Source of the DNA: Coniochaeta sp. PMI_546
Taxonomy: Eukaryota > Ascomycota > Sordariomycetes > Coniochaetales > Coniochaetaceae
Reading direction: 5' to 3'
Assembly: GCA_021432605.1 (NCBI GenBank)
Contig: MU271150.1
Coordinates: 930,001-994,000, forward strand
Length of the DNA stretch: 64,000 nt
Shown piece by piece: positions 1 to 64,000 of the stretch. Each line of letters starts with the position of its first letter. The stretch's first letter is position 1. Both the position numbers and the translations under genes were made by a program. The notes under the pieces were generated by a model that was not told the origin of the DNA, did no database searches, and saw only the letters and a program-made list of their open reading frames with translations.

Positions 1-1555
1 ATGAATACCTGCGGCGAATCAAGTCATACATCAAGACTCCGACCAAAGATATCGAACAGCAGCTCGAGGAGTTCTGCTCCCTGTGCTCTTATGTCTCGGG
101 TCAGTACGACAAGGACGAGTCGTTCCAGCAGCTCAACAAGCACTTGGAGGAGCTAGAGCAGGGAAAGAAGGAGCAGAACAGACTATTCTACATGGCTCTG
201 CCCCCGAGCGTCTTCACTATCGTCTCCCAGCACTTGAAGAAGTGCTGCTACCCTACCAATGGTATCGCCCGCGTTGTCGTGAGTAGAGAGCCCAGCGCAA
301 CATCCGTCCTACGCTTGTTCATTAACTTGGTGTTTAGGTCGAGAAACCATTTGGCAAGGATCTTGCTAGCTCCCGAGAGCTGCAAAAATCACTGGAGCCG
401 GATTGGAAGGAGGAGCAGATCTACCGCATCGACCACTACCTGGGCAAAGAGATGGTGAAGAACATTCTCATCCTGCGCTTTGGTAACTCGTTCCTCGGCG
501 CAACGTGGAACAGGCACCACATCGACAACGTCCAGATCTCCTTCAAGGAGCCTTTCGGCACCGAGGGCCGTGGCGGATACTTCGACGAGTTCGGCATCAT
601 CCGGGATGTTATGCAGAATCATCTTCTCCAGGTCCTGACGCTGCTTACCATGGAGCGGCCGATCTCATTTTCCTCTGAGGATATTCGTGACGAGAAGGTC
701 CGTGTCCTCCGATCAATCCCTGCGATCGAGCCGAAGAACGTCATTATCGGCCAGTACGGCAAGTCGCTGGACGGAAGCAAGCCGGCATACAAGGAGGACG
801 ACACGGTGCCAAAGGACTCGCGGTGCCCCACCTTCTGTGCCCTCGTCGCATACATTAAGAACGAGCGGTGGGATGGAGTTCCGTTCATTATGAAGGCCGG
901 CAAGGCCCTGAACGAACAAAAGACCGAGATCCGAATCCAGTTCAAGGACGTCACATCTGGAATCTTCAAGGACATCCCTCGCAATGAGCTGGTCATGCGG
1001 ATTCAGCCCAACGAGAGTGTCTATATCAAGATGAACTCGAAGCTGCCGGGTCTCAGTATGCAGACTGTCGTTACAGAGCTCGACCTTACCTACAGGAGAC
1101 GGTTCTCTGACCTCAAGATCCCCGAGGCTTACGAGTCACTGATTCTCGACTGCCTCAAGGGTGACCACTCCAACTTCGTCCGAGACGACGAGCTGGACGC
1201 CAGCTGGAGGATCTTCACGCCGCTCTTGCACTACCTCGATGATAACAAGGAGATAATCCCTATGGAGTATCCCTATGGTGAGTCGAGAGCTCCGCTACTG
1301 GCGCTCTTCTAGCCCCCACATGTACTAACTAGAAGCTTTCAGGATCCCGCGGTCCGGCTGTGTTGGACGACTTCACCAGTTCCTACGGATACAAGTTCAA
1401 TGATAACTCTGGTTATCAATGGCCTACAACCTCTGCCGCGCCTCAACCTAACAAGTTGTAAGTCGCTGGATATCTGCGATGCATGTGTGAGGCGGTTCTC
1501 CGTATTCAAGACGTGTGGACGGACTGGCTAATGACCTTTTACCTACAGGAAATGA
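1..1555 (+). CDS. Glucose-6-phosphate 1-dehydrogenase, 3' part
   Basis: The gene runs in from before the window, so the N-terminal NADP-binding Rossmann part is missing. The product oxidises glucose 6-phosphate with NADP+ in the first, NADPH-producing step of the oxidative pentose phosphate pathway in the cytosol. Visible hallmarks are EKPFGKDLASS and the substrate-binding motif RIDHYLGKE, followed by the conserved C-terminal domain (FGNSFLGATWNRHHIDNVQI). The reading frame is set by codons from base 3. Exons are <3-278, 338-1277, 1343-1457 and 1549-1555. Introns start GTGAGT, GTGAGT and GTAAGT and end in TAG, CAG and CAG; the second contains TACTAAC at 1323-1329. The last exon supplies only the end of a Leu codon, Lys and TGA. 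Identification is firm; the exact end relies on a tiny last exon with good splice signals. Confidence 0.95.
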
Positions 1556-2878
1556 TTGATGAGGCCAGTGGGCTTTCCAGGCGGCCGATTTGCGGCTCGT
1601 TGTTTGCGGAAGCCGTGAAATCTGAAGGGTCTTCGTGGCTTTACATTGCGTCGGGCTGGTAGTTTAGATATATTGGCGCGTCATGTCAACGACAGCAAGA
1701 GTTTACCGCGATCTTTTCTCAAAGCGACAGCAGAATAACCGACGGTACGTTCGGCTAGGTAGCGAGGAAGACCATGGCCTTGGTACTCTTCGCATGAATA
1801 TGAAAGCGATGAAACTTTAGAACGAAATCGAACTGGTCTTGCAAAAGTGAAGGCACTGGCCATACTCTCTGCACTTTTGGCGCGTGGTCAGCTACTGGGC
1901 GCATGTGTTGAAATAACCAGTGTTACAAATGTGCCTCGCGTCGTGTCAATGAGACTTAAGATTGCCCTGAAAATGGTTCGCGGAAGCTCTTGTGATCCAG
2001 TACTGCAAGTCCTAGTTCTACGCATGTGTATAAATAGAGGTGATTTTAACATTCTGTTACGATCAAAATTCAAGTTGTCTAGCACGAACCCCTGTCACTC
2101 CCGTCGTCACCTAAAGTACCTTAGTGTAGTGTTGGCGGCAGAAGTGGCAGAAGTGACGAGACAAGGGTCGAGGGGATGAATGCACGCATATAATGTGGAG
2201 TCAATCACGTGTTCGACAGCCTCGACTGAGTTCATCCAGCCAGCCAGCAGCCAGCCAGCCATCACCATCACCACGTCGCGCATCATCAACCTCTTCAGTC
2301 TTACGGCAACCCGCAGAAAGCGATTTCTAAGGACTCGGCCACCCCAAATCGCTATTATCGCAGGCTGCTTTTACCGGTATACGACATACTCTCATCCAGG
2401 ACGGGATCTGTTCTCCCCGATAAGATTTGATATTCATTTGCGCGTCACGCCCTGCTTTATCGGTTGCCGAACAGTATACCACTCCATGCGACAACCTAAT
2501 ACGGACGCCTTGGATTGACACAAGTGCCTGGTACCACTGCGGGGGTCGCTACTGAGGTTATGGACCGCAGGAGCACTACCTACACGTTTTGCGATTGAGC
2601 CGCTGCTCGTCGCTGGGCCCTTGGGCGCCTGCGATAAGACTGCGACAACTCGAATCCCCTCCGCCTTGTTCTATCGATCGCGTACCGTGCCAGACCGAAT
2701 CGCGCAGGGTGATTTTGGAATCATCTCGAGTCAACAGTCAACCAGTCACCGACCAGCGTACGATTCGTGCGACTACATCCGGCATCACACTACCCTGGCT
2801 TGGTCGGCCCCCTGGCAGGTTCGAGAGAGCAGTTGAAGCTGCCCGAAGAGTTGCGCCTTGGTGTTGGGGGCCGTCAAG
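1556..2878. other. Intergenic region before MED14
   Basis: It should hold the 3' UTR of the dehydrogenase gene and the promoter and leader of MED14. Short open frames occur on both strands but none has conserved features or a convincing start. A small CCAG-type repeat lies at 2236-2260. Confidence 0.6.
2236..2260. repeat. CCAG microsatellite
   Basis: Six CCAG-like units, one of them interrupted, lie about 620 bases upstream of the MED14 start. A simple repeat with no evident function. Confidence 0.7.
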
Positions 2879-5800
2879 ATGGAAAACGGGACACAAAATG
2901 GCGTCCGCACTAGTTATCCCCATGTCAACGGCGTTAAAGATGGCTTTGTCAAATCCGACCCCGGTCAGGACAAAGGAAAGGGAGTGGCTGATAAAGAGAA
3001 GGCCAGCAACTTTTCAATGACGAACGGTGGACACACTGGGAATAACATCAAGAGTGAAGCCACGGACATGGATCTGGCCGTACAGAAAGGTTCTGCGCCC
3101 TCAGCTTCGGTCTCCGTGCTGGACTCACTGCGAATCGACGATCTTCCAGATGAAATCCAACACATCACGGCTCAGTCCATGCCTCTCGGTCTCCTCCTCT
3201 CGCGGCTCGCCCAAATATCACATAATCATCTCCAGGAGCTCATCGCAGAACTCGCAACACGGCCTGTCGCGCAGAATTCAACTGTGAATGGCGCCCCGGA
3301 CTACCGACCCACCACTGTTGAAGATACATCTCCCGAGAGTCTTGAGAAGAAAAGGCTGCTCCTGGAGTTCATACAGAATCTCCATACCAGATGGGTGAAG
3401 GCCCTCGTCATCACGGAATGGAGCCGGAAGGCCGAGCCGGTCGGGCGGCTCATCGACCTCAAAAACCATATAGAGCAACAACTGGCACACTTTACGAATC
3501 AGCTTTACGCGATTGCCGATGTCAAGAAACAACTCATCTTTGCCCGGCTACCAAGTCCCGATCTGAAGACGGCTCTGGAGGTTCTGTCGTCTGGCGAGGT
3601 GTCCTGGATGCCCGAGCTTGGTTACATCGAGCCGCCGCCGCCAACTCCTGCTGAACAGCTTCACTGGATGGAAAACCTCAACACCCTCCTGTCCGTTCGC
3701 CTCACGCTGGACGAATACGAGAAGATACCGTACCACTTCAGAAACTACTCCATCCAGTCGGGGCGCGTGACCTTCAAAGTCGAAGGGGAGTTTGAGGTTG
3801 ATCTAACGATCGCCGACGAGGACTCTGAGAAACAATTCTGGTTCATTGATTTCCGGTTCCTGTTCAAACCGGCCCCAGACGAGTTGTCGGAGAGGCTGAG
3901 GTTGTTCCTTGAAGACAAGGTCAACGAAGCGTTGGCTACTGACGGCCTTGCTCGCTGCTACCAATTTCTCCACGGCTTCACCTTGACACACCAGATCACA
4001 GAATTCACGAGGCAAGCAATAGAGCTGAGTCGCAGCCGCTGGGTTGACTCCCTCAAAATCGAAAGGTTGAACCGTGCCATGTCCGTACAGTACTGGCAGT
4101 CGCGACCTCAAATTGGCCTGAAGAGTTGGATCATTCTTGGAACTCACAGTGGAAAGAAAGCTCAAGACGATCCGTCGGCTACGAGTCACCTTTTCCTACG
4201 CTGGTTCCGGGACAATAAGGAAGTGAAGGACCTTGATATATCTGTGGACTCTACCAATATCTCGGCCGAAAGGATATTGAAGACCGTCATTGCACGCCAC
4301 GTTGAACACATTCTCTCATCGATTCACTCTAAGCTGTTAACCTTCCCACGTTTCAGTAAGCGCGAAGCGTCTCTACGGTTGACCATCTCGAGAGACGAAC
4401 CAGCCGACTCACAACTTGTCATGCGCCTGTCCCGTGATAACGAACTGACAGTCAAAATCGACCCCGTCACTGGTAGCTTCGCTTTATCGCCAACAACACG
4501 AGTCATCACGCAAGGCGAGCGCCAACTTAACACCAACGGCAAAGATCCGGTGGCCGAAGGTCATATCATCTTAGAGAAGACGAGGTGTTTTCACACGATG
4601 GAAGAGCTCACCCGCCGCGGAAGGAGCATGGGATGGCTTACCCATTCACCGGGGGTCAAACCAGATGAACTTCGACCCCTCGTCGCCATCCGTGACACAT
4701 TCCAGACTTTATGGCTCCGGCGCTCGGGCTGGAAGCCCGACTGGTCTGTGTTGGTCATTATGAGTCTGGGTGGCGATAAATGGTGGCTGGTTCAAACGTA
4801 AGTGTCTCACACTCCTAGACGCCGAAGTTGGCAGTGTACTGACGCAGGTCTGCAGATCGGAAACACCTGAAGGGGTGCGGCGCATTAAATCCTTCACCTC
4901 TATTAACATTACAGGCCAACCGAGACCGACGGAAGAGTTCTTCCACAACCTCAACATTTTTGCGACCGGCATGATTTCACAGATCGTCGATCTGAAAGTT
5001 CTAGAGGAACGGGGCATTAAGCATGTGGAACGGAGTCAGTCAAATCACGCTTTGCCTGCGCAGATAAGGTTGCCAGCGGTGTACGTTCGCTTGTCGGAGA
5101 TTGTACCGGGCCTCACGCAGAAGAACGGTTCTACGAAGGGTTGGGCGGTTGACTACGTCAAGATTACCTTTAAGGGGGCTCAGCAATCAGCCGACGGCAA
5201 CTCGGCTACGCAACCTGGAGACGCTGGCCAACCGAGAGTCGGGCTCGGGAGCATTAGGGCTGTCTCCGATGCTACGATCACGGTGGCTGACAAGACCAAG
5301 TTCAGGGATCTCAAGGGAAACGTGGATAGTGACGTGACGTTTAACACGCGGGTCGGAGAATTCGTCCTACACTTGCGGCAGGAGATCGGAACCTCGCTCA
5401 TCGACACTCTGGCAAGTCGACTTCAGGCTATTGGCCGGTTAGTGGACTTTGTCGACGCGATGCGCAAAAGCGGCGGTGGAATTGTTTGTGAAAGCGTGAC
5501 GATGCGGGAGATTGTCTTCAGCTATGGAGATGGTCTCCTAGCGCAGAGCGAGGATGTAACCCAAGAACATCCAAGGTGGATGGCTCGACTCGACCTAACA
5601 TCTGGTCCGGATATCAAGATCAGCCTCGACAAGGGGAATCCACACCTGCGGGTGCTCGATCTCCTCGAGGCTTTGGCCAACTCGGAAAACCTGCGTGACC
5701 TCCCGCACCACCTTAAACTCACATTCTCCATGCTCAAGTCTCTGGAAGGCATCGAAGATTCATGGGCCAAGATTGCCGAGAACAACGACGGCGGCGTCGA

Positions 5801-6344
5801 CATTCACCACTGGTCATTGGACTACACGACGATAACATACTTACTTCCTGGCGCCGACCCAAAGCAGCCGCGGAAGCTGGCGCTGGGCCTCAAACACACC
5901 TATCGAGCTGGACAGGATTATTGGTTCCTGGACTTCCAGAAGAAGCATGGTATTGTAGTATTTCCGCACAGCGAATTCACCACGATCCTCAAACCCATCT
6001 TTGACAGCCGGGGCGAGAATTGGAAGGGCCTTGGCACGGGCGCAGCCGGCAAAGTCGGCAAGGGGATCGAAGAGCTCCTGTCGGTTGTTAACAACGCCGT
6101 CTTGAGTCTGGTGGGATCTCCTCCGCCGCCACCACAGCAGCAGCAGCAACAACAGCAGCAGCAACAGAATGCCAGTCAGAGTATTGGCGAGTCAGCGGCA
6201 TCTGTGGCGACGAAGATGCCGCGGCAGTCCTCGCAACAGCGGCCGTCGCTGTCAGCCACACAGTCGAGCAGTCAGAGCCAGCAGGGGGGAGGTGGCGCCA
6301 GCAGGCCGGGTAACAAACCGACCTCGGCGATCGTACTAGACTAG
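2879..6344 (+). CDS. MED14: Mediator complex subunit 14 (Rgr1 family)
   Basis: MED14 is the scaffold subunit that links the head, middle and tail modules of Mediator, the coactivator between transcription factors and RNA polymerase II in the nucleus. The model has two exons, 2879-4797 and 4856-6344 (1,135 residues), joined across a GTAAGT..CAG intron. The joined protein reads WWLVQT then SETPEG. The conserved N-terminal MED14 domain starts near residue 80 with LRIDDLPDEIQHITAQSMPL and continues through an alpha-helical region containing ELIAEL and LLLEFIQNLHTRWVKAL. The start is the ATG at 2879 in the context CAAGATGG; the frame stays open a few codons upstream but without ATG. The C-terminus is low complexity: a proline run, then about eleven Gln (CAG/CAA mix) near residue 1067, then a Ser/Gln-rich tail. 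The length fits fungal Rgr1 proteins. Confidence 0.92.
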
Positions 6345-6859
6345 GAGCCTTTACCTCACCCAGCCACTAGGAAATAGTACTTTGGACTCCTTCAGGAAAA
6401 GGAGTCCTTGAAGCGTTGATTGATGGCATGTGTAGCTATAATGAATTCATGGCGGTGACTGATCCAGACTGCACGTGGATGCGGTGCGTTACATAGTCAG
6501 TGGAGGATTCATCGCCGGATTTGGGCGAGTTAATGCATGATACCTCAAAATGGACACATCAGAGACGGTCACTCTCGCCTCTGCCTCTCTTCGTGCGTGG
6601 CTTTGGATCATCGTAGTGAACACTAGCTGGTATCTGACACGTCCCACCACCCGGTCCAAGATGTAGATTCCGCTGCCGTGCACTTCTCAGCTTTCCAATG
6701 GTTCTGGCGTACTTGATACATAAGAAAGCATAGCAGTGATACAACTGCTTGATGAATCTCCGCCTTGGGGCATGATCTATTTTACATATCACTACTCAAA
6801 CACCTAAATCTCCAACCCATCGCCTCATGATAACTCATCCAGCGACGAAAAGAAGAAGT
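6345..6859. other. Convergent intergenic region
   Basis: A short gap between two genes that point at each other (MED14 and protoporphyrinogen oxidase), so it should carry both 3' UTRs. I see no coding feature or structured element. Confidence 0.6.
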
Positions 6860-9069
6860 CTATTTTCTTTGTGATCTAGCTCTCGCCAGTCCTGGCGGAG
6901 GATTCCTGAACCTCCTAATCTTCATAGCCGGAGCAGCAACCCACAGCCTCGCCGTCCCGCCCACAAACCTCGCTAGACCGGTATCGCCCACCGTCCACCT
7001 GACCTCCTCCCCGCCCTTGGTCGGCTCCTGCGCGATCCCGAGACCCGCCGGTCCCCCCGTGACGGTCGTCGACCCCTTAAAACCGCCCGAGACCTGCCAG
7101 GCCACGTCCCTCGCGGCGCGGACGCTGCCCACCACTCCCGGGGCGGTGTACGACCCTCCCACGACGGCGAGCCTGCCCTTGAAGGCGGAACGAAGCTCCC
7201 AGTCCGCCGCCTCCATCCTCTTGGCGTGGCCTACGAGGTGCTGCGGGATGCAGTCCACGCAGAGCTTGGTGCCTGCGACCTGCCACTCGGAAGGGTCGAT
7301 GCCCATCTGGATGCGGACGGTCTCCTTGGCCGCCGCGATGGCGGCGTTGTCGTCCGTGGCCGCGTCCGGGAGGAAACCCGGGGGGATGTCGTCCCAGTGG
7401 TGGCCGCCGAGCATGACGGTGAACTTGGTGCCGGGGACGGTGTCGCCCATGCAGGGCGGGTGCTGGTGCGCGGGGACCGTGGGGGGCAGATCGTCGGTCT
7501 TCCAGGTGCGGTCCGAGTCGAAGATAACGCCCAGCGCGGCGTGGGGGTTCTGGTCCGCGGGCACGGTCTGCGGGAGGAGGTAGCCGAAGCCCTTGGTCTT
7601 GTGGTTGAGGTTCGGGGTTGGCGACCAGAGGTTCACGAGGCGGATGGTCACTGCTGTGCTTTTGGCTAGGGAGGGCAGGGAGTTGGGCGGGCTTAGCGAG
7701 GCGAGGGTTTTGGAGTAGAGAGATGAGATTACTTTGTCGTATTGCACGGAGCTCTTGGCGGTTGTTACCTGTGGAAGGGTGTAAGTATGTGCTGGGAAAT
7801 GGAAAGAGATCGAAGACATACCTCCATGCTGTCCGTAGCACTAAGTCGCAGCTTGGCGACCTTCTCGTTGACGAAATTGACCTTCGGGTTCAACTTCAAC
7901 TTTGCCACAACAGCATTGGTGAGCACACCAAAGCCCTGGCCGAAGTTGAACGACTTTATCTGGTTGCTGTGCGCCAACCACCTCGCAACCTGGGCAATCC
8001 ACCCCGTCTGCTTTAGGAGGTCGTGGTCTTGTGCCAGCATGGGCACCTTGGGATTCTTCCACTTCTCCCATGGTGACGGGTATGAATACTTCAGCCGCTG
8101 GTTCATGAACGTCGCGGCGAAGATGCTGCTCTCCGCACTGAGCTTCCACACGTCGCCGCCGTAGATGCCGTGGCACATGGCGGACAACATGTTGTCGACC
8201 GGCTCGCGGCGGCCGCCTCTGCGCAAGAATTCCTCGCCTATCGAGACGTCGTCGAAGCTGGGCACTTCGCTGCTGCCGCGCAGCAGGTTGAAGATGAAGG
8301 AAGGCATGCCCTCGTATATCGGCTCTCTAAAAGCGTCGACTGCCAGCCCTGCCACGGCTTCTATCATCCCCACAGGGTCAGACAGCCCGGGTATCCTCGG
8401 AAGGCGCACGAGGTGGTCCGGGTAGTAGAAATATCGGTCGTACGTCTCGAGGCCTTTCCAGCCGTCGCCGTCTGGCCTGATGTCCGACAACTGTTCTTTC
8501 CACACGCAGTCAGCAGACGTTCCTCCGATCAGCACATGCCCAGTTCTTCTCCAGGTCATCTTCCACACCTGGGACCAGCATCAGGGGAGAAAGAGAAGGA
8601 AGTGACGGACCAATTCGAAGAAGGCCAGATCATCCCAGTTCTGTATGCTAGTCTTGGGCTGGACGAGCCTCGCACCGCGCTCGAACACCACCGTCCCCTT
8701 GGTGCCATCCGCAGCGGTGACCTCGACCGTCTCGCTGTCAATCCAGCCGCCCATGCGCCCACTGCCCTCGTATATCGTGACCTTTGCTTCGGGCATGAAC
8801 TTGGTCAGGTAATATGCCGTCGACAGACCCGTCAGGCCACCGCCGAGGACGGCAATGTCCTTTGGACGGCTCGTGCTGGCGGTGGCATAGCTCCTCCGGC
8901 TACGCGACCCGTTGCGCTGCTCAATTGCAAGAAGTCGTGCATCACGAGGTCGCCGTGTCGTGGTCAGCCGGCGCGTCGTGGAGGGGTAACGGTGTGGTTG
9001 GAAGCGAGGCGTGCAGACGCGCACTGTCGAGAGAGCTATTCGCGCTCCACGAGAGGGTTGCGGTACCAT
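6860..9069 (-). CDS. HEM14: Protoporphyrinogen oxidase (mitochondrial)
   Basis: The enzyme oxidises protoporphyrinogen IX to protoporphyrin IX, the next-to-last step of haem synthesis, using FAD and oxygen at the mitochondrial inner membrane. The first 60 residues are rich in Arg/Ser/Thr and poor in acids, as in a mitochondrial presequence. They are followed by the dinucleotide-binding motif GGGLTGLSTAYYL (Gly 76-81) and YEGSGRMGGWI. Family blocks YYPDHLVRLP and AVVGGSYTAPGVVGSV follow, the latter in the C-terminal FAD-binding part. Exons (minus strand): 9069-8611, 8568-7822, 7768-6860; 704 residues. Both introns fall between codons. The first is only 42 nt with a weak donor, GTCCGT; the second is GTATGT..CAG. 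The stretch right after the first intron (VWKMTWRRTGHVL) is less family-like, so that junction is the least certain part. The protein is longer than the usual 550-600 residues. Confidence 0.88.
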
Positions 9070-10649
9070 TGCGCGGGCGCAATGGTTCGGTCTAGGGTGG
9101 TGATTGCATCACTGTTGAAAGTTGGTGACGCTCTTGTGGCGTGTTCCCAACCGGCAAAAGAAAGTAGCGGTCATTTGTCGTGCCGAGTGGGGCCGTTGTG
9201 GCGCCATTCTACCGCCCGGCGTGCCGGGTCGTTTCCACGGCCGGCCACGGAGCAAGCTCCGGAGTAGACTTGAAGACTGCATCTGCGGCTACTACAGTAA
9301 AGTAAGAGCAAGTCAGGACCTCGAGTTCCGTTTCAAACAACCGTGTAGAATGCAGTCCATAGAAGAGAACATCAGCTACCAGTCTTGGTGAAAATGACTG
9401 AGTTTAAACAAAATTAATAGTGTCTCAAAAGATTATCATCGTTTCCAATGTTTGGAGCGATGGGACAGCAACTTGCAAAAGAACCAGTCATCTCCCGCAG
9501 TCTTAATGGAATTACTTGACAGCCTATGTATGCCTTTTTGTGTGTATAACCATGATGACTTCGCCGAACATGCGTTTGTAACCTCACATATGTCCCTGGG
9601 CCATCTATAGGGTAGCTGCTGGGAAATGCAAAGTAGCGGACCATATGAGTACTTCCTTCTACGAAACACAACCCCAGTCGGCAAAGTTGACAAAATTCAA
9701 TATAGTGACGCTGAGGTCATAGCAGAAATGGTAGCAGACGTCTTCGTTCAGTCAATTGACTTGTTAGTACCCCTAAGTCACAATGGGCGTCCCAGAATGG
9801 GAGGAGGTCTGGAAATCGTGTGAACTGTTTGCCTAGAAGCCTGAAGATCATCACGTTCAGCGGTGACCGCAAAAATGTCTACGTGAACTTGACTTTCTCG
9901 AGTACCTGATCAGCTCCTGGCATGATGTGTATGATCTTCGGGGTCGTCAATCACTTCTGCTCTGGCGAAATCTCGGTCTAGTAATGGACCATCGAGAAGA
10001 CATAGCAATGCTCACGAGCTCAGGAAATGATCCAATCTTTTGATCACATGTATGTTCTTCTGGAGCAAACCAGGATGAGAAAGGGTACATATCATGCCAA
10101 AATCTCATCATCAAAATACTCGCATCGTTTCCACCCCAGAACGAACAAGAACTGTCATCTTCATCACCAGGTATGACATGTCACAGACGGAAACATGATG
10201 CCAGCGGGCAGATATAAGGCGGCGAACGGACAGGAGTCCTATATTATCGCCAACAGTAACCAGTATCTCATCGCCTTTGGGATCTGACCAGACGCAATTT
10301 ATGCAGTCCCGTCCCCTTTTCTCAGTCTTTCGTAAAAAAAAAGTGATGCCAACAACGCCCCTTGTGGTGCCATATCATTATAAATGCCGGACTTGATCCC
10401 TCCCAACGCCCACCTCAACCCCTCGCCAGGGGAAAGCCTCAGGCCAGCCAGTCCTTCAGAGGGCCCAGGCATATAATACAAATACAGTTCTCCGCTGCCA
10501 ACCAGATTTCACTTGCAATTCAGTCCTTTCTTTCCACCACTGCTGATTTTCCTCCAGTCTTCCATCCTCTGGACTCACTCAAAGTCAACCACCACTTCGA
10601 ACCTCCCGTCACACCTCGAGTCCATCGAGCGGTCCAGCGCATCAGTTCC
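9070..10649. other. Intergenic region between HEM14 and NAB2-like genes
   Basis: It should hold the HEM14 promoter and the 3' UTR of the upstream Nab2-type gene (both on the minus strand). Open frames of up to 85 codons on both strands lack any recognisable motif. Nothing else was seen. Confidence 0.6.
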
Positions 10650-12284
10650 CTAAACGACGACGTCCTGGCCCCCTTCACCCACAACCCCACCAGCAGTCGC
10701 GCCCCCCATCTGCGTGTCCGGCAGCACCGTCTCCTCCTTGGCGTTCTCATCCACAAACTTCCTCTCGCTGACATGCTCCTTCTCCTCCCCCGCCACCCAG
10801 ACCTTGTCGTGGAACGTGCCCCTCTGCCCCTCCTCGTGGCTGAACGGGCAGAAACGGTTCGTGCACGGCCGGAACCTGCACGCCGTCTTGACGTGCGTGA
10901 ACTTGCAGTTGGGCACCTTGCACTCCCCCCCGTTCCGGCACGGCGGCATCGCCGGGTGCCGGAACTGGCACCGCGGGTTCGTGCAGTTGGGGAAGAACTT
11001 GCAGTCCTGCTCGCTCTGGTGCGCCACCTTGTTGGCCGGCGACGGGTGCCGCCCCACGCACTTGCGGTTCTTGCAGGCCGCGCCGAAGCTGCACACGTCC
11101 TTGACGTCGACGGTTATGCCGGGCGGTGCCACGGGGGACTGGTGCGCGAACTTGCAGTCGCGGTTGGTGCAGGCTAGGTTGTACTTGCACATCGTCTCTT
11201 CCGGGCTCAGCTGCGCGGCGTTGGATGTCATGTCCGTGTCGGCGTTTTCGCTGGAGCCTTCGACTTTCGCGTTGTTGTTTGGAGGTTGGGAGTTGTGGTG
11301 GTTGTTATGGTCGTTGTTGTAGTGGCCGTTGTGCTGGCCGCCGCGCGCGCCTCCGCGTCCGCGGAAGTTGTTGTGAGGTGGCTTCTGGACGCGCTCGAAC
11401 AACGACTTGCTATTAGGGGGTTGGCCGTTGGGCATCATGCCGCCTTGTTGGGCCATCATCTGCTGGATCATGAGCTGCTGCTGCTCCAACATGGCCATCA
11501 TATCGAACTGTGTTGGTTGTTGCGGCATCATGCCCCAGCCATTGTTCATGGCTGGATTCCTTCCGTTCATCGCTCCGGGACCGGCTGGGATGCCCGGTAT
11601 GCCTTGAGCGGCCATACCATGTGCAACGCTGGCGGCGCGGTTGCTGCCTACCCGAGGCTGACGGCCGGCGCCCATCCGTGGCCCTGTCGGTGGTCCACGT
11701 TGTATGCCACTCTGGCCGCGTGTGCGGTGCAGGACGGAGTCGCTACTTTGGTTGAGTGTGCGGTTGATCTGGCCCACCATGCGCTTCTCGCGACCACCTC
11801 GGAAGTTGTTGCCCGCTCGCATTGATTTGGGTCCCGTTGGACTGATGTGAGTAGTTAGCATACCATGTCTGGATCTCGTAGTAGGCGGAAGGTATACATA
11901 CGCGTTGATTTCGCCTTGGGCATCCATCATGGACGTGTCGTCCATCGCATAGTCCTCCTGGCTAACGTCCGCTACTGCACCGCTGTCTGCCGCGGGTTGC
12001 GCGCCAGCGCCGTTCAGCTGTGCATTGAGAACCTCGATCTGCTCGAATAGCCATTGCACGAACTGCTTGGCGCTCGGGTCGTCAGGACCGAGTTGGAGGA
12101 AGTCGGCTGATAGCTCTCCTGTGATCTCGTCTTGTGTCTTGCCGTTCACCAGCATGAGCACGATGTACTCGGCCAGCGCAGTGTCGTCCGCGCCACCGGA
12201 ACCCCATCCCAACTCGCCAAGCTTCGGCTGGATGGCCATGTTAAGCGCCTCGGCCAGAGGCGTGTTGAGTTGAACCTCGACCAT
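10650..12284 (-). CDS. NAB2: Nab2-type CCCH zinc-finger poly(A) RNA-binding protein
   Basis: Nab2 binds nuclear poly(A) RNA, limits tail length and helps mRNA export. Exons 12284-11902 and 11841-10650 (minus strand) give 524 residues. The 60-nt intron starts GTATGT, contains GCTAAC and ends CAG. Because its length is divisible by three the frame stays open through it, but the signals are good. The N-terminal 100 residues (LNMAIQPKLGELGW, ALAEYIVLMLVNGKTQDEI) resemble the Nab2 N-terminal helical domain. The middle is rich in Gly, Met, Gln and Asn with RGRGGARGG. Five CCCH fingers lie at about 346-461: CKYNLACTNRDCKFAH, CSFGAACKNRKCVGRH, CKFFPNCTNPRCQFRH, CRNGGECKVPNCKFTH and CRFRPCTNRFCPFSH. 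The start is the ATG at 12284; the open frame upstream lacks ATG. Confidence 0.93.
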   Translation of the reverse strand: MVEVQLNTPLAEALNMAIQPKLGELGWGSGGADDTALAEYIVLMLVNGKTQDEITGELSADFLQLGPDDPSAKQFVQWLFEQIEVLNAQLNGAGAQPAADSGAVADVSQEDYAMDDTSMMDAQGEINAYVYLPPTTRSRHGMLTTHISPTGPKSMRAGNNFRGGREKRMVGQINRTLNQSSDSVLHRTRGQSGIQRGPPTGPRMGAGRQPRVGSNRAASVAHGMAAQGIPGIPAGPGAMNGRNPAMNNGWGMMPQQPTQFDMMAMLEQQQLMIQQMMAQQGGMMPNGQPPNSKSLFERVQKPPHNNFRGRGGARGGQHNGHYNNDHNNHHNSQPPNNNAKVEGSSENADTDMTSNAAQLSPEETMCKYNLACTNRDCKFAHQSPVAPPGITVDVKDVCSFGAACKNRKCVGRHPSPANKVAHQSEQDCKFFPNCTNPRCQFRHPAMPPCRNGGECKVPNCKFTHVKTACRFRPCTNRFCPFSHEEGQRGTFHDKVWVAGEEKEHVSERKFVDENAKEETVLPDTQMGGATAGGVVGEGGQDVVV

Positions 12285-12665
12285 TTCTGCGGTTTTCGGA
12301 CAGTGTGCGATTGAAGGCACGGCGATCTTGGATGAGCTGTGGGATACGTAGATAGCGACAACAGCCGGGGGCGAAGATGGGAAGTTTGCAGAGCGCGGTC
12401 CGATCAGGTTTTAAGAGAGGGTCGCCTGAGTGTATTATGGACTATGCGCCACACGTCTAGATCGTCGAGACTGTTCTGCCTGGCGCTGCGAAATAGCAAA
12501 GAAAAGTAGAGTCTCAGGATATGGACAGATCAAACCCCAGATGTCGTAATGAACGAAAACGTGACGTTGAGGATGGGCAGGATGAAGATAGAAATAGGTG
12601 GAACCGCGAAAAGGCATCTGTCAGCCAAATGATTCGGAGCCTTGCAGCTGAGCATATCATTACGT

Positions 12666-12968
12666 CACGTGATGTTCCTTGCTTGAGGTACTTTGTAGAC
12701 AACAGACTGCATCTATTGTCCTCCAACGAGATTTGAGACGCACAACAAGCAAGATGAAGACAATAGCATGGTTTCACGATTCTTGCTGATCAACGTCTTT
12801 GAACGCCCGTGAAAATTCTCTATTGATCTTTTAAAAGTCTTGCTTATTGCTAAAGTAAGTTGAAGATGCCCAACCAAGCCAACGTCATCGGGTTACGAGT
12901 ATTCCCTTGCTCAAGCTCACGTGTACAGCAACCTCACAGATTCGCCACACGTGCAATAATGTCACGTG
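12666..12968. promoter_or_regulatory. Cluster of four CACGTG E-boxes upstream of NAB2
   Basis: CACGTG occurs at 12666-12671 (as the palindrome TCACGTGA), 12918-12923, 12948-12953 and 12963-12968. CACGTG is the core bound by basic helix-loop-helix factors such as Cbf1 and Pho4 in yeast. About one per 4 kb would be expected by chance. No factor can be named from sequence alone. Confidence 0.4.
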
Positions 12969-15900
12969 CGACATAGCAGTCGCACATCTCGTGCGTTCAC
13001 GGGCTAACCTGCCAATACAAGGTAGGAGGATGGGTTCAGGTTCATTGGCAACAGGTCCAGCGATGATCCTCAAGGGACGTCGAGACGTGCACTCCATGCA
13101 TTGTGACGCGTCTTCGTAGCATTTGCAGGCTATCAGCATGGCTGTCGAGAACAGTACATAACCGCATCCGCTGCTTTACGAGTAGACTATAATAGATGTG
13201 ATACTGTGTAATGCTTATTCCTCTTATAGACATGCTCTAGTAGTCCGAGGTCGAGTTATATGGTCCACGTCTCAACCATTGGGCTCCGCCACAAATCGCA
13301 CAACTTGGCGGAGTTGTTGCGATCGCTCACTGTCACTGGCAGAAATAGTATCCCAAATCAGGCCTTAAGAGGCATGGAAGTGGACAGGAGGCACAGGAGT
13401 TCCCGGTCATTACCTGAGAGAGAGACGTTCGGATACCCTGAAGTGACAAGAATAGGGTAGGTACTATAGTCCCGGCCAGCTCACACCGGCGTTGGCAATA
13501 TGTAATTTTCTGCACCTCGAACGCTGATCAGCAATATCTGTATAAAGCATGCAAACCAAAAGAGCTATAGGAAAGAGCTTGGAGGTATTGCCGAAATTTA
13601 GACTTTAGAGCTAAGGAGGAGTCAATTTGCTTCAATTCCATCGCCATGGTCCATGACCCGTTACCTCGGAACAGACTACACAGTACGTCGAAGGACGGAT
13701 TCAAATTCGGAGATGACATGTCTCAATGCAATGGATCTGATACCCTGGATCAAAGGTAAGTGAAGGGTTCTCGCCGTTATTGCTGCATGCCAACAAACGC
13801 CGCTGACGAAACAATCACGAACCGACGCTTTTGCCTCGTACGTATTGTGTCTCTGAGTGTGGTATGAGACAGCTTAAGCTTCCCGTAGCGTAAGCCTTCG
13901 TTGCGGTATTTGGCGACGAGCCTGTCTCGCTTGCACCTGGCCCGAATATGGCCCTGATATTCCCTTCACCTTGGGAAGTCTGTAATAACGCTTGTCGCCC
14001 GATATGCCGGTATTGCCGCCACGAGACACAGTCTGGACTGTGGTATAGTTTTTCCGTATACGTACTATGTCTCATTCTCATAGCTTTCTCATGATCTCCT
14101 GGCCATTAGGTCGGACAAAGTTCTCATCTGCAAGCGAATGAAGGAACAACGCAGCCACTTGGCATGGGTTGGTTATGATAAGCTCATCGTGAACAAACAA
14201 CACGAAGGGCTTGTCGCTCTGTCCATGCAGTTCATTTCCTCCAAGAAGAGACTCTAAAGGGGACGTATCTCTCTCGATAACCAAGGCATGTCTCTCTTTG
14301 GTGGGCTCCATAGGCCGAATAATGTTATCGAACGATCGTCATGGCACTTATAAGCTCGCTCGCTCGTAGACTCGGTGCTTCTGGTGGCTCACGTACTTTG
14401 TATGCACGAGTTTCGTATGATTACAGCGTGCTTCTGTTGGTGTTGGCTTCGATGTTCATCTTGGACCACATCCTCGACCAAAGAGCAGCTGCCAGGAGGT
14501 CTACTATGGTAGAAGATCGAGGTGCACCCATGATAGACCAACTAGCGCACGTGAGCAGTCAGATGATCCCGCGTTCCCTTGGCGATTGCTAGGTGCCCAC
14601 TGAATGCGGGGTATTGTCGGATATTTATTACGAAACGTGACATCCGCGCGTCATTTGTTTACTTTTCCAAGGATTCTGGACGCATTGATCAATGCAACAC
14701 GAGAAGACGAAACGGGGCGGGGAAAGAAGCATACTGGTCCTTCTACACGTGTAGGCTCAAAGCCTTTCTTTGCTGACGAGCTTGACCACACGGACCTTGC
14801 ATCTCAAACAAGCGCAATGCGAAGCTTATCACACGTCAGGGTCAATGAGCAAATCCTTCCGCTCTGTGGTGCGGGTGTTTGGAAGGGATTCAGAATTGTC
14901 AGGGGGGCTTGAGCCTTGACCACCACCAGAAAGGCAAGGCGCTATTCGGGCGCGGGGTATCTGCCCTGTCGGGCAAGCTGATTTGTCTGACGTGAGGTTA
15001 TCGCGGCGGGGGCTGTGAACAAAGCTGGCGTGATTTCTCCCCGGCGGCCCCTGTGGCTTGTTGAGCCTTCAGTGTCATTGGGCACGCTCATTGGATCAAG
15101 TCCGATATTGAGGGCAGGAGCCTGGCGAAGCTCTCTGTCAACTCCTGGCTCCCATTTGTTCATGCATGTCATCAACATGATCAGCTGTCGTCTATCTCTC
15201 GAGGCGGTGAAGATCAAAGTTCAGTTGCTGTTCCTGCGGTGCGGATCGGAGATCCCTCACAAGATGCCGATGCCGCTGTGTCAGAAAGTAAACAAACAGG
15301 GGTGGTAACATGCATTTGCGACGGCAGAAGCTGAAGCAATTTTGAACGGTTGACATTCAAACTCGTTTCTTTACAAGTTTTACTTCACTGATGATAAAAA
15401 ATGTTGGAACATGTTTAGCCATTGGATAACCTTCTTCACAGAGTGACGATGTCCGGTCGCCGGGAGTGGCTTCTCGCTCCGTTGCCTTGGAACCTAACAT
15501 AGTAGAGGTAAGAACTGCGCATGACGTCTGTCGCGACGAGCTTATCGGGACGTGTGAAGGAGATCGGTGAGCATCGGAGAGAGTAACCTGAAAGAAACCG
15601 CGCTTGCGGGTGATTTTCAGAAGCAAGGCCTTGGCAGGCTTTTTATTGGAGACGGAACAACTCCAATAGCCCTGCGATATCCGAAACGGACGAGCTGTTC
15701 CAAAAGCTCGAAAGCTCGCCAATTCATCCGTATATTCTCCGGCAACATAAGGTAGACTGTCAACAGAGAGCCGCAAATTTGTTCCCGGATCTCGATGCAA
15801 CAGAGTTCCCGGAACAGTTCCAGACAGATTGCATCGGGACACGAATAAGACTTCTGGCGTCTAGTTGTAATAGCAAACACCCATTATCAGAGGTTTAAAC

Positions 15901-18228
15901 CAGGCTAACCGCTGTCTTCGGCGGTTATGAGCCCTTGAATATCGCTGGCCAGAGCTCGCCCGAAGGCCCTCAGCCAACGAACGGCATGGATTGGAAAGAA
16001 GACTGTCATATGGATGCCGCCGAGTCAGTCCATTTTGGTACCGAGTTCTTTTGCGGTCATTTTCCAAATTCCAGGGTCCTCTCAGAGGCGAACGCCCTGA
16101 AAGCGGGACCGTCCACAAGGGCCGGGGCGAGTCTCTTGGCATCCCTTGCGTCGAGCAGTCAACGCGCATCCACGTTCCAGAACCCTTACCCGCAAAGAAT
16201 GCATCGGCGATACGGCTGGGCACTATCCGAGTCTATCATATTGGGTTTCGCTCTTACCACGGTAATTCAGAAGGTGTTCCCCTTGCCGTGCCGGGTTTGG
16301 ATCCTCTGAAGCTCTTCGAAGTTCGAATCTTTTGATCTCCAAGGCACAGACAGTGGTTGTTCCTGGGGTCTGGGGATAAAAGCACGGCACTGCTACGCTC
16401 TGAGAGTCCGGACTGGAGCCGGTGTCTCGAAACAAGCATGGATGATAATGAGTGTTTTGCGACCTGTGCACACGGTACCAAACAATGATCCCGGGCAAAG
16501 GATTCCACCGTCTGCACTCTGGGGTGCCGATCATGGTTTTCACAAGAACATCTATGTATCACAGTAATGAAGTTCTCTTCTTCTACATTGTGGCCGCGTT
16601 GAACAACTACATCTGCAAATTGAGAGCGCCACGTGGGCGAAGCATTGCTCTTGGTTGCCATGTGCCACAAATGACATCGGCGGCAACCGCTGTCGTCAGT
16701 GTCCATTCCGGGGACGTGAGTCGAGATCTGCCCTACGAAATTAAGATTGTCCGGGCGGTTAGGTACCGGGCAGGACCACGACCTCAGCGCATTTCGCGAC
16801 TGTGCCGTGTCTTGTCCCCTGTCTAGGCCCTCACGAGACTCGTTTATTTGCTGGTTTGGCGAGTTTCAAGATAGCTGAGAGATTCCGGCGGCTGCCACGC
16901 TGGCAAGGTGCTCGCAATGCGCTTGCGATGCCGGGAGTTCAATTTGAAGTTCTGGCTTGTTGGAGATGATCTGGACCCTGGCAGCGTCCTCAAATGCATC
17001 TTGGGAGGAATCCAAAGACATTGAATGCTCCCGTGGCAGTGGACCTGTCGAGGGATGGAAAATGTATGCGGATCCGTAGCCGTGGGTCGCTCAAAAGAAC
17101 AACGTGAGACAGAAGCCAGAGCTATGAGACATACATAAGGTACCAAAGGTTAGCAGCGGATGCGCCGTCACGCTAGTACATGCGTCGATGGCTTTCAATA
17201 TCTGTTAGGCTTGGTTTGGAAGGTCAATATCTAGGTGCCAGTTTCTTGATGCCAGAAGACAGTTAACCAGGCAGGGCAGAGATGTCAAGAAGGATATCAC
17301 AAGGTCGAGGCCATCGAAGTCAAGGTCTATGGAGAGATTTAATCGAAGTCACTGCTATCTCAAGCTTTGTCTCTCGATAGCGTTAACATAGCATTTTACC
17401 CGGACCTCTAGACTATAAAGACCTTGACTCAGAAGTATTTCTGGCACCCACTGTAAATCTGAGCGAGCTGCTTAAGGTAACGAAGGTATCGTTGGTGTCT
17501 TAAACATCCACGCTAGACCAGGACGCGTAGCTGGGTACGAAGACTGGCCTGGAGCGACCTGTGGAGGTGGAGGATTGTAGATAAACCACAGTAGGCAAGA
17601 TCGGGAGCCGAGGCGTTCTATTCGCCCACATCGCTGTCCACAGTTGTCCCTAAGAGGCAATATCTGCTAAGGCTCTGGACAGAATGGTCGAATCTCCCGA
17701 TTCAAGTCTTCACTAGTAGTGTAGATGTTGTCCAGTTTTTTTTTGCTAGTTAGCGACACGCTGCTTGTTGCCGGTGGGTTTCCTGGCTGATGATGTAACT
17801 TTGCCTAGGACAAACAGGCGCCGAGCTGTGCAAACAGGGAAGAGAAGAGGCCCCTCCCTGGCATTTCACGGGCAATTGCGGTGCTAAAGTCAATGGCTGA
17901 ACAGGGCAAAGCCTCGCTACACGAGCTTGCAAGACGGGCTGCATTGGCTGCACCTGCAGCAGAAATCCACTTTGATGGTTCGAGTTCAAGTTGCAGGTTG
18001 CACTGCATCCCAAGTTCCCAAACTGAATTCCACAGCAACCGCCTAGCAGCCAGCATGAGGTACGGGAGCGCTGCACCCCACTCGGTCAGCTTCCCAGTTC
18101 AAGCCGCACCAAATTGCCCCTGACAACCCGCGCCGTGCGCGCATCATCCTGGTTGCGAAGCATCCCGTCCGTAGCTCCTGGTCCTGGTGTCACACACCCA
18201 TCAATCATTCTTAACCGACCTCGCTCCC

Positions 18229-18330
18229 ACCCGCACGCAGCTCTCTCTCTCACCTGAAGCTGGTCCTTACCTCCCTCACCTTCACTCCTCTCCCTCTCCC
18301 CTCCCTCACCCTTTTCCCTTCCGGACTCGG
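18229..18330 (+). promoter_or_regulatory. Pyrimidine-rich tract upstream of CDC25
   Basis: A strongly CT-rich stretch (CTCTCTCTCTCACC and repeated CCTCCCTCACC-like runs) about 0.8 kb before the CDC25 start codon. Such tracts often lie just upstream of transcription start sites in filamentous fungi, so this may mark the promoter and imply a long leader. Confidence 0.45.
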
Positions 18331-18838
18331 GCCGCTTTCTTTTTGGTGGCATCGAGCTTCGTCTCCAAGTAGTCGGAATTGGAGTACGAAGGAAAGTGTT
18401 TTCTGTTTTCAGAACTCACCTTTCGGTCCCGGACGCGCCAGGTCAGGGATCCTCTCTGCACGTCCAACAAGGGAGCATTGGCCAGGGGGGAAGAAGGCGG
18501 ACAACACGAGTAGATTCTTTAGCAATTGGAACTCGAGGAGCCACTTCAACAAACATCATCGAGATCAATCGACTTGTACAAGTCCCTTTTGCTTCGAAAT
18601 CCAGCTCCGCTCAGCAGCTGACAGCTCCTCCCATCACCCCCACCACGACAACTGGTGTTGAAGCTACCGAGTTCAGCTGGGTCGGGTCCAACCGAGTTCG
18701 ACTCCATCCGGATCAACCTCCAACCACTTAAGCAAAAAAGCTGCGTTGCACAGGACGACCGGTGGCTCTCACGGCAACCAGCTTCCCAAATTTCTCATTC
18801 CACCAACCGAAGCAAATTCCCCTATCCTCGCCCTCCGA

Positions 18839-18859
18839 ATGAACACGGCATCGAGTTGA
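18839..18859 (+). other. Possible upstream ORF in the CDC25 leader
   Basis: ATG followed by five codons and TGA lies 217 bases before the CDC25 ATG. If transcription starts near the CT-rich tract, this six-codon frame would be in the leader and could lower translation. No direct evidence shows that it is transcribed. Confidence 0.3.
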
Positions 18860-19075
18860 CCTTCCGTCGTGCCAGACAGAGGCCGGGTTACGATACTATT
18901 ACACGAATCTGTTGTAGCATTGCTTTACCTTGGCCCGCCTATCTAGACGACTTACACTCTGCACAACTTCGCTACCTTTACCTGACCTTATCCCTCTACG
19001 AAGCAGCCTTTGCCTACTTTGATACAGTATCCCTCCCTGTGCCGATCAACCGCCGTCAAAGCCCAAGGACGAGCC

Positions 19076-20972
19076 ATGGAGAGGTCCTCTCCTCTGGCCG
19101 CCCTTCGGCCGGCTCCTCCTCCTCAATTCGGCGGACAACGGGACATATTCCGGTCTCGAGCTCACACTCACTACTCCAACAACTATTCCGCCAACCCGAT
19201 ACCGACTAGCGCTTTCAACTTCAGCCTTCGAGACCAGTTCAGCCTGAACCACCCCGAATATTTCAGTCTCAAGACCATTGGCTCGTCACCGACGGTCAGC
19301 CTTGCTGCTGACTTGTCCCAGAACTTCAGCATAACTGAGTCTAGGTAAGCTTGTCACAACACTGTGCTCTCCTCGTTCGAGACTTGTTCGGTGAATTGAC
19401 TGTCTTAGTCCTCACTTTCCGACCCCTCGACGTGCACTGTTCACGACGTCGCACCTAATAGACGGCTCTGAAGGACGTGGTAAGAAAATCTGGGACATGA
19501 AGGGGGTGTTGGTGATTTTGAATTGACGTTTGGGGAACCACGCAGAATATGTCACGACTCCTCCACTACCACCGTCATCGTCTCCGGCTCCTCTGTGTGA
19601 TTCCATGGAGATCTCACCTCTACCACACAAGGCCCCATTCTCGTTCGTTTCCCAGATCGAGGTGCAGTCACCCACGCCGGTCCAGTCTCCGGCCGACGAG
19701 ATGATGGTGGAATCTCCCGTCCTGCGGCCAGCTTTCCTTGAGCCACCGAAGCCCGTCATACCTGAGTGCGTTCCGTAGTTCTCGCCTCCTACACTGGCAT
19801 GGCTAACAATATGCAGGCGTAGAAAGCTCGGCCTTCGGCGACCCTCATTGACGCGGCACAAGGGGTACACGACGAGTGCCATCCTGACCACCAGCAGCAG
19901 GACGCATGCGGATACTCAACTACCGCCCTTCAAGTTTGGGGGTGATAGCCGCTTCTCGTCAGGTTCTGGTTCGACAATGTCTCCGAGCGACTGCTTCGCC
20001 GATTCGCCTACACAGGACCGTAGGCCTCAGACGGCCAATAGTCCATGCGCCGCGGCCGCGGTTTCAACGCGGCCGAGACCGCACTTCGGCAGCTTGACAG
20101 GGGTGAACGCCGCTAGGAGCAATGGCTCTCCTGCCAGCGGCCACATGCGACGCCCGTCGAATCCTTTCATGCGACCACGCAAGCAGTTCAGACGGTCACT
20201 GAGCATGTTCGAGAATCCGGGTGACATTACCAAGCCCAAGAAAGAGGGCTCCCCCCCTGTTTCAACCTTGCAATCTGTCGTGGATGTCGAGGAACCGCAG
20301 GAGCCAGTGCTGCCCCATTTCTTCCCTGAGGGACAAAACGACAGCATCCCTCGCATTAGCCGTAGTACTATGCTCGAAGTGTTGGACGGTAAATACGGCG
20401 AGCATTTCGATCAAAAGATGATTATTGATTGTCGTTTTGAGTATGAGTACGAAGGCGGACACATAAATGGGGCCATCAATTACAACGATAAGGAGTTGTT
20501 GTCAACCCATCTCTTTCGCCAGCCCATGTCGGGTCGTACGCTACTCATATTCCACTGCGAATACTCGGCGCACCGGGCGCCGATCATGGCTCGCCACATT
20601 CGTGCAGCCGACCGCACAGCAAACGCCGAGTGCTATCCTCGGCTGACCTACCCCGAGGTCTACATCCTGGACGGAGGCTACAGCGGCTTCTTCACCGAGC
20701 ACCGCGACCGTTGCTATCCCCAAGCATACGTTGAGATGGACAATGCAGAGCACGTCCAGACATGCGAGCGCGAGATGGGCCGCTTGCGCCAGAACCGGAA
20801 GGGCCTCAACCGTGCTGCAACTTTCGCCTTTGGCCAGCAGAATCCCTCCATCCAAGACTCTCCCACCGCTGTGGGCCGCCGGCACAGCCGTGAGTCGGAT
20901 GACATGCTCCTCGGGGCTTCCCCTATCTTCGGCAATGCCATTGCCGCTACCCGCCGTATGGCGTCTTACTAG
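19076..20972 (+). CDS. Cdc25-type M-phase inducer phosphatase
   Basis: A dual-specificity phosphatase that removes inhibitory phosphates from Cdk1 to trigger mitosis (nimT in Aspergillus, cdc25 in fission yeast). The rhodanese-type catalytic domain fills the C-terminal part: IIDCRFEYEYEGGHI, then the C-x5-R loop HCEYSAHRAP with the catalytic Cys near residue 434 and Arg six residues later, then YPEVYILDGGYSGFF. Exons 19076-19344, 19409-19479, 19546-19765 and 19817-20972 give 571 residues. The donors GTAAGC, GTAAGA and GTGCGT pair with TAG, CAG and CAG, and GGCTAAC lies in the third intron. The N-terminal half is Ser/Pro-rich with several S/T-P sites, a plausible target of regulatory kinases, and contains the typical SLAADLSQNF block. 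The start is the ATG at 19076 in GAGCCATGG; an earlier start is not excluded. Confidence 0.93.
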
Positions 20973-22455
20973 GTCTAAACCGCCATCGATACCCACGTAT
21001 AATACTCAAATACCGACCACGTGTACGCGCGTCATGTCTCAGATACCCCGGAGAGACTGTATCGCGACACCCATCGGCAGCTGTGTGGTGATTCACCAGA
21101 CTGCCTTCTATGTCACATCCATTGACATCCCCTCTGTGCAAACTTCTTCTCTTGTATGGTAGTTTCTATTGTACATAGTACCTGGGCGCACACCGCATAG
21201 GTGTCGTCAATCTTGAGCGCACTCTATAGGCGCCACTCACCCTTGGCTCATCAGCCGGTCATAACTCACGTTAGCATCCATATGTCCAATTATGTTTATT
21301 TACCAATGTGCCTCCGAGTATCCTGGTGCTCTGCTGTGATGACCCTATACAAGCACTTCGGCTGTTGTGTACCATCGGTGTCCTTCTCCTGCTCGTTCGA
21401 GGAAGTATACCGAGCCAGATCTGACACTAGGGGTCGCCAGGTAGTGCGCTGTAAATGCAGCGCCAATAGCAGCAGGACTAATGCCATCTTTGACCGTCTG
21501 GATTTGCAAGCTTAGGGCACTGAAGCTCAATCCGGCTACTCCTAACGTGATGCTGGAAGGAGGCTATCAGACCGTCACCTTTTTACGGCAGTGTTACTTA
21601 TAAGGCCACAAGTCGATATCCATTTCTAGCTCTCGACCTGCATGTCGCTCATGCTTACTCAAGATCTCACTGATCGTGCGATAAGCGTGTTTAAAGAGGA
21701 ACAAGTCTAGCAAATGTTGCAACCAGTTGGCTTGCTTTGATATGTAGTATTGCTGTTGTTTGTGCTGATGTGTTTGACGGTGTTCGTGCATAATTGTGAT
21801 CGCCGCGTACAGTGTCTTTATACCGGGACAGTGTCACATTGGACCTGGGCGTTCTGTACCGTCATCGCGCTTTTGAAGCCCTGGACAATCACTGAGCTTT
21901 CGACGGTTTTGCTTTCTGTTATCCAGTGTGCCAGTGGAGGTACTTAAGCATGGTAAGCCCTTAGTTACTAAAGGCGAAGACTCTGTCGTCATATTGAGGA
22001 AACAGTCCAAGTTGAAGCCTTTCGGCCCTGATTCGGTAGACGTCGAATTCCCGGGATCCGGAGCGGAGGTGAGACCTCGAACGGAAACGGAAGGTGGAAC
22101 CAGGCTAATGCGGTCCCGAAGTGGATCCCGGACCACGGCACGCTAAGATAACGTGAAGCGATAACACCTTCCTTGCGAGAGCGACCAAAAAGTGGGATCG
22201 GAATTGTGGTAACTCGACTTTCAAGCTTCAAACTACCCAACCTCTACCTCTCTGCTTCCATACACCTAGCCAAGCAGCCAATCTCTCTTAATATTACGCG
22301 TGGTTGTTTGGTGACTACTTCTCAATTTTCATTCGACGCTGACCGAGTTCTTGACTGACGCTGCTCGAACTTACTTGAACGGTGCTCTCGCGCGCCGCGC
22401 CATTCCGTCGCGCCGACTCGAAGCACACAGCTGCTGCTCCCTATCACAGCTCACA
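20973..22455. other. Intergenic region between CDC25 and the CwfJ-family gene
   Basis: It should hold the CDC25 3' UTR and the promoter of the next gene, which points the same way. Short frames on both strands have no recognisable content. Confidence 0.6.
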
Positions 22456-24173
22456 ATGGCTACCAAGATGTATGCTGAAAGTAGCTGAGCTTTGTAGGTT
22501 GCCTTTGCTGACATGTCACTAGCTTCGTCTTCGGTAGCATAAACGGCCAGCTCGAGTCAGCATTCAAGAAGCTCACAGCGCTGCACTCCAAGAACAACTT
22601 CTCACTCGCGCTCGCCACCGGCAGCCTCTTCTCCGAGGCGCAAGATGACGAGGCTCTGACTGCATTGCTCGACGGCAAGATCTCGATCCCTTGCCCAACA
22701 TACTTCACCGTCGGATCCCACGCTCTGCCCCCAGCCGTCGTCCAAAAGATCGAAGCCGACGAAGAGATCGCGCCGAACCTGCACTACCTCGGCAAGCGCA
22801 GCGTGACCAAAACAGAAGATGGCGTGCGCATCGTCGCTCTAGGCGGAGTACTAGATACAGAGATCGTAGCCGGCCAGTCGAAAGAGCAGCATCTACCCTT
22901 CCACACACTCGACGACGCCAAAGCCCTGAAAGGCGCAAACTCGGCCGACATCCTCCTCACAGCCGTATGGCCAGCCTGGATATGGTGCGGCTCCTCGACC
23001 AACGTCCCCGCCGACCCCAGCAAGATCCCGGCGTCCGAGTCAATCGCCGATCTCTGCTCCGCCCTCAAGCCGCGGTACCACTTCTCCTCCTCGCCCTCGG
23101 ATTTCTTCTACGAGCGCGAGCCCTTCTTCCACGCCCCCGCGGGCGAGGAAACCGAGCCCTCCACCGAAGTAACGCGCTTCATCTCCCTAGCACCCTACGG
23201 CAACGAAGCCAAAGCCAAAGCCCTCTACGCATTCACCCTGTCCCGCGAGCCGCCGCCCGCCTCCCTGCCCCAAGGCAGCACCGTCTCGCCCTTCTCCCGA
23301 CCGCAGGGGGGCAAGAAGCGTCCCCTCGCAGCAGACGGCTTCAGCCGCTTCTCCGCCGACGGCCAAGGGCACGACCCCCGACGCAAGCGCCAGAGACACA
23401 AGTCGCCCCCTCCGGGACCTGACAGGTGTTTCTTCTGCCTCGGCAACCCGAACCTGTCCACCCACATGGTCGTCAGCATCGGCGAGGAGAGCTACCTGGC
23501 CACTGCCAAGGGGCCCCTGCCCTCGGCCGAGACGTTTGGGGACCGCGGGCTGGATTTCCCGGGACACATGGTCGTGGTACCGTTCATCCATGCGCCGACG
23601 GTGACGCGGGAGGCGATGGGGGAGGCGGATGCGGCGAGGACGTTTGCGGAGATGAGCCGGTTTAGGGAGGCGCTGCAGGCTGCTGTCTCGGCGAGGAGTG
23701 GCCGGAGGTTGGGGGGAGTGACGTACGAGATTAATCGGGGGAGGGGCATCCACGCACACTGGCAGTTCTGCCCCGTGCCTGCCGAGATGGTGAGCAAGGG
23801 GCTCGTGGAGGCGGCGTTCAGGGTCGAGGCGGAGAATCAGAGGCTGCCTAAGTTCGAGGTTAGGGATTTCGGGGTGCCGGAGGCGGGGATGGGGGATTTC
23901 TTGCGGGTGTGGATCTGGGCTGAGAAGGAGGAGGAGGATGAGGGTGCGCATGGGGCGCTGGTCCTGGGGAAGACACTGGTGATGCGGTTCGACGAGACGG
24001 TGAGGTTCGATTTGCAGTTTGGACGGAGGGTGCTGGCTAAACTGTTGAGGCTTGAGAAGAGGCTGATTTGGCAGGATGTTGGGCAGAGTGTTGAGGAGGA
24101 AGGAAAGGATGCGCAGGCGTTTAGGGAGGCTTTTAAGGAGTGGGACTTTACGCTGGTGGCTCCCGGAGCTTGA
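22456..24173 (+). CDS. CwfJ-family protein (CWF19L1/Drn1-like)
   Basis: Relatives (yeast Drn1, human CWF19L1) associate with lariat debranching enzyme Dbr1 and late spliceosomes. The N-terminal half resembles a metallophosphoesterase-like fold, beginning MATKIFVFGSINGQLESAFKKL. A CwfJ N-domain starts near residue 305 with CFFCLGNPNLSTHMVVSIG. A HIT-like YEINRGRGIHAHWQFCP follows, and a second CwfJ domain ends the protein (GMGDFLRVWIW). The first exon is only 14 bases (22456-22469: ATG GCT ACC AAG AT); exon 2 is 22523-24173, giving 554 residues. The tiny exon is supported because splicing completes the conserved start K-I-F-V-F-G-S, and the intron has GTATGC, GCTGAC and TAG. A basic linker (KKRP, RRKRQRHK) near residues 265-300 may be a nuclear signal. 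Confidence 0.88.
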
Positions 24174-25636
24174 GCTGGTGGTTTGGGAGGCAGACCGGGG
24201 GGTGTTTGGGGTTGAAGGTGAAGGGCGTTGACTTGGGCTGTGGCGTTTGGGAGAGCATTGGGTTGGAGGGAAAAGGATTTGATCTCTGCCTCCGTATTTA
24301 CTAGGCACAATTGCCTGGTGACAGAATGGGATACATGCCGGGATAGTGGAAGAGGTCCTCACGGTCAGTAATGCAATATCTATCGCACGAACATTGACTA
24401 GGGAAGTGATGGATCAATTGCGCTCGAGTGCAGGCAGAACTACATGGACAAGGCACAAAGAAACAACGAGCGAGGACGTTCTCCCTTCATTGCATCAGAC
24501 GCTACCTATCATGTACCCTTGACGTGGGCATAATAAGGAAGTTGTGCTTCGTCTCCCGTCTCTGCTCCCTCTATTTGCTTGCTCCTGATGCGGCACGAAT
24601 ACGGTCCACTACCATCAACACCTGCAGCTCAGGCACATGAGCTTTCTACCGAAGCTGCTAGTCTAATATCACAATGCGATGAACAGAGCCAGAACGACTA
24701 TGCGTCCGCTCACGACGTCCGTCATAGCCTCGCCAGTCAGGGTCTGGTGGGAAATAATCCAGGTCATAAGGTACTGATCTTCCTCGCCTACATGGTCCGC
24801 AGCTCTCGGTTCCAGGAATTGTCCATTGTGAGGCCACAATGACTCCCCGGGATTTGGAAGTTTGTGTGCCCGGTCGTAATACTTCAGGAGCTCTCGATTG
24901 TTCAGGTTCTGCAGCCCGGCACCCTGTGTCTTGCCAGACAGAGCGCTCATCAACATGGCGATCTTCTAGCCGACGACATCTTCCATGGGCTGAACTTCCA
25001 TTTGAAACCAAGAAATACAAATGGTGCTATCAATTCACAAATGCATACGGATGCAATGAGAATTTAGATGCTTCAGAGTCGCCTTGACAACCACATGAAG
25101 CATGGAAGAGGCAGGCGAGGAGAATAAGTCATCAGCTAGACATCTAGAGTCGGACATTATTGCATGGTTCCTGGTCTTGTTGATCGGAACACATCAGTCG
25201 CACCCCAAGAAAGACACTTCAGGTCGATCCTTCTGTAGTGGAGGTAGGTAGGCTGAATCTAAGTGAAAGTGGGCATGAAGTCTATTTCTAAGGGTACCTC
25301 GACAGCGATACTTGAACTGCCTACCTCTCTACCTTAGTCAAGACGCCTATGGCTCTTTCTCCAACGAGAAGTCGCCCTCGTGTAAGTCATAGTCCACTTA
25401 TCGACGACTTATGGAACTATGATTGATAGTAGTCTTATCGGATCTTATCGCTGTTATCTTAGCGTCTCCGAGCTTCAACCGGCCAAAATTTTGGGAAGAA
25501 ACATTTTGAGAAGCAGGTCGCCCCACCACTGCCGACATACATCCTGTGTAAAACTGAGAGGCGCCATCTCAAAAGTTCAGAGTTCAAGGGTCCTCGTCTC
25601 GAGCTTGAACACGAACCACACATATACACGCCCAAG
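24174..25636. other. Intergenic region before UTP20
   Basis: Probable 3' UTR of the CwfJ-family gene and promoter of UTP20. Frames of up to 139 codons carry no recognisable motif; those next to UTP20 are out-of-frame shadows of its start. Confidence 0.6.
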
Positions 25637-28600
25637 ATGCCCTCAACTTCTTCAGGCCGCATTCTCAAGGCCAGGCGGGGCGACAAGAAGACACCACATC
25701 AAAAGAACCACCGATGGGAGTCCTTCACGAGCAAGATCGCGAAGCTGCACTCGCTCGACCCGTTGCGCAAGGTCCGCCGCCACGACCTCGATGCAGAAGA
25801 CCTCTCCGCCTCAACATCCTACCTCCGCAATGGCATAGACAGATGGAGCGAACTCAATCTCTCAAAGAACTTTACAGCCTGCAAGCGGCAGCTCACGCCT
25901 TTTACCGACACCTTACCACAGATCCTTCACCACCAGGATCGCATCATAGACCTCCTGGCCACGCACATATCCCGCCATGAGAAGGAGTCCCTCGAACCGC
26001 TCCTCGACCTCCTGACCGCCTTCGCGCACGATCTCGGTGTCAGATTCGAGCGCCACTTCCCCCGCGCCCTGGCGCTTATAGTCGGTGTGGCGCAATCGAG
26101 CGCCTCGAGAGACGCGGAGGCGGTAGAGTGGACGTTCGCTGCGCTGGCTTTCCTGTTCAAATACCTCGCTCGCCTCTTGGCGCCAGATTTACGATCGACA
26201 TACGATGCCGTCAAGCCGTTGTTGGGACGGGAAAAGGTCCCGGGCCATGTGGCCCGGTTCGCCGCCGAGGCCATGAGCTTTCTTGTGAAGAAAACAGCGG
26301 CGCCAAGTCAGAGGGAGGGCGACGCTCTAGGGAAGTTTGTCGAACATGTAAGGAAAGACCTGATGGACACTGTAGACACCAGGCAATTTGGCCTTTACAG
26401 TCAGGGCATCATGAACATGTTCGCCGAATCGTTAAAGAGCGCTGGTCATACTGTCCATTCGACGTCCCCTGACACAACGAGAGCATTGATTCGGGCAATT
26501 CCGAATGAGGAACTTCTTGAAGAGGGAAAAGCGATATGGTCAGATGTCGTCTGTGGAGTATTGACGAGTGTCGTGCATCACGCGACGTCGGAGACCTTTG
26601 GACCTATCGAGAAGACTGTCGTCGAGGAGGCGGTCGCCGGTCTGGACGATCCCAGGGCCAAAGATATGCCATGGAGGATGTCCATCCACGTTAGGCTTTT
26701 CGGAATATTGGCCGGAGTCCGGAGAGGCCAGCGGCTACAGAACTGGCCCGACCTTGTGAAGGCTCTGTCGCAAGCTCTCGATACACTCTCCAGGGCCCGG
26801 GAACAGGTTGCACAGTTACCCGTGTCACTTATCTGGCAGACTGTTATTGTCAACACTGCGATTGTCTGGAGCCTGGCTCCGATGGACGCACTCATTCCAT
26901 CGATATCCGACCTTATGGGCACCCTCACCAAGGAGCCGTTGATGAGATACTATATCCCATTTTGCTCTTATTTTGCCGACCTCAACCCAGAACGCTTCCG
27001 GAGCGTCTTCCAGAAGCACTTCCAGAGGTTCATCATGGCCCACTGGTCCGATCCAGATAACGAGGAGATGCTGTGCATTCTCTTGCCCCGCATGGTGGAA
27101 AGAGGATCACTGCCGTCAGGGAGCGAAAAGGATAGTTGCGTGCTGCCACAATCTTGGCAGGACCAAATCGTTAGCAAGTTCGAGCGCCTCGAAATTACCC
27201 CTTTCCCAGAGCGAGGAGCATACGACAAAGATCCCAAAGAATGGAGGGACAAGTGTTTACCCAAATATTCGGCACTATTACAAGTGCTCGAGTCAACCTC
27301 GGTACACCCGTCAACGAACGCGAGGATAGCAGAGCTACTTCTAAGAAAACTCAAACTCGCGCTGAGGCCGTCCTCGTCTTTGGCTACCGACGAGGCAAAC
27401 TTCATCGTCAGTCGTGGATTCAGGGCGTATCTACGGATGGCAAAAGCATCTGGGAACCTTGATACCACGCTAAGCCCCTTGTTGAGGGCAGCGACCCCCC
27501 GATTCTGCCGTCTGGTCGTTTTTCTAGAGGCCTTGCTGGAGTACGAGCGGGAAGCCTCCGGTGCTTCCGATAAGACCTCCGAGAGTTCTTCGAAAAGCGG
27601 CAGCGAAAGCCCGCAGGAGGACCCTTTCGTCAAGTCCCTCACCAGCAACCTCTGCGCACCATCCCACGAACTACGACTTGCCTCTTTGCAGATTCTCGAG
27701 TCTCTCGAAACGACGCCCGACCAGAAATCAGCCCTCGCGATTATGCTGCAAGTTGAACAGACACCCCTTGACCTCAATAATGCCAGAGGGATTTCAGTTC
27801 ACCTTCGCAAGCTGGGACAGATCTATGGCCACCTCGACGACAACTCCTGGTTGCAGCAGGCGATACCGTCATTCCTATTCGGCATGATGACAGTGAAACT
27901 GTCTCCTGTTTGGGACGACGCTGTCGAGGCAATGAAGCTAATCGCCGCTAGCAAGGTTGGCGAAGAGGTCATTGCCAATCTTGCCTTCGATTGGCTTGAG
28001 GTCCCGTCATTCCGCTGGGGAGCTGGTGGGCCGTCGAGGCAGTCAACTCAGCCTGCACATGGGGCCCTGTCGGACTTCGAGTGTCTAAATTTCATCAAGC
28101 TTCAGGAGAAAACCGCAGTGACGCGTCGCGTACTCACAGAGGGAGCTGAGGTACTCTTGGAAACGTTCGATGACGTTCACGAGAGGGAGACTTCTCGACC
28201 TAATAACGCGCGTACTAGAGCCCTGAAAGTCCTCTCGGCATTGCCTGCCATAGCAGAGAAACGGTCAAGGAGGCTGGTCCCGTACCTCCTTGTCTGGAAT
28301 GATGTCGCTGAGACACCCGCTGATGACGGCATGGAAGATATTGAGACCGAGACCGAACAAGTACCTGACGGAGGGTGGTCAATGGTGGACCGTAAAGCTC
28401 TGATCGGGGTGTTTGCTCAGTTCAACAATCCGAGAGTGCTGTATCAGAGTCAGAAGGTCTACGATGTGCTGTTAGGTCTCATGGCCAACGGTGACATTGA
28501 GATCCAAAAGCTCGCGCTCAAGGCCATTCTGGCCTGGAAACAGGAGGGAATCAGGCCTTACCAGGAGAACCTCGAATATCTACTGGATGAAGCAAGGTTC

Positions 28601-31600
28601 AAGAATGAGCTTACTGTCCTCTTTCAAGGTGACAATCAGGTCCAACCAGAGCACCGATCGGAATTGATGCCCGTGCTTCTGAGGTTACTCTATGGAAGAG
28701 CGATCTCGAAGAAGGGTGCTGCTAGTGGTCGACATGGGCTACACGCCACAAGGCTTGCAGTTATTCGAAATCTGAATATCGAAGACATGGGAAGCTTTTT
28801 GAATATCGCCCTTGGCGAGCTCCGCGACATCCGAGTTGTGGACGCATCTGGTGTCAGAGAAGCCGTCTTCGCACGGGAAGCCCTACCAGTGCGGAGGCAG
28901 GTTGGTCTGCTTAACATGGTGGAGTCGATCATCAATGAGCTTGGAACCAGTGTTGAACCATACATGGAGCCATTGGTCAATGCCGTGCTCTACTGTCTGA
29001 TTGAAGCATGTCGACAACTGAGAGAGGATGGCGAGGACGCTGACGATGCCGAGGCCACGACAAATAAATCTCTCTACAAGGTCGCTCGAACTACCGCCCT
29101 CAAATGCCTGTGCAAGCTCTTTCAGAATGCGCAATCATTCGACTGGACTCCGTATCAGAATGCAATGGTTACGGAGGTCATCAGTCCCAGGATAGAGAAA
29201 CTGGCTGCCGAGACAACGCAAGGGATTTCTGGAACCTGGAAGCTGCTAGCGACCTGGTCAGTACTGCCAAAATCCGCCTTGTTCTTATCCATCGATGATA
29301 GAATCCTGCCCAACATCATGGAATGCCTTGGGAGAGGAAAAGCGAAGGATGAAGTCAAAGTATTTGCTCTTACCATCGTCCGCAATCTCGTCAAGCTGGC
29401 CGTTGCTCCTGTCGAAGAGTCCGAGTACAATGATCTCATCAAGGCTGAATTGCTCGACCCGAATATCGACTTGATACTCAAGCAGATCGGTGACATGTTG
29501 AGGGAGCAGCATGATATAGGACGAGATCTTCTGGAAACCGCCATCGAGACGGTCGTCGACCTTGCCCCATTGGTCAAGAGTTCGAAGAATGTCCGAGATG
29601 TTGTCGACATCACAACGTACCTACTCCAGCAACCGTCTCGGAGAGTTAGTCCTAAAGTCAAGGGGTCAATTCTGCTCATTCTCAAAGAGTTTATTGTCCT
29701 TGATGATGTCCAGAGCAGCAAGGAGCTGAAAGACAAGGTGTACGCCACGCTTGGCCCCCTATTCGGGTACTTCAAGGACACGCAGAACAGACAGAAGCTG
29801 GCAGAAGTCCTGCAGGTATTTGCCGCTCATGAGCCGTCGGTCCAGGAAATTGCCGATATATGCTCAGATCTCAACTCGTATCTCGAGGACAGACTCGATG
29901 AGCCGGATTACAACAGACGCCTGGCAGCGTTCAACGTCATATCGAAAGATGGCGAGAGCCGCTTCACCATTGACCAGTGGATTCCTTTGCTCCACAACAT
30001 GGTATACTTCATCTGTCAAGAGGAAGAGTTCGGCATTCTGGCAACCAACTCTGCCGATGGCCTTACCAAGTTCGTCGAGGCCGCAGAGTCTGGTTGGGAA
30101 GGCCCAGAACATGATCGCTATGTCGACCTCCTATCCAACGTCATCCTACCAGCGATATACTCTGGGGCCAGAGAACAGTCAGAGACGGTCAGACGTGAGC
30201 ATCTGCGACTCTTCAGCTCCCTTATCACGCGTCTGGGGGCAAAGTGGGCTCCAATATCTGATTTGACGGTTCTCGTTTCCCGTTCGGAAGAAGATGCTGA
30301 ACAAGCGTTCTTTTTCCACATCTTAAGTCCGGCCGTGTCGAGGCAGCTCCAGGCTATTCATTTGTTGCAGCAGGCGAACAAGACGTCGGAACTTCAGAGC
30401 AAGAATGTCAGCCAGTTTTTCATTCCGCTGCTCGAGCACTTCATTTTCGATAGGCCGGAAGGCGGTGATGACCAAGGTTTGGCCGCACAAGCCACGACGG
30501 CCCTTGCCAGCTTGGCCATCTCGCTCGAATGGCAGCAATACCGTGCTATCCTCCGCCGATACATCTCATTCATCGAGTCGAAGCCAGAAAACCGGAAGCA
30601 GATCATCCGTTTGTTGGAGAAGCTTGTCGATACCCTGACCACTGCCCTCGATCAGAAAACAGTGGACGCCATGGATGTCGACCAGGCGGAGGCTGTTGCT
30701 CCCGAGAGGCGTCGCTTGGCAGTCACTGTTCCCAGTCAAGAAAAGCTCTCCGATGAGATCGTCAACGGCGGACTTCCACCGCTGATGAAGCATCTTCACG
30801 AGAAAGACGAGTCGACAGTCAGTGCACGTGTCCCGGTAGCCATCATCATCGTCAAGCTACTGAAGCTGCTGCCAACCGACGTTCTTGACGCTAAGCTGCC
30901 CAGTGTGTTGACCGACATCTCTCACATTCTTCGAAGCAAAGCATGGGATTCTCGCGAGATGGCTCGGGATACCTTAGCCAAGATTGCCCGAATCCTCGGC
31001 CCCGAACGATTCGGCTTCGTGATCAAGGAGCTTCGCGGAGCACTTACCAGAGGATATCAGCTCCATGTCCTGTCATACACTATCCACTCCATTCTCGTGA
31101 CGGTCATCCCGGAGTTCAAGCAAGGAGACCTGGACTACTGCATCCCAGATCTGGTCGGTGTGATTATGGACGACATTTTCGGTATCACCGGACAGGAGAA
31201 AGATGCGGAGGACTACAGCAGTCAGGTGAAGGAGGTCAAGAGCAGCAAGAGCCAAGATTCGATGGAGCTTATCGCCAAGAATGCGTCCATCGTCCACCTC
31301 GCCGCTCTGATTCAACCTCTGCAAGCGATGCTGCTAGAAAAGCTTGACCTGCGGATGGTGCGAAAGATAGACGATCTCCTATCCCGCATCACCGCTGGAC
31401 TGCTTCAAAACCCTGCCGCGGAGAGTCGCGACACGCTTGTCTTTGCATACGAAGTCATCCAAGACGTCTACAAGAAGAGTCAAGCTCAGAACGCACGAGT
31501 TGAGGTGAAGCTGGACCCCATGATCAGAAGGTATCTCGTCCAGAAAGGCGCGAAGAAGAGCGACCGTGGCTTGACCACGAAACATACGCACAAGCTCGTC

Positions 31601-33568
31601 CGGTTCGCGCTTGACATACTGCGGTCCATACTGAGGAAGCACGATAGCCTGCGAACAGCAACAAACATTGCAGGCTTTCTGCCTATTATCGGTGATGTGG
31701 TGGTTGCTGGCGAGGAAGAGGTGAAGACCGCGGCGTTCAAGCTCCTCACGGTGCTTGTAAAGGTACCATTCAAGACGGACGAATCCGCCAATCTGTACAA
31801 GGTCGCTTCCAAGGAAGCTACAAAGACCATCTCTATGTCTCCATCCACCGGAACAGACGTGGCGCAAGCGGCTTTAAAGCTCATCTCGGTAGTGCTCAGA
31901 GACCGGCGAGAAATTCCAGTCAAGGATGCGGCTATCGATATGCTGCTCGGCAAGCTAAAGGAAGATCTCACAGAGCCACTCTATCGACATGTCACCTTTA
32001 ACTTCTTACGGTGCGTTCTCGACCGGAGGATCGAAACTGCCGTCGTCTATGATACTCTCGACTACGTCGGCACGGTTATGATAACCAACGACGACAAGGA
32101 CACCCGCGACTTGGCTCGGGGAGCCTTCTTCCAGTTCCTGCGCGACTACCCGCAAAAGAAGAATCGCTGGGCCAAGCAGCTCACCTTCATTGTTGCCAAT
32201 CTCAAGTATGAGCGTGAAGGTGGCCGGCTGTCGGTCATGGAAGTCATCCACCTCCTCTTGATGAAATCGGCTGAGGACTTTGTGCAGGAAGTCGGCGCCA
32301 CATGCTTCATTCCTCTGATATTCGTTCTTGCCAACGACGACAGCGAGAGGTGCCGTCTTGCGGCCGGCGAGCTGATCAAAGAGATATTCCGGCGGGCAGA
32401 CAAGGAGCATACGCAGAAGTTCTTGACGCTGCTGAGGTCCTGGATCGATGACCGCGAGAACCTTCCTGTGATGAAGCTGGCTGTGCAGGCTTGGGGCTAC
32501 TACTTTGGCGCTCGCGAGCCCAGTCCGAAGGACAAGAAGGATGTCGACAGACTGCTTGACGAGGTCAGGTGGGTGCTCGAAGAGAATGACGACTGGGAGC
32601 TTGTCGTTGCCGCGCTGCATCTTGTGCAGGCTCTGATTGCGAAGTATCCGCAAAGGATCTTGGCCGAGAGTCCAGAATTGTGGAGCCTGGTCAGGGGACA
32701 TCTCTCGCATGAGAACTTCACTGTTCGGCTTACGACCATCAAGCTGCTGAGCGTGTATCTCGCCGATTTCGCAAGTAACTCGTCACCAGATACTAAGGTA
32801 CCGATCGGCTCGCACGGACAGAAGCTTGAACAGGAGGATGTCTCGGAGCTAGTCAGGCTATCACTGGGCATCCTCACATCGGACGATGTGGATGAAGCTC
32901 TTGCCGAGGAGGCGGTCCGCGTTCTCACCTTCCTCTTCGGATACCTGGCCGTTGACCGCCCCAAATCCAAGCCCCAGAGTGGTGGTGATGATGACGATGA
33001 TGATAGCAGTTCAGAGGAAGAGCAAGACGACGAACAAGATGACGAGACCGGAGAACTCAAGTCCAAGACAACCGGGCTGCGCTACGTCTTCTGGAAGCTA
33101 GCTGCCGTGGTGAGGAAGGAAACCCCGCCAAAGGCACAGTACGTCGTACCAAAGACAGCAGCCATGGATCTCCTCGAGGCCTTCTGCGTCCGCACACCAA
33201 AGGAACAACTCGCAATGTCGGCGCGCGTCATCCTCCGACCGCTGCGCAACCTCACGGACCCGTACATCCCGACCCCGTGGTCGACAGACGAGGTCTTCAA
33301 GACCAAGTACGAGGACCTCAAGGCCAAGGCCCAAACGATCATGGAGCTGCTGCAGAAGAAGCTGGGCACGGCCGAGTACACGCAGTATCTGCTGGGGGTG
33401 GGCGAGCACGTCCGCAACAGGCGGCAGCAGAGGTCGAGCAAGCGCAAGATCGAGGCCATCACGCAGCCCGAGAAGTACGGACAGGAGAAGAGGAAGAAGT
33501 TTGAGAAGAAGAAGGAGAGGAGGAAGGTCAAGGGACGGGAGCATCGGGATATGAGGAGGGGATACTAA
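25637..33568 (+). CDS. UTP20: U3 snoRNP-associated protein Utp20
   Basis: Utp20 is a very large component of the small-subunit processome, needed for 18S rRNA maturation in the nucleolus. The gene is a single exon of 2,643 residues, in keeping with the 2,400-2,800 usual for the family. The N-terminus WESFTSKIAKLHSLDPLRKVRRHDL and the following helices match the family, and the body is a long series of HEAT-like helical repeats including the DRIM region. An acidic patch (DDDDDDSSSEEEQDDEQDD) lies near residues 2450-2470. The C-terminus is highly basic (EKRKKFEKKKERRKVKGREH), typical of nucleolar proteins. The start ATG sits in CCCAAGATGCC. No introns over nearly 8 kb is unusual among its neighbours but the frame is unbroken. 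Confidence 0.95.
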   Translation: MPSTSSGRILKARRGDKKTPHQKNHRWESFTSKIAKLHSLDPLRKVRRHDLDAEDLSASTSYLRNGIDRWSELNLSKNFTACKRQLTPFTDTLPQILHHQDRIIDLLATHISRHEKESLEPLLDLLTAFAHDLGVRFERHFPRALALIVGVAQSSASRDAEAVEWTFAALAFLFKYLARLLAPDLRSTYDAVKPLLGREKVPGHVARFAAEAMSFLVKKTAAPSQREGDALGKFVEHVRKDLMDTVDTRQFGLYSQGIMNMFAESLKSAGHTVHSTSPDTTRALIRAIPNEELLEEGKAIWSDVVCGVLTSVVHHATSETFGPIEKTVVEEAVAGLDDPRAKDMPWRMSIHVRLFGILAGVRRGQRLQNWPDLVKALSQALDTLSRAREQVAQLPVSLIWQTVIVNTAIVWSLAPMDALIPSISDLMGTLTKEPLMRYYIPFCSYFADLNPERFRSVFQKHFQRFIMAHWSDPDNEEMLCILLPRMVERGSLPSGSEKDSCVLPQSWQDQIVSKFERLEITPFPERGAYDKDPKEWRDKCLPKYSALLQVLESTSVHPSTNARIAELLLRKLKLALRPSSSLATDEANFIVSRGFRAYLRMAKASGNLDTTLSPLLRAATPRFCRLVVFLEALLEYEREASGASDKTSESSSKSGSESPQEDPFVKSLTSNLCAPSHELRLASLQILESLETTPDQKSALAIMLQVEQTPLDLNNARGISVHLRKLGQIYGHLDDNSWLQQAIPSFLFGMMTVKLSPVWDDAVEAMKLIAASKVGEEVIANLAFDWLEVPSFRWGAGGPSRQSTQPAHGALSDFECLNFIKLQEKTAVTRRVLTEGAEVLLETFDDVHERETSRPNNARTRALKVLSALPAIAEKRSRRLVPYLLVWNDVAETPADDGMEDIETETEQVPDGGWSMVDRKALIGVFAQFNNPRVLYQSQKVYDVLLGLMANGDIEIQKLALKAILAWKQEGIRPYQENLEYLLDEARFKNELTVLFQGDNQVQPEHRSELMPVLLRLLYGRAISKKGAASGRHGLHATRLAVIRNLNIEDMGSFLNIALGELRDIRVVDASGVREAVFAREALPVRRQVGLLNMVESIINELGTSVEPYMEPLVNAVLYCLIEACRQLREDGEDADDAEATTNKSLYKVARTTALKCLCKLFQNAQSFDWTPYQNAMVTEVISPRIEKLAAETTQGISGTWKLLATWSVLPKSALFLSIDDRILPNIMECLGRGKAKDEVKVFALTIVRNLVKLAVAPVEESEYNDLIKAELLDPNIDLILKQIGDMLREQHDIGRDLLETAIETVVDLAPLVKSSKNVRDVVDITTYLLQQPSRRVSPKVKGSILLILKEFIVLDDVQSSKELKDKVYATLGPLFGYFKDTQNRQKLAEVLQVFAAHEPSVQEIADICSDLNSYLEDRLDEPDYNRRLAAFNVISKDGESRFTIDQWIPLLHNMVYFICQEEEFGILATNSADGLTKFVEAAESGWEGPEHDRYVDLLSNVILPAIYSGAREQSETVRREHLRLFSSLITRLGAKWAPISDLTVLVSRSEEDAEQAFFFHILSPAVSRQLQAIHLLQQANKTSELQSKNVSQFFIPLLEHFIFDRPEGGDDQGLAAQATTALASLAISLEWQQYRAILRRYISFIESKPENRKQIIRLLEKLVDTLTTALDQKTVDAMDVDQAEAVAPERRRLAVTVPSQEKLSDEIVNGGLPPLMKHLHEKDESTVSARVPVAIIIVKLLKLLPTDVLDAKLPSVLTDISHILRSKAWDSREMARDTLAKIARILGPERFGFVIKELRGALTRGYQLHVLSYTIHSILVTVIPEFKQGDLDYCIPDLVGVIMDDIFGITGQEKDAEDYSSQVKEVKSSKSQDSMELIAKNASIVHLAALIQPLQAMLLEKLDLRMVRKIDDLLSRITAGLLQNPAAESRDTLVFAYEVIQDVYKKSQAQNARVEVKLDPMIRRYLVQKGAKKSDRGLTTKHTHKLVRFALDILRSILRKHDSLRTATNIAGFLPIIGDVVVAGEEEVKTAAFKLLTVLVKVPFKTDESANLYKVASKEATKTISMSPSTGTDVAQAALKLISVVLRDRREIPVKDAAIDMLLGKLKEDLTEPLYRHVTFNFLRCVLDRRIETAVVYDTLDYVGTVMITNDDKDTRDLARGAFFQFLRDYPQKKNRWAKQLTFIVANLKYEREGGRLSVMEVIHLLLMKSAEDFVQEVGATCFIPLIFVLANDDSERCRLAAGELIKEIFRRADKEHTQKFLTLLRSWIDDRENLPVMKLAVQAWGYYFGAREPSPKDKKDVDRLLDEVRWVLEENDDWELVVAALHLVQALIAKYPQRILAESPELWSLVRGHLSHENFTVRLTTIKLLSVYLADFASNSSPDTKVPIGSHGQKLEQEDVSELVRLSLGILTSDDVDEALAEEAVRVLTFLFGYLAVDRPKSKPQSGGDDDDDDSSSEEEQDDEQDDETGELKSKTTGLRYVFWKLAAVVRKETPPKAQYVVPKTAAMDLLEAFCVRTPKEQLAMSARVILRPLRNLTDPYIPTPWSTDEVFKTKYEDLKAKAQTIMELLQKKLGTAEYTQYLLGVGEHVRNRRQQRSSKRKIEAITQPEKYGQEKRKKFEKKKERRKVKGREHRDMRRGY

Positions 33569-33919
33569 GGGGGCGGTATATGGGACACTTGTTGGGATAG
33601 ATGAGGGCTCATATAGATACCATAAGAGTAGTGTGAATTTTGGTCAAATGTTTGTACACTTCTATGAGGTTCTACGCCTTGTTTCAGATGTCCAAGGTTG
33701 TTATACAATTATGTTATACAGAGATCTGAGAAGGCATGCCGCCACATATCCAGATCCGGGTATCAACCGTCCGCCCAAACTCCATCTTTCATCGACGAGG
33801 AAAGCCGTAGTACTGCCACTCGATAGCCGTGCTGCACTCCGGCATTGTACCAAGCTTTCAATCATTTCCATCCTCATTGCTTGGGATAATCATCCTAGGC
33901 TCCAGTATGTCCCAAAGCC
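33569..33919. other. Convergent gap between UTP20 and ZIM17
   Basis: A 351-base stretch between two 3' ends facing each other; presumably both 3' UTRs. Nothing else seen. Confidence 0.6.
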
Positions 33920-34567
33920 TTATTTCTTGAACGAAGTCCCCGGCGCATGCTCCCTCCAGCTCTCACCCGCGGCCTCAACTGTTTCTGCCGCTGCCTCCTT
34001 CTCCCGCGGCGTGGACGTACCATCATCCCAGAACTCGATATCGCCGTCCTCGCCGAGTGTACCCCTCTTGACCAGCTGGCCCCGCTCCCTCATCAGGTCC
34101 TCGATGGTGATCTTGCGGTCGCCGAAGATCTTGAGGTGGTCCGAGATGACGTGGCGGTTCTTGCAGCTCGGACAGGCGATCAGCACGGAGCCATGGTGGT
34201 AGCCCTGTTTCGAGACCTTGTGCTTGGAGCGCGTGTCACAGGGGATGCAGGTGAATGTTAACTCGTATTGGGGTGGTGGAGACTTGGTGGCTTCGGTGGT
34301 TGGGGGTTGGGTTTGGGTGGTGTCTTTTGATGGAGGGCCGGAGGACGGTTTGGTAGCAGCAGGAAGAGGGGACTTTGGTGTCCTTAGGGGCCTTGGAATG
34401 GTGTGTTTCTGTCGTATCAGGGTGAGAAATGGTGATTGCGTCGTGGATATGTTGGAAGGTATTATTCTTCTTGAGAGAAGCTGAGGTCGGTAGAACTGCT
34501 GCGGCTGGCATGTTGCCTGCATTTTGAGACATTTATCGACCAAGAACACTGGTCGTCTTGACGCCAT
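33920..34567 (-). CDS. ZIM17: Mitochondrial DNL-type zinc-finger chaperone (Zim17/Tim15/Hep1)
   Basis: Zim17 keeps mitochondrial Hsp70 soluble and active for protein import in the matrix. This single-exon gene encodes 215 residues. The first 60 or so residues are basic and hydroxylated (SRRIIPSNISTTQSPF, IRQKHTIPRPLRTPK), as in a matrix-targeting presequence, followed by a Pro/Thr-rich linker. The zinc ribbon has Cys 107 and 110 (FTCIPCDTRSKH) and Cys 132 and 135 (ACPSCKNRH). The signature after the second pair reads HVISDHLKIFGD, so the DNL triplet that names the family is DHL here. The acidic C-terminal extension ends APGTSFKK. It lies head to head with cullin-3, 796 bases away, so the two may share promoter DNA. 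Confidence 0.9.
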   Translation of the reverse strand: MASRRPVFLVDKCLKMQATCQPQQFYRPQLLSRRIIPSNISTTQSPFLTLIRQKHTIPRPLRTPKSPLPAATKPSSGPPSKDTTQTQPPTTEATKSPPPQYELTFTCIPCDTRSKHKVSKQGYHHGSVLIACPSCKNRHVISDHLKIFGDRKITIEDLMRERGQLVKRGTLGEDGDIEFWDDGTSTPREKEAAAETVEAAGESWREHAPGTSFKK

Positions 34568-35363
34568 TGTGGAGGACTAGGTGCGGTTGTGCAGTGGTAA
34601 GGAATAAGTAAATGGAGAGGGGCAGCTATTCCTCAGTGCATACTTGAGGTTGTCACGAAGTTAAAAGCAGTGGAGGCGATGTCATCACCAAAATTCTTTA
34701 TCTTATCGGACGGAACCCCTGCGGAATGATTAAGCTATTGTGGGGCTCTCGGTACATCGGGCGAATTGAAAAGTGTCGAGGTACCAGTCCTGCAGCTCCA
34801 ATGAAGACCAACCCCTGCAAGTTCTTCTTGATGGAGGCGAGGCAACCTCCAACGCCTTACGGCTAGGGCGTTGCTGAATTGTGATTCCTCTGCCGTGACA
34901 TCCCAAACTTCTGCCTTGCTCTCTCTAGAGTCATTCTATTCCGTTCACGCTCTCGAGTAGCTTCTTGATGCCATGCATATAAAAAACAGCCTACTAGGAT
35001 CGTGTTGGAGACCTGAGTGCTTGCGGCATTCTTTTCTCTCGGGCACTTGCCCCTCATAGTATTATTTGACTGGTTCCATCTCGTTGTCAACCTGCCACCG
35101 CGTGCACACGAAATTCCACCACTTGAGGCGCCACAGGACTTGACCGGATTTCTAAGATAGGACTACTGGATAGTTTACTCTCCAAAACTCCTTGGACTTC
35201 CAGATTCTTAGTTCTATCCTACCAACAAACCCGCCTGTCCTCCGTCATTACTCAATTCCCGGTTACCACCCCGCTCCTTCCAAGTGCTCCCTCCATTACA
35301 CGATCTCGACCCTCCTGTACATCTTCCAGCCACGGTCGAGACCGGCTCAGATTCTAAGCGAAA
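34568..35363. promoter_or_regulatory. Shared divergent promoter region of ZIM17 and CUL3
   Basis: A 796-base gap between two start codons that point away from each other, so it must carry both promoters. I cannot name individual binding sites. The part next to cullin-3 (about 35,210-35,340) is C/T-rich. Confidence 0.5.
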
Positions 35364-38004
35364 ATGGCGTACCGGCAAGGGCGCATCCGACCTCCTCGTA
35401 GGGTACGATTACTCGCCACCCGAAACAACAAGCTGTGAAAGCACAATGCTAACTACGTGCAAAATAGCCAATTGTTGGTCGCGCAGGAGAAGATGACTTC
35501 GACCCATGCTGGGACCTCCTCCGACAGGCACTCATCGACGTTCACGAGAAGAATGCGGGCAAGCTTTCTTTCGAGCAGCTGTACCGAGCGTCCTACAAGA
35601 TTGTCCTTAGAAAGAAAGGCGAGTTGTTGTATGACAGGGTGAAGGAGTTTGAGGAGAAATGGTTTCGCGACCACGTCATGCCGCCCATCGAGGCGTTACT
35701 CACAAAGAGTCTCATCAACATCACCCTCGTCAGCATGCCTAACAGCACGAGCACGAATGAGCGGCGACAACTGGGAGAGAAGTTCCTGGTCGGAATTAGG
35801 GATTCATGGGTAGACCACAACACGTCTATGAACATGATTGCGGACATCCTTATGTATCTTGACCGCACCTACTCTGCGGATAATGGCAGACCCTCGCTGT
35901 GGGCCACTACCATCGGGCTTTTCAGGGATAACATTCTGAGGGCTGGCTTGGGAGGCCTCGCCGACGAAGTAGATCAAGCTTCGGTCATCTTCGATGTTGT
36001 CAACGCGGTTGTCATGGACTTAATCAACCTGGAGCGTGACGGCGACGTGATCGATCGGAGTCTGATTCACAAAATCGTCAACATGCTGGAAATGCTTTAC
36101 GAGACGAATGAGGAGATCCAAGATCAAAGGCTTTATTTGACTGTTTTCGAACCTGCATATCTGGCGGACAGCCGGCGATACTACCAGAACGAGTGTGACA
36201 AGCTACTCAGAAACGGCGATGCCGCAGAGTGGCTCCGACATACCCAGCGGCGCCTGGCTGAGGAGCAGACACGCTGTGAGACGTCCATCTCTCTGTCCAC
36301 CGCCGACAAGATTGCAGAGGTGGTCCAACAGGAGTTGATCTCGGCACATCTAGATGAATTCTTGGCCATGGAGGGCTCCGGGTTAAGGAGCATGATTGAC
36401 AACGACCGCCTAGAGGATCTCGCCATTCTCTACCAGCTCATTTCTCGAGTCGACCCAAAGAAAGAGGCGCTGAAGAGGACAATCCAGTCGCGGGTTCGGG
36501 ACCTGGGCTTGGAAATTGAACGAGAGCTGAGAAAGACCGATTTCTCCGTGCCGCAAACAGCTTCCGCCGAAAGCGAGGAGGCGCCATCCGATGCGCCTGC
36601 CAAAGCTCAACCGCTCAACCAGGCCGCACAACAAACAGCTGCGGCTATCAGGTGGGTGGATGATGTTCTGGCACTGAAGGACAAATTCGACAACTTCCAC
36701 GTGAACTGCTTCAACGACGATATTATCATCCAGTCGGCGGTCACTCGGAGCTTTTCCGACTTCATCAACCAGTTCAACCGGAGTTCGGAATACGTGTCTC
36801 TCTTCATAGACGATAACCTGAAGCGTGGAATCAGAGGGAAGACCGAGGCTGAGGTGGACGTTGTGCTGGACAAGGCAATCGTTCTGGTCCGTTACCTCAC
36901 AGATCGGGACATGTTTGAGCGATACTACCAGAAGCATCTGGCGAGGAGGTTGTTACAGGGAAAGTCCGAAAGCCAAGCTGCAGAGAAAGAGATGATTTCG
37001 CGCATGAAGCAGGAAATGGGCAACCACTTCACCAGCAAATTCGAGGGCATGTTCAAAGACATGGACCTCTCGCGCGATCTTACAAACGGCTATCGAGAGC
37101 ACATCCGCGGTCTGGGGCAGGTGGAACAACAACGCGCGGATCTCAACATCAGCGTTCTGACGACCAACAACTGGCCACCAGAGGTAATGGGTCGGAGCGC
37201 GCAGGAGGGAACGCTGGGAGATTGCATCATGCCGCCAGAGATCGCGCGCCTACGGGAGAGTTTCTACAAGTACTATCTCAAGGATCGCAGCGGTCGTGTT
37301 CTGACCTGGGTCGTTACCGCCGGCACAGCCGACATCAAATGCTTGTTCCCCAAGGTTCCTGGCAAGGAGACCGGTCCCTTGAGCAAGGAGCGGCGATACG
37401 AGTTGACGGTTTCGACCTATGGCATGATCGTCTTACTCTTATTCAACGACCTGGGTCCGGATGAGTGGCTCTCGTTCGAGCAGATCCAGGAGACGACCAA
37501 TATTCCCCCTCAAGAGCTGTCTAGGACACTGGCTTCGCTCTCAGTTGCCGCAAAGGCCCGCGTCCTGCTCAAGGATCCGATGACAAAACAGGTCAAGCCT
37601 GGTGACAAGTTCGCCTTCAACGCTAGCTTCGTCAGCAAGGCCATCAAGATCAAGGCGCCCATCATCAACACGGCGTCCAAGGTCGAGGGTGACGAGGAGC
37701 GCAAGGAGACGGAGAAGAAGAACGACGATACGCGGAAGCACATCATTGATGCCGCGATTGTGAGGATCATGAAGTAAGTTTGCTTTGCATAATCTCTCTG
37801 TGAAGTGTTTTGTAGCTAACCCATGTCGCAATTAGACAACGCAAGACACTCAGCCACGCCAACCTCGTCAGCGAAGTGATCACTCAGCTCGCGAACCAAT
37901 TCAAACCCGACGTCTCCATGGTGAAGGTGCGGATTGAGGACCTTCTGTACCGCGAATACCTTGAGCGAGACGAAGACGGGTCGTCGTATCGTTACTTGGC
38001 ATAA
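35364..38004 (+). CDS. CUL3: Cullin-3
   Basis: Cullin-3 is the scaffold of ubiquitin ligases that take substrates through BTB-domain adaptors and recruit a RING protein (Rbx1/Hrt1) at the C-terminus. The short first exon encodes MAYRQGRIRPPRR, the typical cullin-3 N-terminus. Exons 35364-35402, 35468-37773 and 37836-38004 give 837 residues. The body includes LSFEQLYRASYKIVLRKKGE, the cullin repeats, and the cullin homology block MFERYYQKHLARRLL. The C-terminal winged helix has the neddylation site IVRIMKQRKTLSHANLV, with the acceptor Lys about residue 782, and ends SSYRYLA. Intron 1 (GTACGA..TAG, with TGCTAAC) could instead use GTAGGG with a later CAG, which would change only a few residues. 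Intron 2 (GTAAGT..TAG) splits the neddylated Lys codon. Confidence 0.94.
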
Positions 38005-38658
38005 GTACAGAGAGGATCCGAACAAAATCCTGGGCAGGATAGAGTGCCAGCATGAATGGTATATGAGGTATCTGCTCTTCAAGCGCTACGTTTGTGGAAA
38101 CTTTAGCATGGTCGGCATTGCGGCAACGGGCTTAGGGGCCGGCGTATAACAGGGGAGCTTCATCTTGCTAGGGAAAGTAGCTGTATGAGTACGTTTACAT
38201 GTTTCGTGGAGAAGGACATCGAAAGGGGTTCAAAAGGGCGAGGGAGAAGCGCCGGCTTAGGAGCAACGCTGGATGGCATGGGGCGCCGTGTTGTTTGAGA
38301 AGTGTATGAGCTGCGTCCCTGCCCATGTGCATAGGAAATGAATATCATGGTCATTAATAAATGCTCTCCTGCGTCGATCCGTGTTGCTTTGTGCAAATGG
38401 TTATTCGTGGCGAAGCAATGTCGGCATCGCGAACTCCACGTTCGTACCAGCGTGGGGTGTAAAATGCCATATTCGTGACGGTAAGCATGCTTGATCAACG
38501 GTCGATAGTGTGTATACGGGAGATGGACGTTACCGTGCGTCTTTACTTGGACACACCAACATTTCCTAGCATCAGACTGGGTATTACGATGAAGATCAAG
38601 AGTTGCTCGATGAAATCTGGTTGTCAACTTTTAATATTCTGCCATATTCAGCCAGCGC
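38005..38658. other. Convergent gap after cullin-3
   Basis: Presumably the 3' UTRs of cullin-3 and of the cysteine-rich gene on the other strand. No further feature seen. Confidence 0.6.
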
Positions 38659-40673
38659 CTAGAAACGCGGGTAGGAGTCCATCCCATAGAGAGAGTAGAA
38701 AGCCCACGGATCCATCATGTCGTCGTCGTTTTTATCCTCTTGCTTTTCAAAGATATTGTGGTCCCACTCGCAGAGAGCTTGTCTGTCCATCGGACATCTC
38801 GGAGGGCCCATCATCTTCTCGCCCTTGCCTAACAGTTCCATCCGAAGGCAGGCTGAGCCAGCCACGGTGTGCCGCACTGCGTGGCATCGGATAGTCTCCG
38901 TCGGCACCTCGAAAGGCGGCTCGTTATTGTTGAAGTCTTTGAAGCATATGTAACAATTCCATGAGTCCATGGGGCCTGCTCCTTCCTCGACTTTACGGAG
39001 GAACGTCTTGTCCCCGAATGTGCCAAGGCGTCCCTTGAAGCCTGATCTGACCTTGCATCTCCGACATAGTTGGCTGCCGCGAGACTCCCGGCCTGTGGGG
39101 CGCTTGCACGAGGTGCAGAAATCAGTGATGAGGCCGGGGATGTACTTGACGGTGTGGTCGTCGATCATCGTAGCCTTAATTTTCATCTTCCGTATTGTGG
39201 CCCAGTAATCGTCATACCATGTCTCGATCCTTGCATCTCTTGCTTCTGGGGAGTCTGGTACTACCCAATGTGGGAAAGGCATCGCCTCATCGTTATCAAC
39301 GTTCTCCCGAAGGATCATGTCAAGTTCACCGCCGGTAAGCGGATACTTGCTGAATTCCGCCGGGTTCGTCATGATTAGGTTGAACAAGGCGTCCACATAA
39401 GGCGGTTCGAAAGGCGGGCGGCTGACGGGGCCGGCAGGGACCGGCACGGGAGGGTCGTTTGCTACACGGTTGAATGCGTGAAGGAAATGGTCCATCGTTA
39501 GGCGGATTCTGTAATCCACAAGACCGGAGTCATGGGCGAGTATACTCGCGATCTTTTCAAGAACGAAAGAGCACAGCCACCACCCTCTCCACCGCCGGTG
39601 ATGCCGCATCGCTTCTGCTATCTGAGTATGCAGTCCCACGAGGCGCACGGCAACTACCTCTTTTGTCAGTGGCTCACAGTAGCTAAGAAGTTCAGGGTCT
39701 TGCCAAGACTCCCAGGTTCGCATCCGTTCGACTCGCGACCAGGAGCACTGCAGTGCAGCCTCGAGACCGAAGAGCGGACTTTGACCATGTTCAACACGGT
39801 CTAAACTCTCGCCCTTGCTGATATCCGGCTCTGTTTCCGTTGGGACGAATTCGAAGAACGGATTCCGAGCCCAAACGCTCTGAGGCACCGCTGTCCAGTG
39901 GTCGAAAAGATCAAACGCAAACTTCCTCTGCGCATATGTAAACTCAGCCCATTCCATCAAATGTCCGTGCCCCGTCGTGGTCTGATAGCTCATCCAGAGT
40001 CGCATCGCCGTCGCCACGTTGTGCTGGTAGGGAGTCTCGTTCAAGGGACAAGTGCATTTAGGGGACGATGGATATATGTTCAGCGGAGACCCGTGCGAGG
40101 GATGTTCAAGACAAAGCACGTCGTGACAAGTACTTATTATTTCTTTCGCCATGTCGGGCGCCTTTACGCTTTGCGGTGACATAAGGTCGGATGACCCATG
40201 CATATCGACCTGGTACATGTCAGTCACGAAACGGAAGATAGGGTGCTAACGCATATTACCCAGCAGTAAATCGTCTTAGCAAGTGACTCTGCCGTTCTCT
40301 CGGTGACACGGCGTATCAGTATGTCGCCCTTCGAGTCGATGCTCCGTGCGTAAGCATCTGTATTCTTACTGAAAAAGTGCCACCTTTCCTTCGGTGGAGG
40401 GTCTTGAAGATACGGCGGCTCTCCGCGGCAGTCAGGGCAAGGATGATTGTAGCGCTCCACCTTCACATCCCAGGCGCCGTAGCAGGGAAGGATATTCACA
40501 TCGGTAACCGTCTCATTAAGTTCCGGGACCATTAGGGGCGTGGAGCACCGGATCAGGAATCTACCTGGGTAATGCGACTCGCCATTCTCACTTGCGGTCC
40601 TTTCTTGCTCGGTATCCACATAATCACCGTTGCGGGTGCGGCATGTATAGAACCTCTGTAGAATGATGCACAT
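38659..40673 (-). CDS. Cysteine-rich, RING-like protein of unknown function
   Basis: I do not recognise the family. Exons 40673-40260 and 40209-38659 (minus strand) give 654 residues; the 50-nt intron starts GTAATA, contains CTGAC and ends CAG, between codons. The C-terminal third has two cysteine groups. Near residues 500-525 is FCTSCKRPTG then LCRRCK, a four-Cys zinc-ribbon pattern. Near 556-620 is WNCYICFKDF, then RCHAVRH, SACL and RCPMDRQALCEW, whose order C-x2-C, C-x-H, C and C-P-x-D resembles a degenerate RING finger. The N-terminal part has C-x2-C in NHPCPDCRGEP. The middle is helical and Trp-rich (HRRWRGWWLCSF). The protein ends in an acidic stretch and MDSYPRF. A ubiquitin-ligase or other zinc-binding role is only a guess. 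Confidence 0.75.
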
Positions 40674-42757
40674 TATGGAGCCGTATGACTCTCAGTCTTG
40701 TGGTACTGCTGCGGAACAACTGATGTGCCTGAAGGGACTGGTGTTTGAGGTATTCAAGCTCTTCTTATCAGCCAGGCCTCGCGCAAGCGAGCAGTTTTGA
40801 CTCTTTTGTAGCCATAGACGGTGCTCACGAATGGTAACGATGTTGCTCCTCACGAGAAGGAAAGGATGTCAAAGACAAAGACGTAGCTTGTGACGGCAGG
40901 GAGGTTTCCTCTAGCCTCAACCGAATCCGGCGCATCACGGCTGCTGGTCTGAAGGCCTTTGTTCCATAGCTAGGTTCTGGCATTGTCGCTGGCCTGAGTT
41001 GATCGCAAGTCAAGACAATGCTAGGATCATCCGAAAACGGGATCGAGTATGGAAGGGAGCCGTAGGCCACAAATCATATCTGCAACGAGCGGAGGTAACT
41101 CTTAAGCACGTGGCCAAGCAATCTGCCTTTGTCTAGCCCTGGTCTTCAATCAGCAATGCTTCGAGAAGTCAACATTGTGATGATCTACTCCGAGCGCCGC
41201 ACGGTCTCGTAATTGAATACTTTCAGCGGTCTCGACGCCAATCGGTACCGTTATATACTCCGGCCAGCGCGTTCTTCAATCAGTGACGAGGGCTCATTAT
41301 CCTCAAGTCAAGGGAGAAGTCGGCAACGCAGATACCACCAGATTTCGAGATCAATGTCGATGGTACTGAGAAGACGCCCGCATTTCCATCGGCATTGTGG
41401 AGTGCCATCCCATTTCCTTTTTCAACCCTCATAGTTCGGGTTCCTCGGTGCAAGGCACTGCGACGTCCCATGAACCCAAATGCATGGAGAACCATTGCGT
41501 GGGGAAGTCATGCCAAAGAGAAGTGCCTTGAAAGTTGCCGGTCAAGTCCGGGGAGCGACCCATGATCCGACCTATGGACTGTGCTTTATCCTGATTCAGG
41601 CATTCCGATGATTCGGGAGGATGTCACGAAGAAGTGGCGCCGACGAGGGTCATGTCGCCCGGTTGATTTTCGGCATATCTGGACCCCCCAGATGTAATGA
41701 CTGTGGGGCTCCTGTGCCGGCAGCCCCGCACACCGCAAAGTGGATCTGCACCGTCAATAGCTTCCGGATTTGACCGGATTTTTGATCCGTGCCATCCGTA
41801 CCTTCCAGCACCGCTGCGCTTTCACGGAACCTTGACGTCGCGAAGTCGCGTAGCAGACCCTCACAACGATGCCAAAGAGGAGCTCTACACCTGGACTCTG
41901 ACGAGCATGGGTCCGGTATCGCTCGAGAATGTAAGCCTTACAAGGATTTCTCCTACAGCTGCACGTCAGGTGCGGTTCTTTCAATGCAGACAAGCCCCAG
42001 GGCTACTATCTGTGCTTACATCAGCAGATTGCCTTGCCGGATATCGCGTGCGCGATGGATTGGTCGCTCCTGCTCGGACATGCCTTAGTTGGCGTCGTAC
42101 AGAACCCAGCAGGTGTGCCTCGCGTGACGGGCAACCTGAGGGGTCACAATGCGGTCTTTGCATCTCTCCTGTCGTAATAGGGAAGGTGCTGTAGCCCAAG
42201 TTTTTGTTTTTATACGACACGGACATTCATGATCAATCACAGCCGCCAATTTCGTGCTAGTTATCACATTCCTGCAGATTTCCAACCACCCCAGTCCGGT
42301 CCGACGCTCAGCCAGCTCGGATCGTCAAGGAGAAGGCACGAAGCGTGACTCATGCGGCAGCTCGGGACGGGTTCCCACGGCCTGTCATCGCTCCTTTGAT
42401 GACATGATGGCGTTAATCTTAAAACTCTAAACATCCCATGTTTTCTTTCCAGTCCGACCCCCGAAGTCATCCCACAGAGCCGGACCTTCCGGTAACGGTG
42501 TTAAAAACCCCGTGATGCCCTTCCTGCTACCTGCGTGCCTTGTCATTCAAATAAGCTCTGGTGCCGCAGATCGTTCTTCACTCCCGGACCCGTCCCTTCT
42601 TCAACCGGTTCCACACCCTCTTTCCCAACATCTAGGACTCAGCTCTGTCCCTCTTCTACAATAGGCGACAAGGTTCAGTATCTGGCATACGTTAACTCAG
42701 CTCACTGCTGCAGCATCACGCCATTAAACCGAGTTTCGTCTGTTACACACTCATCCA
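40674..42757. other. Intergenic region at the start of the accessory half
   Basis: About 2.1 kb. Frames of up to 165 codons (41697-42194 plus) exist but overlap other open frames, lack recognisable motifs and have no clear splicing partner. It should contain promoters for the two genes, which point away from each other. Confidence 0.5.
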
Positions 42758-43942
42758 ATGCCAGCATATCACGCAGAGCCCGTCGCGCCCAGTACGGCAT
42801 TCCGTGAGAGTTCAGACATAGATATCATCGCAGACGAGAAGCATAACCTCACAACCAGGCATCCCTCCCAGTACGCCAGTGAAGATGGCCTTACCAAACT
42901 GGACAAGTCGACGCTATCACATAGGCTCAAGACCATCAGGAAATCGTTCAAGTACTTGCATGACCTGACTGAGAAGCAAGTCGACGATTTCATGGCCTCC
43001 TACGTCATCTACAACCTGGACTGGGCCGACGAGAAGCAGATGATTGCCGCACTAGGTCCCGACTATAGGGACAAGGTGGGCGAGTGTCTCAAGGCCTACT
43101 ATGCCGTTTTAAATCACCTGTGTGCCCTTGGTGACGTCGAACGCATGTATATCCCCCCGCTCATGAGTAAGAAGGCAACAGTCCTGGAGAATCAGCTCCT
43201 GTACGAGCGCGCAATTGCTCGAGAGATCCGCATTCAACCGGGCGACAAGGTTCTCGACCTTGGCTGCGGTAGAGGCCGCGTCGCGGCACACATAGCAACA
43301 ATTTCGGGCGCCCAGGTCACAGGCATCAACATCGACCCCAATCAAATAGGCCAGGCCGTCACATTCACCAAGGAAAAGGGACTTAGCAACAAATTCGTCG
43401 TCCAGGATTTCAACAGCCTACCACTTCCTTTCGCAGATGACCAGTTCGATGCATTTTACCAAATACAAGCCCTCAGCCTGTGTAAAGATCTGAAAGCCTT
43501 GTTCAAGGAGATCTACCGCGTGGTGAGGCCGGGCGCCAGGATTTCGCTGCTGGATTGGGTCAGCTTGCCAGCATACGACCCAAACAACGCCGAGCACGTG
43601 GAGCTCATGGGCCGAGTCAAGCCGCTAATTGGCGCAGTGGGCACGCCTACACCGGAGATTCTTGAGGAAGCTCTGGAGGAAGCTGGATTTGTGGTGGTGA
43701 AGTCGGAGAATGCGAGTCTCGGAGGCTTGCAGGCACCGTTGATCGACAAGGTCGATATCTACTTCAGAGCGGTCAGGCAGCTCATCTTGGCAGGAGTGAA
43801 GCTCAGGATGCTGCCATATCACTTCAAGACACTGATCAACCGCCTGTGTCTTGACGGACAGGCGTTCGTCAAGATGGACAAGATGAGACTGATCAGTACG
43901 AGTTACTGGATTGTGGCGAGGAAACCCGAGGCCTCATTATAG
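42758..43942 (+). CDS. Erg6/SMT-like SAM-dependent methyltransferase
   Basis: A single-exon gene of 394 residues. The SAM-binding motif I VLDLGCGRGRVAAHIA starts at residue 165 and is followed by VTGINIDPNQIGQA, DFNSLPLPFADDQFDAFYQIQAL and EIYRVVRPGARISLLDWV. These are the usual class I motifs in the spacing found in sterol 24-C-methyltransferases (Erg6). The C-terminal part (EALEEAGFVVV, KMRLISTSYWIVARKP) also fits the SMT C-terminal domain. The Tyr/Trp/Phe-rich sterol signature of Erg6 just before motif I is not seen; the equivalent stretch reads KAYYAVLNHLCALGDVERMY. It is therefore better called a diverged SMT-like enzyme, perhaps acting on another terpenoid or secondary metabolite. No biosynthetic cluster is visible beside it. 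Confidence 0.85.
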   Translation: MPAYHAEPVAPSTAFRESSDIDIIADEKHNLTTRHPSQYASEDGLTKLDKSTLSHRLKTIRKSFKYLHDLTEKQVDDFMASYVIYNLDWADEKQMIAALGPDYRDKVGECLKAYYAVLNHLCALGDVERMYIPPLMSKKATVLENQLLYERAIAREIRIQPGDKVLDLGCGRGRVAAHIATISGAQVTGINIDPNQIGQAVTFTKEKGLSNKFVVQDFNSLPLPFADDQFDAFYQIQALSLCKDLKALFKEIYRVVRPGARISLLDWVSLPAYDPNNAEHVELMGRVKPLIGAVGTPTPEILEEALEEAGFVVVKSENASLGGLQAPLIDKVDIYFRAVRQLILAGVKLRMLPYHFKTLINRLCLDGQAFVKMDKMRLISTSYWIVARKPEASL

Positions 43943-44916
43943 ATTTCTCTTGCAGAGCGAACGAACTTCATATCAATAAGCAGCTAATGCTAATCCATTA
44001 TTAAGACTTGGGAAGGAACTGAATTGCCCGTTCCGTGATCATGAAATTTGCACTCGTATGGAGGTGACATGTTTTCGACGAATATCTAACCACATAGGTA
44101 GTATGGGAGCAGCCAGTACCTGCTCAGATGTCGCACCGTGTGTTGCTGTGGGTACGACCTCTTTGTTGTCAAACCGAAAAGGGGTTGCATCCTTGGCAAC
44201 GGCTGAGGTCTACCCTTGAATGTCTTGCCACCGAGCCTAAACATGAGATCAGCCCTCATTTCAACACTCTAGGCTGGACCATAAATACACAGAGAACGAG
44301 TACAGAAGTTTTGAATGCATCTCGGACATCTAACGCTCCCCCCGCTTCTGAAGCTTCCCCAACTGTTTGCAGTCCATCTCAACACCAAGACGCTGTGACC
44401 GTGATGTCAACAATCGCCAAGGCGAGCCTAAAAAATTATCATCCATGTGACTTATAATAAGTGACGTAGTTGTACCACCGTATCTATTCCCTCAATAACG
44501 CAATCAGAGGCATTTGTATCCTCAAAAGTAGGCCGTTGGTAAAGGGGCCATGTAAAGTTGCTGCCAAATCAGGAACCGGTTTTCTGAAAAAGCCAGAATA
44601 CTGCGATGAGGTACTCAACAAAGCCATGGGACCAAAGCCATTGATGGCTTTGTTGAGAGCTTAGGCTTGATTCCTGCTAATGAGTGAATTGCTGACCTAT
44701 GATGGGCCATCGATATTAAGTACTCTGAACGAACCCCAAGTATGCTGCAGTTTTTTTCCTCCAATTATCCCCAGATTCCACCGATCGACTTTCCTGTTCA
44801 GTCAATTTTTCCCGTTTGGACGGTCAATCATTCTAGCCAAGCTGACCTGGTTTTCAGAACTGACAATACATCATCCGCTTTATAATTGCCACAATCATAC
44901 TACTCTCCCTTCAATC
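43943..44916. other. Intergenic region with a perfect inverted repeat
   Basis: No supportable gene. A 14-bp perfect inverted repeat lies at 44614-44657. The last 240 bases are open in the frame of the next gene but look like leader sequence. Confidence 0.55.
44614..44657. repeat. 14-bp perfect inverted repeat (hairpin)
   Basis: The arm CTCAACAAAGCCAT at 44614-44627 is repeated as its exact reverse complement at 44644-44657, with a 16-base loop. It could fold in RNA or be a binding site or a trace of a mobile element. It lies about 260 bases before the next start codon. Confidence 0.75.
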
Positions 44917-46188
44917 ATGTCAATCAACGTCGGCCAACTGCAGACTCCACACGGAGAGCAGCAGGAGAATCTACTTTCAGAGTTCCAAGAGTTTGTTAGG
45001 AGGGTGAATGATCGCAGCATTCCCGACCACGCTTTCCAAAAGCTCGCCAGCGAATGCAAGGAAAGATTGGACGCCTGCGAGGACGATTCTGATTCTGGGG
45101 AGGAAAGTAATAGCTCAAGGTCTGTGACTTCGAGCCCTCGAAGTCATGATGCTCAGGTGCTTTTTGCTTCTTCTTACCAAGAAAGGCATGGGCCAGCGCA
45201 TTCTCCGGAACATGGTAACCCTTTGACCCTTAGTGAAGCTACGTCTCAGAGTACGGTTACGAGTCATTTTTCACAAGCTAACGCCGGAGAGAAAGAGCAT
45301 TTCCAAGGCACTCGAGACCTCGTTAATACATCTTTGGGTGGCTTTGAAGTCTTCGATTCGGAGGATGAGCGAGAACAAACTCCAGTCGAAATCATGACTG
45401 CGCAGGCCATCACTCTCCAGAGGCTTCACCCCATTGCGATAGTTGGCCCATATTGCATAAACGGTGTCACTGAAAACACGCAATCCGCATCAAACCACGA
45501 TGCCAGCAAGCAAATACAGGACCAGCCAGGTAAGAAACCGAGGAATGGCCATTTGCATTGGAGGACAGATATTGACGCAGATGCGTGTAAGGAGAAAGAA
45601 GCAACTCACAGGCCAAGTGCGAATACGAGCACGAGCGGTCCATCAATGTACGATGAGATCAGACCAGGGTGGAAAGCCAGTGATATATTAGGGGCGAGTG
45701 CCCCGGAAACTACCATGAGCATGCCTCGTTTCTCCTGGATACTGCCTAGGAAGACAGACTCGACCTTTCTCAGCGACGCACATGTACTTCACCTGGCGTT
45801 GCTGCCGCCACAGTGTGAATCTCCTGCCAAAGACACCTACCATCCGACTATCGTGATATCTGGACTGCGCGACTCGACATTCCTCTATGACACTGATGTC
45901 CTCCATATTAGCCTGTGGGGACAAACTGCTTCTGAAGCACAAGAGAGGATTGATGTAAGCCGTAACAAGACTAAGACGACCTATCCCGACAAGCGCGATT
46001 CTCTGTTCCTATGGAAACGCAACGGCACCCGGGTGGAGGTTCCTGTGTCCGAGTCGTGCTGGGAAGCAGCGTCTCGTCTGTTGTGCATTCAGACGGAAAT
46101 CGCCACTGCGGGAGAGCATGATGGCGTTTATGCAGACCTACAGCAACTTGGAATGATGATCGAAAAAGAGCTGGCTGACTGGATCTGA
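44917..46188 (+). CDS. Unrecognised acidic protein with internal repeats
   Basis: A single-exon gene of 423 residues with no family I recognise. The frame is open further upstream to ATG 44680, but that extension has leader-like composition, so I chose the ATG at 44917 (MSINVGQLQTPHGEQQ). The N-terminal part has a predicted helix (LLSEFQEFVRRVNDRSI) and an acidic, Ser-rich stretch (ACEDDSDSGEESNSSRS). The C-terminal half has a repeated module: DSTFLSDAHVLHLAL (from 45757), DSTFLYDTDVLHISL (from 45871) and a weaker DSLFLWKRNG (near 45997), about 38-42 residues apart. No signal peptide or membrane segment is evident. Probably a lineage-restricted protein. Confidence 0.6.
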   Translation: MSINVGQLQTPHGEQQENLLSEFQEFVRRVNDRSIPDHAFQKLASECKERLDACEDDSDSGEESNSSRSVTSSPRSHDAQVLFASSYQERHGPAHSPEHGNPLTLSEATSQSTVTSHFSQANAGEKEHFQGTRDLVNTSLGGFEVFDSEDEREQTPVEIMTAQAITLQRLHPIAIVGPYCINGVTENTQSASNHDASKQIQDQPGKKPRNGHLHWRTDIDADACKEKEATHRPSANTSTSGPSMYDEIRPGWKASDILGASAPETTMSMPRFSWILPRKTDSTFLSDAHVLHLALLPPQCESPAKDTYHPTIVISGLRDSTFLYDTDVLHISLWGQTASEAQERIDVSRNKTKTTYPDKRDSLFLWKRNGTRVEVPVSESCWEAASRLLCIQTEIATAGEHDGVYADLQQLGMMIEKELADWI

Positions 46189-47384
46189 CCAACTGCGCAC
46201 GTTGGTTATTGGGCTTCAGTCTCAAGAATACACACGCCTTGTGCCACACTAGGGTGGAGTTCACGGAGGCCTATTGTGGTCGTTCTGCCTCAAACCGTTG
46301 GAGACATTAAGATCACTTATCGGTTCCCGATCTGGAGCGCCAAGGGGTGAGCAGCGGCGAGTTAGAGAAGCCGGGCATTGGGGACGCGAACTGGACCATA
46401 CAAAGCTTGCTCCTGGCGAAGTCTGACATAGAGAGTTGACTTCTTGATTTCAGGGACCTCGGAGGTAAGGTAGGGCAGCTAGGTACGCATGTGATTATTA
46501 CTGATTTCTTTACGTTGTGCCGCGATGCCTGACTTTTGTTGCATGTTTACTTTGGTTTTTGTGGAGATAGGGGTATGTTTAATCGGGTAATAGATGGTTG
46601 GCCCAGCATCGGCGGTATCGCAAACTAGACCACCAGAAAAAGCTTCACCCCAACATCCGAGGATGACATCCAGAGAATATGATGAGATAGACCTAAATTC
46701 AATTCGCGCGTACAGCCTATGATATCAGTCTTCGGACCACACCACTTTCTTAGTCCCGTATTTGTCCATCTCAACGCCAGATGGTCCGTGCACATGACAA
46801 TCATGATCCCCATCCTTGCGATATTGCAGGCACGAATTTCACATGGAAATACCATACTTCTTGAAGGATTTGTAACCGATTATGTTTTTGAAGACGTCCC
46901 ATATATATTGAATGCTCTAATTTTCGAGTCCGCACAAAAAAATTGTTCTTAGGCCGCTGAGAAGCCGCACTATGATATATGACGAGCATAAGATCTCATT
47001 TGTCACCTAGGACATTTAACAAAGCCCTTAATGTACTCAATGTCTTTGTTATAAGATTAATGGAATGGTACTTGTGGTTGCCGCTGGCTGGTTATCGGCA
47101 GGTAGCAGCTGGCAAGTCTCGCCAGGCTCGATATCCGTGATTTATCTATATAAGGCACCTAGACGGTATATCCTTCAGACCATTTCTGGCTGCAAGTTTC
47201 CCAATCATACAACCATACATAATAGTACCTCAAGGATCTCTAACAATAGTCTACCATTGTCATTTCCAACTTTTGGTATCATCAACTCATCCAACAGCCG
47301 TCTGGATATAAAATCACGTTACACCTGTGCTCTGTTAGCATAAAAGACACTCAATAACAATCATCGAATTTGAAGGAGGTTGAT
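46189..47384. other. Intergenic region between two unrecognised genes
   Basis: Somewhat AT-rich, with no supportable gene. A TATA-like element lies at 47147-47154. Confidence 0.55.
47147..47154 (+). promoter_or_regulatory. TATA-box-like element
   Basis: TATATAAG, about 230 bases upstream of the ATG at 47385 and in the right orientation for that gene. Judged only on sequence. Confidence 0.4.
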
Positions 47385-48800
47385 ATGGACGAAAATCGAT
47401 CATCAAGGTGTCCAGGGAGGCAAACCTTCCGGGATCAACCCCAGGCGAGTACCGACCAGCGCGATTTGAGACCAACAGCCATTTCCCATCACCATCAAGA
47501 TCCCATGCGCTGGAACCCTCCATTCACTCCATACAGTAGTGATAGTCAAGAAGGAGGAGTTTATGGGTTGCAAATACCCGGGAACGAATTTGTAGTAGCG
47601 CAAGTTTCACCGGTAGGCGGAGTTGTAAGTATGAACTACTGCCGCGTCTGCCAGACGTCCAAGCGGTGGTGCGAATATGGTGGTGTACACGACAGCTCGG
47701 AGTTGAGTGAAACTGGATATCAGGGGAATTCCCTGCAGCAGAACCTTCAGGACCGAAAGCAAGGCGGCACAGGGAGCATACAGGAACCGCCATGGATTCT
47801 CACGAGGGATGCTGATCGAGAGAAAGAAGGTGAGACAGCATGTCCTGTATCACATTCAAGGCTTTCATCGGCACATATTACTGACGTCTCAAGCACAACC
47901 AAAACCCAGTCTGGCCTGAGAGCTCTTCCAGGTGATACTGGGCACGATGTCACCATTGGCACTTCTTCGTTTCCGCGGGATTCGCACAGTGCCATCAACA
48001 GAGGGACGTGTGACAGCACGATTGAGTCTGATGCACGCACCCAGGCCAATGGCAAGTCGGCCCTGATTTGGAATGAATCTCCCAGTATGGGCCTTATCCC
48101 ATCAAGTGTCGCTGTCCCAGATAATTCGCCCCTTGAGGTTGTACGATTCTCTGGTAGCTCGGGCATAGACTCTAAGGGGAAGGGCTACTCCAAGTTTGGG
48201 ACACATTCCGACGGTACTGTCGAGAATGCTCCACGGTCCGAGTGGTACCATGAGCAGGAAGTGTGTCGCGGTCGACTCCGGATCACCAATGACGCTGAGG
48301 CAGAGTTTTCTGTTTCGCAGGTCTCTAATGAAGAGGCGGCAATAGTTACGGATAAGGATCACCGATCACTGGCCTCTGAACAAGACGAAGCCCTTGATGA
48401 AGGTAAATACACATCCCAGGTTGCGTCACTCCGTGATGAGGACTATATGCACTTTCTCGACGGCCGGCGCATTCCGCTAACGGATTTCGAGTTTTTCCGC
48501 CTTCATCACAGGTCAGACGATGATACTAACGAGATACGAGCGTCGATTGTTGACGTGCTGCAGCGGATAAGGGAGGACTCAGCTTGCTGGCGTAGGCTGA
48601 TGAGGTACCCCCAAGCGTTCCGGAAGGCGCTGGTAAAGTTCAAGGCTGGCACATCTGTAATGAACTTCTCCCGCAGCTCGATTCTGCCCAAGAGGCAAGT
48701 TACGGACAACTCTGAGGAGACACTGAAAGCCACTCGCGCGAGAGTATCGCATAAAGACACCAAATTGGGCACAGGCTTTCGTCGATTGATTGGTATCTAG
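47385..48800 (+). CDS. Unrecognised hydrophilic protein
   Basis: A single-exon gene of 471 residues starting at the ATG at 47385 (MDENRSSRCPGRQTF); the frame is open five codons further upstream but without ATG. The N-terminal 350 residues are polar, Ser/Asp/Gly-rich and probably disordered. A short Cys cluster reads NYCRVCQTSKRWCEYGG (C-x2-C-x6-C). The C-terminal 120 residues look folded: YMHFLDGRRIPLTDFEFFRL, then ASIVDVLQRIRED and CWRRLMRYPQAFRKALVKF, rich in aromatic and basic helices. I see no similarity to its neighbour at 44917. A nuclear or lineage-specific role is possible but unsupported. Confidence 0.55.
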   Translation: MDENRSSRCPGRQTFRDQPQASTDQRDLRPTAISHHHQDPMRWNPPFTPYSSDSQEGGVYGLQIPGNEFVVAQVSPVGGVVSMNYCRVCQTSKRWCEYGGVHDSSELSETGYQGNSLQQNLQDRKQGGTGSIQEPPWILTRDADREKEGETACPVSHSRLSSAHITDVSSTTKTQSGLRALPGDTGHDVTIGTSSFPRDSHSAINRGTCDSTIESDARTQANGKSALIWNESPSMGLIPSSVAVPDNSPLEVVRFSGSSGIDSKGKGYSKFGTHSDGTVENAPRSEWYHEQEVCRGRLRITNDAEAEFSVSQVSNEEAAIVTDKDHRSLASEQDEALDEGKYTSQVASLRDEDYMHFLDGRRIPLTDFEFFRLHHRSDDDTNEIRASIVDVLQRIREDSACWRRLMRYPQAFRKALVKFKAGTSVMNFSRSSILPKRQVTDNSEETLKATRARVSHKDTKLGTGFRRLIGI

Positions 48801-48864
48801 ATTGGATGTGGACAGGCAAGGTAATGATGATGCTGGCTAATAGCTTGGGTCGTCGGGGAGGGAA

Positions 48865-48877
48865 GGGGGGGGGGGGG
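48865..48877. repeat. Homopolymer of 13 G
   Basis: An uninterrupted run just after the stop of the gene ending at 48800. Its length is likely to vary or to be misread in sequencing. Confidence 0.85.
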
Positions 48878-50445
48878 AGGGTTGTTCTAGCTAGTAAACT
48901 TGAACCTAATACACATGCACTGAAGATTGTTGTGATTCTGGCTTCTTTCGCTTTCAAATTTTCTCGTGCCTTATTTAGATCTAGTTGTGACCACATAGAT
49001 GGGACCATCAACAATGCCAATCTCTAAATTTTCCAGTACTTGAGACTCCCAACCTCTATGTTCTAGACTCAACGGAGGATCCGAGGCAGGTGGTGGTGGA
49101 TCACGATGTCATACCGCCCTAGTTAAACTGCAACCGGTAAAATGGAAGGGCATGTGATTGCTCCAGTTACGACAGAGAGAACAGGCCAGCTGGCTTAAAA
49201 TACACTTCATCAAGAGCTTACACTCTGTATCTGGGCTGTGAGCCGACTGCCGACATCTCTCTCAGAACAGTCGCAGGGCGGTCTTCACAGGTGCCCAACC
49301 GATCTAGTCCCGGTTTGTTTGGCCATACCCTTTGTGTACTGTAGAACTTTCTTGGAGAGATTCATCTAATAAGTCGTCCAGGAGGCAGGGACCGTACGGC
49401 CGAAATGTTCCGGAGGCCATATGAGGTCTCCATAAGGCGATTGAGCCGCATGCATCGGCAGGGAGTGTTGTCGGAACGATCCGAGGGTCTGAGACACACA
49501 TGGTGGTTTTGCGATGCGAACTTTATCCACTGCAGCTCATGCAACAGACAACTGCGGTTTGGGTGAGACTTCGCCATCTCAGAGGTTGGGGGGCAACCGG
49601 CCCCCAAGTTCGAAAGCATTGCTTGGATGAGTACTTAACGTATGGTGGCTTTCGGTGTTTGTTCATTCTAGAGCAACCACATTCTTCGATATGGCCACGA
49701 TAAAGTCTTGCCAGGATCGTTGCCTTGCGATTGGGATGGAGATCGCATTTGTTTGCTAATTACAGTGGATTATCGTGGTTGGATCGGCTTGTTGCCCGAA
49801 AGGGGTCTGAATAAGACTCTCAATAACCTTCTCATCACCTCCGCATGACCACACGATTTCCTATCAGCCGCCAAACACCACCAAAGACTATCACAAAGCT
49901 CTCTCCTCATTTTTTCAGAATCATATCCCTCGATATCATCTCTTTGAAGTTATCACATCGCTTTAGTACTCGGAGCAAGCATGGCTCATGCTGGTTCCGT
50001 TGCAAGCCACGAAAACCTGAGGCGGCCACGAACCGCACCTCGACAGAACGCCCATCACGTTCACTGGTCATTACACTGAGTCTAGACCAAGTCCATATCC
50101 AGAGCTTTGTGCAAGTCCTTTACTGGATGTCCTTTTCGACTTGTTCCAGATATCATGTGAGTATCTAAAACGGGTGCTCAATAGACGTCTCAGCCCGCCA
50201 CCACCGCTTCTACACAATAAAAAGTCTTGGTCATTTGCAGTCGCTTTCATGTTACAACTTTCAAGATGGGGGCAATAACTGTTTGCTCACACCATGTCGT
50301 CCTTTGACCGTGACCCGTCGAGGTGCGCTTTTGAGGGAGAAACCTGTACTCGACTGGCGAGGATCATGGTTGGTTATTGAATAAGCCGAAGGTTATTGTC
50401 ACAATAAGCATCGTAACTCTGCAGTAGCTCAATAAGACAACCTTC

Positions 50446-50451
50446 TATAAG
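50446..50451 (+). promoter_or_regulatory. Possible TATA element of the pheromone gene
   Basis: TATAAG 177 bases before the pheromone start codon, on the coding strand. Position and sequence suit a TATA box, but the evidence is weak. Confidence 0.3.
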
Positions 50452-50622
50452 AACAGCTACCATGGACACGATGCCTTCTGATATCTTCCTGCTCTTCGCC
50501 AGACACAGTTTTCCGGGTCGAGGCCAACCAAATCATCATCAGTCAATTGCCAACCGTCTAGTAAACCACTTATACACTGAACTTCAATCTCCTCCCTAAA
50601 CCAACAAACCCAGACATTCAAC

Positions 50623-51553
50623 ATGAGAGTCTCTTTCCCTCTTCTTCTCACCTTCGCGGCAGCCGCGGTCAATGCCTCTCCCGTTCCAGAAGCCGAACCC
50701 TGGTGCCTGACCAAGGGTGAACCCTGCTGGAAGTCTAAGCGGTCCGCCGAAGCGTTCATGGAAGCCACCCACGCCAATATCCACGAGGCCCGCGATGCGG
50801 AGCCTTGGTGTCTCGTCCCAGGCGAGCCATGCTGGAAGTCCAAGCGCGAGGCAGAGGCCTTCATCGCAGCCTCCGGTGGACTCGAGACTCGCGATGCCGA
50901 GCCGTGGTGTCTGACCAAGGGTGAGCCGTGCTGGAAGAACAAGCGCGCCGCCGAGGCGTTCATTTCGGCCGTTAAGGCCGGCCACTTCGAGGTGCGTGAC
51001 CCTCATCCGTACCTAGCCCCTGATTCGTGGTGCTTCCGGTTTTCATGCTACGTCAAACCTAAACCTCCAACTAACACCACCAACAAGGTACGTTCATGCC
51101 AACCTTGATTCTTGTTGCTCAGTTCACAACCCTAAAACCGTGCAATGTTCTGACAAGACCTGGTACCTCTAGGTCCGCGACGCCGCTCCTGAGCCTGAGC
51201 CCGAGCCGTGGTGCCTGACCAAGGGTGAACCGTGTTGGAAGAGCAAGCGATCCGCCATGGCGTTCATCGACGCCACCCACGCCAACATCCACGAGGCGCG
51301 CGATGCGGAACCTTGGTGTCTCACCCCAGGCGAGCCCTGCTGGAAGTCCAAGCGCGAGGCGGAAGCTTTTCTCGCAGCAGCGGGTGGACTCGAGACTCGC
51401 GACGCCGAGCCGTGGTGTCTGACAAAGGGCGAGCCATGTTGGAAATCCAAGCGCGAGGCGGAGGCTTTCACTGCCGCTATCGAGTCCGGAAGCTTCCTCA
51501 GGGCACGCAACCCGGATCCATGGTGTCTGACCAAGGGGGAGCCTTGCTGGTAG
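50623..51553 (+). CDS. Alpha-type peptide mating pheromone precursor
   Basis: The precursor of a secreted, non-lipidated mating pheromone like yeast alpha-factor and the ccg-4/ppg1 products of filamentous ascomycetes. Exons 50623-51087 and 51173-51553 give 281 residues; the intron is GTACGT..TAG, between codons. A signal peptide (MRVSFPLLLTFAAAAVNAS) is followed by tandem units. WCLTKGEPCW occurs five times (DNA starts 50701, 50905, 51209, 51413, 51521), WCLVPGEPCW once (50806) and WCLTPGEPCW once (51314). A degenerate unit, SWCFRFSCYV, has its Trp at 51028. Most units are followed by K-S-K-R or K-N-K-R, Kex2-type sites, and preceded by acidic/Ala-Pro dipeptides suited to a Ste13-like peptidase. 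The last unit ends at the stop codon, so needs no C-terminal trimming. The two Cys probably form a disulphide. Confidence 0.95.
50701..51550 (+). repeat. Tandem pheromone repeat array, duplicated block of four
   Basis: Eight units in two blocks of four, one per exon. Spacers after units 1 and 5 share ATHANIHEARDAEPW, and those after units 2 and 6 share GGLETRDAEPW. The unit order (TKG, x-PG, TKG, then a last unit) is the same in both blocks. The fourth unit is degenerate in block 1 and intact and terminal in block 2. Confidence 0.88.
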
Positions 51554-52257
51554 TGATTGTGAGTTGCTTCGTTCTTCCTTCGGCATTTTGAATTGTGCTG
51601 ACCGACTGTAGGTTATGGGGACATAGGAGGGGTCGCTCATCGATTGAGCATATTTTTCTTCTTCCACCTCCGGCTCGCTGGTATATAGCGTACATTCCGA
51701 GACTTGGAGGTCACGAACATATTTTGGTTACAAGTGGTCGCAACATACCCCTTCTTACTTCGAAATAATATCTTTCTGGTGGAACCTGGGTCTCGAAGCG
51801 TGGTCGTCACTCGTCGGCCGCTTCAGAATGGTGGGACGCGGGCGACATCTGGTCTTGTCACATAGTACGGCGCATTACAGCGCTTTTTTACGATGTACAC
51901 AATCATCACACAACATGGGGGATGTAGCGGCTCGCATTTGGCAGTAGCCAGCAAAAGTTAATGACAACATGGACATAGTCTCCCTGTGTAAACTCATCAA
52001 ATCTGACGCTGGAACCAACTGTGAGGCTTATGAAACTTCATGTTCAGCTCGATTGGTCAAACTTTAGCGACGTCCCTGGATCCTATCCATGAAGAAACAA
52101 GCAATAGCCTTTTTCTTAAAGGAATCAACTTTGGGTGTCCGCCACCGTCAAAATCGAATTCCTTGCCTGGCAATGCAGGTCAGGTCCTCGGTGGGAAATA
52201 ATAATGCAAAGTCATATCTAAAATAATGTCAGAATTTTCCTCAGCTGGTCCCCATGT
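51554..52257. other. Intergenic gap between pheromone gene and the BTB-like cluster
   Basis: It should contain the 3' UTRs of the pheromone gene and of the first cluster gene, which point at each other. No other feature seen. Confidence 0.55.
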
Positions 52258-53490
52258 TCAGATGGTAAAGCGCATCGAAACCTCGTCGTCGAGACGGCTC
52301 TTGTAGCATTGGATGTGAAGGACCTTTGAAAGTGGGTCGACGTAGTCTACTGAGCTCTGTGCCGCCTCCGTCCCAACCAAGGATTTGGCCAGTCTCCGAT
52401 TCCTCAACATCTTAGCGACTAGTTCTCGCACCTCCACCGCATATTTGGTGTTTTCCCGTCGCAACTGGCGGCAATGACGGACAATGAGCCGCCACTGCTC
52501 CAAGTCCCTGTGCCCAGGACGTGGGCCGTTGCCTGTGACCGCAGCTGATGTCTCCTCCAAATCGGCGAAGAACTCCTGTACAAATGGTCGCACGCCGGCC
52601 TTTGCAAGCGTTGTCCAAATATTCCTGCCCCAGGTGCTAGAGATTGAAGAGGTGTTGTGCAAAGTCACGAGATCTAGGTGAGCAGAGGTAAGCTTGCGTC
52701 GATCCACCAAAAGCTCCACGGCTAGGCGACCAGAGATGAGACGTAAAATCCGGTAGAAGTCCATATAACCTAAGTAGCTACCGGCGATAAGAACCTGAAG
52801 AAGCTGGTCTATATCGTTGCAGTCGGCAAATGTCTCTGGGGTGGGGTCTTGAGCATGGCGAAGGAGGAGCGCAAATGATTCGCTACTGATCTTTGGAAGG
52901 TTTAAGCAATGACCCTGGCCACCAGACAGGACTGCCTGGTTCATTCCCATTACCAGTGTGCGCTTGAAGTAGCTAAAGCAGTTGACTAGAACTTCTCGCG
53001 GAAATATGTACTTGCTGTCATTTGTTTGGAAGGAAACGGTAACAGCGGAGCTGCCGCCATAACGATTCCTGTCGAGGCACAAAGAGTAATCAACGACTAG
53101 CCTCAAGCCGCAGTAGTTTGACAATTTCAAGAAATTGACTTACAAAAGCCAGTTCCTTTGATGGCTAACCCATGCTGCTTCGGCCGGAATATCGGTCTCG
53201 GAAGGGGCAGCTAGATTGTCTTTGGGCTCCATGGCTTCGTCTGCGATTCGCCGTCGCTTTGCTAGACGCTGAACGGCGTTGTTGCCCGAAGGCACCTCCG
53301 AGGATCGACTTGGCGGTCGGTTAGATGGCGAACTGGTAATGAGTGCTTGAGATACAGCTGAAGATGGTACGCTCAAGGGCGATGCCTGCCCAGAAGGCGA
53401 AGACTGAGAATCCGACTTTACAGCCTTGCGCGGGAACAGAATAAACCTTCCTACACTTGGGCGATCTCCTAGGGTCTGTCGTCCCTCCAT
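52258..53490 (-). CDS. BTB/POZ-like protein, cluster member A
   Basis: Exons 53490-53144 and 53068-52258 (minus strand) give 385 residues; the 75-nt intron is GTAAGT..CAG in phase 2. Exon 1 is a Ser/Pro-rich, probably disordered tail with a basic patch (RLAKRRR). Exon 2 begins NRYGGSSAVTVSF and has the BTB-like core: KYIFPREVLVNCFSYFKR near residues 135-151, LNLPKISSESFALLLRH, and LLQVLIAGSYLGYMDF. Family-specific blocks follow: VDRRKLTSAHLDLVTLH, AKAGVRPFVQEF, WRLIVRHCRQLR, YVDPLSKVL and a C-terminal MRFTI. In general BTB domains mediate dimerisation and bind cullin-3; the specific role here is unknown. It is closest to member C in the core. Confidence 0.8.
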
Positions 53491-54371
53491 GTCGCTCGCC
53501 TGGGTGCTAACAGGAGAAGTAGTTGGAAGTAGAAATGACGCAAATGCTTTCTACAGCTTGTTGGGCTTTATTGGGTTAATCAGATTTCTTCTCGGAAAGT
53601 CATTGAGAAATTGGAAGCGTGGGGAACTGGTGCGCTTACCGGAAGTGATGGGAGTCTTTCTAACGAAATATTTAGTGCTAAGCTCTGCCAGTGTAAACCT
53701 AAAGACTGAGATGTTTCACTTGAGAATAGACCTGGCCTCGAAATTTGCGGGACTCCACGGCATATTTGATGCAAGTTCTCAGTCGATATTTCTCTATGTT
53801 GATCTGGTCTCTACGGCTTAATGTTTGGTTTCGCTAGTTGAAATCTGCAGTTGGTACTATAACATTTCCCATTAGACTCTCCCATATTTGGTCTACGTGC
53901 CAAGTGACCCTCACAGCAAGGGTTCAATCTGCAATAGAAATACACAGATTTCAAGAAAAAAAAAATAGTTTTAGGGACCGTCAAAGATGGCGACTTAACG
54001 ATAGATGCCCGTCGAGGCGACAGAAGTCCGATACCTTTCATATACGACAGAGTTCGCACAACATCGTGTAACTTTGCCGCCATCTCGAAGTAGAGTGGCT
54101 CATTAAAGAGAAGTAGGTCACACACAGCCTTTACCGGCTTTCTAACTCGCAAATTCTCTATCAGGATCTAATTTCTCCGGCCATCTCGCCATCTGGAGAT
54201 GTCTCAGAGAGGTCGCAGAGACGCTAAGGAAGGGAGAGACTTTGAATGGTTTGGATGGTCATATGTGGGCTTTGCGTATCAAGGACTCCTTGACGTCAGT
54301 TACGTGAGGGTCACACACCATGACCATTTCAGTCCGGAAGACGCCAAATTTGAGAAGCTGATGGACAATGA
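53491..54371. other. Gap between cluster members A and B
   Basis: Upstream region of member A and downstream region of pseudogene B. An A-rich run lies near 53956-53967. No supportable gene. Confidence 0.5.
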
Positions 54372-55411
54372 TTAAGATAAAAAGTGCTCGCTAACCTCCA
54401 TGCCCATGTACGTTTCCAGTTCCTCCAGTGGAATGCCATCGACAGGTGGATCATCGTACTGCACGTGACCCATCGCAATAACCACGGGTGCATTCAACGC
54501 CGTCAATCATCAATCTTCCGCAGCTCAAAGTGCAGCGGGCCTCCTTCATGACAGCAAGTGCGTATCCATCGTCGTTCTCCCTCATCCGAAGACAGTATTC
54601 GAGTACCGAAAGCCATTCTTTGATGTGCGCGTTGCCAGGCGGGGTCATACGGCAATGCAGGGCATCGATGAAGGTCCTCTCATCCTTTGGCATGATCAGC
54701 ATGAATTCCTGGAGAAGAGGCCTGACACCAGCGTTAACGAACATGCTCCAAATAGTTCTGCTCTTTAAGGCTGGATGGTACGGACAAGATTCAAGTGGCT
54801 AGGCTTGAGTCGTCGGTGATCCTGCACCAGGGCCAAGCCTATGCGCTGTGCCTATGCGCTGCGTGACGTATTTTTCAAAACGTTCAATGTGAGGATCTTT
54901 CAGACCGAGATAGTCTGCACCCATGATCGCTTGAGGAAGTGAACAATCTTGTCGCAGTCGTCCAGCAATTTCGGTTGCGTTTGCAGCCACTTGAAGAGGC
55001 GCCCAAAAGCTTGGGATGAGACATCTCGAACATGGATGAGCAGGGACTTACCCTCCGTAAATACTGGACCACTCTCATTCGTCTGCAGTGCGGCTTCGAA
55101 TACTTGAACTTACTGGTGAGATGTTCCGCGGGGAAATTGTACTTCCTGTCGTCTAATCTAAGTCGACGGTGATGGAACGGCCGCTGCAGTGTACCGCCTA
55201 TCAGGCAAGGTGTCATTGAACTGAGTTGGGAAGCTTAATCTTTAGGCATGAATGTCAGGTGCTTTAATCCCCACCTCAGGTAGTCAGTTTCGTGGCCATC
55301 GCACACTTGAGCTTCATCACCCTCGAGCGTAGTGACATCTTTGACCTGGTGGTCGGAAGTGCTGATGTGTTCCGACTTCCGAGGCGAAGCAATCCGCCGG
55401 TAGCTGTCCAT
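54372..55411 (-). pseudogene. BTB-like cluster member B, frameshifted
   Basis: The whole family layout is present on the minus strand but broken across reading frames. An ATG at 55411 opens a short exon-1-like frame ending TDYLR at a GTGGGG donor in phase 2, as in the other members. After the matching TAG acceptor comes RRY, then frame changes before RSITVDL, before RKYNFPAEHLTSKFKY, and again at FEAALQTNESG. Further fragments are SSQAFGRLFKWLQT, ADYLGLKDPHIERFEKYV, QDHRRLKPSHLNLV, MFVNAGVRPLLQEF, WLSVLEYCLRMR and YDDPPVDGIP, in at least two more frame shifts. One shift is explained by a 13-bp tandem duplication at 54838-54863. No single-frame product is possible. Confidence 0.82.
54838..54863. 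repeat. 13-bp tandem duplication inside pseudogene B
   Basis: CCTATGCGCTGTG (54838-54850) is followed directly by CCTATGCGCTGCG (54851-54863), identical at 12 of 13 positions. Thirteen is not a multiple of three, so the duplication shifts the frame; with one copy the family reading frame is continuous across this point. Confidence 0.85.
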
Positions 55412-56522
55412 TGGACGGCAACATTGTCTGAGACAAGGACCTGACGGTAGTTCGAAGTCTCTACAACGGCCAGTTGCCGTTGCAATGGTTAGTCGCTTGG
55501 GAAAGCCAGGGCTCTATTATGATATAGCAGCAAGTAATATGCCTTGTATCAGATCAAAGTACAAGCACCGGCTTTATCACCTTAGGTGGATGATTAACCT
55601 ACGAGGAAAACAGAAAAACCTGTGTCCTACCTATAATTGCGCCGACCTTAGAGCAGTTTTTACAGCTGTATCCTGAGTTGGCTAGGGCCAATGGTTAAGG
55701 AGTGGTTGAGCAGGGCGGTTTGAGATATCGGGTGTGTGAGGTGGTCAGCGGGAGGAAGGAAACCTTGGCCGAAAGTTTGCGAAATCATTTTTCAACCACG
55801 AACGACTGTCATGGAGGATGAGGACTGAGCTCCAATTTCAGTGAGGAATATGAGAGGAAAATAGCGATATCAGTGACTGTAGTGGGTATTTCTCTTTAAG
55901 GAAAATAGACCTACATAGAAGACTTGAAATAGTACCACTGGGCGCGAAGCTCAGCGAGCGGAGCGCACTTCATGTCTATGTTCCATCACATATTTCAGGC
56001 TTCCAAAGCAATTGCTAAGGTACCTTAGTTAATGTCGATGATGTCCCACCAATGAGAAGTATCCGGCTTGTACGCACCCTACAGACCATCACAACATTGA
56101 GATGGAATGTACCGGATGCCGTGACGCCGAGCGACTTTCCAGCTCCTTCCACACGGGTACTAGAGTCAAGCCAGAAGCAACTTCCCGACATTTTTCAGAA
56201 GTCCAGTATGTATCTGTGACCTGGTCACTCGCACTTTCCCTCCTGATCTAGTTATTCGTGACGACGTGACTCTTCTTTTCGTGCAACAAATCTGTCATTG
56301 AACAATCAACATCTGGCCCTCGACTCGCCGTATCGACGAATCTCTCCTCACACAATTAATACTTGGCATTGGTTCCCAACTAATCACAATATCAATGGAA
56401 AACTGATTGTAATCCATGCAGGATCTGATCCATAGTTACAGCTTCGTCTGACTCGCATCAACGGAACGACCACTACCTTGTCTCGTGTGATAATCCCGCC
56501 CGATAAAAACGCCCAAGCAGAT
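55412..56522. other. Divergent gap between members B and C
   Basis: Should contain the (former) promoter of B and the promoter of C. No supportable gene. Confidence 0.5.
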
Positions 56523-57897
56523 ATGGCTGAATCACGGGCCGATTCTAGTGTTGGTAACGTCAGCTACAGCATTTTCGGTAGTGGTGTGCCAGAAAACCGA
56601 GACACAGAGCACAGGTATGATGCTCCTGGGACAGTTTTGGATGGGTTCTCCCCATTTGTTGAGCTTGAGACGCGAGAACCAGCCATGAGTTACGCATACC
56701 ATAACATCCTGTTCATGGAGTGTTATAAGAATTGGTCTGCCGAGGAGCTGAGAATCGCCGACTATGATAAAGATCGTCGTTCTGGAGGGTCTACAGGGAC
56801 GACAGCTATCAAAGCCGGGTTTGGTGACACTAGCCTGTTTGCACCCTTTGGATCGACTGCAACAAGCCCGGACTTTACTCCAGGTATCAAGACGCCTACA
56901 ACGAGTATCTTTGATACCGCTAGCAGAGATCAAGCTTCTGGATTCTCTTCATCGACAACGAGCATGATAGGTAGATTCGGTTCGACCCCAGATACTGGCC
57001 CTCTTGAGACTGCCAAGCGTCCTGCAAGCGATCGGAGTATCGACGAGACCGAGGAGGAATGGCTAAGGCATGTTATCGCGAGAATGACCCCCCTAATTGC
57101 ACCCCACTGACGCCAAGTGTCGAAGTAGAAACCGTTATTCTGGAACCAGTTCCATCTCCATCAAATGTGGTTCCGACGACAAAGATTATTTATTCCCAAA
57201 GGAAGTTTTGATGCGACACTTCCGGTATTTCAGAACCACGTTTGAGAAAGAAGATGGCTCGCACAACCAGAACCCGCCCGAACGGATCTTCAACGTTCAT
57301 CTAGAGGATCACACCACGATGGCTTTCGCACGTGTGGTTCGATGGACACAGACCGACCCTCGAAGCCGCGAAGATCCCGCCAACCCTACTGGAGATCATG
57401 CCGTAAGCGAATTACTGGATCAGATAATCGCAGCCCACCACCTCGGCCTCGATGACTTGAAAGAGTTTGAGGCCCATATCTCTTGTCTCTTGGCCACAAT
57501 ACTCTTACAAGATCGCCGGAAACTGTCCTCGGCGCACATCGACATTGTCGATTCGCACGAGTGCTTCGAGAAGAACAGTCCTGTCATGAGGGTACTCTTT
57601 AAGGCAGGTGTGAGACCGTTCCTGCAGTTGACTATGCTTAGTCCGGCACCAATGTGGGTGTCGCACGCTACCCCGGGTCACACGGATGCGAAAGTGTGGT
57701 TGGAGGTTATCCGTCACTGCCGCCAGTTGCGGGCAGACCACAAGCGATATGCTCTCAACGTAGCGCAGCAGACTGCGAGGACGCTGGAAACATGTTCGCG
57801 GAGTCTTCACGGTGACGTGCTCTTTCATGATCCTCTCGACGGCGACGAGATGAAGGGACGTCGGAGGCTCGACTTCGACCTCACGTTCAGTATCTAG
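56523..57897 (+). CDS. BTB/POZ-like protein, cluster member C
   Basis: Exons 56523-57067 and 57129-57897 give 437 residues. The intron appears to be of GC-AG type (AAG|GCATGT .. GTAG): this joins E-E-W-L-R to NRYSG in phase 2, exactly as in member A (W-L-L to NRYGG). A GTTATC..AAG alternative would be in frame but fits worse. Exon 1 is Ser/Thr/Gly-rich with FG-like motifs (SLFAPFGSTATS, IGRFGSTPDTG). Exon 2 carries KDYLFPKEVLMRHFRYFR, VHLEDHTTMAFARVVRW, LLDQIIAAHHLGLDDL, QDRRKLSSAHIDIVDSH, FKAGVRPFLQ, WLEVIRHCRQLR, LFHDPLDGDE and the terminal DFDLTFSI. Relation to A is clear over the whole of exon 2. Function unknown beyond a BTB-like fold. Confidence 0.78.
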
Positions 57898-58511
57898 CCG
57901 CCTCGTGAGGTTTTTGGTGGCAGATGTGGGATCAACTAAACGGTTGGCATGTACGTGTATTCAAGATGCAGGGTTTTGCTATGCTCGTCGAGGTTATGTT
58001 GGTTTAAGCACAGGACACAAACAATTCTTGTTAAGTGTCAGGTAGAATCACACATGCTATAATTCATGATGCAGGGGATAACATGATAATCTCGGCACAT
58101 TGGCAAAGACATGCCTGTCATAGATTTAGACCCTCCCCGAGACTCTTAAGTCCTCGTTGGTGATCCAATACCTGCGAGTGCTGGACCGGGCAACAATTGA
58201 TGTATCTTGGTGACTTTTCACGTCAAGACTTTTTAGATCATCAAGTAAAATACCCACCGTTGCCCTTCTGGAATCTACCTCCGTCTGAATGCTATAAGGT
58301 GCCATCGTTGGTGCAACTTCCGCAGCTCAAAATACAACGATGTAGTTCATGTCATGTCAAAGGACTCTAGTTCTTAAGCCAGCAACTTCAACGCGACCAT
58401 AAGGTTGCTTATTTCGAGCCAGAAAATGCTCCTGTCGAATCGACCGACCCTTCTGCCGCACACCTGTCAAGATCCTTCCTTGCTGCAACTCCCCGATATT
58501 CTCTCATTGGC
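57898..58511. other. Convergent gap between members C and D
   Basis: Presumably 3' UTR sequence of both genes. No gene seen. Confidence 0.5.
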
Positions 58512-59420
58512 CTAGATGATAAACTGAGACCTGCAAGTGTTCTTGAGGTCGGCTGATAAGAAAGAGACAAGCGGCTCCGTGAATAGAAGAGCGCCTTTCT
58601 GCCCGCACTGCTGGAACCTTATCCTCCCCTCTTTCAGAGTCTCTGTCACTTGCTTCGTAATATCAAGAGTCCACAGCTCATGTGACTCGCGCAATTCACT
58701 GCAGTGAGTGATACCAGGGTACCAAACCTTCGGATCATGGTGACCACTTCCCAAGGGTTCTTCGTCATAATCTGTGACCGTTAAGTGTTCTTGCAGAAAC
58801 GGTCGGACACCCGAAGCAACGAGTATTTTCCATATTAGCTTGCTTCTGAAGGCATGGTGCTTCGTGACAAGCCATATATGGTGTGACGTGAGGTTGCGTC
58901 GATCATCCAGAAGGTTCAACACCAGGTGTTCAGCAATGTTTTTCTCGAAGTCATCGAAGCATTTCATGCCTAGATAGTCTGCCGCAATCAGAAAGTGGAA
59001 CAGGTGATCGATCTTGTCCACAATGGGGCAGTATGGACGAATGGCTCGCGTCTCAGGCTTGAAGATGGATCTGTACAGCCGCGCGAAGGCCCGGGAAGCG
59101 ACGTGTTTGAGGTGGGCTGTCCGAGTCTGTCCCTCCATAAAGACAGCGCCACCAGAATTAGACGTGAGTGCCGCTCTGAAGTACTCAAAGTTCATGACCA
59201 GTGTGTCCTCCGCGAAAACATATGTGGTTGGGTCGGCTCCAAATCGTACGGAGATGGGATACTTTTTCCCAAACCGGTGTCTAGCGGGTGATAATGATCA
59301 GCATGTTTCTGTCTCACAGCGGTAAAGCATAAAAATTAATATTGAAATCTCTTACTTCAGCCACGCTCGGTCATCATCAAAGTCCTTATCGTCCTCAAAA
59401 GGATTGTTTTGTGATGAGCT
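58512..59420 (-). CDS. BTB/POZ-like protein, cluster member D, 5' end unresolved
   Basis: The last exon, 59280-58512, is 769 bases, the same length as that of C. Upstream is a 75-nt phase-2 intron (GTAAGA..TAG) and an exon piece 59420-59356 reading SSQNNPFEDDKDFDDDRAWLK, preceded by a CAG acceptor. This piece has no ATG and an in-frame stop lies just before it, so either another exon lies upstream or the 5' end is lost; I could not find a convincing first exon. The core reads TYVFAEDTLVMNFEYFRAAL, LFHFLIAADYLGMKCFDDFEKN, DDRRNLTSHHIWLVTKHH, VASGVRPFLQEHL, ITHCSELRES, LFTEPLVSFL and SQFII. The exon-2 frame is intact, so the gene may be functional. Confidence 0.65.
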
Positions 59421-60455
59421 CTGGCAAGTTGTTCGAGCTTAGGAAGTCCACTGCTCAAGGTAATCCGAAAGTCGTGTCCTGTGTGAAGGTCAAGCCACTC
59501 GCAGTTGAATGATTGGAAAACCTCGCATAGAACTGCCGTTATCAACAAGAGCTAGATCAAGTCCGTCTGCCGCAGGCAGGCATTTCGGTAGATTCGAACA
59601 GTTGAGGGTCTGGCCAGGAATTTTCGAGTAACAAGTACCGCCTGGTAATATCGATTTGGCTCATTGGGTACAGCACCCAAGGTACCTATGTAGGATAGTG
59701 GGCTAAAAATCCAGTGACGAGTACAGGTGAGTTAAGATAATCTTTCAGTTCCGGAAGATTCGTGCAAGTGGCCCTACCTAGCTGCTTGCTAAACAGGAGC
59801 TTCTGTTCAGAGAAGAAGAGAAGGAAGGTCCTCTGGTGACAAAAGTCAATGTCATTTGCTGTTGGAAGTGTGATAAGGTATGACTCGCGAAGCATTCGGG
59901 TGGGACCTGACAAGACCTACATGACTATCTGGGGCCATATTATCAGAATCAACGTACCTATTTTTTTGAGTGCTTTCATACCTCTAGGTATACATGCAAC
60001 AGACTTGATTAGTTTAAGGTTCCAAAATGCTCTCTCTTAGAAAGCAGAACTACCATTTAGGGTAAGGTATCTCTCTTCTAGAGCCATGCCAACGATGACT
60101 TGTCTTGTATCAGTTTAGAGAGATGTGCCACTCAGTCGCTAGCTCGAATTATGTGCAATGTCTTGCAGCGAAAAGTAAACCCCCTTTGCTTCATTATCTT
60201 CCCCTCGGAACTGCTCATTATGCCGTCAACAACCCAAACCAAACGCAAAACCTTAACCCAGTACCTCCAAGTAGTGAACATTCCGGGACCTGTCTCCTCC
60301 ACTCTTCCAGTGATCCAAAGCGCAATTGCACCGTCCTCCTTGGTGCAAGTGATGTGGAGGTTCGGTGATCCCCCAGAGCCGCCCAGTCGAAATAGTTGCG
60401 TGGCAGATCCCTGGACTCGCTGAGCCCTAATCAGATGCCACCCTCTTGTGCACAA
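59421..60455. other. Gap between members D and E
   Basis: May include a missing first exon of D. Open frames here are short and show no family motif. Confidence 0.45.
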
Positions 60456-61504
60456 TCAATTCGGCCAGAGACCGGGACCGGGGAGGCAGACTGTGACCGA
60501 GTCGATGTAATCAAAGAGCGGATCCCGGTAGTTGCTGGTCCTGAAATTGGTGTCACCACGCTCCATCGCTCTCAATGGTCCCGCCCACGTCTCTTTGACG
60601 GCCTCCTCGACTGCGTCGGAATACCAGAGACAATCCTGGCGAAGTTCAGCGTAGTGAGTGCGTATATCCGACCAAGAACATATGTTGACGTATTCAGCCG
60701 CAAATCCGCTCCTATACATGCTCCACCCCTCCCAGAAAGCGTATTGGGTTATGGACTCCATGAGATAAGGTCTGACTGCCGCTTTCACGCATACATCCCG
60801 GAAGATCATGCTTCTGAACGCGTTGTGTTCTGTAACGAGAAAGAGGGCGTCAGCTGTCAAGTTAAGGCGATTCATGATCAAAGCATATGCCAGACGTTCA
60901 GCGATGAACGCCTCAAACTTGTGGAAATCTTCCAAAAGGAAGAAGTCGGCCACGATGACGGCCACAAGGAGGTCGCGAACTTTCTCTGCCTGGTACTGTC
61001 GGTCTTCCTTGTAGCGCTCACCCTTCCGAGCCTTCCTCTCGATATAAGTGAAGATGCGTCCGAAGGCTTGACTGGTAATGTCATCGAAGTGGAGGTGCTT
61101 TGTTTCACCCTCGGCAGATACACGTCCGCTTAGGTCATTGAAATGGAAAGCTCCCCTGAAGTAAGCAAAGTTGGACGTCAGGAAATCTTTGGTAAAAGCA
61201 TACGTGCCCTTGTCGATTGGAGCAAAGTTGATGGTGATGGTAGATGAAGGTTGGTGAACGCTTGATTGCAAAGGTTTAGCAGGATATTACACAAAGGCAT
61301 GGGAGCGATGGTGTCTCACGCCAAACAATTCGGTTCGTTGGGGTATCGGCTAATCTTGCCCCATAGGAACACACATTCCATGCCATTGGTGACAGCCTCA
61401 GAGCCAGGCTTGGTCTGCTGCACCGTGATGTCGGTATTCGTAGAGTCTGACGATGAGTTCTTGGTAGGTGGAAGCGTCTTCCGCTTCTTCTGTGCTGGCT
61501 TCAT
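60456..61504 (-). CDS. BTB/POZ-like protein, cluster member E
   Basis: Exons 61504-61320 and 61260-60456 (minus strand) give 329 residues. The 59-nt phase-2 intron begins GTGAGA, contains GCTAAAC and ends AAG, a weaker acceptor than its relatives have. Exon 1 starts MKPAQKKRKTLPPTKNSS, a basic and possibly nuclear-targeting tail. Exon 2 has STITINFAPIDKGTYAFTKDFLTSNFAYFRGAF (read as two blocks), LHFDDITSQAFGRIFTYIE, VIVADFFLLEDFHKFEAFIAERL, NRLNLTADALFLVTEH, VKAAVRPYLMESI and YRDPLFDYI. The invariant Gly of the GVRPF motif is Ala here, and the C-terminus (GPGLWPN) lacks the family's final T-F-x-I. It is one of the more diverged members, but the reading frame is intact. Confidence 0.72.
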
Positions 61505-62853
61505 CTTGTTATCAAGATCCAGTCTGGGAGGTGGGCTATGGGAAAGGTGGTGTGACGTTGACGATGGATTTGAGCGTGTTGAACTGCGTGGGTAACTATC
61601 GCTTTACGATGGTGACAACAGAAAACGAGATTACGGTCACGTCGAGGTGCGTTGGGACCGAGGAAGTTCTCCGTGCCGAGAAGTGCTCCGTGAAGTGGCC
61701 GGGAGGGTGCTCTGCTGCGGCGCTGCCACAAAACTGCTCCGCTCCGTACGGGTGGCCTGCGTCAAAAAGCGCCCCGCCGACGGCAAGACGAAATAAGGGT
61801 TGGAAAAAACAGACGAATGAGTGACCAGGGGGATGGATGACTGAAAGCGTTGGGCAAAGTGTGAGACGTGCTTGAACCGCCACCTAACAGAACGGCACAG
61901 ACTCGAGTTGGTTACGGTGTTCAAGGAGATGATGTCGATTTGGTAAAATTTATCCGAGGTCCACTGGCCACAGATTGGGCAAGTGAAGTTAAATGCCGTA
62001 TAGCTTCACTTCCCTATCGATTAGGTTTGCTTCACCGTGGCAATTCTTCGCCATGTTGAGAGACCGATGAAGCAGCAAATACGTGTCTTGCGGCTTCGAT
62101 AAGTCATCCAGAGAAGAAAATCACCAGAAATAATCATATTGCGAAGTAAACGTGCCTGTAATACTCATCCATCTAAAGCTCAATTATCACGGAATCACGG
62201 TCTACCTTGGACTCTTGAGCTATATCTAGTGTCCTCAAGAGCTGCGGCCCCCAAAACCCGCTGTGCATCAACCTTGGCTCAGATGGGAAGATGTTCAGCC
62301 CAGCTGATGCTGTTAACCTTTCACTGGGTAGAGTCTGTAAAGGAAGCGAGCACTTGTCTTATGAAGTACGCGATAGTGTGTGGCGTGGGAATAGAGCAAA
62401 CTCCTGACATGACAGCTTGTAGATATCATGCTATACTTACATTCCTTAAAACAAGGACTCTCTGCCCTCTACTACTGCCCTTTCTCGCGGGTTTTGTCCT
62501 GATTCTGCATTCCCCCGTCAAATATTTTGTGATCAGAGTTTGATACGCACAAACGACTAATTATCGACCTCTTCGCCGTCAGACGACAGCGATCTCGCCA
62601 CTTACCGTCTAGGACCAGTCTCATTGACGTAGACAACTGGGTAGATATTATCGAAGATCTGAGCCCAAACTTGCTGGTCATTGACAAACATACTCTCCCT
62701 TACGTTTCACACGTTTCAATTCTTACCACCTCATCCTGCAGGTGGTTACTCGTCGGGGTGCCACGTCCTCTAAATTTTGCCTTTTATCCAGTAGTCTGTA
62801 AGGCCAGCAAACAATCCCGCCAAGCACTGATTTTGTGGGCTTGAACATTCAAG
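61505..62853. other. Divergent gap between members E and F
   Basis: Should contain both promoters. Short frames on both strands have no family motif. Confidence 0.5.
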
Positions 62854-63984
62854 ATGACTGTAAAGCAAGCCTCGTCATCACAGGCGCTGTCTATTCTGAC
62901 AGAGGGGGCTTCTGGAAATGTCTTGTCCAAAGTCGACAACAATGGGGACAGTGCAAGTCAGTGAACACTCTTCAGGTCACTCCAAGTACTTGGCATAGTG
63001 GACTTACCACTTTTATACTCAAGCAGATGACAATCGCGACGACATGCCGATAGCCTCCGATTTACATTACTTTTCTACTGAGGGGACCAATCCGTAGTAG
63101 TGCCCGGCTTGGCCGTTCCCAAGGACACGTTCCAGTAGGTTTGCGATCAAAGCCATCTTCAGCAAGTCTAACGTCTCATTAACGATAGACACTGGCATGG
63201 CGCAGGCGGCCGACTGAACATCCAATTTAGTGACAACGACTCCCAGTTTGAGCTTCGTCTAGCAGCCTTAATTGCTTCATTCGACTACTTCAAGCGGTTG
63301 CTAGACCCTGACACGGCGATCTCATTCTCTGAGCAGAGTGACCGGGTGCTTAATATTCAGGAGACGACCTACGCCTCTGACTTCGATATCCTGATCACTT
63401 GGCTACAAACGGGAGTCTTGAAGATGCCGCGAAAGGGAAACTTGGCTGTCACTCGCTGCATCTCCAGTATTGTCGCTGTGGATTACCTACAAATGTCTAA
63501 CACGGATAGGTATATCAAAGACGTGGAGACATGTCTTCATAGATACCTCTGTGGTAGCCGCAAAACACTGTTGCCTCACCACCGGCGGCTCATGCGTCGG
63601 CACTCATTTCTATTCCAGAAGAAAGCCAAAGGAATCAGTACCCTTGCCGCCAAAGCTGCTGTGCGACCTTTCATGACGAGCCATCTTGCTGAGAGTCCCG
63701 GAAAGCTCGATAAGAACATCAGGACAGAGTGGACGGAGGTAGCGTCACATTTCATGGGGTTGATGGACAATGATACCACGTACGCGGATAATGTGATGGT
63801 GGAGGTTCGTCAGACACATCGCACGGCCAAACGACAAGATAATGTCCAGCTCAGCTCAGCCGTCTCGTTTGGATACCGTGGTTTCCCAGAAACTCAGTAT
63901 GCTCGTTTCGATCTCGTCAGGTACTGGGAACCCCTGTTCCCTTTCTCTACCCAGAATTTAGCGACGGCCACTTTCACGATTTGA
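62854..63984 (+). CDS. BTB/POZ-like protein, cluster member F
   Basis: The last exon, 63189-63984, is well supported: RLNIQFSDNDSQFELRLAALI, then ASFDYFKRLLD, IVAVDYLQMSNTDRYIKDVE, RRLMRRHSFLFQ, AKAAVRPFMTSHL, WTEVASHFMGLMDN, YWEPLFPF and the terminal ATFTI. A TAG acceptor before it gives HWHGAGG in phase 2, as in the relatives. The proposed first exons, 62854-62956 (MTVKQASSSQALS) and 63027-63093 (ending TEGTNP), join with GTCAGT..CAG and GTAGTA..TAG and keep phase 2, giving 321 residues, but the second donor is weak. The usual Y-x-F-P motif of the core is replaced by QFELRLAALI, so this is the most diverged copy in the N-terminal half. Confidence 0.62.
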
Positions 63985-64000
63985 TGTATTGAATCGGCCC

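Follow-up and report, generated by a model that had tools for sequence, protein, structure and literature searches.

A cluster of six homologous units (copies A to F) lies at positions 52258-63984 of the window, that is, the whole 64,000-nucleotide stretch of DNA analysed. The units are arranged in the orientation - - + - - +, and both the place and the strands given by a sequence-only reading of this DNA were borne out, its unit coordinates corresponding to exon 2 only. Five of the six units (A, C, D, E and F) hold a single open frame of 261-293 amino acids, which is the BTB-bearing exon, and an upstream exon followed by a predicted phase-2 intron at an identical site occurs in A, C and E and probably also in D and F (Table 1).

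Table 1. Positions of the cluster copies, their parts and the CUL3 gene within the window.
Feature	Position	Strand	Basis
CUL3 (cullin-3) gene	35364..38004	+	Pfam Cullin 9.9e-203; gene ends read from sequence
Copy A unit	52258-53139	-	open frame, homology
Copy A two-exon gene model	52258..53490	-	sequence reading, own-genome similarity
Copy A exon 2 (BTB, BACK-like, C-terminal part)	52258-53068	-	sequence reading
Copy A phase-2 intron, GTAAGT..CAG	53069-53143	-	predicted
Copy A exon 1, basic patch LAKRRR	53144-53490	-	sequence reading
Copy B unit	54451-55234	-	pseudogene
Copy B pseudogene with possible exon 1 remnant	54451..55513	-	BTB-family pieces, three frames, one TAG
Copy C exon 1: Nup98-derived piece (aa ~33-168), then the family's own exon-1 end (...DETEEEWLR)	56523..57067	+	genome search, blastp, tblastn
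Copy C GLEBS core (aa 59-86), YHNILFMECYKNWSAEELRIADYDKDRR	56697..56780	+	homology to Nup98
Copy C phase-2 intron, GC-AG type, GCATGT..TAG	57068..57128	+	predicted
Copy C unit	57097-57897	+	open frame, homology
Copy C exon 2 (BTB, BACK-like, C-terminal part)	57129..57897	+	alignment
Copy D unit	58512-59297	-	open frame, homology
Copy D, exon 1 end to exon 2	58512..59440	-	sequence reading
Copy D exon 2	58512-59280	-	sequence reading
Copy D phase-2 intron, GTAAGA..TAG	59281-59355	-	predicted
Copy E unit	60456-61286	-	open frame, homology
Copy E two-exon gene model	60456..61504	-	sequence reading
Copy E exon 2	60456-61260	-	sequence reading
Copy E phase-2 intron, GTGAGA..AAG	61261-61319	-	predicted
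Copy E exon 1, basic patch KKRK	61320-61504	-	sequence reading
Copy F, upstream exons tentative	62999..63984	+	similarity, sequence reading
Copy F possible phase-2 intron	63094-63188	+	predicted
Copy F unit	63172-63984	+	open frame, homology
Copy F exon 2	63189-63984	+	sequence reading

Structure and divergence of the copies

Between copies, exon 1 can be aligned only at its end, which in copy D reads ...DDDRAWLK and belongs to a frame with no ATG. No recognizable source gene for exon 1 of A and E was found in the fungus's own genome (two rows elsewhere for exon 1 of A, E 0.4, were taken as chance), and an intron in common with the ordinary BTB genes of this genome was not established at the six loci compared. 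In copy B, a pseudogene, the family similarity is split across three reading frames with one in-frame TAG, and in the own-genome search with copy D as query one piece contained one stop and another four. The open frame at 55235-55513 could be a remnant of its exon 1. RIP was rejected as the cause of the divergence or of the decay of copy B, as the composite RIP index was negative in every stretch measured (-0.78 at copy B, with no RIP signature). A transposon-borne duplication was likewise discarded, no inverted repeats being found in 50-64 kb (minimum length 20); at the same settings, the only direct repeats between copies were two of 21-23 nt, shared by B and D.

In own-genome searches, copy E retrieved D (3e-25), C (2e-15) and A (8e-10), copy D retrieved C (2e-28) and A (4e-27), and copy A retrieved C (4e-30). 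Copy F is the most divergent (C 1e-6, A 1e-5, D 1e-4); E and F gave no mutual match in these searches and a weak one in phmmer (0.008-0.011, five-sequence search). An alignment of the five open copies contains 19 invariant columns, with copy E lacking the common C-terminus. Two of the motif spacings listed from the sequence alone had to be corrected by this alignment, to L-x3-F-x-Y-F (not x5) and W-x5-H (not x4), and D-R-R and H-C-x2-L-R are missing from E and F. Synonymous sites are saturated (pS 0.70-0.91, with pN 0.45-0.59, in ten pairs), so that old copies cannot be told from fast-evolving ones; pN was below pS in all ten pairs and in each half of exon 2.

This family may be undescribed, as had been suggested: no Pfam or NCBIfam model scored above cut-off, and within this one genome no relatives outside the cluster were found with the four queries A, D and F (E <= 10) and E (E <= 1e-3). 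These searches score the best candidates only, and distant members may escape them. Pfam matches of copy A to BCAS2 and DUF2982 (E 0.16) and of copy E to Cupredoxin_1 (E 0.17) were rejected as chance-level, as were the two NCBIfam rows for F, the other four open copies giving none. No relatives were found among 14 and 10 pattern matches in viral contigs and 12 in bacterial and archaeal genomes, collections not meant for fungi, and Rfam and tRNA scans were empty. Among the titles and abstract openings of the listed literature matches on BTB expansions, no comparable fungal family was found.

The predicted BTB fold

A fold model of exon 2, built for copy E from five sequences (pLDDT 69.2), predicts a BTB domain followed by BACK/3-box-like helices. 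The 50 rows listed by Foldseek are BTB/Skp1-type and include BCL6, BACH1, ZBTB8A, SPOP, KBTBD2 and NPR1. In the PDB profile search, seven of eight rows were the BTB domains of KBTBD2 or KBTBD4 (E 0.19-0.79, not significant alone). The BTB-like core first proposed from motifs is thus upheld by one fold prediction together with a non-significant profile search. In SPOP, KBTBD2 and NPR1 the BTB is followed by BACK-type helices, and their alignments reach model residue ~235; because they run into this helix region, the earlier view that no known partner domain follows the core is weakened. The last ~40 residues have no assignment. In a viral fold search, poxvirus and giant-virus BTB proteins appeared among the named rows, which was taken as fold similarity only.

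The cluster is set apart from the ordinary BTB proteins of this genome, which match PF00651 and which the cluster copies resemble weakly. PF00651 matched none of the five open copies and none of the three copy B pieces (E <= 10); genome-wide it marked 19 stretches, 16 over cut-off, all outside the six cluster copies. With filters off, a family profile matched five of the 19 ordinary BTB frames (a small set) with E <= 0.01, the nearest being L023 (11.2 bits) and L022 (9.5 bits), both weak. When five ordinary BTB proteins were compared by hhalign, only L022 (E 5.5e-4, probability 30%) stood clear of five reversed controls (0.12-0.54); the others were L008 (E 0.032), L023 (0.05), L019 (0.13) and L005 (0.6). 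No MATH or Kelch match was present in the Pfam rows (exon 2 of the five open copies, exon 1 of A, C and E).

A Nup98-derived piece in exon 1 of copy C

Exon 1 of copy C, on the evidence of homology, contains a captured piece of the fungus's own Nup98 centred on GLEBS, the motif at which the mRNA-export protein Gle2/Rae1 docks; this piece had been overlooked in the sequence-only reading. It matches the genome's own Nup98 with 44% identity in the genome search (E 7e-20), 43% over 138 columns in blastp and 43.5% in tblastn (E 1e-23). Only four FG remain against 11 in Nup98, most FG repeats having been lost, and Pfam gave no match to the autopeptidase domain in this exon. The Pfam model Nup98_GLEBS scored 17.7 bits on copy C, below the curated cut-off of 27, and did not match the genome's own Nup98 frame either (E <= 10); exon 1 alone had no PDB match (E <= 10). 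In the GLEBS core pN was 0.16, with pS at 0.74, near saturation, and in the remaining captured piece pN was 0.48; the motif has been conserved under constraint. Among the exons 1 searched (A, C and E), motif capture is shown for copy C alone. Titles and abstract openings in the literature yielded no relevant work joining GLEBS or Nup98 with a fungal BTB protein.

A possible family of CUL3 substrate receptors

CUL3 is the scaffold of BTB-type ubiquitin ligases. A CUL3 gene, overlooked before, lies inside the window at 14.25 kb from the cluster edge; its best PDB match is Cullin-3 (1.9e-124, vs 7.4e-88 for Cullin-4A), and the genome contains four cullin-like loci. This linkage is a post hoc observation. 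The adaptor role proposed earlier fits a predicted BTB followed by BACK/3-box-like helices, and with a CUL3 gene in the genome, CUL3 is the likely partner of the cluster proteins. The alignment is uncertain in the BTB loop of the phi-X-E motif, a feature of CUL3 adaptors.

The reading we tentatively favour, at somewhat less than an even chance, is that BTB substrate receptors of the CUL3 type, whose N-terminal exons can be exchanged, expanded locally here long ago. Copy C would have Gle2/Rae1 as its target because GLEBS docks that protein. Its established part comprises the homology of the copies, the predicted BTB fold, the capture and constraint of GLEBS and the nearby CUL3 gene. Exon 2 would be the constant part, providing dimerisation and CUL3 binding through the BTB, the 3-box/BACK-like helices and the conserved C-terminal part. 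Exon 1, presumably spliced to it, would supply the bait, plus a basic NLS-like patch in A and E, and the proteins would probably be nuclear. Having gained its bait from Nup98, copy C would bring CUL3 to Gle2/Rae1 or its bound partners, and the target would then be ubiquitylated or sequestered. The rare GC-AG type that the copy C intron must have and the AAG acceptor of copy E both count against this explanation. So do the missing PF00651 match of the five open copies, a single fold model built from five sequences, the below-cut-off Pfam score of GLEBS, the lack of a PDB match for exon 1 of copy C, the post hoc nature of the CUL3 linkage and a capture shown in one copy only.

The same proteins might instead act without CUL3, as nuclear scaffolds or transcription cofactors oligomerising by their BTB, with GLEBS only tethering copy C to Gle2/Rae1 or the nuclear pore. 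This is rather unlikely: the BTB leads into BACK/3-box-like helices, an arrangement shared with CUL3 adaptors, a CUL3 gene is nearby and the Pfam rows contain no DNA-binding domain. It draws, however, on the NLS-like patches of A and E and on BCL6, BACH1 and ZBTB8A in the fold list, none of which is known chiefly as an adaptor of CUL3. It is also favoured by the available part of a Neurospora study, where BTB1 (NCU04838) binds Cul3 and is the only reported Cul3 binder among eight BTB proteins (PMC2996332). BTB1 resembles the cluster copies in being a fungal BTB protein.

It is improbable that GLEBS is a passive relic, or that the two exons of copy C do not belong together, in a decaying cluster. 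The pseudogene B, the unusual intron of copy C, the absence of an ATG from the exon-1 frame of D and the loss of the common C-terminus in E would suit such decay, but a pN of 0.16 at a pS of 0.74 in the GLEBS core is unexpected in a relic, exon 1 of copy C keeps an open frame of 182 codons whose final W-L-R falls at the common intron phase, and every copy but B has an open exon 2, with pN lower than pS throughout. Self/non-self or mating recognition, suggested from the sequence alone, found no support and seems very improbable; the high divergence between copies is equally well explained by age, the Pfam rows include no known allorecognition domain, and the alpha-pheromone precursor gene ~0.7 kb beyond the cluster, whose peptide was not found in the literature, is only a neighbour.

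The motif picked up by copy C suggests that the cluster generates new targeting proteins. In a bolder form of the receptor reading, to which we give little credence, the cluster would be a workshop swapping baits on CUL3 receptors by joining a constant BTB exon to captured host motifs. Copy C would place Gle2/Rae1 under CUL3 control or serve as an integrated decoy: where a parasite, a virus or a selfish element directs a protein against the contact of Gle2/Rae1 with Nup98, that protein would bind the GLEBS of copy C and be ubiquitylated.

Compared with the BTB-BACK/3-box CUL3 adaptors KEAP1, KBTBD2 and SPOP, the cluster copies share the predicted BTB topology and the helices that follow, but lack a Kelch or MATH match, fall below Pfam thresholds and have their own variable N-terminal exon and conserved C-terminal part (W-x5-H, D/E-P-L). 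Copy C keeps the GLEBS of Nup98/Nup116, with putative Gle2/Rae1 binding, but carries it ahead of a BTB protein. As in copy C, TRIM5-cyclophilin fusions bear a host-protein module as bait on a ligase-linked protein; the ligase class differs, and antiviral activity is known for no cluster copy. The nematode F-box A2 genes, in the accessible text of PMC12062965 (citing Thomas 2006), are expanded ubiquitin-ligase adaptors with a captured foreign domain, a proposed protein-binding platform; they join an F-box to a transposase HTH, whereas copy C joins a BTB to a host nucleoporin motif. Should copy C bind both Gle2/Rae1 and CUL3, mRNA export and the nuclear pore would be tied to CUL3 ligases through a fusion with the fungus's own nucleoporin, and the cluster would be a fungal example of an adaptor family gaining targets by bait-motif capture. 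The prediction for copy C is concrete: one motif, one partner.

Composition and setting of the cluster

The six BTB-like units of the sequence-only reading were borne out, with copies A, C, D, E and F open and B broken. The open frames (5 of 6 copies) encode 261-293 aa and share 19 invariant alignment columns; own-genome searches or phmmer detected above-chance similarity in 9 of the 10 copy pairs, the E-F pair being weak. When the whole genome (33.48 Mb, 24 contigs, with the window at C8:930001-994000) was queried with A, D and F (E <= 10) and with E (E <= 1e-3), matches were confined to 982-994 kb of contig C8.

Complete two-exon models were obtained for A, C and E, with an intron site common to D and possibly F. 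Upstream of the predicted phase 2 intron stands W-L-x (in A, C and D) and downstream stand N-R-Y-G-like residues; its splice sites are unusual in C (GC donor) and E (AAG acceptor). The length of exon 1 is about 62 codons in E, 116 in A and 182 in C; by eye, the copies can be aligned at its end only. At the extreme C-terminus, F-(T/S/I)-I occurs in four of the five open copies (A, C, D, F); the E frame runs ten residues (CLPGPGLWPN) beyond the common C-terminus, a possible sign that its first stop codon is gone.

Genes of the window are eukaryotic, including Utp20, a cullin, Med14, G6PD and an alpha-pheromone precursor, a content read here as fungal; the Utp20 is closest to entry 6rxu, from the fungus Chaetomium. 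Open frames were also listed for the flanks, 19 kb on the right side of the window and 10 kb on the left, the right flank containing small frames followed by a long one that, by reading of its sequence, resembles clathrin heavy chain.

Features of the cluster, its neighbors and related loci (window positions unless a contig is named)
Feature	Position	Strand	Remark
Cullin frame	35468-37774	+	E 9.9e-203
Alpha-type pheromone precursor	50581-51553	+	left of cluster
Copy A, gene end	52258	-	
Copy C, gene end	57897	+	
Copy D, gene end	58512	-	
Copy E, C-terminal extension	60456-60490	-	
Copy F, gene end	63984	+	
Nup98 match of C exon 1	C13:95934-96356		
Ordinary BTB pair L013/L018	C4:902-907 kb		PF00651
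Ordinary BTB pair L014/L015	C9:816-819 kb		PF00651
Ordinary BTB pair L016/L020	C23:155-158 kb		PF00651
Ordinary BTB protein L022	C1:805924-806109		

A nucleoporin docking motif in copy C

With exon 1 of copy C as query (E <= 10), the sole other place matched in the genome lies on contig C13 (E 7.2e-20, 44% identity), within a 1289-aa frame carrying FG repeats and a Nup98 autopeptidase domain; since this long Nup98 frame persists, a partial duplication occurred rather than a move. By blastp, residues 33-168 of C align with Nup98 (43% over 138 columns), and because identity, highest at residues 62-76 (12/15), falls to 3-6/15 at the ends, in low-complexity sequence, the outer limits of the captured piece are uncertain. 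Similarity at the DNA level spans 94 nt over the motif alone (72%, E 4e-8).

The motif of C matched Pfam Nup98_GLEBS at E 0.0037, under the model's cut-off. Of the 10 rows retrieved with a profile of C and Nup98, 7 are Nup98 chains, the best being 4owr_B, 7byf_B, 3mmy_B and 7vpg_B (E 0.007-0.016), reportedly solved with Rae1. Judged by sequence, the captured motif is a GLEBS, described in PMC4283134 as the site where Gle2/Rae1 binds. FG dipeptides number 4 in C vs 11 in the matching Nup98 stretch; the predicted Gle2-docking motif is retained and the FG part mostly gone.

Between C and Nup98, pS is 0.74 inside the motif and 0.72 outside, with synonymous sites near saturation in both, and pN is 0.16 inside vs 0.48 outside, part of the low motif value being attributable to presumed constraint on Nup98 itself. 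Identical residues amount to 20/28 in the motif vs 46/142 outside (p 1.4e-4). In a binomial test the motif gives p 5e-8 if the outside rate is assumed and p 0.008 if the rate is set at 0.30. A C branch drifting freely at such synonymous distance would be expected to have lost the GLEBS.

BTB adaptor families are known, and the novelty here is the capture of a nucleoporin docking motif in one copy; no GLEBS-BTB or fungal Nup98-BTB domain fusion was found in the open-access literature searched.

Predicted function and neighboring genes

The best-supported mechanism is that the cluster copies would act as BTB-BACK-like receptors with interchangeable N-terminal baits, presumably serving CUL3, and that copy C would recruit Gle2/Rae1 through its GLEBS. 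Against it weigh the reliance on a single structure model built from few sequences and the lack of a Pfam BTB score in the cluster copies. Capture is demonstrated for C alone, no source gene for exon 1 of A or E having been found in the own genome. BTB-CUL3 ligases occur in fungi (PMC2996332), and nematode F-box genes (PMC12062965) are an expanded ligase-adaptor family that took up a foreign module, a precedent for the capture in copy C.

The window cullin, one of four cullin-like loci in the genome, is identified as CUL3: its best solved relatives are Cullin-3 (1.9e-124), ahead of Cullin-4A (7.4e-88) and Cullin-1 (7.1e-54). The distance from the end of its gene to the cluster is 14.25 kb. Such a target represents 0.12% of the genome, and this proximity, noticed after the fact, is a hint and not a test.

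Nothing was found in favor of the role in self/non-self recognition or mating that had been suggested from the sequence, and, with synonymous saturation between the copies, their divergence is consistent with an old origin. The pheromone precursor is a neighbor and lends no support to a mating role. It contains seven WCLTKGEPCW-like repeats in two blocks, a 300-nt block being duplicated at 83% identity; a start codon and signal-like sequence open the first block only, so that either a single intron-containing gene or a tandem duplication is probable.

Ordinary BTB genes also occur as close pairs elsewhere in the genome, and L014 and L015 carry KR-rich N-terminal parts ahead of the BTB. Nearest to the cluster family by hhalign is the ordinary BTB protein L022 (E 5.5e-4; reversed controls 0.12-0.54), a candidate for the ancestral type.
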